Source: Tildeniella torsiva UHER 1998/13D
Lineage (GTDB): Bacteria > Cyanobacteriota > Cyanobacteriia > Phormidesmidales > Phormidesmidaceae
Length of the DNA: 64,000 nucleotides
Reading direction: 5' to 3'
Assembly: GCA_019358835.1 (NCBI GenBank)
Contig: JAHHIH010000001.1
Span: 1-64,000, forward strand
The position numbers were made by a program, and so were the translations under genes. Each line of letters starts with the position of its first letter. The first letter of the stretch is position 1. This document shows, in pieces, positions 1 to 64,000 of the stretch. The notes below the pieces were generated by a model that did no database searches, was not told where the DNA came from, and saw only the letters and a list, made by a program, of their open reading frames with translations.

Positions 1-114
1 GATCATCAGCACGCCGAACCAGCCCACATACAGGCGGTTCTCGGTGCTGGTCACCCACTGGCAAAACTGCTCCCACAGGGAGGCGCTTTCACGCCGCTGT
101 AGAGTTGTGGTCAT
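1..114 (-). CDS. psbA: Photosystem II D1 protein, N-terminal part (runs off window start)
   Basis: The reverse strand from the ATG at 114 encodes 38 residues beginning [18 protein letters not shown], followed by a [15 protein letters not shown] stretch. This matches the highly conserved N-terminus of cyanobacterial D1. D1 is the photosystem II reaction-centre subunit of the thylakoid membrane; with D2 it binds the primary chlorophylls, the pheophytin, the QB quinone and most Mn-cluster ligands. Only the stromal N-terminus and the start of the first transmembrane helix are present, so the D1 isoform cannot be decided. The gene is divergent from trnL, and its promoter must lie in the roughly 200 bp between them. 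Identification is near certain; the truncation is only the window edge. Confidence 0.96.
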
Positions 115-310
115 AATGTATTAGTCCAGGTAAATGTACTAAGTATGTTGCTGAGTTTTGTTTCAGCTATCGTTACATTAGCACACATTCCTAAATAAAA
201 GCGAGCAAAAAATATCTTGTTATGTCTTCGGAAGGAGACGAGAGTTGCAATCCCGTACGGTTGGTGGTGGAATAGAGTCTGCATTGCCCTGCGACATGCT
301 GGGCAAACAC

Positions 311-662
311 GGGGGCGTGGCGGAATGGTAGACGCTACGGACTTAGAAAACTGAGCCTTAGTGGAGAAATCTGCTAAGTGGAAGCTCTCAAACTCAGGGA
401 AACCTACCTCTAAACCTGGGCAACGGCACTTGCCTCGCTCGGGTTCTAGACACGGCAATCCTGAGCCAAGCTGGTATGTTTCATGCCGGAAGGTGCAGAG
501 GCCCGACGGGAGCTACCCTAACGTGAAGTCGAGGGTAAAGGGAGGGTCCAATTCTCAAAACCTGGTTCGGGATTGCTCGTCCCAGGCAGCGGCGAAAGCT
601 GCGGGAGAATGAAAATCCGTTGACCTTAAACGGTCGTGAGGGTTCGAGCCCCTCCGCCCCCA
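311..662 (+). tRNA. trnL: tRNA-Leu(UAA), split by a group I intron
   Basis: The 5' exon (311-344) and 3' exon (612-662) join into an 85-nt leucine tRNA. The acceptor stem pairs GGGGGCG (311-317) with CGCCCCC (655-661), and A662 is the discriminator base. The anticodon stem pairs ACGGA with TCCGT around the loop CTTAAAA, giving anticodon UAA. A long variable arm typical of tRNA-Leu follows, and the T arm reads GGGTTCGAGCCC. No CCA end is encoded. The exons are separated by 267 nt inserted after U34, the classical site of the cyanobacterial and plastid trnL intron. Exon ends were placed by restoring the anticodon loop. Confidence 0.95.
345..611 (+). ncRNA. Self-splicing group I intron in the tRNA-Leu anticodon loop
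   Basis: The 267-nt insertion interrupts the anticodon between U34 and A35. It follows the U expected at a group I 5' splice site and ends in G611, the expected terminal omega-G. Its size is usual for the trnL(UAA) intron family of cyanobacteria and plastids, which splices itself with a guanosine cofactor. It contains short GC-rich paired stretches consistent with a P3-P9 core, but I did not fold it fully. No homing endonuclease is encoded; the short open frame across it is accidental. Identity rests on position, size and boundary bases. Confidence 0.9.
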
Positions 663-1286
663 TACCATTTTTAGTAGTGAAGCAAAGCTTTACCCAACAG
701 GGGCTAATATGACCGCCCGCTGGATCACGGTCCAGCGGGTCACAATGCTTGTAATATTCTTCTAAGTTTCCCTGTAAATTCCGCTCCACTATCACCAAGC
801 CGAGTAGCTATCCTAAGAAGTTATGGCGTTACTTGCCCGGCATAGGTTAAAGACTTGAAATTGTTTGCCAGCTCTCCGTTTAAAGGTCAGCGGAATATGT
901 TCTGGTTAAAACTAGGCACAATAGCTGATTAGGCTAAAGACAGTATTGTGCTGTGTTACTTTACACAAATGATCTGTGGGTGTTACTTAAGAGCCCTAGG
1001 CACCTTAAGCACTGCACGAATGGCGATGTTCCCCTCTAGGGAGCTAGCTGGACGTTGGAGGCACAACACCAAGACATGCATCTACCATCGGGTTCATTGG
1101 GTCTGGAATTTGTCGGATTTGGGTTGTTTAAGCATTCAGTCTGTGACTAGACCTGCCAAGAGGTAGGTTTAGCCAGCGTTTTGACTATCAGAGTCTAGAG
1201 AGTCTAGCGGTAGCACTCTAGTAAACGCTGTTTGCTGTTCCGCAAGGAGCTGACTCAGGTCGCTTGCCAAACTACTTCCGGTAACC
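663..1286. other. Intergenic stretch without a convincing gene
   Basis: About 620 bp separate trnL from the next gene. Short open frames exist but none has a ribosome-binding site or a plausible protein sequence. Visible structure is a 7-bp hairpin (ACCTGCC 1151-1157 with GGTAGGT 1162-1168, one G-T pair) followed by only three T residues, and the direct repeat described separately at 1190-1207. A small RNA cannot be excluded. Confidence 0.5.
1190..1207. repeat. Two tandem copies of AGAGTCTAG upstream of the 1287 gene
   Basis: The 9-bp word AGAGTCTAG occurs twice head to tail (1190-1198 and 1199-1207). A partial inverted version, ACTCTAG, follows about 10 bp later. The block lies 80-100 bp before the start codon at 1287, a position suited to a regulator site, but no known binding motif is recognised. 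Confidence 0.6.
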
Positions 1287-2744
1287 ATGGGTCGAATCTA
1301 CCAACCAATGTCTCGGGAAACTGTGTCTAGATATCCTTCGATGGAGTCAAACGAGTATGGGGCTCGACCTGGGTTGTCACTGGCTCAGGCTCAGCAGGTC
1401 ATCTATGATTTTTTGTTGGAAATCGTCAAATTTTGGCATCCCCAAGACGTTTTAGAGGAATTTCGCCACCTTTTCATCCACCATACTGATTCGGTCAGCT
1501 CGCAGACCCTGCCAGCGCTGCACATCATCTTGTTTGCGAATAACGAGCCAGAGTTTCGCAACACGATTAAGCGCTGCTGTTACATTCTTGTTAACAACTG
1601 GGAGGTCGCTCGCCAGTTTGACGCCATTCAGGATTTGGTCGATATATTTTCTGATCCCCTGATTCAACGTCGCACCCTATCGCCTACGCTCAAACGGCTG
1701 CGCCACTGGCTGACCCGATTTCTCGAAAGCGAGGATTTTGAGGAACTCCGGCTGTTTGCAGCACGCTACACCGAGGAGCGCACCCTCAACCGCCCCGAGG
1801 ACTGGACGGCTCGCTATACTCCGTACCTGCTGGTTCCTCAGTACATCAATGAGGATAACCCCATCGAGCAGCGCCAGGCGGCCCGCGCCCTCTCTCGTCG
1901 TCTAAAGGACAAGTTCAAATTTGACCTGGCTATGTACACCGCCTATAGCCAGAACGGGCAAGCCCGCGATCGCCCCGTGGACAACCCCACAGCCCTGGGA
2001 GACAGCGCTCTCCGCCTGGTCAAAGCGATCGTGGCTAGGCGGGGCGAGTTTAGCTATAAAAACTTAGCCCGCCTATTTTTAGAGCAGATAAAAGAGAGTA
2101 GCTACGGTGACTTTAAGAAAAGTCTGACTCGCTACTTGCTCTATACCGTCAGCGGCAACCCGATTTCTAAACAAATTCAGGAACAGCTGGATGCACGGCT
2201 AGTCAACCTCTATACGGAGTTTGACTTTGAACTTTGGGACTCGTCGCTGATGTTGCGCACCAGTAACCGAATCGTCGATTATTTGATGACTGAGGATCAG
2301 GAACAGCCGTCGCCATTGTTTTCAATGATTTTGTCCCAGGGCAATGCCCTCACCCTGGCAATCATTTTGCTGAAGCTGGTGCTGATTTCGCGTCAGACCC
2401 TTCCCTATATGGAAACGAGAGTTGCCAGCTTGATTCGCTACTACGAGCAGTTTCCCCGCAGCGAATGTCAGTGGGTAATCAACTTCTTAGAGGTGTTTCA
2501 GATTACGTTTGCCATCTATGGCGACAACACGGAATATAACTTAGTCAAGGTGACCCAGCGCGACCCAGGAACCACGGCCCTGTTCCTGGCTGAACGGCAG
2601 GGGCTAGACGCCTTTAGAATTTTTTCCCAGAAGCTGAATCAGCCCCAGGATGGGGCTTTGAGCAACCCCGATCTCGCTGCGGACAAAGGAGAGCTGCTGA
2701 GGGATCCGACGGAGGGGGAGTTAGACCCTGGGGAGCAGGCCTAA
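1287..2744 (+). CDS. Conserved cyanobacterial protein of unknown function (485 aa)
   Basis: This 485-residue protein is soluble-looking and probably almost entirely alpha-helical. It has no signal peptide and no clear membrane segment; a moderately hydrophobic stretch near residues 345-370 is probably a buried helix. The central part is rich in Arg, Lys, Glu and aromatic residues, and the last ~35 residues form a low-complexity acidic tail. The ATG at 1287 is used because the conserved-looking sequence begins shortly after it and no better in-frame start lies upstream. I believe it belongs to a cyanobacteria-restricted family but recognise no catalytic motif and assign no function. It stands alone on the plus strand, with larC converging on it 9 bp downstream. 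Confidence 0.8.
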   Translation: MGRIYQPMSRETVSRYPSMESNEYGARPGLSLAQAQQVIYDFLLEIVKFWHPQDVLEEFRHLFIHHTDSVSSQTLPALHIILFANNEPEFRNTIKRCCYILVNNWEVARQFDAIQDLVDIFSDPLIQRRTLSPTLKRLRHWLTRFLESEDFEELRLFAARYTEERTLNRPEDWTARYTPYLLVPQYINEDNPIEQRQAARALSRRLKDKFKFDLAMYTAYSQNGQARDRPVDNPTALGDSALRLVKAIVARRGEFSYKNLARLFLEQIKESSYGDFKKSLTRYLLYTVSGNPISKQIQEQLDARLVNLYTEFDFELWDSSLMLRTSNRIVDYLMTEDQEQPSPLFSMILSQGNALTLAIILLKLVLISRQTLPYMETRVASLIRYYEQFPRSECQWVINFLEVFQITFAIYGDNTEYNLVKVTQRDPGTTALFLAERQGLDAFRIFSQKLNQPQDGALSNPDLAADKGELLRDPTEGELDPGEQA

Positions 2745-2753
2745 GGAATCCAG

Positions 2754-4091
2754 TCAGGAAGCGCCTTCGGACTGCTGCTGGTACCACAGACTGAGGGCCG
2801 TCTGGTGCACAGTCTGCCAGGGAATGTTGTGCTGGCGGGCCAGGGCGGCACAGTCTTCGTATTCTGGGTGGGCATTGAGTACCGCCTGGGTGCGGGGGTG
2901 GTAGGCCAGCTTCAACGCGACCGGGCCGTAGAGGGTCTCTAAGGTTTCGGTGCGGCGAGGCAGCACCCACCGCTGCTGAGACTGGCGGCGAATGCCGAGG
3001 GTGGAGGTTTCGGCAAACAGTATGTCTGTACAGTGGGGTTCGTCCGCAGGGCGGCAGAGCACGGTGATGAGTAGCCCAGGGCGGGATTTTTTCATGGCTA
3101 CGGGCTGGGTGAAGAGGTCGAGGGCTCCGGCCGCAAGGATGCGATCGTAGAGGTAGCCCACGGCCTGGGGCAGCAGATCGTCAACCTGGGTTTCGAGCAG
3201 GGTCACGGTGTCTGACTCGTAGGCAATTCCGGCTGGGGCTGAGGTAGGGGATACCACCGCTGAAGCCAGAGTCGCCGCCGTTTCCCCAATCCACAGGCGC
3301 AGCACATTGGCGACGGGCAGTTCCTTTCCCCCGGCCCCTAAGCCGGTACTGCGGAGGGTCATGGCAGGGGGGTCGCCAAAAGAGGCAGCGAGGGTGGTGG
3401 CGATCGCCGCCCCGGTTGGGGTCACCAATTCTCCATCGAGACCATTGCTGTAAATCGGCACCTGGCGCTGCTCTAGCAGCTTGAGCACGGCGGGGGCGGG
3501 GACGGGCAGCCAGCCGTGGGCCGCTCGTACTCGCCCCCGTCCGGTAGGCAGGGGCGAGCAGACCAGCTGATCGACGCCCAGGTAGTCGAGGCCCAGACAG
3601 GTGCCGACAATATCGACAATGGCGTCGGTGGCGCCGACTTCGTGGAAATGCACCTGGTCTACGGCGATGCCGTGAACGGCAGCCTCGGCTTCGGCCAGGC
3701 GACGAAATACGGCTAGGCTCCAGCGCCGGGCGCGATCGGGCAGGGCGGCCTGGGTAATCAGGTGCTCGATCGCAGGCAGATTACGGATGGCGGTTGGGAG
3801 AGCGATCGACGATTTAGCGCCGTGGTCGTGCTCAGCAGCAGCGGGATAGTGATGATGAGATTTCCCCTGGTGGTGAATTTGGGGAGGAGAGGTCAGCGTG
3901 ACCTCAGCGTGGAGCGCCCGCAGCCCTTGGCGATGGGTCGGCGTCACGGTCAGGGTAAATTCGTCGCTCAGACCCAGAGTCGCCAGCTGGGTTTGCAGAT
4001 AGTCGAGGGGTACCCCGGCATCGACCAGGGCGGCCAGGCACATATCGCCAGCAATGCCCGAGGGGCAATCGAGGTAAGCTAGGGTGTTCAA
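2754..4091 (-). CDS. larC: LarC-type nickel insertion protein
   Basis: LarC (formerly DUF111) completes the nickel-pincer nucleotide cofactor of lactate racemase-type enzymes by inserting nickel into the organic precursor with CTP. The 445-residue protein starts with the family motif CPSGIAGDM (residues 9-17). It then has a His-rich segment around residues 73-90, likely metal-binding, the VHFHEVGATDAIVD block, and a C-terminal domain with the DDLLPQ region. In Lactobacillus the gene is split by a programmed frameshift; here both halves are in one frame. No larA, larB or larE is adjacent, so the client enzyme is not evident. It is divergent from the downstream-coordinate Sua5-like gene, with 28 bp between the start codons. 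Confidence 0.9.
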   Translation of the reverse strand: MNTLAYLDCPSGIAGDMCLAALVDAGVPLDYLQTQLATLGLSDEFTLTVTPTHRQGLRALHAEVTLTSPPQIHHQGKSHHHYPAAAEHDHGAKSSIALPTAIRNLPAIEHLITQAALPDRARRWSLAVFRRLAEAEAAVHGIAVDQVHFHEVGATDAIVDIVGTCLGLDYLGVDQLVCSPLPTGRGRVRAAHGWLPVPAPAVLKLLEQRQVPIYSNGLDGELVTPTGAAIATTLAASFGDPPAMTLRSTGLGAGGKELPVANVLRLWIGETAATLASAVVSPTSAPAGIAYESDTVTLLETQVDDLLPQAVGYLYDRILAAGALDLFTQPVAMKKSRPGLLITVLCRPADEPHCTDILFAETSTLGIRRQSQQRWVLPRRTETLETLYGPVALKLAYHPRTQAVLNAHPEYEDCAALARQHNIPWQTVHQTALSLWYQQQSEGAS

Positions 4092-4119
4092 CAGCGCAAC
4101 CGCAGCGGGGACAGGGGCA

Positions 4120-4770
4120 ATGGCAACAACCTATAAGCTACATTCTGAGAACCCGCAGAGCCGCAAAGTAGAGGCTGTGGTCTCAGCGCTGCGGCAGGGG
4201 GCGGTAGCCCTTTACCCCACCGACACAGTTTACGCCATTGGCTGTGACCTCAACCATCGCGGGGCGGTGCAGCGGGTGCGCCAGATCAAGCAGTTGGCCA
4301 ACGATAAACCCCTCACCTTCCTCTGTGCTTCGCTATCCAATATTGCTGACTATGCGATCGTCAGCGATGGGGCCTACCGCCTGATTAAGCGACTAATTCC
4401 GGGGCCGTTTACCTTTTTGCTGCCCGCCACTCGCCAGGTGCCCCGCCTGGTCATGAACCCCAAACGACGCACCACGGGGATTCGAGTACCCGACCATGCC
4501 CTTTGCCTGGCGCTGGTGGAGACGCTGCAAAACCCGATTATTTCGACCTCAGCCCTGACGCTGCTGCCCGAGGCGACCAAAGGACGCCCTCTGGACAAGA
4601 TGACGATGTTTGACACCCTGGAAAAATTAGTGGACATCGTGATCGATGACGATCGCCCCCTGGGCTACGAAGTCTCGACCATTCTGGATATGGAGGGGGA
4701 GAATCCCCTGATGATTCGCAGGGGCCTGGGGTGGGAGACCGCTCTAGACTGGGGTGCTCAGCCGGTATAG
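4120..4770 (+). CDS. YciO/YrdC/Sua5-family threonylcarbamoyl-AMP synthase-like protein
   Basis: The 216-residue protein covers a single YrdC-like domain: the PTDTVYAIGCD motif near the N-terminus, the DKPLTFLC segment, PGPFTFLLPAT and TTGIRVPDH. Family members form threonylcarbamoyl-AMP from threonine, bicarbonate and ATP, the first step of the t6A37 modification of tRNAs reading ANN codons. The short length and the IKQLANDKPLTFLC arrangement are closest to the YciO subgroup, whose activity is less well established than that of TsaC. The ATG at 4120 is preferred over a GTG at 4084 because it is preceded by AGGGG and removes an Ala/Gly-rich leader that overlaps larC. Other t6A genes are not nearby. 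Confidence 0.85.
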   Translation: MATTYKLHSENPQSRKVEAVVSALRQGAVALYPTDTVYAIGCDLNHRGAVQRVRQIKQLANDKPLTFLCASLSNIADYAIVSDGAYRLIKRLIPGPFTFLLPATRQVPRLVMNPKRRTTGIRVPDHALCLALVETLQNPIISTSALTLLPEATKGRPLDKMTMFDTLEKLVDIVIDDDRPLGYEVSTILDMEGENPLMIRRGLGWETALDWGAQPV

Positions 4771-5169
4771 CTGCCGATGGCGGGGCCACTGGCAAGGGGG
4801 GCAACTGGGCAACTGGCACCCCCCTTGGCAATCCTAGGCGCACCGCTTCGATCGCGATCGCCCGCGCCAAGTTGGCTAGCGACTCACGGGCCTGCATGGC
4901 TGCAAAAGATACTGAAACCATTTCAGAGCAAGGCTTTCCAGCTTTGACGGCCCAGCACAGACCAAGGATTGTCTTGAGACAATCTGTTTGACGAATCCAC
5001 AACAAACGCCTTGCGGCAGGGGCGGGCAGCTTTGCATGCTGGCACAGGCCCTGGGAAATCCCAGCGGCTGAAGCGGGGGTACATAGCAACCCACCGGCAA
5101 TTCACCAATCCACTGAGTGTCCCGGCTGGCTATTCCCGATTTCAGTGTCGTTGTTAGGATTGGGTAACT
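4771..5169. other. Intergenic region with a 7-bp perfect inverted repeat
   Basis: About 400 bp lie between the Sua5-like gene and the hetZ-like gene. A perfect hairpin, GATTGTC-TTGA-GACAATC, spans 4967-4984 and is followed by TGTTTG, so it is not a classical terminator. A HIP1 site lies near 4855. No coding frame with a credible start was found. The stretch probably carries the promoter of the hetZ-like gene. Confidence 0.5.
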
Positions 5170-6414
5170 ATGAAGACCGCATCTACCTGCTTAGCCATGC
5201 CCCCATCGCCCCCTGGGATCACCCCACCGCCCCCAGAACCCTCTCCCCAGCCTGAAGCTGCCGGAACGGTTCCGACCATTGCCGCCCTAGTAGATGAGCT
5301 GTTTATGGCCCACCTCCAGCGGCGGCTAGGGGGCATTGATGGGGTGATGCAGCGGCTGACGACTGAGATTGAGCGCATCTGTGCGATGAGCGATCGCATC
5401 CAGGCCTCGGGGGATGTCAACCACTGGCAGGCCGCCCTGGTGCGCCATCGGGTGAGCAAATGCCTGGCCTACTACGACATGGGCTCGAACCGGGGCCGGG
5501 TGGAACTGCACAGCAGCCTCAGCGCCATTGTCTACCGCCATGTGGCTCCCCAGGGCAGCCATCTGGGGTTTAAGGGCCGCTATGCTCTACTCGAAGACTT
5601 CATGCAGATTTTCTACATTGAGGTGCTCAACGCCTTTCGGCGCGAGCACGAGCTCCCGACCACCTACACCCCTCGCACCCGGCTGGAGCTGGCCGAATAC
5701 ATGGCCTTTAGCGAGCAGTACGCCAAACGGCGCATCAACCTGCGGGGCGGTAGCCAGCAGCTGATTGTGCTGCGCGCCCAGGCCTTTAGCCGTCGCCAGC
5801 CCGCCGAAACCTCGGTGGATATGACCCTCGTCAGCGAGGGGGCTAAAACCGAGGCCGCCGAGAGCCACGCCCGTAGCTCGGTGGTGCAGCAGGTGCGTGA
5901 AAAAATGATGGCCGAGACCAATGACCCCGGCGATGGGGTGATGCGCGATCGCGTCATTAACGCCCTCATGCAGTACCTCAAAGCCCAGAACCAGACCGAC
6001 TGCGTTGACTACCTGGTGCTCAAGCTGAAGGACTGCTCCGCCGCCGAAATCGACGATATTTTAGGGCTTTCGGCGCGGGAGCGCGACTACCTTCAGCAGC
6101 GGTTCAAGTACCACGTGGAGAAGTTTTCCCAGCAGCACGAGTGGCAGCTGGTGCACCAGTGGCTTGGGGCCAACCTGGAGGCCCGGCTGGGCATGACGCC
6201 AACGGAGTGGGGCGACTTTTTGGCCACCCTGCCCGAGGACTACCGCCAGTTTCTCGACCTCAAGCGGCAGCAGATTGACAATGGGGCTCTGACCGATGAG
6301 GCGATCGCCCAAGCCCTGGGTTGGACGCCGAAAAAAGTGCAGCGCAACTGGACCAAGGTGCTCAAGCTGGCCTGGACTTTTCGCAACCAGGTGCGGGGGG
6401 CAGAGGCAAGTTAA
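5170..6414 (+). CDS. hetZ: HetZ-like protein
   Basis: The 414-residue protein resembles cyanobacterial HetZ, a DNA-binding regulator needed for early heterocyst differentiation in Anabaena and also found in filamentous species that make no heterocysts. A Pro-rich, variable N-terminus of ~35 residues is followed by the conserved block GSNRGRVELHSSLSAIVYRH, then by EYMAFSEQYAKRR. The C-terminal third looks like sigma-factor or HTH regulators (LSARERDYLQQRFKYH and IAQALGWTPKKVQRNW). The length is close to Anabaena HetZ. No patU or hetR is nearby. The identification is from remembered sequence similarity; a HetZ-related paralog is the main alternative. The ATG at 5170 has only a weak ribosome-binding site, so the true start could be a little downstream. 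Confidence 0.75.
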   Translation: MKTASTCLAMPPSPPGITPPPPEPSPQPEAAGTVPTIAALVDELFMAHLQRRLGGIDGVMQRLTTEIERICAMSDRIQASGDVNHWQAALVRHRVSKCLAYYDMGSNRGRVELHSSLSAIVYRHVAPQGSHLGFKGRYALLEDFMQIFYIEVLNAFRREHELPTTYTPRTRLELAEYMAFSEQYAKRRINLRGGSQQLIVLRAQAFSRRQPAETSVDMTLVSEGAKTEAAESHARSSVVQQVREKMMAETNDPGDGVMRDRVINALMQYLKAQNQTDCVDYLVLKLKDCSAAEIDDILGLSARERDYLQQRFKYHVEKFSQQHEWQLVHQWLGANLEARLGMTPTEWGDFLATLPEDYRQFLDLKRQQIDNGALTDEAIAQALGWTPKKVQRNWTKVLKLAWTFRNQVRGAEAS

Positions 6415-6423
6415 GGAGGCGGG

Positions 6424-7140
6424 CTAGCCTGCGATCGCCTCGTCCCCAGTGCCCGGCGGCTCAAATTTGTAGCCGACGCCCCGCACCGTCTGAATCAGGG
6501 CCGGTTGAGTCGTGTCTTTCTCAATCTTTTTGCGAATCTGACCCACGTGGACATCTACTACCCGCTGATCCCCGACGTAGTCGTAATCCCAAACCTTTTG
6601 AATCAACTCTGCCCGCCGCCACACGCGACCGGGGTGGCTGGCCAAAAAGTGCAGCAGATCAAACTCCAGGGCCGTCAGGGGCACCATTTCGTCATTGAGC
6701 ATGACTTCCCGGCGCACCGGGTCAATGGCCAGGCTGTTGAAGGTCAGGCACTGCTGTTCTGCGGCGGTGACCGGGCGCTGGCGTTTGAGAATCGCTCCCA
6801 CCCGCACCTCTAGCTCGCCGAGGCTAAAGGGCTTGGTCAAATAGTCGTCGGCCCCTTCGTGAAACCCGCGAATTTTGTCCGACTCGTCGGTGCGGCTCGT
6901 GAGCATGAGCACAAACACCCCGGTGCGCGACTGCATTTCTTTACAGAGGTCGTAGCCGTTGGTGTCAGGCAAGTTGAGGTCGAGGATGACCAGGTCGGGG
7001 GTGAACTGCTCGAACACCGCCAGGGCCTTTTTGCCGTCCTCTGCCGACTCCATTTCATAGTCCTGCTTAGCCAGGAACCGATGAATCAGGTTGCGAATTG
7101 CGGGGTCGTCGTCGACAACGAGGATCTTGGCTTCCGCCAT
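6424..7140 (-). CDS. OmpR/PhoB-family response regulator
   Basis: This 238-residue two-domain regulator has an N-terminal receiver domain with the acidic triad D10-D11-D12, the phospho-acceptor D54 in VILDLNLPD, the conserved switch threonine T81 and lysine K103 in LTKPF. The C-terminal half is a winged-helix DNA-binding domain (LTALEFDLLHFLASHPG, RVVDVHVGQIRKKIE, TVRGVGYKFE). It should bind promoter DNA once phosphorylated by a sensor kinase. No kinase gene is adjacent, so it is an orphan by position, which is common in cyanobacteria. It does not match RpaA or RpaB closely by eye, so no symbol is given. Its stop lies 9 bp from the stop of the converging hetZ-like gene. GAAAGG upstream of the ATG serves as ribosome-binding site. 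Confidence 0.93.
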   Translation of the reverse strand: MAEAKILVVDDDPAIRNLIHRFLAKQDYEMESAEDGKKALAVFEQFTPDLVILDLNLPDTNGYDLCKEMQSRTGVFVLMLTSRTDESDKIRGFHEGADDYLTKPFSLGELEVRVGAILKRQRPVTAAEQQCLTFNSLAIDPVRREVMLNDEMVPLTALEFDLLHFLASHPGRVWRRAELIQKVWDYDYVGDQRVVDVHVGQIRKKIEKDTTQPALIQTVRGVGYKFEPPGTGDEAIAG

Positions 7141-7360
7141 AGTCGTACCTTTCTGTAAGTTGGCTAATCAGGATGATAGTCAGGAACCCTCGAAGGGTAG
7201 GCTCACCAGCCATGGTGCCAATGCCCTTTTAGTGCTTTTCAAGCCCTTTACGGGGCATCAGTCATAAACCAATAAATAATTTCATAGCTTACTCGAGAAT
7301 TTTGTGAAGTTACCACTCTGCTACCGCAGCTTGGAACCTTGGGCCTCAGTAAAGCCACGG

Positions 7361-8062
7361 CTATCGGCGAGGCGATCGCGGTTTATCACCCATCAACCCC
7401 AGCAGCGGCCCTAAAATCAACCCGAACACAAACCCCCCTGAGTGAGCCCAGTAGGCCACCCCGCCACCCGCGCCAACGTCACTGCTGAGGCTGGCAATGC
7501 TAAACAGCGCCTGCTGCACAAACCAAAACCCTAAGAAAAAAACCGCCGGAATGCGAATGGTGGTGAAAAAGATAATCAGCGGAATCAAGGTGACGATGCG
7601 GGCCCGAGGAAACCGCAGAATATAGGCCCCCATCACCCCGGCGATCGCCCCACTGGCCCCAATGGTGGGCACCGCCGAAGAGGGATCAAAAACCCACTGG
7701 GTCAACCCCGCCAGCGCCCCACAGCCCAGGTAAAAAATCAAGAACTTGACGTGGCCCAGGCGGTCTTCAATATTGTTGCCAAACACCCACAGGTAGAGCA
7801 GGTTACCCCCCACGTGGAAAAAGCCGCCGTGGAGGAACTGGGACGAGAGTAGGGTAATCCATTCGTAAGCCGGGGCCTGGAGCGCGCCCTGAAAGCTCTC
7901 GGTTAGCTGGGCCGGCACCAGCGCCCAGGCGTCAAAGAAACCGTCAATGCTCTCCTGCGACAGGCCAAGCTGAAACACAAATACAGCAATATTGATCCCG
8001 ATCAGTCCGTAGGTGACTACGGGGGTAATGCTGGTGGGGTTGTCATCACGAAGCGGAACCAC
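7361..8062 (-). CDS. Rhomboid-family intramembrane serine protease
   Basis: The 233-residue protein has about six to seven hydrophobic segments and the rhomboid signature. The catalytic serine is S137 in the GASGAIAGV motif and the partner histidine is H207 in YWAHSGGFVFG. The HGGFFHVGGNLLYL segment (residues 78-91) supplies the conserved His/Asn oxyanion-side residues. Rhomboids cleave transmembrane helices of client proteins within the membrane; the client is not inferable here. The start is a GTG at 8062, giving MVPLRDDNPTS, which fits the usual start of cyanobacterial homologues. The gene is oriented with the LD-carboxypeptidase upstream of it, about 50 bp away, so the two may be co-transcribed. 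Confidence 0.93.
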   Translation of the reverse strand: MVPLRDDNPTSITPVVTYGLIGINIAVFVFQLGLSQESIDGFFDAWALVPAQLTESFQGALQAPAYEWITLLSSQFLHGGFFHVGGNLLYLWVFGNNIEDRLGHVKFLIFYLGCGALAGLTQWVFDPSSAVPTIGASGAIAGVMGAYILRFPRARIVTLIPLIIFFTTIRIPAVFFLGFWFVQQALFSIASLSSDVGAGGGVAYWAHSGGFVFGLILGPLLGLMGDKPRSPRR

Positions 8063-8113
8063 GGCTGTACCTAAAGCGTGACTTCATTCTAAAGACGCCC
8101 CGACCGTAAACGC

Positions 8114-9043
8114 CTAGACCATCGGCAGAATTTCGAGGCTGCCCGCGCTGCCATCGAGACGGGCCATGGCCCCCACCGGCAGGGCCGCGTTGTCGCCATC
8201 GTGGCCAAAGGGCAAATTGGCCACGACAGGGATGCCCAGATCGCCGAGGCGATCGCGCAGCACCTCGGCCACCGCAAAGCTGGGTACACCCTCGGCTGGC
8301 TCACAGCGGCTAAACCGCCCCAGAGCAATGCCGCTGATTTGAGAAAACTTGCCCGCCATGCGCCAGTGGGTCAGCATGCGATCGATGCGGTAAGGGGCCT
8401 CGGTGACATCTTCAAAGGCTAAAATTGCGCCCGTGAGATCTGGCTCGTGGGCGGTGCCCAGCAAATGGGTGGCCACCGTCAGGTTGGCGGGCCACAACCG
8501 TCCCTCCGCAGTGCCTTGGCTCCACCCTTCGCCGTGTAACGGAGGTGAGCCATGGCCCATCACTAAATTTTTCAGCCGCTGCTGCGACCAATCGGGCTCC
8601 GCTGCCAGGGTCGTCAAGAGCGGTCCATGCACCCCGCTTATCCCCCGTTTTCCTAAGCTCCACAGCAGACTGGTGATATCCGAAAAGCCTATCAGCCACT
8701 TGGGTGGCATCGCCTCGGGCCAGTGCCAGTCCTCCAGCAGCCGGGTACCCCCGTAGCCACCCCGAGCGCAGAGAATGCCTTTATAGGTGGGGTCGGCCAG
8801 GGCATGGCCCAGTTGGTGACGGCGGTTGGCATCTGCCCCCGCCAAATATCCCCACTGATCTTTGGCACCAGGGCTGACATCCACCCCAAAGCCCCAGCTG
8901 CGCCAGACTTCTAACCCCTGGTTAAAGCTCTCCAGCTCTCGCAGGGCACCGCTGGGGGCGATTACCCGCAGGCGATCGCCCGGCTTTAGCGGCGGCGGAT
9001 AGCACCATACCTTCCCCCCATCGGCGGCAATATCGTGACTCAC
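8114..9043 (-). CDS. LD-carboxypeptidase, peptidase family S66
   Basis: The 309-residue protein matches the S66 family of serine LD-carboxypeptidases, which remove the terminal D-alanine from murein tetrapeptides during peptidoglycan recycling. The N-terminal half has LKPGDRLRVIAPSG, the GGYGGTRLLEDW block and the nucleophile S121 in GFSDIT. The C-terminal half supplies E211 (ILAFEDV) and H281 (LPFGHDGDNAALP), completing the Ser-Glu-His triad. There is no signal peptide, in agreement with a cytoplasmic enzyme. It may share a transcript with the rhomboid gene downstream. The microcin-resistance protein MccF belongs to the same family and is the only serious alternative. Confidence 0.92.
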   Translation of the reverse strand: MSHDIAADGGKVWCYPPPLKPGDRLRVIAPSGALRELESFNQGLEVWRSWGFGVDVSPGAKDQWGYLAGADANRRHQLGHALADPTYKGILCARGGYGGTRLLEDWHWPEAMPPKWLIGFSDITSLLWSLGKRGISGVHGPLLTTLAAEPDWSQQRLKNLVMGHGSPPLHGEGWSQGTAEGRLWPANLTVATHLLGTAHEPDLTGAILAFEDVTEAPYRIDRMLTHWRMAGKFSQISGIALGRFSRCEPAEGVPSFAVAEVLRDRLGDLGIPVVANLPFGHDGDNAALPVGAMARLDGSAGSLEILPMV

Positions 9044-9068
9044 CCCTATGACTCCGTAGCTAACTCGC

Positions 9069-9074
9069 TATAAT
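9069..9074 (+). promoter_or_regulatory. Consensus -10 box for the hli gene
   Basis: A perfect TATAAT lies 29 bp before the ATG of the high-light-inducible protein. No good TTGACA-like -35 element is seen 17 bp further upstream, so transcription may need an activator, as is usual for light-induced hli genes. The LD-carboxypeptidase gene starts on the opposite strand 26 bp upstream. Confidence 0.5.
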
Positions 9075-9102
9075 GCTTAACAAAGCGTTACAAAAGAGAT
9101 CT

Positions 9103-9261
9103 ATGGCTAACCTCCCCAACCCATCTGAAACCCGCGAATGGGGCTTCACCCCCGCCGCCGAAAGCCTCAACGGACGGCTAGCTATGCTGGGTTTTGCCTT
9201 CGCCATTGTGATTGAAGCCCTCAGCGGCCAGGGCGTGCTGCATTTTCTAAATCTAATCTAG
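9103..9261 (+). CDS. High-light-inducible protein (Hlip/Scp), one-helix CAB-like
   Basis: The 52-residue protein has one transmembrane helix carrying the chlorophyll-binding motif of the LHC superfamily, [20 protein letters not shown] (E-x-x-N-x-R-x-A-M-x-G-F). Hlips are thylakoid proteins that bind chlorophyll and carotenoid, dissipate energy and protect photosystem II assembly intermediates under high light. The ATG at 9103 is chosen over one at 9073 because it follows AGAG and starts [17 protein letters not shown], a normal Hlip N-terminus. The stop codon is the first base block of the inverted repeat at 9261-9352. Confidence 0.93.
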
Positions 9262-9352
9262 GCAAGATTTAAGGGAGATGAGAAAGAAATGAGGAGGATA
9301 GGAAAGGTAGAAACAGCAGCCTCTAAAACTTCCTCATCTCCCAAACTTGCCA
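9261..9352. repeat. Imperfect inverted repeat with purine-rich and pyrimidine-rich arms
   Basis: The left arm (9261-9285) contains GGCAAG, TT and GGGAGATGAG in order; the right arm (9329-9352) is its near reverse complement, with CTCATCTCCC and CTTGCC. The arms are 43 bp apart, and the whole segment is purine-rich on the left and pyrimidine-rich on the right. It begins at the last base of the hli stop codon and ends close to the argF stop, so it could shield both convergent transcripts. A similarly built element lies at 55511-55661. Confidence 0.65.
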
Positions 9353-9380
9353 CTCCAACATCCTCCCTTCCATTCCAGAA

Positions 9381-10304
9381 CTACCCAAGGACGCTGGCCA
9401 AAAGCGCCTTTTGAGCATGCATCCGGTTCTCCGCCTGATCCCAAACCCGAGAGGCGGCACCCTCCATCACTTCATGGGTAATTTCTTCTCCCCGGTGGGC
9501 GGGTAGACAGTGCAGCACGATCGCCTCTTTACTGGCCTGGGCCAGCAGCGCCTCGTTGACCTGGTAGGGCTGAAACAGTGGCAGGCGCTGGCCCGCCTCA
9601 GACTCCTGGCCCATGCTGGCCCAGACATCGGTGTAGAGCACCTGGGCATCTTTGACGGCAATTTCAGGGTCAGTGGTGACGAGCATTTTGCCATTGCCCT
9701 GCATCAGCTGGTTGGCCTGGGCCACAATAGCTGGGTCTGGCGCATAGCCCTCTGGCCCAGCAATATGAACGTTCATCCCTACCATGGCGCAGCCCAGCAG
9801 CAGAGAGTGGGCAACGTTATTACCATCCCCCAGGTAAGTCAGAGTGAGGCCCTTCAGACTGCCAAACTCTTCTTGTATGGTCAGCAGGTCGGCCAAGATC
9901 TGACAGGGATGCTCCAGATCGGTCAGGGCATTGATCACAGGGATTGAAGCGTAGTCGGCAAATTCTTGAATTTCAGCCTGGTCAAAGGTGCGAATGGCCA
10001 CCACATCTAGGTAGCGATCGAGCACTCGCGCCGTATCGCTAGTAGGTTCACCCCGGCTCACCTGGGTCACCCCAGAATGTAGATCGAGCACCTGCCCCCC
10101 CAGCTGATACATGGCCACCGAAAAGCTGACGCGGGTGCGAGTTGACGCCTTGCGAAACAAGAGCCCCAGCACTTTATTAGGGAACTGAGGCTGGTGTTTA
10201 CCCGCCTTGAGTTCAGTGGCAAAGGCCAAAAGCTCTAGCAGCTCATCAACACTTAGATCACTCAGGCTTAGCAGGTCGCGCCCGCTCAGGGGTGGTATGG
10301 ACAT
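9381..10304 (-). CDS. argF: Ornithine carbamoyltransferase
   Basis: The enzyme transfers the carbamoyl group from carbamoyl phosphate to ornithine, making citrulline in arginine biosynthesis, in the cytoplasm. The 307-residue protein has the carbamoyl-phosphate motif STRTR (54-58), HPCQ (132-135) and the ornithine/cysteine loop HCLPAHRGEE (265-274), all typical of OTC rather than aspartate carbamoyltransferase. The ATG at 10304 is chosen because it gives the usual family length; extending to 10439 would add 45 residues without family resemblance. No other arg gene is adjacent. The gene converges on hli across the inverted repeat. Confidence 0.95.
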   Translation of the reverse strand: MSIPPLSGRDLLSLSDLSVDELLELLAFATELKAGKHQPQFPNKVLGLLFRKASTRTRVSFSVAMYQLGGQVLDLHSGVTQVSRGEPTSDTARVLDRYLDVVAIRTFDQAEIQEFADYASIPVINALTDLEHPCQILADLLTIQEEFGSLKGLTLTYLGDGNNVAHSLLLGCAMVGMNVHIAGPEGYAPDPAIVAQANQLMQGNGKMLVTTDPEIAVKDAQVLYTDVWASMGQESEAGQRLPLFQPYQVNEALLAQASKEAIVLHCLPAHRGEEITHEVMEGAASRVWDQAENRMHAQKALLASVLG

Positions 10305-10551
10305 GGGCAAGCATTCGTAAAAATAAGACACTAGCAGATTATGGGGAAGCCGCTTTCGGGTCTGTATCGCCAGGGGCAAAAGATTTTCACTGGGAGCCTG
10401 CGATCGCCTACTAAGGCTATCTGAGTACAGATGTGTCACCCTCTCAGGTCTGCACTATGATTGGGGCATCGCATTTGCCGTGGTAGTTTCGCCCTATCGT
10501 TGAGGCCGATCTACCGCTTTTCATTTGCCGTCTTGTTACCCCTGCACGTTT

Positions 10552-12960
10552 ATGATCAGCGCGGTTATTCCTCCTCAGCCTCAGGTATTGCCCCAGGGGC
10601 CACTGCTTCAGCCGCCCTCCGTGAAAGAACGGGCAGCGGCAGGATATTTCCGCGACATTGCCCTGTGGCTCAACCAGCCCCTCACCCCCCACGGTATTTT
10701 TGTGCAGGTGCAGGCCGATCGCCCCGGTTGCCTCCAATTAGTAGTGGAATTTCGGCAGCCCCCGATTAAAGACCGGCTGCTGCGGTTTCTGTGCCACCGC
10801 GTCTGGCTGCTCAACTCAGAGCTGATTGAAGGCATTTCGGTCGTGGCGCGCCCCTTGGGTCACCGCCGAGTGCTCTGGCAGCAGCGCGTCAAAATTGTTA
10901 CCCCGGCCCTAAAGCGCCGCCAGAGTAAGCTCAAAGCCCAGGCCCAGCGCCAGGCCGCCTCGGCGATGCCACCCAAAATTCGACCGCCGCGTCCGGCTAA
11001 AGCCCTATCGCGCCAGCGCTTACAAACCCTACGTACCTTTGTGCTGTCGGGGTCGGCGGTGGCGGCCTTTGTGATGGGCTGCCTGCTCGAAGTGATTATT
11101 TCTGCGCCGTCGCCGTCGCTACCCCAGTTTTCGGCCCAGGGTGAGGTGCTGCCAGCGACGGGTTCAGAGCTGGATACTTCTCCAGTGGCACCCGTCGCCC
11201 TCAGAGATACTGGAGAGGCCAGGCCTGTCTCTGCCCCAGGAACAAATGCAACCGGTGCCAATGGCAATCGCCCTACGGTAGTCGATACGGCCCTTGAGCC
11301 AGTGGGCGTAATTGCTCACCAAGCCGTCGCGCCGGCCTCTGCTGACGATGTCACCCTCTTGTTTGGCGGTGATATTTCTTTAGAAGATATTTCTCCAGAA
11401 AGCCTGACGACTCCTGGAGGTTTTTTTGCTGATGTGGCTGAGTACGATCAGGCTGATTTAGCACTGGTTAACCTGGCCACCCCTCTGGCTACAGCCGCCA
11501 CCAATCTTCAGGAGGGGCTGCGGCATCAGACCCGCACCGATGCGGTCAATCTATTGGTGAACAGCGGCGTAGATATTGTCAACCTCACCCACAGCAGCCT
11601 GATGGACTATGGGGCTGAGGGCCTCAACGAAACCCTCACCACCCTAGACAGCAAGGGGCTCTACCGCATTGGGGCCGGGCGCAACGCCCTCGAAGCCCGA
11701 CGCCCAGAGATACTCGATGTCAAGGGTAAGCGCATTGCCTACCTGAGCTATGCCATGGGAGGCAACAATGCGGCCCACGACACTGACGTTTTGAGAGAGC
11801 GGGCTGGGGCCAGCGACAAGGCGATCGCAAAGGAAGTCGAAACCTTCAAAACAGCCACTGCCTTTAAAGACAGAGCCGGTTTTAACGCCCAAAACATGCC
11901 CGAAATCGTCGCTGACATTCAGGCCCTGCGCGACGAGGTGGACTGGATTGTGGTGAACTTTCGCTGGGTTGACCAACTCAGCGAACAGCCCAACTTTATG
12001 CAGACCAACCTGGCCCGCCTAGCCATTGACCAAGGTGCTGATGTGGTGGTGGGCTACCATCCCACCGTGATTCAGGGGGGTGAAATTTACAAAGGTAGGC
12101 CCATTGCCTACTCCCTGGGTGACTTTGTGTTTCGCCCCGATGAGCCCGTCGAAAACCAAGATTCAGCGGTGCTCAAGGTCTCGCTGAAGGATGACCAGAT
12201 GCAGGTCGAACTAGTGCCCGTTCGGGTGCAAGACTCCCATCCCAAAACCCTCAGCGGTAATGACAGTCAGCAGGTGCTCCAGCGCATTGAGCAGGCTTCA
12301 TCGCAGTTTGACCAACCGCTCAAGTCGCCCGTTGTGCTTGACCTCAACGTCCAAGAAGCACCGCCAGAAACCGTCAGCGACCCCAGCAGCCCCTTTGTAT
12401 CGCCCGATGAGGAGGACGTTCTGCCGGTAGAGTTAGAAGCCGAACCGACGCCAGAGCCCAAGGATAGACTGGAGGACGGGACTGACTCTAAGGACATCCT
12501 GGAAGATTCGGCAGCGCCTACTCAGGACTCAAATACCCCTGAGGCGCTTGACGACGGTAGTGAGCCTGCCAACGTAGATCAGCCGTCGGCAGCCCCAGAG
12601 ACAGATCAGTCCTCTCCCAATGTGCCAGACCCCCTGGAGATGGAGGTCGAGTTTGATGGCGACCTAGAAGAATGGGGGCCTAAGGTGTCACCAGAGCAGC
12701 AGGAGTTTAAGCCTGTGCCGCCCGAACGCAGCGGCGGCACCTCGCAAAGCGCTCGGGAGCCAGTGCAGAACGCATCTCCCGCCGGAAATCGCCCCAGTGA
12801 AGTTCCTGTGCCGCTGCCTGCCCCAATCCAGATGAAGGCCGAGCCCGTGGCGGCAGTACCGCTGGGTACTTCCCAACCCGCCGCTTTAGCGGATGACGCT
12901 GAGTCCGAGACCTGGGCCGACACCATACCTGAGACCCCAATCCCTACCGAAGGTGAATAA
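10552..12960 (+). CDS. CapA-family (PGA_cap) protein with N-terminal cytoplasmic domain and membrane anchor
   Basis: The ~802-residue protein has three parts. The N-terminal ~140 residues form a cytoplasmic domain of a cyanobacterial type, followed by a basic linker and one transmembrane helix around residues 162-183. Residues ~265-545 are a CapA/PgsA domain of the calcineurin-like phosphoesterase fold, with LLFGGDISLEDI, LVNLATPL, GYHPTVIQGGE and YSLGDFVFRP. The last ~250 residues are a Pro/Glu/Asp/Ser-rich disordered tail. Related proteins take part in poly-gamma-glutamate or capsule synthesis, but most cyanobacterial members are uncharacterised. The ATG at 10552 is preferred over a TTG at 10525. 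The family assignment is solid; the biochemical role is not known. Confidence 0.85.
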   Translation: MISAVIPPQPQVLPQGPLLQPPSVKERAAAGYFRDIALWLNQPLTPHGIFVQVQADRPGCLQLVVEFRQPPIKDRLLRFLCHRVWLLNSELIEGISVVARPLGHRRVLWQQRVKIVTPALKRRQSKLKAQAQRQAASAMPPKIRPPRPAKALSRQRLQTLRTFVLSGSAVAAFVMGCLLEVIISAPSPSLPQFSAQGEVLPATGSELDTSPVAPVALRDTGEARPVSAPGTNATGANGNRPTVVDTALEPVGVIAHQAVAPASADDVTLLFGGDISLEDISPESLTTPGGFFADVAEYDQADLALVNLATPLATAATNLQEGLRHQTRTDAVNLLVNSGVDIVNLTHSSLMDYGAEGLNETLTTLDSKGLYRIGAGRNALEARRPEILDVKGKRIAYLSYAMGGNNAAHDTDVLRERAGASDKAIAKEVETFKTATAFKDRAGFNAQNMPEIVADIQALRDEVDWIVVNFRWVDQLSEQPNFMQTNLARLAIDQGADVVVGYHPTVIQGGEIYKGRPIAYSLGDFVFRPDEPVENQDSAVLKVSLKDDQMQVELVPVRVQDSHPKTLSGNDSQQVLQRIEQASSQFDQPLKSPVVLDLNVQEAPPETVSDPSSPFVSPDEEDVLPVELEAEPTPEPKDRLEDGTDSKDILEDSAAPTQDSNTPEALDDGSEPANVDQPSAAPETDQSSPNVPDPLEMEVEFDGDLEEWGPKVSPEQQEFKPVPPERSGGTSQSAREPVQNASPAGNRPSEVPVPLPAPIQMKAEPVAAVPLGTSQPAALADDAESETWADTIPETPIPTEGE

Positions 12961-13074
12961 CGCACCGTTAGGGCTTCATAACTTCAGCAAAAAGCCCGAT
13001 AAACAGCTGTGGCTAGAGCACCTGGGGGCAGACAGCTATGGTAACGTCTAGGCATTGTGCCGTTGAGGTGTCCT

Positions 13075-13944
13075 GTGTTTGCCGTTGCCCAAAAAGCAGA
13101 CCCCTACTCCACCTACGTGCTGTCGGATACGGACACCGACACTCGGCTTGAACTGGTGCCCGATCGCGGCGGCATTGCCACCCGCTGGCAGGTGGAGGGG
13201 CAAGATATTTTTTACTTTGATGGCGATCGCTTCGCCAACCCTGAGCTATCGGTGCGGGGTGGTATTCCCATTCTGTTTCCCATCTGTGGCAATCTGCCCG
13301 ATAATAAGTACGCGCTGAATGGTCAGACCTACAGCCTGAAGCAGCACGGCTTTGCCCGCGACTTGCCCTGGCAGGTCACCCAGCAGGATGTAAAGGAATC
13401 GGCCAGCCTCACTTTAGAACTAACCAGCAGCGAAGCTACCTTGGCGCAGTATCCGTTTGCGTTCAAGCTAGCCTTTACGTTCAAGCTGCGGGGCCACATT
13501 CTAGAGTTGCAGCAGCGGTTTACCAATCTTGCGGCTCAGCCCATGCCCTTTTCTACCGGGCTGCACCCCTATTTTTTGGTCAAAGATAAATCTCAGCTAG
13601 AGTTTGAAATTCCCTCCACAGAGTTCCGCAACCACCTGACGGGCGGGGTTGAGAACTTTGGGGGCAGCTTTGACTTTGGCCAAGCCGAGATTGACCTGGC
13701 TTTTCAGAACCTGACGGCTCCGGCGGCGACGGTCACCGACCACCACCTGGGGCGGCGGCTCACCCTGTCGTGGAGTGCCGACTACAGCAAGCTGGTGTTT
13801 TGGACGGTACAGGGCAAAGACTATTACTGCCTAGAACCCTGGACAGCCCCCCGCAATGCCCTCAACACGGGGGAAAATCTGCTGATTATTGAGCCGCAGC
13901 AAACCCTGGAAACCCATGTAAGGATGGCGGTGGCCTTTCTGTAA
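13075..13944 (+). CDS. Aldose-1-epimerase-like (galactose mutarotase superfamily) protein
   Basis: The ~289-residue single-domain protein has the order of motifs of the aldose 1-epimerase/YeaD superfamily: GGIPILFPICGNLP, KQHGFARDLPW with the first active-site histidine, STGLHPYF with the second, and LEPWTAPRNALNTGE with the likely catalytic glutamate. Such enzymes interconvert alpha and beta anomers of free or phosphorylated hexoses. The closer group is the glucose-6-phosphate 1-epimerase type, but the substrate is not decided by sequence. The GTG at 13075 is chosen because GAGG lies 7-8 bp upstream and the protein then starts VFAVAQK. A GTG at 13057 is possible. Confidence 0.85.
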   Translation: MFAVAQKADPYSTYVLSDTDTDTRLELVPDRGGIATRWQVEGQDIFYFDGDRFANPELSVRGGIPILFPICGNLPDNKYALNGQTYSLKQHGFARDLPWQVTQQDVKESASLTLELTSSEATLAQYPFAFKLAFTFKLRGHILELQQRFTNLAAQPMPFSTGLHPYFLVKDKSQLEFEIPSTEFRNHLTGGVENFGGSFDFGQAEIDLAFQNLTAPAATVTDHHLGRRLTLSWSADYSKLVFWTVQGKDYYCLEPWTAPRNALNTGENLLIIEPQQTLETHVRMAVAFL

Positions 13945-14191
13945 CCGGCCAACCCAGCGTTGAAATGACGGCTATTCACCCGTGCATACCGCCACAGTTA
14001 GCTGAGCGTTGGGCGGATCGCGATCGCTCAATACTGAGGGAGACCGCCTAAGATAGCCACTGTCAGCGTGGAGATCGCCGCTGTCCCAGCGATCCCCGCC
14101 GACAGTCAGGGGACAACAAGATCCGCTAAAATGTGCTTCTGCCTGGGGGTGGCTACCTGCCAGGATCCTTTTTCTGCCTATAGCTGGCTCT

Positions 14192-15214
14192 ATGACCCAA
14201 CTCAACAACGGCATTACGCTATTTTTTAGCCTGCTGGTCGAGGCTATGCCCTTTCTACTGCTGGGGGTGATGTTTTCTAGCGTGCTGCTGCTGTTTGTTG
14301 ATGAGCAAAAGCTGCTATCGGTGATTCCTAAAAACGTGGTGCTGGCGGCGCTGGCGGGCAGCTTAATTGGCTTTCTGTTTCCGGTGTGCGAGTGCGGCAA
14401 CATTCCGGTGGCGCGGCGACTGCTGACCAAGGGCGCACCCACGGCGGTGGCAATCGGGTTTTTGCTGGCAGCCCCCACAGTCAACCCGGTGGTGTTTTGG
14501 GCCACCTGGATTGCCTTTCGCGACCAGCCCGAAATTGTGTTTCTGCGGGTGGGCTTCACCCTGGTGGTGGCGGTCACCATCGCCCTGATCTTTAGCGCCC
14601 AAGCCGATGTGCGCCCGTTTTTGCAGGACAGCCTTACCCGCATGATGGGGGATCCTGAGCCGGTGGCGGCTACCCCAGCGGAGGCCGAGATCTCGCCGCT
14701 GCTCAAATCGGGCACCTTTCTAATGCAGTCACCGGGGCAGGTGCTTCAGCTCGATGCCCCGCCCGCCCAAGTGTTAGCCCAGGTCGCTGTCGCCGCCCCG
14801 CCCATGGCCACTCGCCTGCGGATGATGGTTGACAACATGGTGCTAGAGCTGCGGGAGCTGGGCGCAGTGCTGGTGATCGGCAGTGCGATCGCCGCGTTTG
14901 TTCAAGTTGCCGTCCCTCGCGAGGTCATTCTCAGCTTGGGTCAGGGGCCAGTCACCTCGATTGTGGCGATGATGGCCCTGGCCTGGGTGGTGTCGATCTG
15001 CTCGACGGTCGATTCGTTCTTTGCCCTGTCGTTTGCCTCCACCTTTACCAGCGGTTCGCTGCTGGCGTTTTTGGTGTTTGGCCCCATGATCGACCTCAAA
15101 AATATCAGCCTGCTGCTGACGGTGTTTAAGGGCCGGGCGATTCTCTATTTATTTGTGCTGGCGGCGCAGCTGGTATTCCTATTGACTCTGGTGATGAATC
15201 TCTACACTGGCTAG
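14192..15214 (+). CDS. DUF318/UPF0718-family permease
   Basis: The 340-residue integral membrane protein has about eight hydrophobic helices in two halves joined by a polar cytoplasmic loop (residues ~150-215). The first half carries PVCECGNIPVARRLL and the second SICSTVDSFFALSFA, the paired cysteine motifs of the DUF318 (ArsP_1-like) permease family. Related proteins export organoarsenicals or are predicted to move metal or thiol compounds; the substrate here is unknown. It is the first gene of a tight cluster with the TIGR03943 protein and the 551-residue protein. The TIGR03943 partner is the usual neighbour of these permeases, supporting a two-component membrane complex. Confidence 0.87.
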   Translation: MTQLNNGITLFFSLLVEAMPFLLLGVMFSSVLLLFVDEQKLLSVIPKNVVLAALAGSLIGFLFPVCECGNIPVARRLLTKGAPTAVAIGFLLAAPTVNPVVFWATWIAFRDQPEIVFLRVGFTLVVAVTIALIFSAQADVRPFLQDSLTRMMGDPEPVAATPAEAEISPLLKSGTFLMQSPGQVLQLDAPPAQVLAQVAVAAPPMATRLRMMVDNMVLELRELGAVLVIGSAIAAFVQVAVPREVILSLGQGPVTSIVAMMALAWVVSICSTVDSFFALSFASTFTSGSLLAFLVFGPMIDLKNISLLLTVFKGRAILYLFVLAAQLVFLLTLVMNLYTG

Positions 15215-15269
15215 GGCGAGCACTGCCCACTATCCAACCGACCCGCTACCTCACCATTTCCTTTTGCCC

Positions 15270-16067
15270 ATGACCTCAACGTCTAGTTCTAACGGTTCTC
15301 GCGCTTCGGGTGGGCGATCGCTGCCCTGGCAGGCCCTGGTGGATGCCGCCATGCTGCTGCTGTGGGGGCTGATGCTGCTGCGCTTTACGGTGACGGGCAA
15401 GCTCTACCTGCTGCTACACCCCGACTACATGTGGCTGGCCCACCTGGCTATGGTGCTGCTGCTGGCGATGGGGGTGAGCCGCCTGGTGCAGGTGGGGCTG
15501 AGCTACCGCCGGGGAACCGGGCAAACGATTCGCAGTCAAGAACACACGGCGCTACTGCCCCGGCAGTTTAGCGTGGGCCTGCTGATTGCGATCGCGGTGT
15601 TTGGGCTGATTTACACGCCGCGCCCCTTCGCCAGCGAGACCGCCTTTCAGCGGGGCATTACCGATGTGCTGGGTCAGACGCGATCGCGGCCCCAGCGGTT
15701 TTCCCTCGGCGGCGAATCTGAGGAGCGCACCATCGTTGACTGGGTGCGCACCCTCAATGTCTACCCCGAGCCTGATGCCTACGCGGGTCAGATCGCGAAG
15801 GTAAGCGGGTTTGTCACCCACATTCCCGACTGGCCCGATGAGTTTGTGATGATTTCGCGGTTTGTGCTCACCTGTTGCGCCGCCGATGCCTACCCCGTGG
15901 GCCTGCCGGTGGAACTGCCCCCCGGCACCGCCCGGCCTGCCCCGGACACCTGGCTTGAAATCAAAGGCACCGTGCAAACCAGCACCCTCGACGGCAAACG
16001 CCAGCTCGCCATTGGCGACCCCACCCTGACCGAAATTCCCGAACCCCGCACCCCCTACGAATATTAA
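15270..16067 (+). CDS. TIGR03943-family putative permease subunit
   Basis: The 266-residue protein has two N-terminal transmembrane helices (about residues 20-70), a third near residue 100, and a soluble C-terminal domain with the family motif VSGFVTHIPDWPDEFVMISRF and RFVLTCCAADAYPVGL. This is the pattern of TIGR03943 (DUF1980), whose members are encoded beside DUF318 permeases. The C-terminal half has an OB-like character and a conserved CC pair. The ATG at 15270 is preferred over a TTG two codons upstream. The gene follows the permease by 55 bp and is followed after 2 bp by the next gene, so the three are very likely one transcript. Confidence 0.88.
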   Translation: MTSTSSSNGSRASGGRSLPWQALVDAAMLLLWGLMLLRFTVTGKLYLLLHPDYMWLAHLAMVLLLAMGVSRLVQVGLSYRRGTGQTIRSQEHTALLPRQFSVGLLIAIAVFGLIYTPRPFASETAFQRGITDVLGQTRSRPQRFSLGGESEERTIVDWVRTLNVYPEPDAYAGQIAKVSGFVTHIPDWPDEFVMISRFVLTCCAADAYPVGLPVELPPGTARPAPDTWLEIKGTVQTSTLDGKRQLAIGDPTLTEIPEPRTPYEY

Positions 16068-16069
16068 CC

Positions 16070-17725
16070 ATGGCCCGTCGCCGCTTTCGTCGCTCTCGCT
16101 CTCAGCCCCTCGATCGTCTGGCCGTGATGATCATGGCTGGTCTCTCGCTGGCGCTAGGACTGCTGATTCTCTCGGGCGACCACGCCACGGCGCGGGTGCG
16201 CGACTTTACCTGGCAAGACCGCCGGGTAGGGGCCGAAGACCAGGCCTTTTTGCTCACATTTAGCCGCCCTATGGATGTGGCCAGCGTGGAGCAAAATCTC
16301 GCCCTCGATCCGCCCCTGCCGGGCAAGGTGAGCTGGGCCGGCAGGCGTATGGCCTACACCCTGACCGAGCCGCTGCCCTACGGAAAATCGTTCAGCGTGA
16401 GCTTGAAGGGGGCGCGTGATCGCTACGCCACCACCGCCAGTAGCTCTAGCCGATTTGAGCCCTTCCAAAGCCAGTTCGAAACCCGTCCCCGCGCCTTTTT
16501 GTATATCGGGGCCGAGGGCGACGAGGCCAACCGCCTGGTGCTGGCCGACCTCGGCAGCCAAGAGCGCACCATTCTGACTCCCAAAAACCTGTCGGTGATG
16601 GCCTTTAAGCCCTATCCCCTGGGCGACAAGGTACTATTTTCGGCCAGCGACCCCAGCCAGTCCGGTAGCCTGCTCAACCAGCAGATTTACACCGTCACTA
16701 CAGGCCTCACCCCGCGCCCGCCCATCGACTTTGCCGCCCCGCGCCCGCCCCTGTGGCAGCAGCTCTGGCCCCAGAAAAAAGCCGCTCCCTCGGGGGAAAC
16801 CACCCTGGTGCTCGACAACAGCACCTACCAAAACCTCAAATTTGACCTCTCCGCCGACGGGCAAACCATTGTGGTACAGCGGGTCAACCAGCAGAACCCC
16901 GCTGACTTTGGCCCCTGGATTGTGCGCCAGGGGGCAGCCCCCCAGCCTATCGAAACCGAACCGGGTGGCGACTTTTTAATTGCCCCCGACAGTCAGTCGC
17001 TGCTGCTGCTCCAGGGCCAGGGCACCGCTATTATCGACCTCGGTTCAGAGAAAACTCGCGGCTCCAGTCAGCCCCTCGACTTTTTGCCCAACTACGGGCG
17101 AGTGCTCGATCTATCTGCCGATGGCTCGGCTGCCGCCATGGTCAATTTCAATCAGGATGACCCCGAGAAGCGCTTTACCGAATCGCTGTTTTTGGTCACC
17201 AACCAGGGCCGAGAAGAAGAGCTATTGCAGGTGAGCGGGGCCATCGTCGATGCCCAGTTTGACCCCACCCGACCGGTGCTCTACGTGCTGGCCAGTGAGT
17301 TGGTCAAAGCCCCACCAGATCCTGACACCCTTCAGACGGAAGATGCCTACGCCGAGCAACCGCTGCTGCTAGCTATCACCCTAGATAACGGTGAAACTAG
17401 CCCTCTGCTGCGCCTGCCCCAGCAGCAGCGCATTCACATGAGCGTGGCCCCCGACGGGCGATCGCTACTGGTTGACCTAGCCGGGCAATCCACTCCCGAG
17501 GGTGAAACCGGTGCACCCGTCATCTGGCATCTACCGCTGGTTCACCCAGCGGTTCCTCTCGATGCCGCTGCATCCGCCGAAGGTGTCGACACCATCCCAG
17601 GTGCAGCCGTAGCCAAAACTGAGTCCAGCGATGCCTCGGCTGCGGCTGCCGCCAGCACCATGCCCACCGTCACCGATCCAGAGGAGTTTCCATTTAGCGG
17701 GTTCCAGGCCACCTGGCTGCCCTAG
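16070..17725 (+). CDS. Membrane-anchored protein with Ig-like domain and propeller-like repeats, unknown function
   Basis: The 551-residue protein starts only 2 bp after the TIGR03943 gene. A very basic N-terminus (RRRFRRSRSQ) precedes one hydrophobic segment (~residues 22-40), so it is anchored with most of the chain outside the cytoplasm. Residues ~45-140 resemble a bacterial Ig-like (SbsA-type) domain, with FLLTFSRPMD and LDPPLPGKVSW. Residues ~145-490 contain repeated strand motifs ending in polar turns (LSADGQTIVV, LSADGSAAAM, VAPDGRSLLV), like a beta-propeller. The last ~55 residues are Ala/Ser-rich. I recognise no named family. The tight spacing suggests that it assists the permease pair, for example as an extracytoplasmic sensor or scaffold; that is inference. 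Confidence 0.7.
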   Translation: MARRRFRRSRSQPLDRLAVMIMAGLSLALGLLILSGDHATARVRDFTWQDRRVGAEDQAFLLTFSRPMDVASVEQNLALDPPLPGKVSWAGRRMAYTLTEPLPYGKSFSVSLKGARDRYATTASSSSRFEPFQSQFETRPRAFLYIGAEGDEANRLVLADLGSQERTILTPKNLSVMAFKPYPLGDKVLFSASDPSQSGSLLNQQIYTVTTGLTPRPPIDFAAPRPPLWQQLWPQKKAAPSGETTLVLDNSTYQNLKFDLSADGQTIVVQRVNQQNPADFGPWIVRQGAAPQPIETEPGGDFLIAPDSQSLLLLQGQGTAIIDLGSEKTRGSSQPLDFLPNYGRVLDLSADGSAAAMVNFNQDDPEKRFTESLFLVTNQGREEELLQVSGAIVDAQFDPTRPVLYVLASELVKAPPDPDTLQTEDAYAEQPLLLAITLDNGETSPLLRLPQQQRIHMSVAPDGRSLLVDLAGQSTPEGETGAPVIWHLPLVHPAVPLDAAASAEGVDTIPGAAVAKTESSDASAAAAASTMPTVTDPEEFPFSGFQATWLP

Positions 17726-17741
17726 GCGGCGGTTACCCAGA

Positions 17742-18521
17742 TCACCCTGGCCCCCGGCTGACAATGCCCGACCACTGGACCTGCTTTTCTCCCGTGCGGC
17801 GGTAGGAGAAAAAGCGGTCGGGCTCTTGAAAAGTGCAGTGGGGGGCGATCGCCACCTGCTCCCGCTTTAGCCCAAGTTGCTCAAGCTGCCACTGATTCGC
17901 CAGCCGCACATCCAGCCGCACCTTGCCGGGGTCGTCATCCTCAATCACAGGGGATTGTTCGTGCTGTTGTAGTTCTACCACCAGCGCCTCGTCACTATCC
18001 ATAGGCTGGGGAAGGATCGTGCGCCCCACCGCTGCGGCCACGTCCACAGACACCTGGTAGACCTCCCCCGCGATCGCCGGGCCAATGGCCACTACCAAAT
18101 CCTCCAAACGGCTGCCCTGAGCCTGGAGCTTGCCTACCGCCACCGGCACAATCGCCTGGGCCGTGCCCCGCCAGCCCGCGTGGATGGCCGAGACCTGCCC
18201 GGTGGCGCGATCGCCAATCAGCACCGGGCTACAGTCTGCCGAGCAGACCCAGAGGGCTTGACGGGGGCGATCGCTCACCAGACCGTCGGCCTCAGCCATT
18301 TCCTCAGAATCGGGAACGGGCAGGTCAGCGGGGGCTAGCACCCGGTTGCCGTGAACCTGCTTCACCCGCTGCACTGCTGCCGTCGAGTCGAGGGCCGCCG
18401 TCAGCGCCTCGGGGGTTTGGGGCCAAAACTGGCGAGTAAAAAATCCGTGGGGCCAATCCTGAAGCAGATCACAGGTGAGAAACGCGTGCCCTTGCCAGCT
18501 TTGCCAGTGCCAATGTGCCAT
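17742..18521 (-). CDS. pgeF: PgeF/YfiH laccase-domain purine nucleoside phosphorylase
   Basis: The 259-residue protein carries the YfiH/DUF152 signature: VKQVHGNRV (first metal histidine), SADCSPVLI (cysteine) and AIHAGWRGT (second histidine). These residues form the zinc site of the family. Members, once called polyphenol oxidases, cleave purine nucleosides and adenosine with phosphate, and PgeF of E. coli removes misincorporated L-Ser from peptidoglycan precursors. Which activity dominates here is not evident. The gene converges on the permease operon, 16 bp from the stop of the 551-residue protein. The start at 18521 gives MAHWHWQSW, and no longer reading is convincing. Confidence 0.9.
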   Translation of the reverse strand: MAHWHWQSWQGHAFLTCDLLQDWPHGFFTRQFWPQTPEALTAALDSTAAVQRVKQVHGNRVLAPADLPVPDSEEMAEADGLVSDRPRQALWVCSADCSPVLIGDRATGQVSAIHAGWRGTAQAIVPVAVGKLQAQGSRLEDLVVAIGPAIAGEVYQVSVDVAAAVGRTILPQPMDSDEALVVELQQHEQSPVIEDDDPGKVRLDVRLANQWQLEQLGLKREQVAIAPHCTFQEPDRFFSYRRTGEKQVQWSGIVSRGPG

Positions 18522-18738
18522 ATCGCCCCCTGCGGCGGTTGTGATGCCTGTACGCTGTTGTCGCGATCGCTACCCCCACCGCCAATGTAGAGCAGGCGTT
18601 AAGTTGCAGCGCCGTTTTATCAAGTTCTATTTTGCAATGCTCCCAACCGTCTCTGTAGATTTTTTGAGGTGGTAGCGTGATCACTATTAGTCAAAGACCT
18701 ATCCTAATTTCTATATAAAATTCTAGGACGATTAGCGG

Positions 18739-19566
18739 GTGAACCTAGACCGACTTCGCCAGGCCCTACTCCAACCCTCGAAAAACTTGGGAATAATGCC
18801 CGACTATCAGGCATTGCGCCCCCGTTTTCATCTCCACTGGGCTGAGCAGATTGACTCCACCAACCGAGCACTGGTCGCCATGATGGCCGCTGGCGCTCCG
18901 GCGAGCACGGTGCTGTTGGCAACGACTCAGCAGGCCGGGCGAGGGCAGTGGGGACGGCAGTGGCAGTCTCCCCCCGGCGGGCTGTACCTGTCGCTGGGGC
19001 TCAAGCCCGATCTGCCTGCCTCCCGCAGCCCCTACCTCACCCTGGCCAGCGCCTGGGGTGTGGCCACCAGTCTGGCCAACCTGGGCCTACCGGTGCAGGT
19101 CAAGTGGCCCAACGATTTGGTCGTTGGGGGCAAAAAGCTGGGCGGTGTACTGGCCGAAACCCACCTGGAGAGCGGCCGGGTACAAACCGTGGTAATTGGG
19201 CTGGGGCTGAATGGGTTTAACCCCGTTCCCGACACCGGCACCTCGATTCAAGCGCTAATTCAACCGGAATTGCCCCCCGGCCCGTTGAATACCTTGGAGG
19301 GCCTGGCCGCGATCGCCCTCTACGGCCTCATGCAGGGCTATCTCCACTGGCAAAACCAGGGCGACGACGCCTTTTTAATCGACTACCAAACTCGCTTGGC
19401 CAACCTAGGCCAGGGGCTCACGGTAGCAGGCCAATCGGCAGAGGTCATCGGGGTCGCCCCATCGGGAAACCTCCGGGTGCGGCTAAGGCCAGAGCACAAC
19501 GATACGCCAGCGGTCAAGACGCTGGAGATTGAACCAGGTAAAGTAACTTTGGGCTACAATGCGTAG
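18739..19566 (+). CDS. birA: Biotin--[acetyl-CoA-carboxylase] ligase
   Basis: The 275-residue enzyme activates biotin with ATP and attaches it to the carboxyl-carrier protein of acetyl-CoA carboxylase. It has the ligase signatures DSTN, QQAGRGQWGRQW (biotinyl-AMP loop), PPGGLYLS and KWPNDLVVGGKKLGGVL. A short C-terminal SH3-like domain (residues ~225-275) follows. There is no N-terminal winged helix, so it is a class I ligase without a repressor role. Translation most likely starts at the GTG at 18739. The M23 peptidase gene begins 11 bp downstream and is probably on the same transcript. Confidence 0.93.
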   Translation: MNLDRLRQALLQPSKNLGIMPDYQALRPRFHLHWAEQIDSTNRALVAMMAAGAPASTVLLATTQQAGRGQWGRQWQSPPGGLYLSLGLKPDLPASRSPYLTLASAWGVATSLANLGLPVQVKWPNDLVVGGKKLGGVLAETHLESGRVQTVVIGLGLNGFNPVPDTGTSIQALIQPELPPGPLNTLEGLAAIALYGLMQGYLHWQNQGDDAFLIDYQTRLANLGQGLTVAGQSAEVIGVAPSGNLRVRLRPEHNDTPAVKTLEIEPGKVTLGYNA

Positions 19567-19577
19567 CGGCTGATTAT

Positions 19578-21035
19578 ATGGTGAAAAGAAATAACGCAGA
19601 GCCTATTCAAGCGCATAAACTCCCCGGAGTTTATCCTTCAGTAGCCTGGCTACAGATAGCGTTGCTCGTTGGGGGCATGGGGCTAACCCATAGCGGATTA
19701 GCCGTTGCCGGAACTACCGATGCCCCTGACTCGTCTGACCAAGAAGGGCCAGTTGAAACCTCAGCTGACTACCTCATGCCGACGAATAGCAGCGCCCACA
19801 GGGCTAGCCCTCCAGCGACGCTAAGTTTGCCTTCACCCTCCGTAGCGCAGCCTGAGTTTACGCCTCAGCGCCCGTCTACCTCAGCCGTTGTGACATCACC
19901 CCCTCCAGCGAGTTCGCCGATGTTCTCTCCGGTTCCTCCGCCGCCCCCAGCGGCTATCACCGTTACAATTCCGGCCACCCCCACGGCCCCCACCATGGCA
20001 GAGAGCTTGCTGAAGCCCGCGATCGCCTCGATGCCGGGCGAAGCCGCTGAAACCGAGGTTCCCGCTGCGGCCAGTACCCCGGAGCCGGTTCCTGCAGAAG
20101 CCCCTGCTACCGTAGTGCCTGAAGCCATTGCTGCCGATGAGTCAGTGCCAGCGGGCTACAACAGTGTTTTTATTGACCCTACCGATTACAGCCTAGGGGC
20201 CACCCAGGCCCCAGCAGCCCGACCCGGCGGATCTCCAAACGTGGTCTTTGCTGAACGCTCTAGCGGCTGCCAAATTACCGTTGCCGCAGGACAAAACAGT
20301 CCAAGTACGGCGTGTGGTGCCACCACCGCCTCAGCTTCCCAAAGTGGTGGGGCAGCCAGCGCTGGACAGGGCGAAATTCGGGTTGGCCCCCTTGCGGTGA
20401 GTTCCCAAGGGGTGAGGCTGGGCAGTACCACCATCGTCAGTCGCGAAGCCCTTAACGAAAAGCTGCGTCCCCTCAACGTGCTGCGGCGCGGCAATGAACA
20501 ATACGTGTTTCCGCTGTCGGTGCCCGCATCAATTTCATCGCTGTTTGGTTGGCGCATGCACCCCGTCGCCCAGAGCTGGCGCTTCCACTCAGGAACTGAC
20601 CTTGCAGCCCCCATGGGCACTCCCGTGCTGGCCACCCGAGCCGGGCGCGTCTCGGTATCAGACTTTTTGGGCGGCTATGGCCTGACCGTGATCATGCGCC
20701 ACGACGACGACAAGCTTGAGTCTCGCTACGCCCACCTGTCTCAGCTCGCCGTAGCGGCTGGGGAGTGGGTAGAGCAGGGCGAGGTGATTGGCCTGGTCGG
20801 CAGTACTGGTACCTCCACTGGCCCACACCTGCACTTTGAGCTGCGTCAGCTAACCGGCGAAGGCTGGGTCGCGGTAGACCCGGTCGAGGTGCTGGAGTAC
20901 GGCGTGGCCAATCTACTACAGATTATCGACAACCCGATGCTAGCTCTGGGCCAAGGGGCCGCGAAGGCCGCAGAAACCGAAGACGGTTTGCCGACCGATT
21001 ATCCCTTCCGTCCGGCTCAGCCCAATGCCAGCTAG
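19578..21035 (+). CDS. Secreted M23-family metallopeptidase (LytM domain)
   Basis: The 485-residue protein has a hydrophobic N-terminal segment (residues ~24-44, WLQIALLVGGMG) that acts as signal peptide or anchor. A long Pro/Ala/Thr-rich linker (to ~residue 200) follows. The C-terminal ~165 residues are a LytM/M23 domain with HSGTD (zinc His and Asp), YAHLSQLAV and HLHFELR, so all zinc ligands are present. Such proteins cleave peptide cross-bridges in peptidoglycan during growth or division. With complete ligands it is expected to be an active hydrolase rather than an EnvC-like activator. It lies 11 bp after birA, and the thioesterase gene starts 45 bp after its stop. Confidence 0.92.
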   Translation: MVKRNNAEPIQAHKLPGVYPSVAWLQIALLVGGMGLTHSGLAVAGTTDAPDSSDQEGPVETSADYLMPTNSSAHRASPPATLSLPSPSVAQPEFTPQRPSTSAVVTSPPPASSPMFSPVPPPPPAAITVTIPATPTAPTMAESLLKPAIASMPGEAAETEVPAAASTPEPVPAEAPATVVPEAIAADESVPAGYNSVFIDPTDYSLGATQAPAARPGGSPNVVFAERSSGCQITVAAGQNSPSTACGATTASASQSGGAASAGQGEIRVGPLAVSSQGVRLGSTTIVSREALNEKLRPLNVLRRGNEQYVFPLSVPASISSLFGWRMHPVAQSWRFHSGTDLAAPMGTPVLATRAGRVSVSDFLGGYGLTVIMRHDDDKLESRYAHLSQLAVAAGEWVEQGEVIGLVGSTGTSTGPHLHFELRQLTGEGWVAVDPVEVLEYGVANLLQIIDNPMLALGQGAAKAAETEDGLPTDYPFRPAQPNAS

Positions 21036-21080
21036 ACCGGCCCTGTCGGTTGGGCCGCTAGAGAGACGGGGATAGCCGCT

Positions 21081-21512
21081 ATGGGCTATGTCTTTGAGCA
21101 CCAGGTTCGGTTTCACGAAACCGATGGGGCTGGGGTGGTTTATTTCGCCAATGAGTTGGCGATCTGTCATGTCGCTTACGAAGCCTCCCTAGAGGCGGCG
21201 GGGCTGGATGTTGGGGCATTTTTTCGGGCTGAAGTGCTGGCTTACCCGATTGTCCACACCAGCATGGACTACCGTCGCCCGCTGCGGTGCGGCGATCGCG
21301 TCACCATTCACCTCACCCCCACCCGTCTAGACGACAGCAGCTTTGAAATTCAATATCAGCTGAAACTTGAGGATAAGGCAGTGGCCCAGGCCATGACCCG
21401 CCATGTCTGCATTGAGGTGGCGAGCCGTCGCCGCAGTTCGCTACCCACCGAAATGGAGCAGTGGTTGGCCCGATGGGGCGATAACTCTCCCCAGTCTGGA
21501 GAAGGCCAGTGA
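21081..21512 (+). CDS. Hotdog thioesterase, probable 1,4-dihydroxy-2-naphthoyl-CoA hydrolase
   Basis: The 143-residue protein is a 4-hydroxybenzoyl-CoA-thioesterase-type hotdog enzyme, with RFHETDGAGVVYFANELAI at the N-terminus (catalytic Asp in the ETD segment) and the long helix following it. The cyanobacterial orthologue group (Slr0204) hydrolyses 1,4-dihydroxy-2-naphthoyl-CoA in phylloquinone synthesis, the cofactor of photosystem I. Length and motif fit that group well; a general acyl-CoA thioesterase is the alternative. The stop codon TGA overlaps the ATG of a tiny ORF, so the two are probably translationally coupled. Confidence 0.85.
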   Translation: MGYVFEHQVRFHETDGAGVVYFANELAICHVAYEASLEAAGLDVGAFFRAEVLAYPIVHTSMDYRRPLRCGDRVTIHLTPTRLDDSSFEIQYQLKLEDKAVAQAMTRHVCIEVASRRRSSLPTEMEQWLARWGDNSPQSGEGQ

Positions 21513-21610
21513 TGGAAGGTAGCTGGCAGGAGTGGCTATTTGTTGGCGGGTATGTGGGGTTTTTGGTGGCGATCGCCGTTCTCGTTCTCACCACTCGCTC
21601 CAAGCCATAG
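21512..21610 (+). CDS. Putative 32-residue single-helix membrane protein
   Basis: The ATG at 21512 shares its first base with the last base of the thioesterase stop (TGATG arrangement). The reading gives 32 residues: a polar start MEGSWQEW, one hydrophobic helix of about 18 residues rich in Gly, Val and Leu, and the basic tail TTRSKP. GGAGAAGG about 10 bp upstream is a good ribosome-binding site. The topology (acidic N-terminus, helix, positive C-terminus) is that of small thylakoid or plasma-membrane subunits, but I recognise no known photosystem or cytochrome subunit. Overlap, ribosome-binding site and sensible topology support it; shortness limits confidence. Confidence 0.55.
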   Translation: MEGSWQEWLFVGGYVGFLVAIAVLVLTTRSKP

Positions 21611-21690
21611 CCCGAGGTCTTCGACAGCCAAAGCAATTTCGCCTAGCTCGTCCAATGGGATGCGGCGATCGCCAGTTCAGTTCTGAAGAA

Positions 21691-21720
21691 TTTTGCGGGA
21701 ACCTATGGGTTCCCGCAAAA
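21691..21720. repeat. Perfect 13-bp inverted repeat
   Basis: TTTTGCGGGAACC (21691-21703) is the exact reverse complement of 21708-21720, with a TATG loop. On both strands the U-rich side is the 5' side of the stem, so it is not a standard rho-independent terminator despite its stability. It sits about 80 bp after the 32-residue ORF and could be an mRNA 3'-end stabiliser or a dyad binding site. Confidence 0.7.
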
Positions 21721-21885
21721 CCACCCGGATTTTGTAAGCCTTTCTTAAAGTCCGCCGTATTGTTTCCGTAAATTCGCGGTGGTGCTCTCCCCATAGAGCG
21801 CCCGGTTCGATAACCTAATTACAAGCGCTAAAAGGGCGGGTTAAATTTAGCTTAAACGTCAAATAGGCGTCTCCTGATGGGGTTT

Positions 21886-21910
21886 CCCCCGGCTTCGGTC
21901 GGGGGTTTTT
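21886..21910 (+). terminator. Strong rho-independent terminator without an obvious upstream gene
   Basis: CCCCCGGC and GTCGGGGG pair around a UUCG tetraloop and are followed by a run of five T residues. This is a textbook terminator on the plus strand. It lies ~275 bp after the last upstream ORF and ~170 bp before the diguanylate cyclase. The 21721-21885 stretch before it has no ORF, so it may end a small RNA or an attenuated leader. Confidence 0.8.
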
Positions 21911-22076
21911 ATTTGGGGTACGATTGGTTGTCGGAGAAAGTCATCGTCTGAGATTTCACGGATCAATTGTACGGAGTGAGGTGCTGGTTGGGAAATCTGG
22001 AGAAAGCGATTTCAAGCCCCGAATTTAGTGGGCACCCTCGGGTATTCACCCTTGACGCTGGACACAGCTGCCTACC

Positions 22077-23708
22077 ATGTATTTTCAGATGACATTCCAA
22101 GTTGGCATCCTGGCATTGGTGGCAGCGATCAATGCTTTGGTCACCAGTATGGCTTGGCATTGTCGGGATTCGACCCTGGCGCGACAGTATTTCTCGTGGA
22201 TGATGGCGGCGGCGACCTTCTACGCAGCGGTAGCGGCCATGGAGGCTGGGTCGATTGACCTGGCGAACAAAATTTTTTGGTCCACGTTGGAATACGTGGG
22301 CACAGGCGGCATCATCATTTTCTTTGTGCTATTTACCGAGGCTTACGTCCACGGGCGATCGCGTTTTACCCGCCAAAGGCTGATCTGGCTCAGCCTTTGG
22401 CCACTGATCAACATCGCCTTAGTCGCCACCAACACCTGGCATCGGTGGGTCTGGGTAGACGTAGTGCTAGCGGCCCCACCCAGCAATAGCGCTATCTACA
22501 GCCATGGCCCTGGCTATGCTTTTGTGCTGGCCTGCCTCTACCTTTACAGCCTGTGGGGGATTCATCTGCTGGGTCGGGCCTCCCTCAGCGGCGGGCCGCT
22601 GCACCAACGACAGGCGCGATGGCTGCTGGCGGGGGCGTTGTTCCCCTACTTGGGTGGCACCCTTTACTCCCTTGAGCTCACCCCAGCGAACCTAAACCTG
22701 ACGCCGATGTCGTTTATGGCTACAGGGCTGCTGTGTTTCTGGGGGCTGTTTCGCATGGGGGTGTTCGAGGCGATTCCCATCGCCCGCGAAACGCTAATTG
22801 AGCACCTGCGTGACGGCGTTATCGTTGTGAATTTAGAGCACCAAGTTATTGATATCAATCCCCAGGGGCGATCGCTGACCAAGCTTAAGGGCAGCGCCGT
22901 GGGGAGATCCATCCACAGCGCCCTATCCAACATTCCAGAGCTCCTGCACCACTACGACCAGGGCACCGAAACGCCCTTTTGTCTTTGGACCGACTCCCAC
23001 AACACCTGCCATATCACCGTGCAGAGTTCCGCCTTAAAAGACTACCGTGGCAAAACCCACGGACGCTTGCTGGTACTGCGCGACACCACTCACCAGTACC
23101 TGGCGGAGCTAAAACTACGCCAGGCCAATACGCGTCTCAGCCTCCAGCTGCAAGAGATCGAGGGTCTCCAGGTCAAACTCCAAACCCAGGCCAGTCGAGA
23201 TCAGCTCACCGGCCTTTTTAACCGCCACCATCTCCATGAAACTCTGCCCCAGGTACTCCTTCAGGCCCGCCAGAAGGCCTATTCCGTGGCGTTTATCATG
23301 CTCGATATTGATTACTTTAAACGGGTCAACGATACCTTTGGGCACCGGGCTGGCGATCTGCTGATTCAGGCATTCAGCCAAATTCTGCTGGTGCAGATAC
23401 AGGAGGGCGAGACCGCCTACCGCCTCGGCGGGGAAGAATTCTTGCTGATTTTGCCCCATGCAACCCTAGAGAGCGGGATACAACGGGCCGACTACATCCG
23501 CCAGGAGTTCAACGTCTCGGCTGTGCCCTGGAACGGGAAGGACATCCGCACTACGGTATCTGGCGGCGTTGCCACTTTCCCTAACCACGCTACCCAAGCA
23601 GACGATTTGCTCCATGCTGTCGATTTGGCTCTGTACGCAGCTAAAAAATCAGGTCGCAATCAGATTACCTGCTTTAACCCCCGAATCCATCAGCCCAGCT
23701 CGGTCTAA
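22077..23708 (+). CDS. Membrane diguanylate cyclase (7TM sensor, PAS, GGDEF)
   Basis: The 543-residue protein has about seven transmembrane helices in the first ~225 residues, like the N-terminal 7TM region of certain histidine kinases. A PAS-like domain (~residues 235-345, HLRDGVIVVNLEHQVIDINPQGRSL) and a short coiled coil follow. The C-terminal GGDEF domain has DQLTGLFNRHHL, DIDYFKRVNDTFGH and the intact signature GGEEF. It should make cyclic di-GMP from two GTP. The inhibitory I-site RxxD five residues before the signature is replaced by QEGE, so simple product inhibition is unlikely. No EAL domain is present. The ATG at 22077 has no strong ribosome-binding site; an internal ATG at 22089 is possible. 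Confidence 0.9.
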   Translation: MYFQMTFQVGILALVAAINALVTSMAWHCRDSTLARQYFSWMMAAATFYAAVAAMEAGSIDLANKIFWSTLEYVGTGGIIIFFVLFTEAYVHGRSRFTRQRLIWLSLWPLINIALVATNTWHRWVWVDVVLAAPPSNSAIYSHGPGYAFVLACLYLYSLWGIHLLGRASLSGGPLHQRQARWLLAGALFPYLGGTLYSLELTPANLNLTPMSFMATGLLCFWGLFRMGVFEAIPIARETLIEHLRDGVIVVNLEHQVIDINPQGRSLTKLKGSAVGRSIHSALSNIPELLHHYDQGTETPFCLWTDSHNTCHITVQSSALKDYRGKTHGRLLVLRDTTHQYLAELKLRQANTRLSLQLQEIEGLQVKLQTQASRDQLTGLFNRHHLHETLPQVLLQARQKAYSVAFIMLDIDYFKRVNDTFGHRAGDLLIQAFSQILLVQIQEGETAYRLGGEEFLLILPHATLESGIQRADYIRQEFNVSAVPWNGKDIRTTVSGGVATFPNHATQADDLLHAVDLALYAAKKSGRNQITCFNPRIHQPSSV

Positions 23709-23815
23709 GGCCAAATTGGATCTGCCTGGCCTCAATTCATTGCTCCAAGGGCGCAATGTTGTCAAAATATAGAGACAATTACCGTCCAAACCTTAGCGTA
23801 GCGGTCTCATTTTTG

Positions 23816-24805
23816 ATGAATACAGTCACCGGTATTGGTTTTCTCCTCGCCCTCTTGGCCGGGGGCGGAGCCCTCTACCTACTCACCCCCCGCCGTTACG
23901 AGTCCTCTAACTCCGTAGCCAACTCCTATGACCAGTGGACCGAAGACGGCATTCTGGAGTTCTACTGGGGTGAGCACATTCACTTAGGCCACTACGGCTC
24001 ACCGCCGCGCCGCAAAGACTTTCTCACCGCCAAGGCCGATTTTGTCCACGAAATGCTTCGCTGGGGCGGGTTAGACCATCTGCCAGCGGGCACGACGGTA
24101 TTAGATGTAGGCTGCGGCATTGGCGGCAGCAGCCGCATTCTCGCCCGTGACTATGACTTTGCGGTGACCGGGGTCACCATCAGCCCTAACCAGGTGCGGC
24201 GCGCCCAGGAACTCACCCCGCCGGGAGTTTCCGCCCAATTTCAAGTGGATGATGCCATGGCCCTGTCGTTTCCCGACGGTAGCTTTGACGTGGTGTGGTC
24301 GGTGGAGGCAGGCCCCCACATGCCCGACAAGGCCGTGTTTGCCCACGAGCTGTTGCGGGTGCTCAAGCCGGGCGGGGTGCTGGTGGTGGCCGACTGGAAC
24401 CAGCGAGACGATCGCAAAATTCCCCTCAATGCCTGGGAAAAGCCCGTTATGCGCCAGCTGTTAGATCAGTGGTCGCACCCGGCCTTTGCCAGCATTGAAG
24501 GCTTTGCTGAACAGCTCGAAGCCACCGGCCTTGTGGCAGGCCAGGTCACCACCGCCGACTGGTCAAAGGAAACCCTGCCCTCCTGGCTTGATTCCATTTG
24601 GCAGGGGGTCATTCGGCCCCAGGGCATGGTGCGCTTTGGGCCAGCGGGGATTGTCAAGTCGGTGCGGGAGGTGCCCACCCTGCTGCTGATGCGGCTGGCC
24701 TTTGGCGCTGGGCTGTGCCGGTTTGGCATGTTCCGCGCCGTACGGGGCAACCCCTCTACGCGACCTCAGGCAATGGTCACTGCGTCTGACAGGTATACGT
24801 CTTGA
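23816..24805 (+). CDS. MPBQ/MSBQ methyltransferase (Sll0418 type)
   Basis: The enzyme methylates 2-methyl-6-phytyl- and 2-methyl-6-solanesyl-benzoquinol with S-adenosylmethionine, a step of tocopherol and plastoquinone synthesis at the membrane. The 329-residue protein has an N-terminal membrane anchor ([19 protein letters not shown]), then [20 protein letters not shown], the SAM motif [16 protein letters not shown], and the block [18 protein letters not shown]. These match Synechocystis Sll0418 almost word for word as I remember it. The ATG at 23816 puts the anchor at the usual distance from the start; an upstream ATG would add 20 unrelated residues. The 3' end overlaps the converging aldolase gene by 40 bp, and the last ~18 residues look non-conserved. 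Confidence 0.93.
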
Positions 24806-25848
24806 ATTAGGTGGAACAGTTTCACCCCTTCTTTGAAGTCGCGCTGAAAGGTTTTGCGGCCTGAAATTAGCCCCATGCCTCCGGCCCGCTTGTTAATCAC
24901 GGCGGTACGGATGGCTTCGGCAAAGTCGTTTTCGCCGGAGCCGCCGCCGGAGTTGATCAGCCCCATGCGCCCGGCGTAGCAGTTGAGCACCTGGTAGCGG
25001 GTGAGATCGATGGGGTGGTCGGTGGTGAGATCGCTGTAGACGCGGTTGATGGTTTTGCCGTATGGCTGCCCTAGGGCTTTGGCCACAGCCCCGTAGCCGT
25101 TGTTAGTTTCAGGCAGCTTTTGCTTGATGATATCGGCCTCAATGGTGACACCCAGGTGGTTGGCCTGGCCGGTGAGGTCAGCGGCCAGGTGGTAGTCTTT
25201 GTCTTGCTTAAAGGAGCTGCTGCGCAGGTAGCACCAGAGAATGGTGGCCATACCCAGCTCGTGGGCTCGTTGAAAGGCAGCGCTGACCTCTTGAATCTGC
25301 CGAGTTGATTCATCGGAACCAAAGTAGATGGTGGCCCCGACGGCGACGGCCCCTAGGTTCCATGCCTGCTCAACGTCAGCAAACATCACCTGGTCGAAGC
25401 GGTTGGGGGCGGTGAGCAGCTCGTTGTGGTTAAGTTTGAGAATAAAGGGAATTTTGTGGGCGTAGCGGCGCGACACGCTGCCGAGAACGCCGAGGGTAGT
25501 GGCGACGGCGTTGCAGCCCCCCGCGATCGCCAGCTCCACAATATTCTGCGGGTCAAAGTACATCGGGTTGGGCGCAAAGGAAGCCCCAGCCGAGTGCTCA
25601 ATCCCCTGATCCACCGGCAAGATGGATAGATAGCCAGTGTTGGCCAGGCGGCCCGTGCCGTAGAGCTGTTGCAGGCTGCGCAGAACTTGGGGATTGCGAT
25701 CGCTCTGGGCAAAGATGCGATCGACCCAGTCTGGCCCCGGCAGGTGCAGCATTGACTTTGACACCTTAGCCTCATAGTCGAGCAGGGTTTCGGCGTCGGG
25801 GCCGAGCCAGTCGGCGATCGCAGTGGGGGAAGACAGAGCAGTTACCAT
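24766..25848 (-). CDS. fbaB: Class I fructose-bisphosphate aldolase (DhnA/FbaB type)
   Basis: The ~360-residue enzyme cleaves or forms fructose-1,6-bisphosphate through a Schiff-base lysine, serving glycolysis and the Calvin cycle. Family blocks seen are [32 protein letters not shown] (lysine region), [13 protein letters not shown] and [14 protein letters not shown] near the C-terminus. The ATG at 25848 is chosen because cyanobacterial homologues begin close to [10 protein letters not shown]; an ATG at 25881 adds 11 residues. Its 3' end overlaps the methyltransferase tail by 40 bp on the opposite strand. Most cyanobacteria also have a class II enzyme, so this may be the secondary aldolase. 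Confidence 0.92.
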
Positions 25849-26027
25849 AGCGTCGAATTGATTTACGGCATGAGCGGGCACGGGCTGTCTAAACGTTAGC
25901 CCAAGGTCTCAAAAACGTGAAGCTACCCAGGTGCGCTGGTTTTTAAGACCTCCTTAACCTCCATTTCTAAAATCGATTCCCCCGTGGTGAGCGTCAGCCG
26001 CCTAAACTTCCCCCGTAGCCGAACGGA

Positions 26028-26291
26028 TTAGTCAACTAGCCCGTACAGGTCGTTAATAGCGATCGCTTTAGACGTGATGTAAACCGGCCCTTCGACCTGC
26101 GGCTCCACCAGAAAGATGCGGTTATTCATGCGGCTGTCGGGGTGGCTGGCGCTGTCTGCCAAAACCAGGCCTGCCAGATCGACATAGACGGGGCTGGCCA
26201 ACCCTCGAACCAGACCTAGGCAAACTAAAGCGCCCAGGGTTGCGCCAAACATGACACCTAAAAGCATTGCCCTAAGCTGCGATCGGGTCAT
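26028..26291 (-). CDS. Small membrane-anchored protein of unknown function
   Basis: The 87-residue protein has one N-terminal hydrophobic segment (residues ~8-30, LLGVMFGATLGALVCLGLV) after a basic start (MTRSQLR), followed by a ~55-residue soluble part. TAGGAG at a good distance before the ATG supports the start. I do not recognise a family. It lies between the aldolase gene and the divergent moaA gene, with no evident operon partner. A real small gene is more likely than not because of the ribosome-binding site and membrane-protein topology. Confidence 0.6.
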   Translation of the reverse strand: MTRSQLRAMLLGVMFGATLGALVCLGLVRGLASPVYVDLAGLVLADSASHPDSRMNNRIFLVEPQVEGPVYITSKAIAINDLYGLVD

Positions 26292-26430
26292 GAGTAGCTC
26301 CTACGGAAAGGGTTGGATGGGCAAACCCTAACTCAGGAGGGATAGATGCCGCCAGTTGGCGCCAGGCACCCCGTGGATTTGGATGGGGGTGCCATAATCG
26401 GAGGAACGCACCCTGTGATTTTTGCTCACC

Positions 26431-27417
26431 ATGCCCACCATTGACTATCTGCGCATCAGTCTTGTGGACCGCTGCAACTTTCAGTGCCAGTACTGCATGC
26501 CGGAGGGGGCCGACTTGCAGTATCTACCTCAGCAAGAATGGCTGACCCGCGCCGAACTGCAGCAGCTGTTGCAGGAAGTGTTTATGCCCCTAGGGTTCTC
26601 GAATTTTCGGCTCACCGGGGGCGAGCCGCTGGTACGCCCCGGCATTGTGGATATCGTGCGCGATATTGCCGCACTACCAGGGACGACGGATTTATCTCTG
26701 ACCACCAACGCCTTCTTGCTCAGCGGCCTAGCGCAGAATCTCTGGGATGCGGGATTGCGGCGCATCAACATCAGCCTGGACTCGTTAGACCCGGTGATTT
26801 TTGATCAAATCGTGGGGGGACGCGGAAAATCCCGCTGGCCCCAGGTTTGGGATGGCATTCAGACCGCCCACCGGGTCGGGTTCTCGCCGCTCAAGCTCAA
26901 CGTGGTGGTGATTCCGGGCGTCAACGACCACGAGGTGCTAGATCTGGCGGCTCTGACCCTCGATCGCGAGTGGCATGTGCGCTTTATCGAGTTTATGCCC
27001 ATCGGCAACGACAGCCTGTTTGAAGAAAAGGGCTGGGTCGATTCGGAAACGCTGCGCGATCGCATTCGCCAGCGCTGGGGCCTGAGTGAGGGCGATGTGC
27101 TGGGCCACGGCCCGGCGGATGTTTTCCAAATTCCTGGCGCTAAGGGGACTGTGGGGTTTATTAGCCAGATGTCGGAGTGCTTCTGCGATCGCTGCAACCG
27201 CATGCGCCTGTCGGCAGACGGCTGGCTGCGTCCCTGCCTGCTCAACGAAACCGGGCAGATTGACCTCAAAACATCCCTGCGCCAGGGCGTCCCAACCGCA
27301 GAACTCAAGCACCAGGTAGCTGAACTGCTGGCTGCCAAACCCGACATCAACTACAAAATGCGCCAGTCGGGCACCACCGGAGCCTACGGTCGCACCATGT
27401 CGCAGATCGGGGGCTAG
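26431..27417 (+). CDS. moaA: GTP 3',8-cyclase MoaA
   Basis: MoaA is a radical-SAM enzyme that with MoaC converts GTP to cyclic pyranopterin, the first step of molybdenum-cofactor synthesis. The 328-residue protein has the N-terminal Fe4S4 motif CNFQCQYC (C15, C19, C22), [21 protein letters not shown], and the second-cluster cysteines in [11 protein letters not shown] and LRPCL. The C-terminus ends in Gly-Gly as required for activity. The ATG at 26431 is used; a TTG three codons upstream is unlikely. No other moa or moe gene is adjacent. The last 4 bp overlap the 3' end of ilvA on the other strand. Confidence 0.95.
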
Positions 27418-28925
27418 CCCAAAAACAGCTTGTAGGCGGGGTTTTGGTTTTCATCCCAGTACTGGTAGCCGAGGGTGTCGAGAAAGCTCTGCCACTGGGG
27501 CATTTCCTGGGGCGGCACCTGAATGCCGGTGACGATGCGGCCATAGTCGGAGCCGTTGTTGCGATAGTGAAACAGGCTAATATTCCAGTCGGGGCTCATG
27601 GCGCTGACGAACTTCATCAGCGCGCCGGGGCGCTCGGGAAACTCAAAACGGTAGAGCAGTTCGTTGTGGGCCAGGGATGACTTGCCGCCCACCATGTGGC
27701 GCAGGTGCATTTTTGAGAGTTCGTCGTCGGTGAGATCCAGCGTCTTTAAGCCTTTGGATTCGAATACCTGAGCCATAGTGGCGGCATCGGCCCGACCTTG
27801 AACTTCAAGCCCTACAAAAATGTGGGCTTCGTGGTTGTCGGCAATGCGGTAGTTAAACTCCGTCAGATTGCGGGTGCCCAGGCATTCGCAAAAGGCCTTG
27901 AGGCTGCCCGGCGTCTCGGGAATGGTGACGGCAAAGATCGCCTCGCGGTGTTCGCCGATTTCGGCCCGTTCAGCGACGAAGCGGAGGCGATCGAAGTTCA
28001 TGTTGGCTCCGCAGGCCACCGCCACCAGGGTTTGGTCGGTGATGCCGGTGCTTTCGACGTAGGCTTTGGCTCCAGCGATCGCCAGCGCTCCCGCCGGTTC
28101 CAAAATCGATCGTGTGTCCTCAAACACGTCTTTAATCGCCGCGCAGATATCGTCGGTGCTCACCAAAATAATGTCGTCTACGTACTGCTGGCAAAGGCGA
28201 AAGGTCTCTTCCCCCACCTGGCGCACCGCTACACCGTCGGCAAACAGGCCCACGGTGCTCAGTTTTACCCGCTCCCCAGCCTTGAGGGACTGGGACATGG
28301 CATCGGCCTCAATCGGCTCTACGCCAATGATCTTGATCTCAGGTCGCAGCCGCTTCACGTAGGCGGCAATGCCCGAAATCAACCCACCGCCGCCGATCGC
28401 CACAAACACGGCGTGAATGGGCTGGGGGTGCTGCCGCAAAATTTCCATACCGATGGTGCCCTGACCCGCAATCACATCCGGGTCGTCAAAGGGATGCACA
28501 AAGGTCAGTCCCTTTTCCTCCGAGAGCTGGCAGGCGTGGGCGTAGGCGTCGTCGTAGGTTTCGCCGTAGAGCACCACCTCGCCGCCCCGCGCCTTCACCG
28601 CGTTCACCTTCATCATCGGCGTCGTGGTGGGCATGACAATAATGGCGCGGGTGCCCAGCTGCTTGGCCCCCAGCGCCACCCCCTGGGCGTGGTTGCCCGC
28701 CGAAGAGGCAATCACACCGGCTGCCAGCTGCTCCGGCGACAGGTGGGCCATTTTGTTGTAAGCCCCCCGCAGCTTAAAGGAAAACACCGACTGCATATCT
28801 TCGCGCTTCAGCAGCAGCCGGTTGTGCAGCCGGGCCGACAGGCTGGGGGCCAAATCCAGGGGCGTTTCCTGCGCTACGTCGTAAACCCGGGCGGTGAGAA
28901 TGCGTTCGAGGTAGTCGGTAGGCAT
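27414..28925 (-). CDS. ilvA: Threonine ammonia-lyase, biosynthetic
   Basis: This PLP enzyme deaminates threonine to 2-oxobutyrate, the committed step of isoleucine synthesis. The 503-residue protein has the PLP lysine K51 in [13 protein letters not shown], the [11 protein letters not shown] loop, and the glycine loop [11 protein letters not shown]. Two ACT-like regulatory domains (~residues 325-500; [17 protein letters not shown] and [15 protein letters not shown]) follow. The long two-ACT form is the biosynthetic, isoleucine-inhibited type rather than the short catabolic type. It converges on moaA with overlapping stop codons. The ATG at 28925 gives the usual N-terminus [10 protein letters not shown]. 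Confidence 0.95.
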
Positions 28926-28997
28926 TGCGGGGGAGAGACGAAGGAATAAACCCCCATTTTAGAGGGGCAACGTCCCCAGTTTTAACGAACGCCTGCC

Positions 28998-30512
28998 CTA
29001 GAGCTTAAAGTAGGCCAGTGCTCGCTGGAGCTGGGCGGCCTGGGACGCCATATCGTGGCTAGAGGTGGCCAACTGCTCGGCGGCCACCGCGTTGTGCTGG
29101 GTGACTTCGTCGAGCTGCCCCATGGCGCTGTTGATCTGGGCAATGCCGTTGTTTTGCTCCAGGCTGGCGCGAGTGATGTCGGCCATCAGCCCCGAGGTTT
29201 GCTGAATACTGGGGACGATTTGCTTAAAGAGATCGCCGGTGCGTTTGCTGACCACCATGCTGCGATCGGCCAGGGTGGTGATTTCCTCAGCGGCAATGCG
29301 GCTGTGTTCGGCCAGCTTACGCACTTCCTTGGCGACAACGGCAAACCCCTTGCCATGGTCTCCGGCACGAGCCGCCTCCATGGTGGCGTTTAGGGCCAGC
29401 ATGTTGGTTTGTTCAGCAATGTCTTCGATGACGTTGATTTTGGCAATAATCTCCCGCATCACCTGCACCGTTTCAGTGACGGCCTGTTCGCCCTCATCCA
29501 CCATCGTCGCCGACTGAAGTGCCGATTGGTAGGTGTGCTTGGCTTTGGCAGCGTTGCTGTTGATCACGGCATTCATTTGCTCAATCGACACCGTGGTTTG
29601 CGCCACCCCAGCCGCCTGTTTAGCATTGCCGAAGGAAAGCCCCTGGGCGGCATCGTTGAGATGGGCAGAAATCTCCAGCATCTGTTGGGCCGCCGCCTGC
29701 TCATCTTGAATAATGCTGGACAGGCGGCTTGTCATCATCCTCAGGGCATCCAGCATGTGGCCAATTTCGTCATCTCCGCCGGTAGGGATATCGACGTGTA
29801 AATCTCCGGCGGCAATCCGCTGAACGATCGCCGCCGTAGCGAGAATCGGCTGCGTAACGCGCCCCGCCAGATAGTAGGCTAACCCGATCACTCCAAGGCC
29901 CAGGAAAATGCTGCCCCACAGAATGTACAGCGCCAGCTGAGCTGAGAAGTCGAGGGTGGCCGTCAGGTCATTTTCAAAAGCCGCCAGACCGTTTTGAGAG
30001 TCGTTTAGAAAACTCTCGATCGTTTTGGTGTAGGCCGTTTTAGTCTGTTGGTACTCGGCCCCATCCAGTAGAGCAAGGGCCTGGTCAGGCTGCCCCGCCT
30101 GCAACAGGTTAAGGGTCTCTGTCTCCAAGTCAGCTAGTTTGTCGTTGAGCACCTTTTGCTGGTCAAAAAGCGCCTGAATTTCAGGATCAGCCGCATTGGC
30201 CTGGGCCGCAACAATGAGGTTTTCCAGCGGGGCAAAATAGGCATCGTAGCGTTCTTGCCAGCGGCTGTCTTGGGTCAACACATAGTTGCGCATCGACTGG
30301 GTGAGCACCTCGTCTAACCAGATGATCTGCTGGGCGCGGGAAAGCTGCTGTTGGGATGCGCTGACGGAACTCAACCTGGCGCGAATCTGGCTGACGGCGT
30401 AGTACGTCACGGTGCCGACTGCTGCCAACGTGAGCGCACCGCAGAGATAACCCACAAAAATCCGCGTGCGAATTTTGCTAGAGGCCAATCTCTTGAATAT
30501 AAACTTCATCAC
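28998..30512 (-). CDS. Methyl-accepting chemotaxis protein
   Basis: The 504-residue transducer has a first transmembrane helix (~residues 20-43), a ~145-residue four-helix-bundle-like sensor domain with the coiled character of MCP ligand domains, a second helix (~190-213) and a HAMP domain (~214-266). A signalling coiled coil follows, with its tip in [20 protein letters not shown] and [20 protein letters not shown]. It should pass a ligand or redox signal to CheA and CheW, controlling type IV pilus motility or phototaxis in cyanobacteria. No che genes are adjacent and no ligand can be named. There is no C-terminal receptor pentapeptide for CheR. Confidence 0.92.
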
Positions 30513-30807
30513 GTTTTCCCTGTTTTCTGTAGATGTGGTTGGGCGGCGGCAGCATTAACAGTCCGTTCTCCAAGCGGATCTCCCCGCTGGCTGACAATGC
30601 TCCTGGCTCAAGCAAAGAACGCTACACAATTCTTCCCGTTCTAAAGTGCTACTCAACGTTTCTTTAGCTAGAGAATTTCAGCGTTAAGAGTGCTGTCTAG
30701 CAGCGGGCTTAGCCGGAGCTTTGTCGCCAGTCGGAGAAAAGGCATCGCCGAGAGATCTGCCATTGGGTTCCTGCGGTAGAGTTGCAAAGGAAATTGGCGC
30801 AGTGCCT

Positions 30808-33081
30808 ATGCCCTTCCCTTTGTCTCGTCGGTCTAAGCTTCCAACCACAAGCACTCCAGGTGCCGTGCAAATCTGGGTCGGTGCCCGCCCCCATCGACTC
30901 TGGCGAGGGCTGCTGGGTCTAGTGCTTGTCAGCCTAGGCATCAGCGGTGGAATGCTCTTGCTGGGGCTAAGTTTCAGTATGGGGCTACAGCTGATGCTCG
31001 ACCCCGAGGCGTTGCCCCAGGTCTTGGCTCGGCTACAGCGATCGCAGCAGGTCGCCCTCCCCCCCGCCACCAGCCTTGACGATCTGCGGCGGCAGGCCCA
31101 GGCGGCCCAGCAGCGGGTGGGAGAGCCGCTGCGGTTAGAGGTTCCTGACACTGAGCGTCGTGACCTGGTGATTGTGCCCGTGTTGGAAGCGGCTTCGGGG
31201 GCCATTGTCTCCCTCAACCTGTTCCAGACCGAGGGCAGCGAGGGGAATCTGAGGGCGATCGCATCCCTACCCATTACCCCCCTGCTTAAAGACGCCGTAC
31301 TAGCGCCCTGGCGCGACAGTCCCCAAGCGCCCACCGCCGTTCCGGCGAATTTTGACTTCACTCGGGTCGTGCCGCTGCCGGCCCCACCGGTCGCCACCGA
31401 CGGGCTCTGGCTCACCCTGGAGGGCAGTTGGCAGCAGCAGGGCCTCACCCTGCGCTACGGCCAGCTGTTGTACGTTGACCCCCAAGCTCAACGGCTGGAG
31501 CTGCTGGTTCCCTGGAGCAGCCCGGCCAATCGCCCGCCCCAGTGGGCCGACCTCGATGGCGACGGCCCCAGCGACCTGGTGATTGATGAAACCGTGGGGC
31601 TGGAACCGGCCCTGCGGGGGCTACAGGTTATGCCTGGGCCGCGCGTGCAGTCGGTGTCTTGGGTGCGGGTACCGGTGGATGCTGGCGCCCAGGCCAGTAA
31701 CTATCAGCAGGCATTGCGCCTGGCTAGAGGCGGACTGTGGCAGCCTGCCCAAACCCAGCTCGCCAACCTCAAAACGCCCCTGGCCCAGGGCTGGAACCCG
31801 GCAGCAGAAGCCCAGCTGCGGCTGATGGAGCGCCACGCGACAATCACCCGGCAGCAGGCTGAGCAAGATTGGTCAACGCCAACCCAGCACATTTTGGCGC
31901 TGCTGATTGACGGGCGATGGGAGGCGGCGCTGACCCAGCTGGAAACCAGCCCCGAGCTGCTGCCCACTTTACTAAACCGCCTCGGCGTTGACCAGGGCCG
32001 CCTGTGGAACCGCATCAGCGCCGCCGCCGCCCTACCCGACCCACCCCCCGCCCTGTATGTCTGGGGTGGGCTGGCCCTCAAAGCCCAGCAAAACCGGCCC
32101 AGCAATCGAGATGGGGCGACCCCAGACTGGCTCAACCGCCAGCCGGTGCCTACCGCTGCTCGCCAACGGTTGGCCAAGGTTTTGGCTACCTTGACGACCA
32201 CCCAGGCACAAGCGGTGGCCAGCGCTAAGGCGGGTGCAACAGCCGCAATCGCCCCCACCGCCAGCCCTGTCGCTCAGGCGATCGCGCTGCCCCCCCTCAC
32301 GGCCCTGATTGGTCAGGCCCTCCCCATCCCTGCACCCCAGTCAGGCTATGCCGCCCCCGGCCAGTCTCTCGATGCCGCCCTGGGCCAGTGGTACGCCATT
32401 GAGGTGCGAGCCGTTCACCAGGATCAAGACTGGCAGCCGGGGGCTGGGCCAATCCCTGCCCAGGCAACCCCGGCGGCGGTCTGGCCCATGGTGCAGCCTG
32501 CGGCCCAGGCATCGCCCCAGCTGCTGCGCTGGGTCAGTCCGACAACTGGCGTTTCGGCCCCCCTCACCGTGCGGGGGCTGAGCCTAACCAACGGCATCGT
32601 AACGCTCCTGGCGACCGGCCCCGCCACCAACACCTCGGTGCTGCCACCGCTGGTGTTTTCCCAGGGGGCGCTGATGTGGCTCGATGCCAGCCAGGGTGAG
32701 ACGGCAGAACCGGGGGCGATCGCCGCCGCCACCGCATTTCTTGGCATTCAAACCTCTCCCACCGACCTGACTGAGGCCCTACCCACCCTCAGCCAGCACC
32801 GGCTTGATCTGACTGGCGATGGCCAACCCGAGCGGGTGCTCACCTGGGATGATGCGGCCTTGGTGCAGCTCCAGTCCTGGGGGGGGGAGGTGGAGGGCAC
32901 CGCTCCCAAAACCGTCATCATGGGTCAAGACAACCGGGTGCTCTACAGCGATCTAGTCGAGCCCCAAACCCTAGTCGCCCTAACTAGCCCTAACGCGGGC
33001 GAGCCTGTGGGGCTGCTGGTGCACCAGGCAGGAAAATACGAGTTATTAATTTGGCAATCGGCCAACCAGCGGTTTGAGTAA
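30808..33081 (+). CDS. Large membrane-anchored protein of unknown function
   Basis: The ~757-residue protein has one strong transmembrane segment near the N-terminus (about residues 31-60, LLGLVLVSLGISGGMLLLGL). The long remainder is Ala/Pro/Gln-rich, probably extracytoplasmic, with few charges and repeated beta-strand-like stretches. A segment reading WADLDGDGPSDLVIDE and a later RLDLTGDGQPERVLTWDD resemble FG-GAP-like or calcium-binding DxDGD loops. I recognise no named family. The ATG at 30808 is preferred over a TTG at 30721 because the basic stretch then directly precedes the membrane helix. It is divergent from the chemotaxis gene; the next gene is on the other strand. Confidence 0.75.
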   Translation: MPFPLSRRSKLPTTSTPGAVQIWVGARPHRLWRGLLGLVLVSLGISGGMLLLGLSFSMGLQLMLDPEALPQVLARLQRSQQVALPPATSLDDLRRQAQAAQQRVGEPLRLEVPDTERRDLVIVPVLEAASGAIVSLNLFQTEGSEGNLRAIASLPITPLLKDAVLAPWRDSPQAPTAVPANFDFTRVVPLPAPPVATDGLWLTLEGSWQQQGLTLRYGQLLYVDPQAQRLELLVPWSSPANRPPQWADLDGDGPSDLVIDETVGLEPALRGLQVMPGPRVQSVSWVRVPVDAGAQASNYQQALRLARGGLWQPAQTQLANLKTPLAQGWNPAAEAQLRLMERHATITRQQAEQDWSTPTQHILALLIDGRWEAALTQLETSPELLPTLLNRLGVDQGRLWNRISAAAALPDPPPALYVWGGLALKAQQNRPSNRDGATPDWLNRQPVPTAARQRLAKVLATLTTTQAQAVASAKAGATAAIAPTASPVAQAIALPPLTALIGQALPIPAPQSGYAAPGQSLDAALGQWYAIEVRAVHQDQDWQPGAGPIPAQATPAAVWPMVQPAAQASPQLLRWVSPTTGVSAPLTVRGLSLTNGIVTLLATGPATNTSVLPPLVFSQGALMWLDASQGETAEPGAIAAATAFLGIQTSPTDLTEALPTLSQHRLDLTGDGQPERVLTWDDAALVQLQSWGGEVEGTAPKTVIMGQDNRVLYSDLVEPQTLVALTSPNAGEPVGLLVHQAGKYELLIWQSANQRFE

Positions 33082-33398
33082 CGCCCCTGCATCGCGATCT
33101 GGGAGCAACAATCTGAGCCCCAGTGGGTGAATTAAGCCCGTAGCGTCTTGATTCACTCTAAAAAAATGTAAAGAGGTCTAACGGCGATCGCAATTTGCTT
33201 ACCCTAATTGGGTACCCGCAACGGCAAAAAGGATAGTACACAAATCCTATTACCCAGATTAACCACCCCAGTAAAACTGGTATAAACAACAACACTATGC
33301 TTGTGTCCCAGGCCAACATTGGTCAACTTGTACCTGTGTCGCAGCAGCCTCGCAGCCTACAATCACCGCCTCCATGGCAGGCCGAAATGTAGTCTAGA
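33082..33398. other. Intergenic region between convergent genes
   Basis: About 320 bp between the 757-residue protein and the LuxR-type regulator. It is more AT-rich than the preceding genes and holds one HIP1-like site near 33183. A short open frame from 33301 overlaps the regulator's 3' end and is not convincing. No terminator with a clear T-run was identified. Confidence 0.4.
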
Positions 33399-34016
33399 TC
33401 ACCTTTCGCCCTTAGCGCTGCTAGAGCGCTGCTTGGTCAAAATGCTCTTCATATGCTTTTTGACGGTGTTGGGCGTAATGTTTAGCGTTTCAGCGATTTG
33501 TTTGTAGGTGTAGTTAGTCTGGTGTAACAACCACACATCTTGTTCACGGGAGGTCAAACCCATTTGCCTTGCTTCTTCTAGGGCAATATTCTGAGAAAAT
33601 TGATTTTGATCTTCCATGTTGAGCAGTAAATAGTTATAGCTAGAGTTATCTCCTTGAATCCAACGAGCATAAATGTTAAAGACCGTAAGGCAATCCACAA
33701 AAACAGTAGACTGATTTAGCCAATTTTGCTGAGAAAACTCGCGTCGAGCACCCCGCATAAATTTTATAATATGCATAATTTCCTTAGGAATAGGCTGAGT
33801 TCCCTCGGAGCACTGAGTCATTCTTTTTGCTATAGCGAGTGCTTTTCGATTGATATAAATCAATTGATCTTGATCGTCAATCAAGATAATGCCTCCTAAA
33901 ACATCGACCAGTATGCTCTTGAGCAGATTAGGCAAAGAGGCATCTTGAGCGAGGTTAGGCAAATCAACAAATGTGTCGCTAAGGGTAAAACTACCCAAGG
34001 GAGTCTTTAAAACCAT
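33399..34016 (-). CDS. PAS-like/LuxR-type transcriptional regulator (paralog A)
   Basis: The 205-residue regulator has an N-terminal PAS-like sensor segment (~residues 28-125, with GGIILIDDQDQLIYINRKAL) and a C-terminal LuxR-type helix-turn-helix (~residues 140-200: LTSREQDVWLLHQTNYTYKQ, then IAETLNITPNTVKKH). The HTH resembles that of PedR, the cyanobacterial LuxR-type regulator responsive to photosynthetic electron flow; this is memory-based. It is a clear paralog of the 37004-37636 protein, sharing length, domain order and the HTH. The ATG at 34016 gives a length matching the paralog; the longer reading begins with TTG. The gene is divergent from the 34593 gene, and the 576-bp gap between them likely holds the promoters of both. 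Confidence 0.82.
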   Translation of the reverse strand: MVLKTPLGSFTLSDTFVDLPNLAQDASLPNLLKSILVDVLGGIILIDDQDQLIYINRKALAIAKRMTQCSEGTQPIPKEIMHIIKFMRGARREFSQQNWLNQSTVFVDCLTVFNIYARWIQGDNSSYNYLLLNMEDQNQFSQNIALEEARQMGLTSREQDVWLLHQTNYTYKQIAETLNITPNTVKKHMKSILTKQRSSSAKGER

Positions 34017-34592
34017 GATGCACCTGAAAATTTTCAGCACTAGGCCTTGAATGGGCGGGGTATTAGGCCTAGACTGCCCGGCTCTCCCCAATTCTTTGGC
34101 TTTACCGATATTCAGCAAATGCTGATTTTTAATCTAGAGGAACAACCTTTCTATGCTATCACTCTTTACCTTGCGGCATATTGGCACCACCAAAACATCT
34201 TATGTGCTTGTTTTTAATCTAATTTAAGTGCGTCATTTCTCAAGTCATCAGTCCGTGTAAGTACGGCTAAATTTGTTGCAAATAGAGCAACCCTGCCTGC
34301 GTGCAGAGGGTTAGTCTATGCAGAGACTTCAACCTGTGAATACTGGCCAAGGCAAACACTATCTATGGTGGCAGATATAGAATTTTGGCTGTCTCTAATC
34401 TATATCTAAGGATTTTGGCCTAAATCTCCTATCCTCCCAGGTGGGGTACCTGTAAGGGGGGATTTTCAAATCGGGCTGCTTTTGTGACGATGCAGGCTAC
34501 AGGGGGCTAACTCACCCACTTCTTCTGAAGCAGGGACGATGAAATTAGCTCCCTGCCGATGAATTCACGTTCAACAAGCAGAGGTTACCTCT
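34017..34592. promoter_or_regulatory. Divergent regulatory region with palindromic sites
   Basis: This 576-bp AT-rich gap separates the LuxR-type regulator (minus) from the 34593 gene (plus). Two dyads are visible: CAGGT (34438-34442) with ACCTG (34448-34452), and AGAGGTTACCTCT (34580-34592), a perfect palindrome that contains the AGAGG ribosome-binding site and ends directly before the ATG. Either could be an operator for the adjacent LuxR-type protein. No ORF with a good start was found. Confidence 0.45.
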
Positions 34593-35195
34593 ATGACTAC
34601 GACTCTACCGGCGATCGAACAAAAAGCAGAAATCGTTGCACCTACTGAAATTGCCAACCCCCCTGAAGAATTTCTCAACCGACTGCCCGCCCAAGGTGGT
34701 CTGGTCGGTGATACAGAAACCTACAGTCGCGAAATTTTGGGGCAGAGCCAGTTTGAGCTGTATCACCTCAAAGCCACCGGTCTGCGGGGACAGGTACCTC
34801 CTTGGGGACCTTACCCTGAGCAATCTAAGCACATTGTCGATCTCGATGAAGACCTGCGGGTTGGCCTGGTGATTAAATTTGACCAAAGCCCACTCACCCG
34901 ATTGTTGTTGTGCCTGGGGGTAGACATTAACGCCTACTTCCATTTTGAGGGTCTAGGCTCAGCGGCAGCAGAGAAGGATCTCAAGGTGACCATTAAGTCG
35001 GTTGAAGGCCAGTTTAAGTATTGGGTAGGCACCGTTATTAAACCTGAAGATTTGGGCCTGACCAAAGGCTACTACTTGGTGGGTGCCACAGTTGAAGTAG
35101 GGCCTCTGACCCATAAGTGCGGCCAATATGTCTTTGGCTATGGCTATATTGGCGAACGACGGCTCCAAATCGCTGACCAGCCCTTTGTGGGTTAG
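34593..35195 (+). CDS. Unknown beta-rich protein beside LuxR-type regulator
   Basis: The 200-residue protein has no signal peptide or membrane helix. The first ~45 residues are polar, then a segment with QSQFELYHLKATGLRGQVPP and PWGPYPEQSKHIVDLDEDL, and a C-terminal ~110 residues of alternating hydrophobic pattern ending in GQYVFGYGYIGERRLQI. It looks like a beta-sandwich. I know no family. The pattern F-D-x-x-x-L-x-x-L followed later by a LxxGxYxL-like element is shared loosely with the C-terminus of the next protein (35386 gene), suggesting a common domain. It is divergent from one regulator and upstream of the SMI1/KNR4 gene, so all five genes could form one functional locus. Confidence 0.7.
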   Translation: MTTTLPAIEQKAEIVAPTEIANPPEEFLNRLPAQGGLVGDTETYSREILGQSQFELYHLKATGLRGQVPPWGPYPEQSKHIVDLDEDLRVGLVIKFDQSPLTRLLLCLGVDINAYFHFEGLGSAAAEKDLKVTIKSVEGQFKYWVGTVIKPEDLGLTKGYYLVGATVEVGPLTHKCGQYVFGYGYIGERRLQIADQPFVG

Positions 35196-35385
35196 CACCC
35201 TCGGGCATCTGAGCATGGGCATAGGGTTGAACCAGCCTGAGCCAACCTCATGTGTTCGTTAAGGCATCGAGCCAAAATTCCCTAAACTGGCAGGTTACTA
35301 GTGCCTGCTAGTTTTCTCGAACCATTGCAACGCTGGGATAGGGCAGAGGCAGACTCCCTTGCCTGGCGCTAGTGGAGAATGACCT

Positions 35386-36222
35386 ATGAGCACTGCATCT
35401 GGGGGAACTTCCCCAGTTCATGACCATCCCTTAAGCCCGATTAAAGGTATTGGCCCAGCCCGGCAGAAACTGCTGCGAGAGCTGTTGTCCATTCACACGG
35501 TGCAAGATTTGGCCGCCGCATCAGCCGAAACGATTGAGTCGTTATTTCGCGAAACAGGGCAGTCCATTACTCGGTCTAAGGCCGCCGATTGGATTACTCA
35601 GGCCAAACACCTAGCTGAATCTATGGATTCCGCACTCGGTAGCAACGTGCCTCCAGAGGATACGCACCGACCCCTCCAAATCTCCTTAGCAGCTGATGCC
35701 AAATCACTCGAGAATTTGCCGCCAAATGCGGTTGTAGCTGAACCCGTAGAGGTGGCTAAAGATGAATCCGAAACTCAACTTGAGCAACCTGGGGTAACAG
35801 CCTCAACAGCAGAACTGATAAAGCTGCGAGTGTGCAAAATTATATTAATACAGCCCCCTAACGCAGGTGTTCCCCAGATGGCGACAGAGCGCGATCGCAG
35901 TCTGCCAAGCCCAGTATTGGCCGAGCAGCCCTTTCAACTCAACGTTGTCTTTGAGCTAGATAGGTTAGCCAGTCTGGCTATTTTGCCCCAGGCTAGCTAT
36001 AGCCTACAAGGGTTTGCAAAATCACTGACATATCCTCACCGAGCGATTGCTTTGGGGGAAAGTGTCCTTCATTTCTTGGCGGGCCATCATTCGCCCTATA
36101 GTGCAACAATTGTGGGGTCTGGGTTACCTTCAGGGCTATATCGACTGCAGCTTCTGATTGCTTTTCAAGGTATCTCTATTCCATTTGGCATGCATGAGAT
36201 TCCACGCTTTCAGGTGGTTTAA
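35386..36222 (+). CDS. Helix-hairpin-helix protein with beta-rich C-terminal domain, unknown function
   Basis: The 278-residue protein begins with a helix-hairpin-helix segment (residues ~15-75, LSPIKGIGPARQKLLRELL and TVQDLAAASAETIESLF) of the kind found in DNA-binding or oligomerising proteins. A polar linker (~75-140) follows, then a beta-rich domain (~140-278) with FQLNVVFELDRLASL and GLPSGLYRLQLLIAFQG. The C-terminal domain resembles in pattern that of the preceding protein. No signal peptide or membrane helix is present, so it is likely cytoplasmic. I do not recognise the combination as a named family. Its gene is 190 bp after the 34593 gene and 40 bp before the SMI1/KNR4 gene. Confidence 0.72.
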   Translation: MSTASGGTSPVHDHPLSPIKGIGPARQKLLRELLSIHTVQDLAAASAETIESLFRETGQSITRSKAADWITQAKHLAESMDSALGSNVPPEDTHRPLQISLAADAKSLENLPPNAVVAEPVEVAKDESETQLEQPGVTASTAELIKLRVCKIILIQPPNAGVPQMATERDRSLPSPVLAEQPFQLNVVFELDRLASLAILPQASYSLQGFAKSLTYPHRAIALGESVLHFLAGHHSPYSATIVGSGLPSGLYRLQLLIAFQGISIPFGMHEIPRFQVV

Positions 36223-36262
36223 ACGTCAAAATTGTAGTCAATAATTATCATGAGCTTTGGTC

Positions 36263-36907
36263 ATGGGCACCTTTGACTGGCGACAATTTCTTGAGAACTG
36301 GAGCCAAGACTATCTCGCTTGCGTAGAAAAAGACGATACACCTAACCCCGAGGTCTTGGCATCTGGCTGGCTCGGTTTTCCTGGGGCCACCGAAGTCCAG
36401 ATTGCAGAGACAGAGGCCCGACTTTCAATTCAGCTACCGCCTTCCTATCGAGAATTCTTAAAGATCAGTAATGGCTGGAGACAAACAACCCCTTTTATTT
36501 ATCGCATCTTAGCGATTGAAGAGGTGGAATGGTTTCATGTTAGGCATGCGGATTGGATAGCCTCATTTAGCCAAAAATATGGCCAGACCCATGCTCCTAC
36601 GCCTGCTGATTATCCATTTAACGGTGCACATCCAGGCCCTATAGTTTCTGATGCCGATTACCTTACCTATGGCCATGATCAAGACTGTAGTAAGATTCGC
36701 ATTGAATATTTAAGTAGCAGTTTGGAGATCAGTGAAAAAGGGGAGTCTTCGATTTATTTACTCAACCCTGAGGTAATGAATGATAAACAAGAGTGGGAAG
36801 CCTGGTTTTTTGGCGACTGGCTGCCGGGTGCAGATCGATATCCCTCTTTTCAAGCCATGATGGAGGCGGAGTATAAGAATTTTCTGGACATGAAAGATGT
36901 GCTTTAG
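36263..36907 (+). CDS. SMI1/KNR4 (SUKH) family protein
   Basis: The 214-residue protein has the SMI1/KNR4 hallmarks: ATEVQIAETEARLSIQLPPS, YREFLKISNGWR and a late acidic WF-rich region (EWEAWFFGDWLPGADRYPSF). The family includes immunity proteins against polymorphic nuclease toxins as well as many standalone proteins. No toxin with a recognised nuclease domain is adjacent, so immunity is only one possibility. The ATG at 36263 is preferred; a TTG two codons upstream is possible. It follows the HhH gene closely and precedes the second LuxR-type regulator by ~96 bp, all on the plus strand. Confidence 0.85.
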   Translation: MGTFDWRQFLENWSQDYLACVEKDDTPNPEVLASGWLGFPGATEVQIAETEARLSIQLPPSYREFLKISNGWRQTTPFIYRILAIEEVEWFHVRHADWIASFSQKYGQTHAPTPADYPFNGAHPGPIVSDADYLTYGHDQDCSKIRIEYLSSSLEISEKGESSIYLLNPEVMNDKQEWEAWFFGDWLPGADRYPSFQAMMEAEYKNFLDMKDVL

Positions 36908-37003
36908 AGGCAGATAAAACAGTAAAAATGTGCTCCCAATGCTTAAAGCTCGTTAATAAGCTTTTTAAACCTAGTTGTCGGCATAACCGGAGATACAGAA
37001 ATC

Positions 37004-37636
37004 ATGGTGGCATCCACTTTGAAGTCGAATTTTTTTAATTTTTTAGCAGAGCAAGGTTTTGAAGATGCCTCTATTGCCGACAAAAAACCTAGTTCTGAGA
37101 GGGTAGACAATCACCAATTTAATAAAGCCCTGGTGGAAGAGTGCATTGGTGGTATTTTAGTCTTTACAGAGCAGCAGCAGCTTGTGTATGCTAGCAAGAC
37201 AGCCCACCAGGTTTTAAACCAGCTCAAGCAGGAAAGTTCGACCTCCTGCTTGATACCTGACGAAATTTCGCACATCTGCCAATCGTTAATTCAAAGTCGG
37301 CATTTGTTTCCTGAACAAAACTGGCTGATTGAGTTCGATATTTTTACCAGCGCAGCGACTACACTCCACATTTGCTCGCGCTGGCTCACGGTGGATGTAG
37401 TAGCCAATCCCTGCCTCTTGCTCACCATTGAAGACCGTCAGCAAGCCATTATTAACCTTGTGCTAGAGGAGGCCAATCGCTACGGGTTAACTCCCCGCGA
37501 AAAGGAGGTTTGGTTGCTTCAGCACAACAACTATACCTATAAGCAAATTGCCGCTGAATTGGGTATTACTCCCAATACTGTAAAAAAGCACACCCGCAGC
37601 ATTTACGCGAAGAAGAAAGCTCAGCAGGAAGGATAA
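37004..37636 (+). CDS. PAS-like/LuxR-type transcriptional regulator (paralog B)
   Basis: The 210-residue protein has the same layout as the 33399-34016 regulator: PAS-like N-terminus (GGILVFTEQQQLVYASKTAH), then LEEANRYGLTPREKEVWLLQ and the HTH YTYKQIAAELGITPNTVKKH. The HTH is closely similar to that of its paralog, while the sensor parts have diverged, which implies the same or overlapping target sites with different inputs. GGAG lies 11 bp before the ATG. No receiver domain or phospho-acceptor is present, so control is probably by ligand or redox state rather than by phosphorylation. It closes the five-gene group on the right. Confidence 0.85.
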   Translation: MVASTLKSNFFNFLAEQGFEDASIADKKPSSERVDNHQFNKALVEECIGGILVFTEQQQLVYASKTAHQVLNQLKQESSTSCLIPDEISHICQSLIQSRHLFPEQNWLIEFDIFTSAATTLHICSRWLTVDVVANPCLLLTIEDRQQAIINLVLEEANRYGLTPREKEVWLLQHNNYTYKQIAAELGITPNTVKKHTRSIYAKKKAQQEG

Positions 37637-37681
37637 TCTCGACATCGATTTGGGTGGTGTCCTCAACTTCGGCAGTTTCGA

Positions 37682-37945
37682 CTATTTGGCTGCAAAGGGG
37701 GTGGCATAGAGGCGATCAATCCGAAACTCAAGGGCAGTCATCTGATGCTCCCAGGTGAGTTTTTCGATAACGATATCGGCGTGAGCGAGCCAGTTTTCAT
37801 CTACCAAACACAGCGGCACATCGAGGGGAAAAATGCGGTAGCCGTCTTTCTGCACCCGATGCCGAGTTCCAACTTCGAGCACAGCGGGGTAACCCTGGTC
37901 AGGCTTGAGCTTGAGCAGACTATTGATTTCACAGGGCATTCCCAT
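37682..37945 (-). CDS. DUF2584 family protein
   Basis: The 87-residue protein matches the small cyanobacterial DUF2584 family by its start MGMPCEINSLLKLKPDQGYP and the later GYRIFPLDVPLCLVDENW and ALEFRIDRLYATPF segments. It is soluble, without cysteine pairs or membrane helix. Function is unknown. It lies alone on the minus strand between the LuxR-type regulator and the ABC transporter genes. Confidence 0.8.
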   Translation of the reverse strand: MGMPCEINSLLKLKPDQGYPAVLEVGTRHRVQKDGYRIFPLDVPLCLVDENWLAHADIVIEKLTWEHQMTALEFRIDRLYATPFAAK

Positions 37946-38114
37946 GGGCAGTTCTCTAAAGGTTGCTTTGGCGGTTTTGGGAAGGAATCGTTTGATAAAG
38001 ACAACGAGGTCAGCGCTGGCTCAATCGCACCATCCCGGCCAGAGTTACGACGACAGCAGGCAAAGGATTTATCCTAGCAGTGAACTCTCGTTGCCATAGC
38101 TGCACGATCGCCCC

Positions 38115-38852
38115 ATGCCCCCAACGCCCCACCCCCAACCCCCTGCCGTCATCACCATGGAGAATGTGTCGCGGGTATTTGGCAGCGGCGAGGCAGCAGT
38201 GCGGGCCTGCGATCGCATCAATATCACCATTTACCCCGGCGAGTACTGCGCCATTATGGGCCAGTCGGGCTCGGGCAAATCGACCCTGATGAATATCGTC
38301 GGCTGCCTCGATCGCCCCACCAGGGGGCGCTACCTTCTCGACGGCACCGATGTCTCAACGGTTGATAAAACCCGACTGACCCGCATTCGCAACCGCAAGA
38401 TTGGCTTTATTTTTCAGCGCTACGAGCTGCTGCCCAACCTGACGGCGCTAGAGAACGTAATTTTGCCGATGATGTATGCCGGGCTGGGGCGATCGGTGCG
38501 GCAGCGGCGGGCGGCGGCAGCCCTCACCCACATGGGCCTGGCCAACCGCATGGATAAACGCCCTTCCCAGCTTTCAGGCGGTCAGCAGCAGCGGGTCGCC
38601 ATTGCCCGCGCCATTGTCAACCAGCCGGTACTCTTGCTGGCCGACGAGCCCACCGGGGCGCTCGACTCACAGTCGGCCACCGAGGTGCTGGGCATTTTTG
38701 AGGCCCTGCATCAGCGGGGCATTACCATCGTCATGGTGACCCACTCCCACGAGGTGGCTCGCCACAGCCAGCGCATTATTATGATGAGCGATGGCCGGGT
38801 CACCAATGCCCACCTCAGCCCCGCCGAGCTGGGCCACCTGGCCCCCCTGTAG
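38115..38852 (+). CDS. MacB/LolD-type ABC transporter ATP-binding protein
   Basis: The 245-residue ATPase has Walker A GQSGSGKST (49-57), the Q-loop FIFQRYELLPNL, the signature LSGGQQQR, Walker B LLLADEPTG with the catalytic Glu, and the H-loop VTHS. These are the features of the MacB/LolD/FtsE subfamily that works with FtsX-type permeases. It powers a periplasm-spanning efflux or extrusion machine with the two downstream proteins. The first 14 residues are Pro-rich, so an internal ATG at 38157 is an alternative start. It heads the gene series ATPase, adaptor, permease on the plus strand. Confidence 0.92.
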   Translation: MPPTPHPQPPAVITMENVSRVFGSGEAAVRACDRINITIYPGEYCAIMGQSGSGKSTLMNIVGCLDRPTRGRYLLDGTDVSTVDKTRLTRIRNRKIGFIFQRYELLPNLTALENVILPMMYAGLGRSVRQRRAAAALTHMGLANRMDKRPSQLSGGQQQRVAIARAIVNQPVLLLADEPTGALDSQSATEVLGIFEALHQRGITIVMVTHSHEVARHSQRIIMMSDGRVTNAHLSPAELGHLAPL

Positions 38853-38870
38853 CAACCGACTACCCTTTGT

Positions 38871-40274
38871 TTGGAATGCTCTGTGCCGCCTGAACCTCAC
38901 CCCGACACTTCCACCCGCGCCAGTGACTCAGCGGATGCGGATCCCCTCCCGCCGGGGCCAGCGGAGCAGGCGGGAACCCCCAACCTCCTCAGCTCCGGCC
39001 TATTCGATGACGACCTGCTCGACGATGGCACTCAGGCCAACTCTCGCCCTGGGCTAAGGTGGATCGTGGCGTCGGGGCTAGTGATTCTAATCGGCGTGGG
39101 GGGGTGGCTGGGCTACCGCACCTGGCAGCGCCACAGCGTAGACCCCGTGGTGGTAACCACCGGCACCCCCAGCCGCGACACCCTCGAAAACCGTGCCGAT
39201 GCCTCCGGCACGATGAGCCTGGGCAACCAGCAAATTCTCAAAGCACCAGCGGATGTCACCGTGGAGGCGGTGCTGGTAAAAGAGCGCCAGCGAGTAGAGC
39301 GGGGCACGGTGCTGCTGCGGTTGCGCGATCGCGGCCTCGAGCAAGAGCTGAACGAGGCCGAAATTGAAACCGAAATTCTCAGGCTCCAGCGCCAGCGCAA
39401 TGCCGAGGTGCTGCAAGATCGCCAGCGCACCGTGCGGCGGGCCGAAGAGCGCTTGAGTGAATCGCGATCGCTGGTCGATCAGGGGTTTATTTCTCAGGAT
39501 GATTACAACGAGGATCGCGACACTCTAGAAGCAGCCCAGTCGGAGCTGCGGGGGGCTGAGGTCGAGCTTCAGCGATCCGAGCTAGAGATTCGCCAAAACC
39601 AGGCCAAACTGACCAATGTTCGTGCCCGCATCGCCGACAACGCCATCGTTGCCCCCTTCGCCGCCGTGGTGCTCAACATCGACGTGCAGCCCGGCGACGG
39701 CGTGAAGAGCGAAGGCACCCTGCTCACCATCGGTGACCCCAACAAAGAGGTGGTGCTCTTTAACCTCATGACCCTCGACGCCAACAAAGTGTCGGTCAAC
39801 ATGCCCGTGCGAGTCAGCGTCATCGGCCCCAACCCCGAAAACTACACGGGTCGGGTGATCAGCATTGCCCCCCAGGCAGTTAATGACAGTGAAGGTGATG
39901 GCGGCGGCGGATCCCAGGCCATGGTCAAGGCGATCGCCCAGCTCGATCGCCCCAGCGGCGTGCTCATCCCCGGCAGCTCGGTCAGCGTCGCTGTCATTTT
40001 GGTGCAGCGAGAAAATGCCCTAGCCCTGCCCACCAACGCCATTCAGCAAGCAGACGGCGAAACCTTTGTCTGGGTCGTCGATGCCGACAGTCGCGCCCAA
40101 AAGCGCCCCGTCACCACCGGCCTCAACACTCTAGAAGCCGTCGAAATTGTCTCTGGCCTGCAAGACACCGATACCGTCATTCTCACCCCCCCGCCCGACC
40201 AACCCCTGGAGGAGAACACGGTGGTAGAAACAACCCCCATCGCTCCCCCAGGCGGCCCCCGCCCCATCCCCTAA
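38871..40274 (+). CDS. MacA/HlyD-type periplasmic adaptor protein
   Basis: The ~467-residue protein has a long acidic cytoplasmic leader, one transmembrane helix (~residues 63-83, WIVASGLVILIGVGGWLGY), a lipoyl/biotinyl half (ILKAPADVTVEAVLVKERQR), a helical hairpin (~140-220, rich in Glu, Arg and Gln) and the second lipoyl half (VRARIADNAIVAPFAAVV). Beta-barrel and membrane-proximal domains follow. It bridges the inner-membrane permease and an outer-membrane TolC-like channel. A TTG at 38871 or a GTG at 38883 begins the frame; neither has a strong ribosome-binding site, so the exact start is uncertain. It lies 18 bp after the ATPase gene. Confidence 0.9.
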   Translation: MECSVPPEPHPDTSTRASDSADADPLPPGPAEQAGTPNLLSSGLFDDDLLDDGTQANSRPGLRWIVASGLVILIGVGGWLGYRTWQRHSVDPVVVTTGTPSRDTLENRADASGTMSLGNQQILKAPADVTVEAVLVKERQRVERGTVLLRLRDRGLEQELNEAEIETEILRLQRQRNAEVLQDRQRTVRRAEERLSESRSLVDQGFISQDDYNEDRDTLEAAQSELRGAEVELQRSELEIRQNQAKLTNVRARIADNAIVAPFAAVVLNIDVQPGDGVKSEGTLLTIGDPNKEVVLFNLMTLDANKVSVNMPVRVSVIGPNPENYTGRVISIAPQAVNDSEGDGGGGSQAMVKAIAQLDRPSGVLIPGSSVSVAVILVQRENALALPTNAIQQADGETFVWVVDADSRAQKRPVTTGLNTLEAVEIVSGLQDTDTVILTPPPDQPLEENTVVETTPIAPPGGPRPIP

Positions 40275-40342
40275 GTCACCTTCATATCCCCCCATTCCCC
40301 CAGGGCAGACACATAGGTCTGCTCCTACTCACCCACCCATCC

Positions 40343-40366
40343 ACGCACCCACGCACCCACGCACCC
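40343..40366. repeat. Three tandem copies of the 8-bp unit ACGCACCC
   Basis: The unit repeats exactly at 40343-40350, 40351-40358 and 40359-40366, with related ACCCACCC sequence just before. It fills the short gap between the adaptor and permease genes and ends 13 bp before the permease ATG, in the place of a ribosome-binding site. The tract could vary in length by slippage. Confidence 0.85.
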
Positions 40367-40379
40367 ACTCTCCTCCCCC

Positions 40380-41579
40380 ATGCCCCTCTCCCCCCTCGAC
40401 CTCAGCCTCACCACCCTGCGAGATCTAACCGGCAACTGGGTGCGATCGGGCCTCACCGCCCTGGGCATTTTCATGGGGGTCGCCGCCGTCAATGCCACCC
40501 TCAACATCGACACCATTGCCAACCGGGTGCTGCAAGAGCAGCTAGCCGCCAGGGATAACCCCAATATCACTCCCTGGGTCTACGGGCGCAGTCTCCCTCC
40601 AGTGGAATTTGATCAGGCGGCGATCGCAGAAATTCAAGCGGCTGTTCCCGGCATTGTCAGCATTAGTCGGGTAACTCAGCTATGGGAGTCAGAGGTGCAG
40701 TACCAGGGCAAGATCACTGACAGCGTTGATGCTCTCAGCGTGTCAGAGAACTACCAGCGCACCACCGGACGCCAGGTACTCGAAGGCCGCTTTTTTGACC
40801 CCGAAGACTTCAACTCGTTTCGCCCCGTAGCCGTGATTGACACTGTACTGGCTCAGCAACTCTTTCAAGCGGCTCCGCCCCTGGGGGAAGGTATTTTTAT
40901 CAACGGCACCCGCTTCACCGTGATCGGCTTAATTGAAACCAAAAACCTCGACGGCAGCGAGGAAGGAGAACCCACCGGCACTCTCTGGGTGCCCGAGCCC
41001 TACGGCAGTCTGCTCAGGGGACGTTTTTATTATTACCAGGGGGAAATTCAAATTGCCGTGCGAAGCCTTGACGATTTTCAGACCATCAGCGACGGTATCG
41101 AAGCCCAGCTCCAGCAGATGTTTCCGGGCTACGAAATCTATATCTATGGCAATGTCGAAGACCTCTACGAAGAAGAGCAGCGCCAGCGGGCCTCCATTCG
41201 CGTGCTCAAGGCTGTGGGGCTGCTGGCCCTGGTAATTGGCGGCGTCGGCATCGCCAATATCACCATCGCCGCCATTATGGAACGCACCCGCGAGATCGGT
41301 TTGCGCCGCGCCATTGGGGCCACCGATTTAGAAATCATGGCCCAGTTCATCGCCGAAGCCGCCCTGCTCAGCCTAATCGGCGGCACCACGGCGGTGGCCA
41401 CCGTCCACGGGTTGACCAAATTGGCGACCACCACGGTGTTTGAAGCCCCCTATGAGTTCAACTGGCGCGACGCGGCCCTGTCCATGGGGGCCGCCTTTGG
41501 GGTCGGCGTCGGGGCCAGCTTCTTGCCCGCCCTGCGAGTGACCCAGATCGACGTGGTGCAGGCACTGCGAGGGGAATAG
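40380..41579 (+). CDS. MacB-like FtsX-domain ABC permease
   Basis: The 399-residue permease has one N-terminal transmembrane helix (~residues 18-36, VRSGLTALGIFMGVAAVNAT), a large periplasmic MacB-type domain (~45-280), and three C-terminal helices in the FtsX domain, including ALVIGGVGIANITIAAIMER and TREIGLRRAIGATDLEIMAQ. This is MacB split from its ATPase, which is encoded two genes upstream. With the adaptor and a TolC-like protein it should form a tripartite system exporting a macrolide, peptide, lipid or heme-like substrate; the substrate is unknown. The GC-rich gap with the 8-bp repeat leaves no strong ribosome-binding site, so coupling to the adaptor gene may matter. Confidence 0.92.
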   Translation: MPLSPLDLSLTTLRDLTGNWVRSGLTALGIFMGVAAVNATLNIDTIANRVLQEQLAARDNPNITPWVYGRSLPPVEFDQAAIAEIQAAVPGIVSISRVTQLWESEVQYQGKITDSVDALSVSENYQRTTGRQVLEGRFFDPEDFNSFRPVAVIDTVLAQQLFQAAPPLGEGIFINGTRFTVIGLIETKNLDGSEEGEPTGTLWVPEPYGSLLRGRFYYYQGEIQIAVRSLDDFQTISDGIEAQLQQMFPGYEIYIYGNVEDLYEEEQRQRASIRVLKAVGLLALVIGGVGIANITIAAIMERTREIGLRRAIGATDLEIMAQFIAEAALLSLIGGTTAVATVHGLTKLATTTVFEAPYEFNWRDAALSMGAAFGVGVGASFLPALRVTQIDVVQALRGE

Positions 41580-41638
41580 GGTAGGGATGGGAGTGGGTAA
41601 GTAGGCGGATGAGAGTGCGCTATAACCCTAGCTGTATC

Positions 41639-42343
41639 CTACGAGGGAAGCGATGGCAAATCCATGGCAAACTGCTGATGTTCAGGGGATTGCAGGCCTG
41701 TCTGTAGTACAGCCAGAACTTGAGCCATATTGCCCTGTAAAAGCGCTGTTTCGGCTAACCACAGCCCCGGAAATGTGGCACTGCGAATAATACCACCGGC
41801 ATCCATCGGCAGCGGCTGGTAGTCACCATCTACTAGGTAAAACCAGTCCAATCTGTTTTCGTACACTTGCCAGACCAGGTATTCGAGCACGCCGTTACGG
41901 CGGTAGGCCTGTTTCTTGTCGCCCAGATCAATAGCAGCGCTGCTGGCGGCAATCTCAATCACCAGTTCAGGGGTGCCTTCTAGGTAGCCATCGGGGCTGA
42001 GGCGAGCTTGGCCGCCAGCGGCCGCATCGATCAGCAGCACAATGTCGGGCTGAGGTTCATTGTCGAGGTCTAGGCGGACTGTGGGCTCAATGCCCGATCG
42101 AGTGCCGGGGGTTAGAGCCGCATAGGTACCGATCCAAGTGTTTAAGCGACTGTGGGGTTCAGCATGCTGCTGAAACCTGAGGGGTGAGGCCACGTAGACA
42201 ACTCCTTCGATGAGTTCAGCTTTTTTAACGGTGGAGTTTTTGTAGCGCCGCTCGAATTCGGGGCGGGTGAGGCGATCGCCGCTTTCCAGCGGAGCTGTTG
42301 TGACACCAGTGGTTGGGGCTGAACCAGCGTGATAGGTTGTCAT
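41639..42343 (-). CDS. Uma2-family (DUF820) putative restriction-endonuclease-fold protein
   Basis: The 234-residue protein belongs to the Uma2 family, hugely expanded in cyanobacteria. It shows the PD-(D/E)XK-like core: KAELIEGVVYVAS, EPQPDIVLLID (acidic residue), ELVIEIAASSAAIDLGDKKQ (Glu and Lys) and YRRNGVLEYLVWQVYENRLD. Its cellular role is not established. It is on the minus strand between the permease and the TolC-like gene, so it interrupts an otherwise continuous efflux cluster. Such genes often lie in mobile positions. Confidence 0.88.
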   Translation of the reverse strand: MTTYHAGSAPTTGVTTAPLESGDRLTRPEFERRYKNSTVKKAELIEGVVYVASPLRFQQHAEPHSRLNTWIGTYAALTPGTRSGIEPTVRLDLDNEPQPDIVLLIDAAAGGQARLSPDGYLEGTPELVIEIAASSAAIDLGDKKQAYRRNGVLEYLVWQVYENRLDWFYLVDGDYQPLPMDAGGIIRSATFPGLWLAETALLQGNMAQVLAVLQTGLQSPEHQQFAMDLPSLPS

Positions 42344-42410
42344 AGCGATGGGGCGAGTTGTTGGTTCTATCCTACTGGGTAGGTCGGGCCGTGGTTAGGA
42401 GGCAACGAAA

Positions 42411-43985
42411 ATGATGGAGACTTTGACGACGACCGTCAATCAGCGACTGGGTCTAGGTTGGATAGGCGTACTCCTGGGGTTTGGCTGTAGCGCGATCGCC
42501 CCTTCTACCCTGGCCAACACTCTTCCCCTAAGCGATCCTGCACCAGCGGCTGAGTCGCCGAATTTAGAATCAGCACCTGCGGCAGTAGAAGCAACCGCCG
42601 CAGTCGTTCCCCTGACACTGACCGATTTGCTCAACCTCACCCTGGAGGGCAACCGCGACCTACGCAACCAGGCCCTTGGGCGCATTGTGCAGCGGCAGCA
42701 GCTCGCCGCCGCCGAGCAGACCTTTAACCCACGGCTAACGCCAACCCTGCGGGTCGATGCCACTCGCAGCAACTCAGGCAACGGCGGTGACGTAGAGTCA
42801 ACTCCAGGCTCGGTGCTGCTGGGGGGCAGTGACACCGACCTCGACCAGCAGGTGCGGCTCGACACTACCCTTACCACCCGCCTGGGCACCAGCTTTGAGC
42901 TAGGGCTCACCCCCTTTGAGGATGGGCAATCCCTACAGTTCAGAGTCAGCCAGCCCCTGCTGCGGGGCTTTGGCACCGCCGTCAACGAAGCCCCCCTCAA
43001 CCAGGCCCGCCTAGGCGAAACCCGCAACCAGCTGGCCCTGCGCAGCGCCGTCATCGACACCCTCACCACCGCCATTCTCAGCTACAACAATTTGATCGAT
43101 ACCCAGGCCCAGGTTGAGATTCAAGCCCAGGCCTTGGAGCGGCGGCAGCAACAGTTCGACATTGTGCAGGCCCTGGTAGAGGCGGGGCGGCGGGCTCCCA
43201 TTGAGCTGTTTGACCCAGAGCGATCGCTAGCCGATGCTCAGCGCAGCCTGGTCGATGCCCAAAACCAGCTCGACCAGGCCAATAGCGCCTTGCTCAACCT
43301 GATTGGCACCGATCGCAACCTGCGCTTTGTCGCATCTGTAGAAACCATCACCGAGCTGTTCGCCGCCGCTGCCGCCCAGCTGGCCACCTACCAACCCGAG
43401 GCCCTGGTGACCCTGGCCCTGGCCCAGCGCACCGACTACCAGCAGGCCCAGTTCCAGCGGCAGCAGCAGGAACTCGACCTGCTGGTGGCCCAAGACAATC
43501 TGCGTTGGCAGCTCGACGCCGTGGCCGATGGCACCCTAGGCGATGGCTCCCGCAGCGCTGTGGGGCTAGTGGCCACCCGCACCTTTGGCGACCCAGACCC
43601 CGAAACCAACCGTCTGACTAGCGATATCACTCTGCAACAGCAGGACAACACCCTGGCCCAGCTGCAAGATCAAATTCGCAACGATGTCGTCGCCGGGCTC
43701 AGCTCAGCTCAGGCCAGCCTAAGCCAGGTGGTCGCCGCAGAGCGAGCCACCCTCAACGCCCGTCGCCAGCTCGAAGCCGCCCAAGCGCAGTTTCGCCTAG
43801 GACGGGACAACATTACGCTGTTTCAGCTGATCGATCAGGAAGAAACCCTGGTGACGGCCGAGACCAACGAGCTAGCGGCCCGCATCGCCTTCCTCAACAG
43901 CGTTGCCCAGCTAGAGCAGACCGTGGGCATTACGTTCGATCGCTGGGCAGCGGCGCTAGAGATTGCCCCTGAGTTACAGAGGTAG
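42411..43985 (+). CDS. TolC-family outer-membrane efflux protein
   Basis: The 524-residue protein has a signal peptide (to about residue 36, ending in a TLAN-like site), a Pro/Ala-rich linker and two repeats of the TolC outer-membrane efflux domain. Each repeat has beta-strands and long coiled helices (for example SYNNLIDTQAQVEIQAQALE). The conserved start of the domain is LTLTDLLNLTLEGNRDLRNQ. It should trimerise to form the outer-membrane channel for the MacA/MacB-like system encoded just upstream. AGGAGG 9 bp before the ATG at 42411 is a very strong ribosome-binding site. Confidence 0.92.
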   Translation: MMETLTTTVNQRLGLGWIGVLLGFGCSAIAPSTLANTLPLSDPAPAAESPNLESAPAAVEATAAVVPLTLTDLLNLTLEGNRDLRNQALGRIVQRQQLAAAEQTFNPRLTPTLRVDATRSNSGNGGDVESTPGSVLLGGSDTDLDQQVRLDTTLTTRLGTSFELGLTPFEDGQSLQFRVSQPLLRGFGTAVNEAPLNQARLGETRNQLALRSAVIDTLTTAILSYNNLIDTQAQVEIQAQALERRQQQFDIVQALVEAGRRAPIELFDPERSLADAQRSLVDAQNQLDQANSALLNLIGTDRNLRFVASVETITELFAAAAAQLATYQPEALVTLALAQRTDYQQAQFQRQQQELDLLVAQDNLRWQLDAVADGTLGDGSRSAVGLVATRTFGDPDPETNRLTSDITLQQQDNTLAQLQDQIRNDVVAGLSSAQASLSQVVAAERATLNARRQLEAAQAQFRLGRDNITLFQLIDQEETLVTAETNELAARIAFLNSVAQLEQTVGITFDRWAAALEIAPELQR

Positions 43986-44217
43986 GTAAGGGGACAAACG
44001 CAACCAGCAGGCACCTCTCATGTCAGGCCGATTCTGTTCACCTTGACTCCAAGCCAGAATCCCGCATGGGCTTACCTTAATGAGCTTTGCACGTGAGGGC
44101 TTGCCCCCTAAAGTTGGCTGTCGCTGCTCGATTTATGCCCTGAAGACCCCTCGTGAGATAGACGGCCTAGGGAGAAACATCAGTGAACATACTTAAATAA
44201 CGAGTTCTTCAACTGCC

Positions 44218-44439
44218 ATGCTAGATGTCATTAGTTCCACAGTTAGACCCCTGCTGCTGGATGATCAAGTGCTAGAGATGGCCTACAGACTTTACATGAC
44301 GGCTCCTCGCGGTGGCTCGCCCGCCATTAGCCTCAAGCGTTTATCAGATATGACCGGCAAATCTCCCCTAAAATGCCGCAACGCCATCGTGGAGGCCAAT
44401 GGGCTAGGCCGCTTCCCCGATTGTGAGCTGCACCCCTAG
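44218..44439 (+). CDS. Small conserved-looking cytoplasmic protein of unknown function
   Basis: The 73-residue protein is helical and soluble, with segments LLLDDQVLEMAYRLYMTAP and ISLKRLSDMTGKSPLKCRNA. The latter resembles a helix-turn-helix, so a small DNA-binding protein is conceivable. No family is recognised and no clear ribosome-binding site precedes the ATG. It stands between the TolC-like gene and the chloride-channel gene. Confidence 0.55.
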   Translation: MLDVISSTVRPLLLDDQVLEMAYRLYMTAPRGGSPAISLKRLSDMTGKSPLKCRNAIVEANGLGRFPDCELHP

Positions 44440-44554
44440 CGGTTCTATTCCGGGCTACACTTTGGGATAGTTAAGGGAAGACCGCATTTAGCTCGGGCTT
44501 GGCCCGTTCTCTTGCTGTGGTTTACCTTGCCTCTGTAATGCTGCCGCCCCTGTG

Positions 44555-47152
44555 ATGTTGCTAAAGCGCCTGGAACCCTTGCTGAGCCGCAAGCGGGTAG
44601 CCATTGTCGAGGCGTGTGTCATTGGGCTGGTGTCGGGGCTAGCGGCAGTGCTACTCAAGCAGGGAGTCGAGCTGCTCACCCTGTGGCGCACCTCCACCAC
44701 CTTTCCCCTATGGATAGCGCTACCTACAATCGGTTTGGTGGGCGGTTGGTTGTCGGGCTGGTTGGTAGAGCGACTCGCTCCAGAGGCATCGGGCAGCGGC
44801 ATTCCCCAGGTTAAGGCGGCGCTGGGCTTCGCCAAAGTTCCGCTCAACCTGCGGGTGGCACTAGTGAAACTCGGCAGCACCCTCCTAGCCCTAGGGTCAG
44901 GTCTTTCCCTAGGGCGGCAGGGGCCAACCGTGCAAATTGGGGCGGGCCTAGCCGCGCAGCTGAGCCGCTGGGTGCCAACCTCCCCCGAGTATCGACGACA
45001 GCTAATTTCCGCTGGCGCGGCGGCGGGTCTGGCGGCGGGCTTCAACGCTCCGATCGCCGGGGTGCTGTTTGTTGTCGAAGAACTGCTGCAAGACTTTTCT
45101 GACCTCACCCTGGGCAGCGCTATTTTGGCGTCATTCATTGGGGCCGTAGTGTCGCGGCTGCTGGGCGGGCAGGGGCTGAATTTAACCATGGATGACCGGC
45201 CCATTAGCCTGTCGGTGCATGACCTGCCCTTTTTGATTATTCTGGGGCTGCTGGCCGGGCTGCTGGGGGCGCTGTTTCGGCGGGGCATTTTTGGCAGCCT
45301 GGCGTTCTTTCGGCAGTTTAAGCGGCTGGGTCTGCCGGGACGGATTGGCCTGGCGGGGCTGATTACGGGCCTGGTGGGCGTGTTTGTACCGGTGGCAGCG
45401 ATCGATAACACCGGGCTGCAAGAGTTTTTGGTGACGGGTTCAGCGGGGTGGCAGCTGATTGCGATCGCCTTCGTCGCCAAGTTTCTACTTACTCTATTGG
45501 CCTACGGCTCGGGGGCACCGGGGGGAATTTTTGCCCCCTCGCTGGTGCTGGGGGCAGCGCTGGGCTGCCTGGTGAGCTTCTTTGCCCAGGGCGTCTACAC
45601 CGGCTTTGGGGCCTGGCCCCTACCAGCCGATTTAGCCACTACTACCACCTATGCGCTGACGGGGATGGGCGCTTTCTTTAGCGCGGTGACGGGGGTGCCG
45701 ATCACCGCCATCGTCATCGTGTTTGAGATGACCGCCAACTTTAACCTGGTGCTGCCCCTGATGATTGGTTCGGGCGTGGCCTACTTGATTGCCGATCGCG
45801 CCAACGACGGCTCGATCTATAACCGCCTGCTTGCCCTCCAGGGCATTCACCTGGAGCCAGTGCCCCAGGCCAACAACCCCTGGGGTCACCTCAAAGCTGC
45901 CGATTTAATGCAGCGGCGGGTCGAAACCCTCTCTAGCCAGATGAGTCTGCCCGAGGTGGTGCAGGCCTTTTCGCGATCGCACCATCGCGGCTTTCCGGTA
46001 CTCGAAGACGGTCGCCTGGTGGGCATCGTCACCCAGAGCGACCTGAGCGACTCCACCACCCAGAATCTGGATGACTACCTCACCCTGGCCGATATTATGA
46101 CGACCGAACCGGTCACCGTGGCCCCCGATGCCACCCTGCCCCGAGTGCTACACCTGCTCAACCGGCTCAAGCTCAGCCGCCTGCCCGTTACCGAAGGCAA
46201 CAAGCTGGTGGGCATCATCACCCGCGCCGACATCATTCGCGCCGAGTGCGACCAGGTCAGCGGCGACCAGCTCGAACTCGGTCCCCAGGCTGAACCCTCC
46301 TACGTGGTGTTTCAGCAGCAGGCCCCCGCCACCGGCCAGGGACGACTGTTGCTGCCCCTGGCCGACCCCCGCACCGCACCAGATTTGATCAAGATCGCGG
46401 CGGCGATCGCCCACGGGCTGCACTACGAACTGGAATGTGTTCACGTGGTACCGGTCTCCCGCAGTGTTGCTCCCGCCGAGGCCAAAGTCGATTTGCAGAA
46501 AGTCGAGCCCCTGCGCCAGCTCGCCCTCTCCTACGCCGAAAACAGCGGCCTATCAGTACATTTTCAGGTGCGAGCCGCCCACGAAATTGGCCGCACCCTG
46601 CTGGAAGTGATCAAAGAGCGCCACATCGACCTGGTGCTGATGGGCTGGCACCACCCCAGTCTCACCCCCGGTCGCGTGATCAGCGGCGTGGTCGATACCC
46701 TGATTCGCCAGGCCCCCTGCCAGGTAGTGGTAGTGCGCCCCGGCCGCAACCTCACCTTCGATCGCTGGCTGATACCCACCGCAGGCGGCCCCAACGCTAA
46801 CAGCGCCCAGCGTCTGCTGCCCGGCCTGCTCACCCTGGGGCACTCCCCCGAAATTCAGCTCTGCACCATCTGCCACCCCGAAAAGGGCGAGTGCCTCACC
46901 CCCCAGCACATCTCAGAGATGGCCGATGGGTTAGAAGCCTCCCTCAAACGCCCGGTCTATACTCAGGTGCTGACCCATCCCTCGGTTTCTGATGCGATCG
47001 TGGATATGGCCAATCTCTGCCACACCGACGCTATTTTGCTAGGAGCCTCCCGCGAAAACTTGCTCAGTCAAGTGATTAAAGGCAATGTGCCGTTAGAAAT
47101 TGCCCAGAATACTCACATCACCATCATCCTGCTGCGCCAGGTCGAAGACTAG
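44555..47152 (+). CDS. ClC-family chloride channel/transporter with CBS and UspA domains
   Basis: The 865-residue protein has a ClC membrane domain (~residues 10-425), a CBS pair (~440-560) and two UspA-like domains (~590-865). ClC landmarks are GSGIPQV (Cl- site serine region), GRQGPTVQIG, VVEELLQDF (contains the proton-pathway glutamate region) and GAPGGIFAPSLVLGA. At residue 122, glutamine (codon CAG) replaces the gating glutamate of the GREGP motif. The CBS pair would bind adenine nucleotides, and the UspA domains probably bind ATP or sense stress. It should move chloride across the plasma or thylakoid membrane. The ATG at 44555 is used; a GTG precedes it directly. Confidence 0.93.
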   Translation: MLLKRLEPLLSRKRVAIVEACVIGLVSGLAAVLLKQGVELLTLWRTSTTFPLWIALPTIGLVGGWLSGWLVERLAPEASGSGIPQVKAALGFAKVPLNLRVALVKLGSTLLALGSGLSLGRQGPTVQIGAGLAAQLSRWVPTSPEYRRQLISAGAAAGLAAGFNAPIAGVLFVVEELLQDFSDLTLGSAILASFIGAVVSRLLGGQGLNLTMDDRPISLSVHDLPFLIILGLLAGLLGALFRRGIFGSLAFFRQFKRLGLPGRIGLAGLITGLVGVFVPVAAIDNTGLQEFLVTGSAGWQLIAIAFVAKFLLTLLAYGSGAPGGIFAPSLVLGAALGCLVSFFAQGVYTGFGAWPLPADLATTTTYALTGMGAFFSAVTGVPITAIVIVFEMTANFNLVLPLMIGSGVAYLIADRANDGSIYNRLLALQGIHLEPVPQANNPWGHLKAADLMQRRVETLSSQMSLPEVVQAFSRSHHRGFPVLEDGRLVGIVTQSDLSDSTTQNLDDYLTLADIMTTEPVTVAPDATLPRVLHLLNRLKLSRLPVTEGNKLVGIITRADIIRAECDQVSGDQLELGPQAEPSYVVFQQQAPATGQGRLLLPLADPRTAPDLIKIAAAIAHGLHYELECVHVVPVSRSVAPAEAKVDLQKVEPLRQLALSYAENSGLSVHFQVRAAHEIGRTLLEVIKERHIDLVLMGWHHPSLTPGRVISGVVDTLIRQAPCQVVVVRPGRNLTFDRWLIPTAGGPNANSAQRLLPGLLTLGHSPEIQLCTICHPEKGECLTPQHISEMADGLEASLKRPVYTQVLTHPSVSDAIVDMANLCHTDAILLGASRENLLSQVIKGNVPLEIAQNTHITIILLRQVED

Positions 47153-47543
47153 CCGGTTTAGGATAAGCAGATATAGACGCAGCGGAATGGTTTAAGTTTC
47201 TTGGGCAGAGAAAATCCTGAATAGATCGCTTTCCTGCGCCATCATTCTTAAAGCTCCCGTAAATCAGCCCGTGACGGGGAGCTATTTGGGCCTGATACAA
47301 CTCTATATCTCCAGGTAAAGCAAAAACATGTTTAGCCTGGGACACCATGCTTAAACAGTTTTTGCAGAATACATCTACCCAGTTTGTGCGCGACTCTCAC
47401 GCCATCAATTGAGAGCCCTGATCAAAGAATCAGGGGCAGTATCTACCACCAGTGCACTACTAACTGATGGCTTAGCAGCAAATCTTGCTTTTAAGCCCCA
47501 CGCAAGTTGGTATTCATCCACATCTATGAGGTAGATCCAGATC
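47153..47543. other. Intergenic region upstream of PTPA-CTERM gene
   Basis: About 390 bp without a credible ORF. It contains a near-perfect dyad, AGCTCCCGT and ACGGGGAGCT, at about 47251-47282 (one extra G), without a T-run after it. The AT-rich second half likely carries the promoter of the 47544 gene. Confidence 0.45.
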
Positions 47544-48176
47544 ATGACTTTAAAAGCTTTTGGCTTAGGCCTAGGTGCTGCTGCGGCCTTTTCCGCAGTC
47601 GCTGTTCTAGATGCTCCGGCACAAGCCGCTAGCATCGCAGGTCAAACTCTCAGCTTTAACGGGTCAGCCCGTCTAGAAACCCCAGACGCTGTTACGAGCT
47701 TGCTAAACTTCTCGAGCTTTAGCAATACAACCGCTGGAACAGTAACTCTTGCCGACGCCAGTGCCGACGTGTTTGGTACTGCGGGTACATCTTTCAGCAT
47801 AGGAGACCTGGCACTAACCAAGACCAATGCTACCACTTGGGAATTGACAACCGGCCCTGCCAACAATTGGTTGACAGGGTTAGCCGATGGTGTTGAGTTT
47901 ACCCTTGAGCAATTCGTGCTTGAGCAAGTTTCTGTCAGTGTAGGGCCTGCTAACATCCCCCTATATGTAGCCTTTATTTCAGGCTTTTTTACGCCATCTG
48001 GCCTCGGTGGTAGTGGCGCGCTGACGGCTCAAGGTGGTCTGGTTCTTGAGAGTGGCTCATCGTTCTCATCTGACATCACTGCTGTTCCCACTCCGGCCTT
48101 GCTACCGGGTCTAATTGGGTTGGGTGCTCTGGCTCTACGAAAGCAGAAACAAGACTGTGTTGAGGAAGGCAATTAA
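47544..48176 (+). CDS. PTPA-CTERM sorting-domain protein
   Basis: The 210-residue secreted protein has an N-terminal signal peptide (to about residue 29, AAAAFSAVAVLDAPAQA-A) and a Ser/Thr/Ala-rich body. It ends in the cyanobacterial PTPA-CTERM signal: AVPTPALLPGLIGLGALALR followed by the basic KQKQ. The motif, hydrophobic helix and basic end are read by an exosortase-type transpeptidase that anchors or releases the protein at the surface, usually together with exopolysaccharide synthesis. The mature function is unknown. It converges with a second PTPA-CTERM gene. Confidence 0.9.
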   Translation: MTLKAFGLGLGAAAAFSAVAVLDAPAQAASIAGQTLSFNGSARLETPDAVTSLLNFSSFSNTTAGTVTLADASADVFGTAGTSFSIGDLALTKTNATTWELTTGPANNWLTGLADGVEFTLEQFVLEQVSVSVGPANIPLYVAFISGFFTPSGLGGSGALTAQGGLVLESGSSFSSDITAVPTPALLPGLIGLGALALRKQKQDCVEEGN

Positions 48177-48220
48177 CTATTAGCAGTTTCCTGTCCTTAT
48201 GCAAAAATAGCTAATCGACA

Positions 48221-48253
48221 AAGCTCTGGCATTAAACTCCAGAGCTTTTTTAT
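48221..48253 (+). terminator. Rho-independent terminator after the PTPA-CTERM gene
   Basis: AAGCTCTGG (48221-48229) pairs with CCAGAGCTT (48239-48247) around a 9-nt loop and is followed by a T-run. It lies 45 bp after the stop of the 47544-48176 gene on the same strand. Confidence 0.8.
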
Positions 48254-48410
48254 GAACAGCAACAGAATAAAAAATCAGGCCCTAGCACTGTCTAATTCGG
48301 CTGAAGCAAACCGCTGACCAGAGCAAAGCATCCCAATCTTTCGGTGCCAAGCGCAATATTCCTAAGACAACTTTACAATAAATTATTCTCCTAAGAATCG
48401 GCATTGTCAA

Positions 48411-48435
48411 TAAAAAGTCACCCGTGAAGGCGACT
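48411..48435 (-). terminator. Probable terminator of the convergent PTPA-CTERM gene
   Basis: Read on the minus strand, AGTCGCC (48435-48429) pairs with GGTGACT (48422-48416) with one mismatch and is followed by TTTTT (48416-48412). It sits about 80 bp after the stop of the 48516-49148 gene. Confidence 0.55.
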
Positions 48436-48515
48436 CTTGCTGAAAGCTACTGATGAAATGGTCAATAGGCTGGCTAAAACCCTTAGGGCACTAGCCAGCT
48501 CACCGACTCAGAAAA

Positions 48516-49148
48516 CTAGGCGCTTTCTTCAACTTCTTCCTTCTTGCGGCGCAGTGCCGCAACACCCATGCCAATTAAGCCGGGCAGTAGCGCTGGAGTA
48601 GGGACAGCTTCGATTGAGAGTGAGAAGCTGCTAGGATTGCCAAGGTTAGTTTGAGTAGTAAACAAACCTGATCCCTGAATTGACTCACTTCCTAGTCTGA
48701 AGAAACCTTCAATATCGGCGTCTCCTGTAGATTGTCTGAATATGAATTTGGTGAGATCAAACTGAAGGTCATTACCTCCAGGAAACCCAGGCAAATCAAT
48801 TCCAGAAAGGAAGCTAGGTAGTAACCCTGTGAACTCAAACATTCCACCGCCGATGTCGGTTAAAGTCAAGTCCTGAATCCTGGCAAGGGGAAGTGGTAAG
48901 CTCGTTGCCCCTGTAAAGGAACCTGTGCTTGCTCCCAAGCCAACGGCCTGTCCACCAGCAAGACCTTCGAAATCGAGCGTACCGACACCTCCACCAGATG
49001 AGAAGCTAACTCCCCCCCGGGTTACGTTTTGCAGGTTCAATCTGCTTCCAACTAAGATTGCTGCTTCAGCAGGAGCCGAAGCTAACACGGTACCTGTGAC
49101 CAATGTACCTGCGATCGCAGCGCTTGATACAAATGCTTTAAATGACAT
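48516..49148 (-). CDS. PTPA-CTERM sorting-domain protein (second copy type)
   Basis: This 210-residue protein has a signal peptide (to ~residue 29, AIAGTLVTGTVLASAPAEA-A), a Gly/Ser/Phe-rich body and the same sorting end: AVPTPALLPGLIGMGVAALR followed by RKKEE. It has exactly the same length as the convergent 47544 gene product and similar first residues (M-[TS]-[LF]-K-A-F), so the pair are distant paralogs that keep the export and sorting signals but diverged in the body. It is presumably anchored to the cell surface near the exopolysaccharide made by the neighbouring genes. Confidence 0.9.
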   Translation of the reverse strand: MSFKAFVSSAAIAGTLVTGTVLASAPAEAAILVGSRLNLQNVTRGGVSFSSGGGVGTLDFEGLAGGQAVGLGASTGSFTGATSLPLPLARIQDLTLTDIGGGMFEFTGLLPSFLSGIDLPGFPGGNDLQFDLTKFIFRQSTGDADIEGFFRLGSESIQGSGLFTTQTNLGNPSSFSLSIEAVPTPALLPGLIGMGVAALRRKKEEVEESA

Positions 49149-49441
49149 AGATTAAAACCTACCTAAATTCGCTGAAAATGGGGCTAGATCTTTCAGGCCT
49201 AATCTTTAGTCTCGTCTGGCAAAGAGATTCAGCCAGAGCAAGAGTAGGTACACCAAAGATAGATTAGACAGCAAATGCACGTGTTTTCATCAAGGACACC
49301 TTTCAATCATACGTATTTTCACAGAAAGGCATCAACGGTCAACTAGCATATTCATCATTGCCACACACTATTCTGTCATCTGTGAGTACCTAGTAATGAC
49401 CAATCAAAACCAACTATGCAAAAATCATTTATATCACCAGC

Positions 49442-51625
49442 TTAAGCTGGCAGCAGCGCCATCTTTGAGGCAGCTTCTTTAGCGATCAGCCCAATCAGCG
49501 GAATCTTAGAGATCCAGAGTTTTTCGAGGGCCTGCTCTAGCTGGGCAGATTTCACCGTGCCCAGGTGTGAAACCAGCACCATACCACTGCTCTCTGCCGA
49601 CAGCAGGGCAGCATCGGCGTACTCAGCAAACGGTGGTGAATCGTAAATCACCAGGTCAAAGTAAGACTCGGTTTTGGTGACAAACTGCTTCATTTTTGTT
49701 GACGACAACAGGCGGGCCGGGTCGATATCAGTAGTGCCAGTAGTTAACACAAACAGATTGGGTTCGGTGGGCGATCGCTTAATCACGTTCTTTAGATCTA
49801 GCTCCCCGGCCAAAATGTTGGCAAAGCCCTGGTGGTTAGGCAGTTCTAGAAAGTTGTGCAGGTGCGGAAAGCGAAAGTCGGCATCGATCAGTAGCACTCG
49901 GTTGCCCAACTCGGCGGCGGCCCAGGCTAAATAGGCGGCGGTGGTCGAGTCAGCCAGCTGGTTGTCGGCAGAGCTAATTACCAGCGACCGGAGCGGGCGA
50001 TCGGCGTCGAGCCGTTGCAGGTTGGCCACCAGCGATCGAAACGCCTCGCGATAGGCATAGAGATCGTCTATCGGCAAATCTCCCGGTTTAGGCCCTTTAC
50101 CATTCAGCATCTCACCGGCTACCTGATACAGCGACAGCAAATGCTGCTCGTCATACCCACGCTCAACCGCTCCATTGTGGGGAATCAGCCCCAAAATGGG
50201 TACCGGCGTGACCCGTTTGAGATCGCGGGCGGTGTAGAGCACATCTTTTTGAGAGTCGAGGGCGAGGGCCAAACCGACGCCTAGCAGCAGCCCGAGTAGC
50301 CCCCCCAGCACCAGATTGTTCGACAGATTGGCAACGTCAGTTGCCACCGTCGCTGGAGTGATCAATTCCCAGGGTAGCTCGCGCTGGGCCGCCTCAATTT
50401 GTAGGGTTTCGCGGCGCTGAAGCAGCTGGCTCAGGCTGGTGTTGGCAATGGTCAACTCCCGGTCTAGATCGGTAAACTCGCGGGTCACCCCAGCCAGCTG
50501 ACCCACATCCACATTTAGGTTAGCCAGCGTAGACGAAAGGGCGGCCTCTCTCGCTGCCAGCACGTCAATTTGGCCCATCAGCTCTTGCTGAGTATTGGCT
50601 CCTTCGCGAGCCATGAGTGCCAGCAAATTTTGGCGCTGCTCTTGCAGCACCTGCATATCGTCGCTTGTGCTGCGAAAAATTGTAGACGCCTGGGCAATTT
50701 GGCTGTCTAGCGCCAGCAGCTGCTCGACCAGGGCTTGGTAGCGGCTATTGCTGCTGAGCACCGACGAGACCGAAGCATCTTGGGGGCGATCGCTCAGCTG
50801 GCGTTCTAGCTCTTCGTAGCGGGTCAGGTTTTCTTCTAGCTCAATCAGCACCGCCCGATACTCATTTTCAAAAGTAGCAAGTTGATCGGATAGCTTTCCA
50901 CCCTCTGCCTCGGGGGTGATTAAATTAGAGCCCTGGCGTAGGCTTTGTAGATTGGCCTGTAGCTCATCGACCCGCTGCCGAGCATCGGGTATTTTGTCGT
51001 CTAAAAAGTTGAGCCCCTGCTGTAGATCGCGCTGGCGCGAAGCCAGTCCGTAATCTAAAAACGTTTGGGCAATCAAGTTGGCCACGTACTCCACATCTTG
51101 CGACGACCCCCCTCGGTACACCGCCTGAAAAATTCTTGAGTCTTTAGTGAGCTGAAGCCCCAGCCGACTTTTAACTCGGCTGTAGCAAATGCTGTCTAGC
51201 TCTGCTTCAGATAGGCCGGTTGAGGCCGTTTGGGCCGGAGGTACACAGCCCTCGAACCCCTTAGCCCGCAGATCGGTCACTACGGGTTGCAGTACCCCAG
51301 GGCTGGTTAAAATTTTGGTTTGATCAGCCAGGGTCAGATTCGTCTCCTGCTGGTTCACAGGCACCTCAGACAGCGACGAGATCACTTCGGTCTCAGCACT
51401 CTGGGGCTGAATCAGAATTTCAAAGGCGGCGGAGTAAGATGGGGGACTAAGGTAAGCCCGCAGACCTGCGGCCCCGGTCATGGCAGCGGTAATGCCAACA
51501 ATCAAGAGCAGTCTGCGCCTGAGGGTAGATAGCAGACTGGCCAAGTCTAGCCCGCCTTCTGAGCTAGATTCGGCCCCCGTCGCCATGGGGATTGTGGGCG
51601 AGGGTTGGAGAGTATGAGCTTTCAT
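49442..51625 (-). CDS. Wzc-like polysaccharide co-polymerase with degenerate kinase domain
   Basis: The 727-residue protein has the layout of bacterial tyrosine-kinase co-polymerases: a Wzz domain with TM1 (~residues 37-57), a long periplasmic coiled-coil region (~190-425), TM2 (~430-455) and a cytoplasmic BY-kinase-like ATPase domain (~530-727). Walker A' LLIDADFRFP is intact. The P-loop, however, reads SADNQLADSTTAAY, with aspartate 559 where the ATP-binding lysine of GKST should be. There is no tyrosine-rich C-terminal tail. It probably controls chain length with the Wza-like protein encoded upstream, but autophosphorylation is doubtful. A minus-strand operon with the Wza-like gene (~110 bp apart) is likely. 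Confidence 0.88.
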   Translation of the reverse strand: MKAHTLQPSPTIPMATGAESSSEGGLDLASLLSTLRRRLLLIVGITAAMTGAAGLRAYLSPPSYSAAFEILIQPQSAETEVISSLSEVPVNQQETNLTLADQTKILTSPGVLQPVVTDLRAKGFEGCVPPAQTASTGLSEAELDSICYSRVKSRLGLQLTKDSRIFQAVYRGGSSQDVEYVANLIAQTFLDYGLASRQRDLQQGLNFLDDKIPDARQRVDELQANLQSLRQGSNLITPEAEGGKLSDQLATFENEYRAVLIELEENLTRYEELERQLSDRPQDASVSSVLSSNSRYQALVEQLLALDSQIAQASTIFRSTSDDMQVLQEQRQNLLALMAREGANTQQELMGQIDVLAAREAALSSTLANLNVDVGQLAGVTREFTDLDRELTIANTSLSQLLQRRETLQIEAAQRELPWELITPATVATDVANLSNNLVLGGLLGLLLGVGLALALDSQKDVLYTARDLKRVTPVPILGLIPHNGAVERGYDEQHLLSLYQVAGEMLNGKGPKPGDLPIDDLYAYREAFRSLVANLQRLDADRPLRSLVISSADNQLADSTTAAYLAWAAAELGNRVLLIDADFRFPHLHNFLELPNHQGFANILAGELDLKNVIKRSPTEPNLFVLTTGTTDIDPARLLSSTKMKQFVTKTESYFDLVIYDSPPFAEYADAALLSAESSGMVLVSHLGTVKSAQLEQALEKLWISKIPLIGLIAKEAASKMALLPA

Positions 51626-51737
51626 CCCTGATTCCTAAGTAAATAGTAGTTGCGGGCGGTGAAGCGGTGCTCCAATCACAGACTGTGTGCTCCAGCCTAG
51701 GCAAGCCACACGGTAGGTCGCATACCGTAGGGCTTGA

Positions 51738-53261
51738 TCAAAATAGATTGAAAATACGGAAGGGCGCAGACAAAATGTTGAGGAAATTGGCGAGGGGGTT
51801 AGCCACACCGCCCAGCGTGTCTGAAAAGCTAGCCAGGCCCGATCGCCCGACAATAATGATGTCGTTGTTTTGCAGCGCCGGGTTGTCGGCATCGCTGATG
51901 CCCTGGGCAAAGTCGATGTTGATTTCGCGCTGGGTAACGGTGCCGTCTGGGTTGAGACGCACCAGCCCCACGGAAGTTTCTCGGGCGCGGGTATTAAAGC
52001 CACCAGCGGCTAAAATTCCCTGGTTTAGGGGCGTATTGGGGGGTACCTCAACCAGCCCAGCGTTGCGCACCTCGCCCACAACATTGATGCGAATGGTGTC
52101 GGGCGAAAAGCTAGATTCGGCCAAGCGCGACGATTCTGCTGGGCCTATAGCGGCTGTGGCAGTAGGAATAAACACCGTATCGCCTTCTTGAAGCAGCGCA
52201 TTTTGCTGGGTTGCACCCACCTGTAGCAGACTCCACAGGTCTACGGTAAAGACCTGCTCACCGCTGGTGCGGGTGAGACGACGCACCTGCACCTGGCGAA
52301 TGTTGGCCATGGGCTTAATGCCCCCCGCAATTTGAATGGCATCGGTTATCTTCTGGGCATTGCTACCGGCTCGGCCCCCGCCTTCTCCCCCTGGTACCCC
52401 TGCATCCCCAGTGCGGGTGACGCCGCCCTGGAGGGTATAGGGGCCAGGACGGAAGACTTCGCCAATGACTGCGATATTGATCGGTAGGCTAGAGGCCGGG
52501 GCAATGCCAGCCTCAGCTAACAGCTGGGCTTCTTCGAGGGGCACCAGGGTAGAGGGAATGAAAATACTATCGCCATCGCGCAGGGTAATGTCTTGGTTGA
52601 GGTCACCGCTACTAATCAGATCCCACAGATTGACACTAAACACTTGCCGCTGACCGTTTTGTAAGCGCTGCACCTGCACCTGACGCAAATTGGCGCTGCG
52701 GGTAATGCCGCCAGCCTGGGTGAGTAGCTGGGTCAGCTTTGGGAAGGCAGTGCCGTCAATGCTGAGGGTGTAAGCACCGGGGCGGTTTATTTCTCCGGCA
52801 ACACCCACTACCAACGGGCGGCGGGCCAGCAGATTAAGGGTAACCCCAGGACGCCGTAAATACTGGTTGTAGCGAGCTGTAATCCGCTCTCTAGCCGTGT
52901 CTAGGGTGACACCCTGCACGTTGACATCGCCTACCAGGGGCAGCGTCAGGGTGCCATCGACTTGCACTTCAAACTCACCGCTGTACTGGGGCAGCTGAAA
53001 TAGGGCTAGCTGCACGCGATCGCCAGCCCCTAAGGTATAAGGCTCGTTGGCCACCTGGGGTGAAAGCCGGGGCGCAGCCGTTGGCGTCGGTGGTCTTTGG
53101 GCTTCTACTAAAGGCACCGTAGTCGGCCTGCCGCCGGGCATTCTTTGGGCCGGGGCCACGCTGGGGTAGAGGCCGTCGAGACCCACGAGCAACAGGCTTG
53201 CCGTGAAGGCTAACCCCAGACGCCGCTTTAGCAGCGCCCCAGATATGGCTAAATTAGACAT
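51738..53261 (-). CDS. Wza-like polysaccharide export protein
   Basis: The ~507-residue outer-membrane export protein has a signal peptide (~residues 1-38) and the poly_export domain (YTLGAGDRVQLALFQLPQYS, then GTLTLPLVGDVNVQGVTLDT). At least three SLBB domains follow (GVAGEINRPGAYTL, AVIGEVFRPGPYTL, NVVGEVRNAGLVEV). It forms the channel through which the chain leaves the cell, docking onto the Wzc-like protein. There is no lipobox cysteine at the signal end, unlike E. coli Wza. The ATG at 53261 has AGGGAG 10 bp upstream and is preferred over a start at 53306. Confidence 0.9.
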   Translation of the reverse strand: MSNLAISGALLKRRLGLAFTASLLLVGLDGLYPSVAPAQRMPGGRPTTVPLVEAQRPPTPTAAPRLSPQVANEPYTLGAGDRVQLALFQLPQYSGEFEVQVDGTLTLPLVGDVNVQGVTLDTARERITARYNQYLRRPGVTLNLLARRPLVVGVAGEINRPGAYTLSIDGTAFPKLTQLLTQAGGITRSANLRQVQVQRLQNGQRQVFSVNLWDLISSGDLNQDITLRDGDSIFIPSTLVPLEEAQLLAEAGIAPASSLPINIAVIGEVFRPGPYTLQGGVTRTGDAGVPGGEGGGRAGSNAQKITDAIQIAGGIKPMANIRQVQVRRLTRTSGEQVFTVDLWSLLQVGATQQNALLQEGDTVFIPTATAAIGPAESSRLAESSFSPDTIRINVVGEVRNAGLVEVPPNTPLNQGILAAGGFNTRARETSVGLVRLNPDGTVTQREINIDFAQGISDADNPALQNNDIIIVGRSGLASFSDTLGGVANPLANFLNILSAPFRIFNLF

Positions 53262-53932
53262 GAGTAGACTCCCTTTTCGGGTAAAGTAGGCCCCGCGTCT
53301 ATTCAATATCCGTAGGTCTGGCCATGAATCCGAAAGGTTTTGGCCTTAGTCAGTAGTTTTCTTGAACCCTTCACATAACTTTCGCAAATGAATGCCAGCC
53401 GCTAAGATAAGCTAAAGGAGACTACGTATTTTCACTGGCCACGTAAAAGTGTTTCACATTAAGTTACGTACGTGCTAGTGTTTAGCGGTGCATCGCCATT
53501 GAGTGTCTTTGATCATTCCCTCCAGCTATGGTCTAGGGCACAGCCAGTTCGCTATTAGGGTTAGCATCGGCGATCAGACATTTAGTAGAGAACGATGAGC
53601 GGGGCAGCTCTCCTGAGTAGCCCAGTTCAGATAAAGCCATTACGGTGGGCTAATCAAAGTATGCCTGCTGAGTCACGCTTTTAAAATTGCTTTGGAGTAT
53701 TGTAAGCAAGCTTGGTACTGCATTCTTTGGCAACCAACTTGTGAAGGTTAGATCAATATTTTTTCTTAAATGGTGAACTTTTTTAGACGGTGCGCGTCTC
53801 AAGTGTTTCAACGGGCCTATGGCTTAGCTAGCCATTGCCTATGCGTCTGCCAGATGTAAACCATTAGTCTTTAAAACTGACAAATCCTATCGGGGCGTCT
53901 ACCACTGATTGTCCTTTAAGCTCCTTAGGATC
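53262..53932. promoter_or_regulatory. Divergent promoter region of the export and glycosyltransferase genes
   Basis: About 670 bp of AT-rich DNA between the Wza-like gene (minus) and the WecG-like gene (plus). It must carry promoters for both directions. An ACGTACGT-containing stretch near 53464-53473 is palindromic, but no known motif is recognised. No ORF of note and no tRNA were found. Confidence 0.45.
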
Positions 53933-54730
53933 ATGTCAATCTCCAAGAATCTCATTAGTGAGTCCGTAATTGGATTTTCGGTGGCGACCAACCCCTTTGC
54001 AGAGCAGATTGATCTAATCATGCACTGGGGTCAGCAGCGACTGAGCCGAGTAGTTTGTGTAGCCAATGTGCACATGCTGATGGAAGCGCGATGGAACGAG
54101 ACCTTTGCTAAGGTGCTAAGCCAAGCAGATTTGCTTACTCCAGACGGCATGCCCCTGGTATGGACTTTAAATTTGCTGCGCAAAAGCACCCACGATCGCG
54201 TCGCGGGCATGTACATTCTGCGCGAAGTGTGCGAGCGGGCTTCGGTATCGGGGTTGCCGGTTTACTTTCTGGGTACCGACGAGTTGACCCTAGGTAAAAT
54301 GCGGCAGCGCCTTCAGAAAGAATACCCAAACCTCACCATTGCCGGTATGGAGCCGCTACCCTTTCGGCCCCTCACACCCGAAGAAGATGCCCAGGTTGTA
54401 AAAGATATCAACACTAGCCAGGCCGGAGTTGTGTTTGTTGCCCTGGGCTGTCCCAAGCAAGAAATTTGGATGTACCAACACCGCTCTAAAATTAAGGCGG
54501 CGATGGTAGGCATTGGCGGAGTGTTTCCGATTTATGCTGGCATTAAAAAGCATGCACCAGCCTGGGTGCAAGACTCGGGGTTAGAGTGGCTCTATCGGCT
54601 CACCCAAGAGCCGGGTCGGCTGTGGCAGCGATATTTCAGAACTATTCCACCCTTTGTTTACCTGTCGGTCAAGCAGGTGGTGGTTACCCGATTACACCGT
54701 CGTATCAATCGCATGCTGAGGGCATTTTAG
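53933..54730 (+). CDS. WecG/TagA/CpsF-family (GT26) glycosyltransferase
   Basis: The 265-residue protein has the GT26 signatures: VVCVANVHMLMEARWN, LLTPDGMPLVWTL (catalytic Asp/Thr region), FLGTDELTLGKM, GVVFVALGCPKQEIWM, VGIGGVFPIYAG and APAWVQDSGLEWLYRLTQEP. Enzymes of this family transfer ManNAc, ManNAcA or a similar sugar onto a polyprenyl-linked acceptor. TTAGGA just before the ATG at 53933 marks the start. It opens the plus-strand half of the polysaccharide region. Confidence 0.92.
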   Translation: MSISKNLISESVIGFSVATNPFAEQIDLIMHWGQQRLSRVVCVANVHMLMEARWNETFAKVLSQADLLTPDGMPLVWTLNLLRKSTHDRVAGMYILREVCERASVSGLPVYFLGTDELTLGKMRQRLQKEYPNLTIAGMEPLPFRPLTPEEDAQVVKDINTSQAGVVFVALGCPKQEIWMYQHRSKIKAAMVGIGGVFPIYAGIKKHAPAWVQDSGLEWLYRLTQEPGRLWQRYFRTIPPFVYLSVKQVVVTRLHRRINRMLRAF

Positions 54731-55085
54731 GACAGCGTCAACGTTTGCCTTAGCGCTGAGAGATAGCATTTCTCTAGCCGGTCAGGTACGCCACTGAACA
54801 GACCAGTTCCCCCCCATTCTTTTGCGACTAAAGATTCACGCCGTACCCCCTTAATAAGGGGGAGAGGGGATTATTTTCGTGTACTCACGAGTCTAGGGAT
54901 TGCTGTAGTAACACTTCTAGAATGCTCACCCTGTTTCTATAGGAGAGATGGGGCAAGTGCCGTTTGCATATATCAATAGAGTGTGAAAACACCGCAGAAG
55001 TTTCTGCTGATTTTAAGATTCTTCCTGATTTTCTTGTCGTCGCCAGAAACTAGGTGTATGGCCGTATCTACCCTAAATACCTACC
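54731..55085. other. Intergenic region with a C/G-rich hairpin
   Basis: About 355 bp without a credible ORF. CCCCCTTA (54846-54853) pairs exactly with TAAGGGGG (54855-54862) across one base and is followed by AGAGGGG. This resembles the core of the repeat at 56815-56844 and suggests a shared dispersed family in this genome. Confidence 0.5.
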
Positions 55086-55514
55086 ATGACTCAGCCCCGA
55101 TCGCGCAATCGCAACCGGTCTAAACGGCGGAGCATTCTTTGCCCCATCCATGACAATTATCTCGACAGCGTCAGCCAAAAATATCCTCTTTTTGCCACCA
55201 AACCTGAGCATTTGCAACAGAGCGGGCTGAGCCGTCGGGCGGCCTTTACGCTGATTGCGAGCTTGGGTACGGTTCCCCTTCAGGGGGAATGGCTAGAAGC
55301 TTTTTGGTGCGATCGCTGCCAATCAACCCAGTGGTACCACGTGCGCAAGACTGAATCTAATTTATACACCCTCTGCACGGTACCAGAAGCGCTCTGGATG
55401 CAGGTCGCTGGGGTAATTTTGCCCACCGGCAACCCCACCGTAGGCGAGTTTACCCGCCGTCAGGCGCGGCAGACTACCTACGGCGGCGTGAAGGATTTTT
55501 ACCGGATGGGGTGA
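55086..55514 (+). CDS. Conserved cyanobacterial protein with CxxC motif, unknown function
   Basis: The 142-residue soluble protein has a very basic N-terminus (RSRNRNRSKRRS), an early ILCPIHDNYLDSVSQKYPLF segment, a central SRRAAFTLIASLGTVPLQGE and a WCDRCQSTQWYHV segment with a CxxC pair. CPIH and CxxC could jointly bind one zinc ion. The pattern is of a small zinc-ribbon-like protein. I think it is a known cyanobacterial hypothetical family, but I give no function. It stands between the WecG-like gene and gmd. Confidence 0.72.
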   Translation: MTQPRSRNRNRSKRRSILCPIHDNYLDSVSQKYPLFATKPEHLQQSGLSRRAAFTLIASLGTVPLQGEWLEAFWCDRCQSTQWYHVRKTESNLYTLCTVPEALWMQVAGVILPTGNPTVGEFTRRQARQTTYGGVKDFYRMG

Positions 55515-55661
55515 GGCATGGAGAAGGTGGGGAGATAGGGAAGGTGAGGGAGATGAAGAGTATAAAAGGACATTGTTCACAAACAATTCCTACCCCCACT
55601 TTTCCTGTCGTCCTCACCTTCCTTACATCCCTCATCTCCTCCATTTTCCTCACCTCCCTTA
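55511..55661. repeat. Purine-rich/pyrimidine-rich imperfect inverted repeat before gmd
   Basis: The left part (55511-55560) is almost only G and A and includes GAAGGTGAGGGAGATGA. The right part (55589-55661) is almost only C and T and includes TCCTCACCTTCC and CCCTCATCTCC, so the two halves can pair imperfectly around a ~30-bp middle. It begins at the stop of the 55086 gene and ends ~40 bp before gmd. Construction and words such as GGGAGATGA are shared with the element at 9261-9352. Confidence 0.6.
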
Positions 55662-55698
55662 ATCGTCACTATTGTTGTTCATTTACTATCTAAACCCT

Positions 55699-56778
55699 AT
55701 GTCTAACCCCAAAATAGCCCTCATTACCGGCATTACTGGTCAAGACGGCTCTTACCTAAGCGAGCTGTTATTAGAAAAAGGCTACGAAGTCCACGGCATC
55801 ATTCGCCGCACCTCGACGATCAACACCGATCGCATTGACCACCTCTACGAAGACCCCCACAGCGACTCGGCCCGGCTGTTTTTGCACTACGGCGACCTCA
55901 CCGACGGCACCACTCTGCGCCGCATTCTCGAAGAGGTGAAGCCGATTGAAATTTATAATTTAGGAGCACAGTCCCACGTGCGGGTGAGCTTTGACTCGCC
56001 CGAATACACCGTGGATGCAGTGGGCATGGGCACCCTGCGCCTACTAGAGGCCATTCGTGACTACCGCCAGCGCACCGGCATTGAGGTGCGCTACTACCAG
56101 GCGGGCTCTTCAGAAATGTACGGCAAGGTGCAGCACGTCCCCCAGAGCGAAACCACCCCCTTCTACCCCCGCAGCCCCTACGCCTGCGCCAAGGTCTATG
56201 CCCACTGGCAAACCATCAACTACCGCGAGTCGTACGGCATGTTTGCCTGCAACGGCATTTTGTTTAACCACGAATCGCCCCGGCGCGGCGAAACCTTTGT
56301 CACCCGCAAAATTACCCGCGCCGTGGCCCGCATCGTGGCGGGGCAGCAGAGCAAGATCTACATGGGCAACCTGGATGCCAAGCGCGACTGGGGCTATGCC
56401 AAAGACTATGTCAACGCCATGTGGCTGATGCTGCAACAGGACGAGCCCGACGACTACGTGGTAGCCACGGGCGAAACCTACTCGGTGCGCGAGTTTTTAG
56501 ACATTGCCTTTGGCCGGGTCAACCTCAACTGGCAAGACTATGTGGCCTTTGATGAGCGCTATCTGCGCCCCGCCGAAGTCGAACTGCTGATTGGTGATCC
56601 CACCAAGGCCAAGACCAAGCTGGGCTGGGAACCCTCGGTAACTTTTGAAGAGCTGGTGCACCTGATGGTGGAAGCCGATCTGCAAGCGCTGGGGCTAGTC
56701 ACCCTCAACGGCAGTGCGGCCACTAGCGTGCTCGATCGCGCCACCCTGCGCACGGCCAGCGGCGTAGCGGTGGGATAG
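55699..56778 (+). CDS. gmd: GDP-mannose 4,6-dehydratase
   Basis: The enzyme makes GDP-4-keto-6-deoxymannose, precursor of GDP-fucose and GDP-rhamnose for surface glycans, with NADP. The ~359-residue protein has the Rossmann motif [16 protein letters not shown] (residues 10-25), [20 protein letters not shown] (catalytic Thr/Ser-Glu region), [12 protein letters not shown] (catalytic Tyr-Lys) and [17 protein letters not shown]. The ATG at 55699 is used; the upstream ATG would add a non-homologous leader. The last ~25 residues ([15 protein letters not shown]) look like an extra tail. Its presence implies a 6-deoxyhexose in the local polysaccharide, though no fcl or rmd is adjacent. Confidence 0.95.
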
Positions 56779-56814
56779 AGCGCAGACCATGCGCCCTAGG
56801 GGGAAAATCCATTG

Positions 56815-56844
56815 CCCCCCTTTTTAAGGGGGGTTGGGGGGATC
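56815..56844. repeat. Dispersed C/G hairpin repeat
   Basis: CCCCCCTT and AAGGGGGG form a perfect 8-bp stem around TTT, followed by TTGGGGGGATC. Sequences of this form are common intergenic repeats in filamentous cyanobacteria, as I recall. It lies ~35 bp after the gmd stop and may act as its terminator-like 3' structure. Compare the related hairpin at 54846-54862. Confidence 0.7.
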
Positions 56845-56860
56845 GATCCGAGCAATACAC

Positions 56861-57013
56861 GTAGATCACAAACACGCTTTCTTGCCGTAATCCAGCCCTC
56901 ACCCCCAGCCCCTCTCCCAGGGAGGAGAGGGGAGCCGGAACCAGACTTCAAAGTCCCTCTCCCAGATTGGGAGAGGGATTTAGGGAGAGGGCTACGGGGA
57001 CTTTGTGATCTAC
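56861..57013. repeat. 153-bp nested palindromic element with perfect 12-bp terminal inverted repeats
   Basis: GTAGATCACAAA (56861-56872) and its exact reverse complement (57002-57013) bound the element. Inside, a second imperfect pair of ~25-bp arms (56894-56918 and 56969-56993) is built from AGCCCTC and CCCTCTCCC words. Small hairpins such as CCCTCTCCC-AGATT-GGGAGAGGG lie within. The nested layout and lack of coding capacity resemble a MITE or a folded RNA repeat. It sits between gmd and the sugar transferase gene. Confidence 0.75.
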
Positions 57014-57112
57014 TGAGGATACGTTTCACGGAGTTGCAACCCCCTATTGTTCGCAGAGCCAAATAACCCATTGGAGCCCGCCGTACGTGCTGTTCAACAC
57101 TCTGGTAGACCC

Positions 57113-57811
57113 ATGTTTCAGTTCTTATTTTGCTCCCCAAAGGAATATCATGCGGCCCTAAACGAAGACTTAATTGTTCCAGATACTGTGCAGCTGGCAC
57201 CCATTCATCCATCGGTCAACTCGGTCTTAAAGCGATGCCTAGATATAGTTGGTGGTTTGGCAGGAGTTTTAATCACGCTACTCTTGTTGGTGCCCATTGC
57301 CGTTGCCATTCAGCTTGATAACCCTGGCCCGGTCTTCTTTAGCCAGCTGCGCTGTGGGTACCAGGGGCGACCCTTCCGCATTTGGAAGTTTCGCTCGATG
57401 GTGGCCAATGCCGATGAGCTAAAACATCTAGTAGAAAACCAGGCCCAGGGGCTGATCTTTAAAAACGACAATGACCCTCGCATTACCCGAGTGGGCAAGT
57501 TTTTGCGGCGCACCAGTCTAGACGAGTTCCCTCAGTTTTGGAATGTGCTGTGGGGAGACATGAGCCTGGTGGGCACGCGCCCGCCGACGGTGGCGGAGGT
57601 GCGACAGTATGAGCCTCACCACTGGCAGCGGCTAAATGTGAAGCCGGGGCTAACGGGCAAGTGGCAGGCCCAGGGGCGATCGCACATCAAAGATTTTGAG
57701 GCGATCGTCAAGATGGATATTGACTACCAGGCTCAGTGGTCTTTGGGGCACGATGTGATGCTGATTTGGCAGACGGTGGGCGCGGTGGTGCTCAGCCGAG
57801 GGGCTTATTAG
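57113..57811 (+). CDS. Initiating sugar transferase (WcaJ/ExoY/RfbP type)
   Basis: The ~232-residue protein transfers the first sugar-1-phosphate onto undecaprenyl phosphate at the inner membrane. It has one membrane segment (~residues 43-65, VGGLAGVLITLLLLVPIAVA), then the bacterial sugar-transferase motifs GPVFFSQLRCGYQGRPF, FRIWKFRSMVANAD, RRTSLDEFPQFWNVL, MSLVGTRPP and PGLTGKWQ. It lacks the N-terminal four-helix part of large WcaJ, so it is of the short ExoY type. The ATG at 57113 is preferred over an upstream TTG. It follows the nested repeat and gmd in the same orientation. Confidence 0.93.
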   Translation: MFQFLFCSPKEYHAALNEDLIVPDTVQLAPIHPSVNSVLKRCLDIVGGLAGVLITLLLLVPIAVAIQLDNPGPVFFSQLRCGYQGRPFRIWKFRSMVANADELKHLVENQAQGLIFKNDNDPRITRVGKFLRRTSLDEFPQFWNVLWGDMSLVGTRPPTVAEVRQYEPHHWQRLNVKPGLTGKWQAQGRSHIKDFEAIVKMDIDYQAQWSLGHDVMLIWQTVGAVVLSRGAY

Positions 57812-58293
57812 GGCAGTCGGGGTGCGCTATGAGAAGCCTTCCAGAGCAGCGCTTTTGGTTTGAGAAACGCGGGCTAAGGCTGGGGGTATGATCCGGGCCG
57901 CTACCGGATGGTCGAAGGCAAATGGCTGATCGCTCTACCGACTGCCGAACTTTAAAGCTGCCTGAGCACTCACCCCATCCGGATAGTTTTGACATTTTGC
58001 AAAAATTTTCACATCGGGCTAAACCCTAGGGAAAGTACGGAGAGATAGGACTAGGTATCCGGAGAGGGCCATTTACTCTTGTAAAGGAAGATAACAACTC
58101 AAGCACATTCCCTTTTTGAAAGGGCCTTTTGCAGAGGGGCTTTGATGGTCGTCTTAGATCTCAGTCTCTTTGCCCTGTACTAGAACGCTCCTTAGGCGAT
58201 CGGGCAGAGTATGGGATAGGTGTGCCTAAGCGTTGCTCTCACTAGAGGTAGCACTTGTATCGCCTAAAGAGTTCAGCAAAAGACTACATAAAT
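57812..58293. other. Intergenic region leading into the 21-bp tandem array
   Basis: About 480 bp without a credible ORF. It holds several short G-rich/C-rich half-repeats (for example GAAAGGGCCTTTTGCAGAGG near 58119) and one HIP1-like site near 58197, but no clear terminator or RNA gene. Confidence 0.4.
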
Positions 58294-58524
58294 GCAAAAG
58301 ATGGTTTGAGCTGTTGTTTACATGGCTTATAGGCTGCGACGCATTTCATAAGCATTTCTTGAAATGGCTTAAACATCGGTAAGGAGGGCTTAAACCTTTC
58401 AGCGGAAGCTATAAGTGTTTTAATGGAAGCCTTATAGGTTGCAAAGAAAGCTATAAGCATTTCAAAGAAAGGCTTAAGCCGTGCAAAGAAAGCTTTAATG
58501 CTTTTTAGCAAGGGCTTAATGCCT
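58294..58524. repeat. Degenerate 21-bp tandem array, about 11 copies
   Basis: Eleven consecutive 21-bp units can be aligned without gaps from 58294 to 58524. Units 8-11 (from 58441) are best kept, with a GCAAAGAAAG start and a G-C-T-T-A-T-A/A-A-G core. Units 1-7 are more diverged but keep the gCTTA core. The exact multiple of three keeps a reading frame open on the minus strand: a TTG-started frame (58583 down to 58284) reads heptads of the form [IFLY]-K-P-x-x-x-x, for example IKPLLKSIKAFFARLKPFFE. A plus-strand frame is broken by stops in older units. No ribosome-binding site is seen for either, so coding is uncertain. Confidence 0.8.
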
Positions 58525-58684
58525 TGAGGGGATTTTCGGATCTTTTTGGAGGTGCAGCTAAAAACCAACCTAAAAGGATCCAAATTTATACGGTGATGAT
58601 AGGCTTAAGGGCTTGGCTACAGTGTGGAGGTTGGAACTGGTACCAACACTGTTGTTTATTAATGCCAGGGAGCATTTACGGTAT

Positions 58685-59044
58685 ATGAGACGCAAAAGAT
58701 TATCTGCAACGTTAGGAAAGGCTGAGGTGCGGGCTGCATCCATGGACTCGATTCTGCCGAATTTAGATTTGGGTAATGGACTAACGCTAGAGATGTACTG
58801 GGAGGCGATTAATGCTTTGCGGCTCAAGCAGCAGCAGTATAATTCGCTACTATCGAAGGTGGATAACCTATACAACGAGATGCTGGCGGAGGAGCGAGCG
58901 CTGGGTGAAATGTCGGAGCATATGCTGAGCGGGGTGAAGGTAAAGTTTGGCCGCGACAGCTATGAGTATGAGATGGCGGGGGGTGTTCGGCGCTCTGATC
59001 GCAAGCGACCTCAGCGGAAGGTGGCAGCAATGCCGACAGTTTAG
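58685..59044 (+). CDS. Conserved cyanobacterial protein of unknown function (RRKRLSATL family)
   Basis: The ~119-residue protein starts MRRKRLSATLGKAEVRAASM, followed by LDLGNGLTLEMYWEAINALR, a helical segment rich in Gln, Leu and Glu, and a C-terminal KFGRDSYEYEMAGGVRRSDR plus a basic tail. It is soluble and helical, with a coiled-coil tendency in residues ~40-85. I recall similar small proteins with the GRDSYEYEMAGG-type motif in many cyanobacterial genomes, always hypothetical. AGGGAG upstream supports the ATG at 58685 over a TTG at 58613. A strong terminator follows it. Confidence 0.75.
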   Translation: MRRKRLSATLGKAEVRAASMDSILPNLDLGNGLTLEMYWEAINALRLKQQQYNSLLSKVDNLYNEMLAEERALGEMSEHMLSGVKVKFGRDSYEYEMAGGVRRSDRKRPQRKVAAMPTV

Positions 59045-59081
59045 AGTTAACAAATTAGAGTAACAAAAACTGAATATCACT

Positions 59082-59119
59082 AGCGCGGTCGTGTTTTATA
59101 AATGCGACCGCGCTTTCTT
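59082..59119 (+). terminator. Rho-independent terminator
   Basis: AGCGCGGTCG (59082-59091) pairs perfectly with CGACCGCGCT (59105-59114) around a 13-nt AT-rich loop and is followed by TTCTT. It ends the transcript of the 58685-59044 gene, 38 bp after its stop, and separates it from the AT-rich glycan segment. Confidence 0.85.
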
Positions 59120-59340
59120 AAAAGTACTCAACAGTAATTCATCGTTAGTCAACGTTACATATTTCGTTGTGACAATAGCCCATGTCGTGACCAAGGACAG
59201 CATGCATCGTTGCCTAACGTGGTGCATACTGTGATTTTAGGGAAAGGGAATCGCAGTTCTCTAAATAATTTTGGCCAGATTAGGATTTGATACATCTGAA
59301 GTTTTTGATAGCTCACAAATCTTCCTACCTAAGCTTTTTT

Positions 59341-60438
59341 ATGAAAATATGGCATTTTGGAGCGTCTCCGTCGCCCGATGATGTTAACGGAGTAAACACA
59401 GCAGTCTGGCTCATTGCCCAAGAACAGGTAAGTCTAGGCCACGAAGTTACACTAATATTAGAAAGTATTCCTAATAAGTCTACAAGCCTTTTCGCCAATA
59501 TGATAGGTTTAAATATTGCCTATATCAAAACAAGCAGGTATTCATACGATGCATTTATGATTGACGCATTACTAGAATCAGGCTTTCCGGACTTGATACA
59601 CCTCCATTCTATTTTCCTTTTAAACCAATTCTTCTTAGCAAAGAAGATATTCAAAAACAGAATTCCATACATAATTACTCCTCATGGGGGATTAAATTTT
59701 AGCCGTAGTAAACTCAAGAAGCAAGTGTTTAGCCTGCTTTTTGAAAAAGAAAAGATGTACAAGGCATCAGCTATCACAGTGGTCACGCCAAGAGAAGCAG
59801 ATAGAGTATGCAGCTACCTGCCTAGGTATAATCAGCCAATCCGCTGGATACCAAATCCTTTTAATGTATCTCGCCTAAATGGAAGAGCTTGGAAGAGAGA
59901 TACAACATCAAAGAAAGTCATCTTTCTGGGGCGTTTTGATGTTCTCCAAAAAGGAATAGATATTTTGGCAAAAATTGCATATTTATCACCTGAATTCGAT
60001 TTTCACCTTTATGGAAGAAAAGATCGTAAGACAGGAAATGAGCTGCATAAAATCCAGCAGGATTGCCCAAAAAACCTACACTTTCATGATCCTATCTACG
60101 GGGAAGAGAAACTCGATCTACTCTCAGAAGCTTCTATATATATCCAAACATCTCGATGGGAGGGTTTCCCAATGTCAATTGTTGAAGCAATGTATTTAGG
60201 TTTACCCTGCGCTATTTCAGAATGCCTAGACATGGCTGAACTTTTTCGCGAAAAAGGGCTGGGCGTACTTTTGTCAACAGATCCTAGAGTAGCTTCGCAA
60301 CAATTGGCAGATGCTTTTAGAAATCCAAAAGGTTTTGAAAGTTTTTCAGAAACTTCTAGACAATTTGCCATCTCATGCTTTAGCCCTTTTAATGTAGCAA
60401 AGCAATATCTAGATCTCTATGAAGAAGTCTTATCTTGA
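59341..60438 (+). CDS. GT4-family glycosyltransferase
   Basis: The ~365-residue protein has the GT-B fold pattern: N-terminal MKIWHFGASPSPDDVNGVNT, a central PYIITPHGGLN, then VIFLGRFDVLQKGIDILAKI, and the C-terminal donor-site segment TSRWEGFPMSIVEAMYLGLP with the E-x7-E-type glutamates. Retaining GT4 enzymes add hexoses from nucleotide sugars; the donor cannot be told. The ATG at 59341 fits the usual family start. Base composition is clearly more AT-rich than in the preceding 50 kb, as in the next three genes. Confidence 0.92.
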   Translation: MKIWHFGASPSPDDVNGVNTAVWLIAQEQVSLGHEVTLILESIPNKSTSLFANMIGLNIAYIKTSRYSYDAFMIDALLESGFPDLIHLHSIFLLNQFFLAKKIFKNRIPYIITPHGGLNFSRSKLKKQVFSLLFEKEKMYKASAITVVTPREADRVCSYLPRYNQPIRWIPNPFNVSRLNGRAWKRDTTSKKVIFLGRFDVLQKGIDILAKIAYLSPEFDFHLYGRKDRKTGNELHKIQQDCPKNLHFHDPIYGEEKLDLLSEASIYIQTSRWEGFPMSIVEAMYLGLPCAISECLDMAELFREKGLGVLLSTDPRVASQQLADAFRNPKGFESFSETSRQFAISCFSPFNVAKQYLDLYEEVLS

Positions 60439-60696
60439 GGAGGCTCGTGTTAAAAATACATTCAATATCTCTAAAGTCCCTACCATTATCCAGAGACAGA
60501 AACAACTTCTGCATACGTCTATTAGCTAACAACATAGAAGTAAAGATTACTGAAATAAAAAAATCTAAGGGATATATCAATCAGATTAGTCCATATCTCA
60601 TGAAGAGAAATTAATTAACTTAAAAAGCAGAAAAGTATTTTCCCTTTTGAAATTTGGCATTCAGTTGTTCTGATTTAGCAAAAAAGAGTTCTAAAA

Positions 60697-62133
60697 ATGA
60701 GTCTAAAAAATAAGGCTATTAAAGGAGTTTTTTGGTCAGCGCTTGAAAGCTGGGGTCACCAAATTATTTCTTCTATAGTATTTTTTGTGCTTGCAAGGCT
60801 TCTAGGGCCAGAATCATTTGGACTCATCGCTTTAGCTAGTGTATACATTGCCTTTATCGGCATTTTCTCGGGGAGTAGTCTATCTTCTGCCATTGTCCAA
60901 AGAGCAGACTTGGAGCCAGAGCATTTAGATACTGCTTTTTGGACTAGCCTCCTTATAAGTATTGCTTTGACCCTGGTTAGTTTTACCCTAGCTGGTTGGA
61001 TCGCAATCTTATTTTCTGAACCGACTCTCAAATCTATTGTGAGGTGGCTCTCTATTAGCTTATTAATCAATGCTTTTAGCGATGTTCAGCAGGCTATCTT
61101 TCAAAGAAATATGGACTTCAGAGCGCTTTCTATTCGCTCTTTGGTCGCAACGACTGTTAGCGGAATTGTTGGGGTAACAATGGCTCTAACCGGATCTGGA
61201 GTGTGGAGCCTAGTTGGACAGCAACTATCTAGCTCCTTAACAAAAGTCTTGGTTTTATGGTGGGTCAGCACTTGGCGACCAAGGTTGAAGTTTTCTAAAA
61301 GCCACTTTAAAGAGTTGCTTAGCTTCAGTATTAATGTCACGGGCTCTAGTTTCACAAACTTTTTTAGCCGCCGATCTGATGACTTACTAATTGGCTATTT
61401 TTTAGGGGCTACGGCTTTGGGATATTATAGCGTAGCCTACAAGCTGCTCTTAATGATGATTGACTTGTTTTCTCGTGTTTTGGAAAAAGTGGCTATGCCA
61501 ATATTTTCAAAGCTACAGAATGAGCCAACTAGAATTCGAGAAGCGTTCTACCAGGTAACTCAAACAGCAAGTTTGATTACTTTTCCGGCATTTATCGGTG
61601 CAGGGATTTTGGCACCGGAGCTAATACTAATTTTCTTTGGAAACCAGTGGGGGGAAAGCATCCCTATCATGCAAATTTTGGTTTTTATTGGAATTTTACA
61701 GTCACTAAGTATTTTCAATAGCACTGTTCTGTTAGCAATGGGTAAACCAGATTGGAGGTTCGCCTTAGGCTTATTTCTAAGCATAACAAATGTAATTTGT
61801 TTTGCGATTTCTGTTCATTGGGGGATAAAAGCGGTTGCCCTAGCTTACGTAATTAAAGGATACTTGTTATCACCAATATCCTTGAGTCTGATAAAAAAAT
61901 TGATAAAAATCAGCTATCTGAAGTATGTTAGCCAACTGTATGCTCCAGCTGTATGTACATTAATCATGACTTTAGGAATCGTTGTTACCAAATACACCTT
62001 TGCTGATCAGATTAATTCTATATGGTTACTTTTGTGCTGTGTTTCTATAGGAACAATTATGTACTCGTCATCACTATTTTTAATATTTCCTTCAAAGTTT
62101 AAGAAAACAATTTCTTACTTCTACTCAACTTAG
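60697..62133 (+). CDS. Wzx/WzxC-type oligosaccharide flippase
   Basis: The 478-residue integral membrane protein has 12-14 hydrophobic helices and the MOP-superfamily start KNKAIKGVFWSALESWGHQI, then GPESFGLIALASVYIAF, the SSAIVQRADLEPEHLDTAFW segment and, near the middle, FSRRSDDLLIGYFLGATALG. It should flip lipid-linked oligosaccharide repeat units to the periplasmic side. It lies 258 bp after the GT4 gene; the gap has no credible ORF. The AT-rich composition suggests a common origin with the neighbouring glycan genes. Confidence 0.92.
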   Translation: MSLKNKAIKGVFWSALESWGHQIISSIVFFVLARLLGPESFGLIALASVYIAFIGIFSGSSLSSAIVQRADLEPEHLDTAFWTSLLISIALTLVSFTLAGWIAILFSEPTLKSIVRWLSISLLINAFSDVQQAIFQRNMDFRALSIRSLVATTVSGIVGVTMALTGSGVWSLVGQQLSSSLTKVLVLWWVSTWRPRLKFSKSHFKELLSFSINVTGSSFTNFFSRRSDDLLIGYFLGATALGYYSVAYKLLLMMIDLFSRVLEKVAMPIFSKLQNEPTRIREAFYQVTQTASLITFPAFIGAGILAPELILIFFGNQWGESIPIMQILVFIGILQSLSIFNSTVLLAMGKPDWRFALGLFLSITNVICFAISVHWGIKAVALAYVIKGYLLSPISLSLIKKLIKISYLKYVSQLYAPAVCTLIMTLGIVVTKYTFADQINSIWLLLCCVSIGTIMYSSSLFLIFPSKFKKTISYFYST

Positions 62134-62361
62134 TATTTTCTATAGCTTCTCGACATTGGGTGCATCCCAGTTTTGCAATGAGTACAAATGCGTGGTTATT
62201 AAACCCATGAGAATCAAGGGAGCAGAAATAGTATCTCATATTTGGACTTGCAAGACTAGGATGTATCCTCGACGTTTCTATGATTTAAGTCAATACCCAA
62301 GTTTCTGTAACTACATTAGAAACTGAATCTTGTGTCCATAATAGTTTATAGGCTAAGAGTC

Positions 62362-63483
62362 ATGCAAGGGAAAATAAAGTTTTACATTAAGAATTCGTTT
62401 TCAGAAGATTCTCTTGTTTACCCTTTAAAAGCATTTTTAGCATTTAAAAAACTGAGAGATGGAGCATTAAAATCGATAGAAATTTATCTAGTCCGGTTTT
62501 TTTCAAGCTCAAAATTTCTAACATCAATTTATTATCTATTGCTCTCAAAATCCTTTAAGCGAGAGCAGTACGCCTGCCTTATTGGACGCATGAGATACTA
62601 TGATTCACTCCACAGTAAAGAATCTAATAGCTATCTCTTACGAAGAAATACTCATCGACTAGAGAAAGGCTTACTTATGAGGCCACGGCGAGATATATTC
62701 GCGGCAGGCTACATAGCAGAAACTGTTGACTGTTTTTTTGAATCAGTCAATCAAAACAACAGTTCACAGAATCTGGAAGAGCTGAAGTGGGCAAATGATG
62801 TGCTTTCAGAATATTTTGATGTTGTTGGCTCTCAACCAGGAATAGACAAAGCAAGGGCTAAATTTAAGTCTGCGTTGGGAGCTAGCATTGATGTCAATGA
62901 ATCGCTCAAATTTATTCCATACAAACGAGATTCTAGTGTGCCTTTGTCAGTCAGTTATGAGAGCTTTTTAAGTTTATCCCAGCGACGTCGTTCAGTACGC
63001 TGGTATCTATCGAAGCCTGTTCCTAGGGATCTGATCGATAAAGCTGTTAAGGTAGCCTCACTTTCTCCAAGCGCTTGCAATCGTCAACCGTTTGAATTTC
63101 GAATTTTTGATGATCCAGATTTAGTCCAAAAAATTTCAGTCCTCCCAATGGGAACCAAAGGTTTCAGCCATAATTTCCCAGTTGTTGTAGTGGTGGTTGG
63201 GAAGTTGAGTGCCTACTTTAGCGAACGCGATCGCCATATTATTTATATCGATGGCTCTCTCGCGGCAATGTCTTTTATGTATGGCTTGGAAACACTAGGT
63301 TTAAGCTCTTGCCCAATTAACTGGCCTGACGTAGAACCTCTGGAGAGAAAAATGGATAAACTTCTTAAACTTGAGCCAGACGAAAGGCCAGTTATGCTCA
63401 TATCTGTTGGTTATCCAGATCCAGAAGGCATGGTTGCATTTTCTCAGAAGAAAAGTCTCGAAAAAGTTCGAAGGTATAATTAA
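62362..63483 (+). CDS. Nitroreductase-domain protein with long N-terminal extension, in glycan cluster
   Basis: The ~373-residue protein has an N-terminal ~190-residue part with REQYACLIGRMRYYDSLHS and the basic RRNTHRLEKGLLMRPRR, and a C-terminal FMN nitroreductase-like domain (LSLSQRRRSVRWYLSKPVPR, SLSPSACNRQPFEFRIFDD, GLSSCPINWPD). Nitroreductase-like proteins of this form recur in exopolysaccharide clusters next to pyruvyltransferases, from memory. The substrate is unknown; a redox modification of a sugar or acceptor is inference. The ATG at 62362 is used, but a GTG at 62332 is possible; neither has a strong ribosome-binding site. Confidence 0.82.
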   Translation: MQGKIKFYIKNSFSEDSLVYPLKAFLAFKKLRDGALKSIEIYLVRFFSSSKFLTSIYYLLLSKSFKREQYACLIGRMRYYDSLHSKESNSYLLRRNTHRLEKGLLMRPRRDIFAAGYIAETVDCFFESVNQNNSSQNLEELKWANDVLSEYFDVVGSQPGIDKARAKFKSALGASIDVNESLKFIPYKRDSSVPLSVSYESFLSLSQRRRSVRWYLSKPVPRDLIDKAVKVASLSPSACNRQPFEFRIFDDPDLVQKISVLPMGTKGFSHNFPVVVVVVGKLSAYFSERDRHIIYIDGSLAAMSFMYGLETLGLSSCPINWPDVEPLERKMDKLLKLEPDERPVMLISVGYPDPEGMVAFSQKKSLEKVRRYN

Positions 63484-63566
63484 CCATAAAAGTGAAATGG
63501 GTCTTTTCGCACGGATTAGATGCCAAAGATAATGCTCAAGTAATCATTTTTCAGGATTTTAGCCTT

Positions 63567-64000
63567 ATGTTATTCGAAATTCGTGGCGTTCATTTTGCTA
63601 ACAAGGGTGCTGAGCTTATGCTGCATTCTGTTTTGCAGAAGGTAGCGGAGTGGAATGATCAAAATAAATTAGCAATGCGCTTCCAGCTTGGAAGCTTCGA
63701 TCAAAGAGCAAAGCTGGGCTTACGGCAACTTTTTTGGGTTGACAAAGGGCTACCTCTAATTGGGAAAAGCTATGCACAGGCCATTTCATTGGTACCTAAA
63801 AAGACGCGCAATGCTCTTGGCATAGTGACCTACGAAGACATTGATGTGATTTTGGATGCATCCGGTTTTGCCTACTCTGATCAATGGGGAATAGAAAAGT
63901 CTACTCGAATGGCTGAGCTCGCTCGGAAGGCAAAAAAAATGGGTAAGAAAGTGGTGCTCCTTCCTCAGGCATTTGGGCCTTTTGAGAATCCCCGAAAAAG
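63567..64000 (+). CDS. Polysaccharide pyruvyltransferase family protein, N-terminal part (runs off window end)
   Basis: The frame from the ATG at 63567 stays open to the last base, giving ~144 residues. It begins MLFEIRGVHFANKGAELMLH, and later has VTYEDIDVILDASGFAYSDQ and KKMGKKVVLLPQAFGPFEN. The G-x-x-x-N-x-G-A-E-x-M start, the D-x-x-x-D-x-S-G middle and the LLPQAFGPF motif are those of the CsaB/WcaK polysaccharide pyruvyltransferase family, which puts ketal-linked pyruvate onto surface glycans using phosphoenolpyruvate. It follows the nitroreductase-like gene by 83 bp on the same strand. Confidence 0.88.
   Translation, partial: MLFEIRGVHFANKGAELMLHSVLQKVAEWNDQNKLAMRFQLGSFDQRAKLGLRQLFWVDKGLPLIGKSYAQAISLVPKKTRNALGIVTYEDIDVILDASGFAYSDQWGIEKSTRMAELARKAKKMGKKVVLLPQAFGPFENPRK

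Follow-up and report, generated by a model that had tools for sequence, protein, structure and literature searches.

Eleven 21-bp imperfect palindromes kept in register between cyanobacterial species: a candidate cis-regulatory element in an exopolysaccharide locus

Introduction

Intergenic tandem repeats are common in filamentous cyanobacteria, where those known as STRR have 7-bp units. Heptamer repeats of other kinds have been described too, cyanobacteria included (PMC4679880). The stretch analysed here (the window) comprises the first 64,000 nucleotides of contig JAHHIH010000001.1 from Tildeniella torsiva UHER 1998/13D and contains an intergenic array of 21-bp repeats, which lies in an exopolysaccharide (EPS) gene cluster between a sugar transferase gene and a small gene that we call ORF_B (Table 1). 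The original prediction offered two readings of this array: a noncoding minisatellite, or a fast-evolving heptad-repeat protein read from the minus strand. Is the array either of these, and what keeps it in place?

Results

The array consists of imperfect palindromes in an EPS locus

The array had been predicted to have a 21-bp period over about 230 bp, and both hold: 11 units follow one another in register. When lags of 5–60 were scanned, the period assigned was 21, and over lags of 10–63 only 21, 42, and 63 stood out. Self-identity was 0.54 (210 bp) or 0.61 (126 bp) at lag 21 and 0.63 at lag 42. The contrast that had been drawn with the 7-bp STRR is thus a fair one; the array further differs from STRR in being palindromic and of fixed copy number. 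TRF by itself called only 58427–58498 on the right-hand side (3.4 copies), because the left copies are degenerate. The right copies had been taken to be younger. They are indeed alike, but the right half is also the best conserved portion between species (identity to the three closest relatives 0.85–0.89, vs 0.80–0.83 on the left), and the likeness would reflect constraint at least in part. Since the species compared have the 11 units in common, the array is likely to be old.

Each unit has dyad axes near its positions 10.0 and 20.5. The mean Watson-Crick partner fraction of the window units was 0.51, vs 0.41 with unit columns permuted (3 of 500 permutations). Against the same kind of control, the counts per 500 were 0 for the homologous array in genome G011, 1 each for G018 and G004, 6 for G010, and 2 for the second of three copies in G007 (G007b); palindromy was weak in G017 (32), G007a (45), and G007c (31). 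A CRISPR array was rejected, the units being contiguous and without spacers. Neither the array nor the upstream element E1 (see below) is described in the literature searched.

Upstream of E1, the less conserved region with two TCCGGA boxes is probably the promoter; a sigma-70 scan gave no site in it. The start of ORF_B was chosen within a 143-aa ORF. ORF_B is 76–87% identical over at least 112 residues at seven loci; it matched no Pfam or NCBIfam family and had a weak match to PHROG 10538 (E 0.0087). A short CACC/CACCCACG tandem repeat is also present in the window, at 40330–40368.

Table 1. Features of the array locus and related genes, in window coordinates.
Feature	Position	Strand	Remarks
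142-aa CxxH/CxxC protein	55086..55514	+	uncharacterised family
Bacterial sugar transferase (EPS glycosylphosphotransferase-like)	57047..57811	+	upstream neighbour
Region with two TCCGGA boxes	57977..58110	+	less conserved, upstream of E1
E1 core	58129..58177	+	candidate structured RNA motif, ~110 bp upstream of the array
Stretch between E1 and array	58178..58286	+	0.81–0.86 identity to three closest homologs
ORF, 99 codons, TTG start	58284..58583	-	judged not a gene
21-bp repeat array	58287..58524	.	11 imperfect-palindromic units + 7 bp; consensus on + strand AAGCGTTTCAAAGAAAGGCTT
Tail of array module	58525..58600	.	76 bp; 1–4 indels in each of 10 homologs
ORF_B	58688..59044	+	118 aa; first gene downstream of the array
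Family-4-type glycosyltransferase	59341..60438	+	downstream neighbour
Polysaccharide flippase-like protein (Polysacc_synt_3)	60697..62133	+

Copy number and register are fixed between species

Searches with the translated minus frame gave matches in 9 of 57 genomes, the window's own included, and searches with the array DNA in 9 of 63 genomes covering the whole family; all matches of either kind fell in one genus. The core pattern was also found in the named records Nodosilinea sp. LEGE 06152 and FACHB-131 and Phormidium tenue FACHB-1052, in one Leptolyngbya MAG, and in two records labelled 'filamentous cyanobacterium'. To judge from the named records, the genus carrying the array is probably Nodosilinea.

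Twelve copies were compared: those of the window, G011, G018, G004, G017, G010, G009, G020, and LEGE 06152, and G007a, b, and c. Ten of them have exactly 11 units, and MAFFT alignments contained no indels among these ten; G009 has a single 42-bp (two-unit) deletion, and the G020 array is 22 bp shorter through a 21-bp gap and a 1-bp gap. Aligned to the window with G020 excluded, nine of ten homologs carry 33–68 substitutions each in 238 bp without any indel, the tenth being G009. The tail that follows is indel-prone (Table 1), but some tail indels are common to several homologs and hence not independent events, so the contrast between tail and array is smaller than the raw counts. The minisatellite reading therefore fares unevenly: its noncoding part stands, whereas a repeat of variable number does not agree with a count that stays at 11 in ten of the twelve copies across species. 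Copy number, whose comparison among related strains had been proposed as a check, showed no change between species apart from the 42 bp missing in G009 and the 22 bp missing in G020, and we do not take the array for an unstable minisatellite.

In the closest comparisons the array also changes slowly. Array identity to G011, G018, and G004 was 0.86, 0.83, and 0.82, vs 0.67, 0.65, and 0.62 at fourfold-degenerate sites of the flanking genes (n 448–453). Corresponding values were 0.71 vs 0.58 for G017 (n 86) and 0.66 vs 0.55 for G009 (n 44), and in G010 the array (0.79) was hardly above the fourfold sites (0.76, n 147). The spacer (0.81–0.83) and the leader (0.82–0.87) show about the same conservation as the array in the three closest genomes.

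E1, array, and ORF_B follow one another in G011, G018, G004, G017, G009, and LEGE 06152, as they do in G010, where additional DNA separates them, and in G020, where just the end of ORF_B was matched. In G007a, E1 is missing, and the array and ORF_B directly follow the sugar transferase. G008 has E1 and ORF_B and lacks the array with its surroundings (window 58228–58705 has no counterpart); this species can thus do without it. E1 was matched and no array was matched in G013, G024, G001, and G006. Directly behind E1 in G001, at the place of the window's 21-bp array, stands a 7-bp STRR-like array (L044 6440–6610). The two further copies in G007 lie near other genes, and the genes next to G007c are on the strand opposite to the array, which speaks for a DNA element free of orientation. 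A second, diverged array occupies the same gap between two glycosyltransferase genes in the window's own genome (C28:237679) and in G004. Related arrays in G010, G007 (C48), and G009 adjoin genes that are by eye not EPS-like; with these and the copies lacking E1, the array is only partly associated with EPS genes and E1.

Putative protein-bound DNA sites fit better than RNA hairpins

DNA sites best account for the units' dyad symmetry and kept register, for copies that face either way relative to their neighbours, and for the weak covariation within units. We therefore favour, still short of even confidence, the reading of the array as a conserved noncoding cis-regulatory element of the EPS locus, composed of dyad sites that a protein would bind. 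The main rival is that the array works as RNA: a plus-strand leader of about 500 nt, starting from near E1, would carry a string of hairpins controlling the ORF_B/EPS mRNA at the level of elongation, stability, or translation.

The array lies downstream of E1 on the plus strand, as this rival needs, and both strands fold better than shuffled sequences (plus, z -2.66, with 4 of 200 shuffles as good; minus, z -2.85, 2 of 200). Pairing within units exceeded the across-unit mean in eight of nine arrays, but the excess is weak: 39–713 of 1000 permutations reach it, the strongest case being G011 (39 of 1000). Wobble pairs, counted as G-T vs A-C, were 84:64 and 93:68 for the two dyads, a lean to the plus strand that is only slight. 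Long perfect stems are present as well. The arms of perfect inverted repeats measure 20 bp in G018, G004, and LEGE 06152, 14 bp in G007a, and 15 bp in G007c, while resampled arrays reach 14-bp arms in just 5 and 2 of 1000. With G018 and G004 counted as one event, such repeats occur in about four lineages, yet stems and folds alike sit at differing places among homologs. A folded RNA should moreover tolerate indels in its loops, and none were found in 10 of the 12 copies. The units are palindromic, but with covariation within them so weak there is no firm sign that they are kept individually as RNA hairpins, and a unit-hairpin RNA was not favoured. On balance, an RNA function of the array is possible but rather unlikely.

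For protein-bound DNA sites, the long inverted repeats would be by-products of replication, arising through template switching between units. Stems of this kind have been documented to arise by template switching (PMC8794818). Inverting a unit leaves the register intact because the units are dyad-symmetric.

A functionless repeat, and other arrays of the same period

Next among the rivals is a functionless repeat, neutral or selfish, whose regularity would be created and maintained by slippage and template switching. It gains from the additional G007 copies, from the missing array in G008, and from the existence of other intergenic arrays whose period is a multiple of 21. In 863 kb of the window's own genome, 5 of 11 intergenic arrays with a period of at least 9 are of this kind; the two contigs surveyed were not picked blind, one holding the 58287–58524 array and the other the diverged array at C28:237679, and without both the count is 3 of 9. 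Elsewhere the counts were 0 of 2 in G008 (400 kb), 1 of 3 in G009 (280 kb, leaving out stretches L130–L135, chosen partly through earlier matches), and 1 of 2 in G045 (400 kb), whose array looks coding by eye. Against a neutral origin, the array evolves less quickly than synonymous sites do when the closest genomes are compared, and its copy number and register are fixed. We consider neutral persistence unlikely.

Tested per 500 column permutations, other arrays of this period were palindromic in L134 (5), L027 (9), C28:325675 (25), and L086 (49), and not palindromic in L130 (228), C24:375205 (435), L149 (84), L084 (281), L085 (160), and L087 (318); coding controls gave 38, 361, and 449.

Several of these arrays can be described individually. 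C24:375205–375621 (L125 11205–11621) of the own genome has a 21/42-bp period, about 20 units, and an unrelated unit sequence, and a G009 array (L149 8781–9128) is similar to it. C28:325675–326040 (L106 5675–6040), also of the own genome, has a 21-bp unit that holds CTCGG-CATT-CCGAG, and a 109-aa open frame there ends at the start of the next gene. L027 2220–2450, from another genus (G029), is a palindromic 21-bp array with the unit GAGAGTGATCAAGACTCTCTA and a lag-21 identity of 0.82. The own genome further contains an array of 36-bp period and 0.92 identity (C28:127113–127496), possibly a CRISPR or another repeat.

The minus-strand frame does not behave as a protein

The prediction that the minus frame is open over 99 codons proved correct, from a TTG start, as did that of stops on the plus strand, whose three frames hold 2, 4, and 13 stops over 58287–58583. 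Such an open frame says little, because at least one of six frames was open for 75 codons or more in 68% of 2000 simulated arrays drawn, phase by phase, from the window's own units.

The tests that had been suggested, of dN/dS (here as pN/pS) and of frame preservation, were both run. G020 is the one copy of the 12 in which a gap inside the array departs from a multiple of three. No constraint on amino acids was seen. Over all pairs of the ten full-length arrays (G009 and G020 excluded), pN/pS in the minus frame was 0.98, the highest of the six frames (range 0.62–0.98), and it was 0.53–1.11 in 11 single pairs. Column entropy across eight sequences was 0.545, 0.614, and 0.416 at the three codon positions, the third being lowest; in single pairs the third position is not always the least changed (21, 21, and 23 differences between the window and LEGE 06152). 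The frame meets a stop inside the array after 44 codons in G017 and after 16 in LEGE 06152. Only 2 of 11 copies (window and G007a) offer a start codon ahead of the array, and G009 has no start codon in this frame. The product matched no accepted Pfam or PHROGs family, the LXG score of 15.5 bits lying below the cut-off of 26.5.

Two observations favour a protein beyond the kept register. A start-type codon four codons into the array is retained in 10 of 11 copies, and the minus frame is stop-free in 8 of the 10 full-length arrays. Stops are rarer than expected under four of five nulls: seven stop-free homologs of nine were reached in 0, 0, 8, 5, and 286 of 1000 trials, counts that ignore relatedness. 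We read this depletion as a residue and not as support for coding. The array is very probably noncoding, and the heptad-repeat protein, for which pN/pS, in-array stops, and an unshared start are all unfavourable, is very improbable.

Mobile elements and known repeat classes

Hardly credible is a small, non-autonomous MITE-like element carrying the array: a module of ~285–310 bp does recur at the two extra G007 loci and is absent at the G008 site, but inspection of the flanks by eye revealed neither sharp ends in common nor inverted terminal repeats nor target duplications, and the window array as query matches one array in its own genome, the diverged second being found through another query. 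Phage or plasmid origin was rejected, as no match was found.

REPs are described as 20–40 bp long, of high copy number, and with characteristic tags (PMC3733652). REP/BIME elements resemble the array in their palindromic units and intergenic position; unlike them, the array is tandem. We rejected this class since, in place of high copy number, the own genome yielded the one match and its diverged relative.

Iterons and centromere-like arrays are ~20-bp repeats in helical register that serve as sites for a cooperative protein. Those of plasmid origins and partition sites are like the array in repeat length and helical register; the array differs in lying in a chromosomal EPS locus, with no replication or partition gene among its identified neighbours, and it had no plasmid match. 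An iteron array was rejected on these neighbours, which are EPS genes, next to ORF_B of unknown family.

E1 is a candidate structured RNA widespread in the class

The E1 core combines an outer stem, a conserved GGGCUUU internal loop, and a nearly invariant hairpin, GAYGGUC..GAUC-UCA-GUC. A model of E1 matched 69 of 242 genomes of the cyanobacterial class at E 0.01 or better, spread over 46 of 120 genera. Its covariation score exceeded all 500 shuffles and all slid controls, at 0.231 in alignment A2 and 0.199 in A3, with relatedness not removed and A3 leaning towards the E1 structure to which it was fitted. A register-free test of the outer stem gave 0 of 2000. This stem pairs in just 72% (A2) and 62% (A3) of cells, pairs changed on both sides and further pair types were not above shuffles, and one slid control had more cells changed on both sides than E1. 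The inner hairpin barely varies. A mini-ORF within E1 (MVVLDLSLFALY, ATG at 58145) was rejected, its ATG reading ACG in G017, G009, G020, and G008.

At 14 of 20 loci examined, E1 lies upstream of a gene for a homolog of the 142-aa protein (Table 1), and in 13 of those 14 the gene starts 43–87 bases after the GGTC of the motif; the 20 were taken from the best-scoring 30 E1 loci, the other ten being in genomes already represented. Sixteen sequences of the 142-aa family share 36 invariant positions, among them a CxxH and a CxxC pair and EWLEAFWC, and neither the window member nor the family profile matched Pfam, NCBIfam, PHROGs, or PDB sequences. The window's own 142-aa gene is without an E1 motif: GATCTCAGTC occurs only once in the window, at 58157.

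Discussion

Eleven 21-bp imperfect palindromes are held in exact register over species divergence, mostly behind the RNA-like E1. In the mechanism that we favour, the units would be putative dyad-symmetric binding sites, spaced two helical turns apart along a single face of the DNA. The putative partner, a dimeric protein, would occupy them cooperatively, and the bound array would control transcription of a sub-operon starting with ORF_B. Selection would then act on exact spacing more than on the sequence itself, and both point changes and inversions of units would be tolerated as long as the dyad is preserved.

E1 and the array may also be considered as one composite leader. E1 would be an undescribed, class-wide cis-regulatory RNA that the 142-aa protein may bind, recruited in Nodosilinea to an EPS sub-operon with the array as a downstream control platform. 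Conserved leader elements of surface-polysaccharide operons offer an analogy, namely JUMPstart/ops and epsC (EAR); epsC is given for Bacillales and JUMPstart for gamma-Proteobacteria (PMC2864571). In Rfam 15, neither the array (up to E 5, whatever the family) nor E1 had a match. In G007a the array and ORF_B occur but E1 does not, and other genomes have E1 and no array, which lowers the standing of the composite leader, and we propose it as a doubtful possibility.

As an intergenic tandem repeat, the array conserves its spacing rather than its number of copies or a coding frame, and it bears traces of template switching. Selection on helical register can be put to the test here. E1 may be the more important find. 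Were it a real regulatory RNA, the 142-aa family and some polysaccharide loci across cyanobacteria would share a control signal that is absent from Rfam 15.
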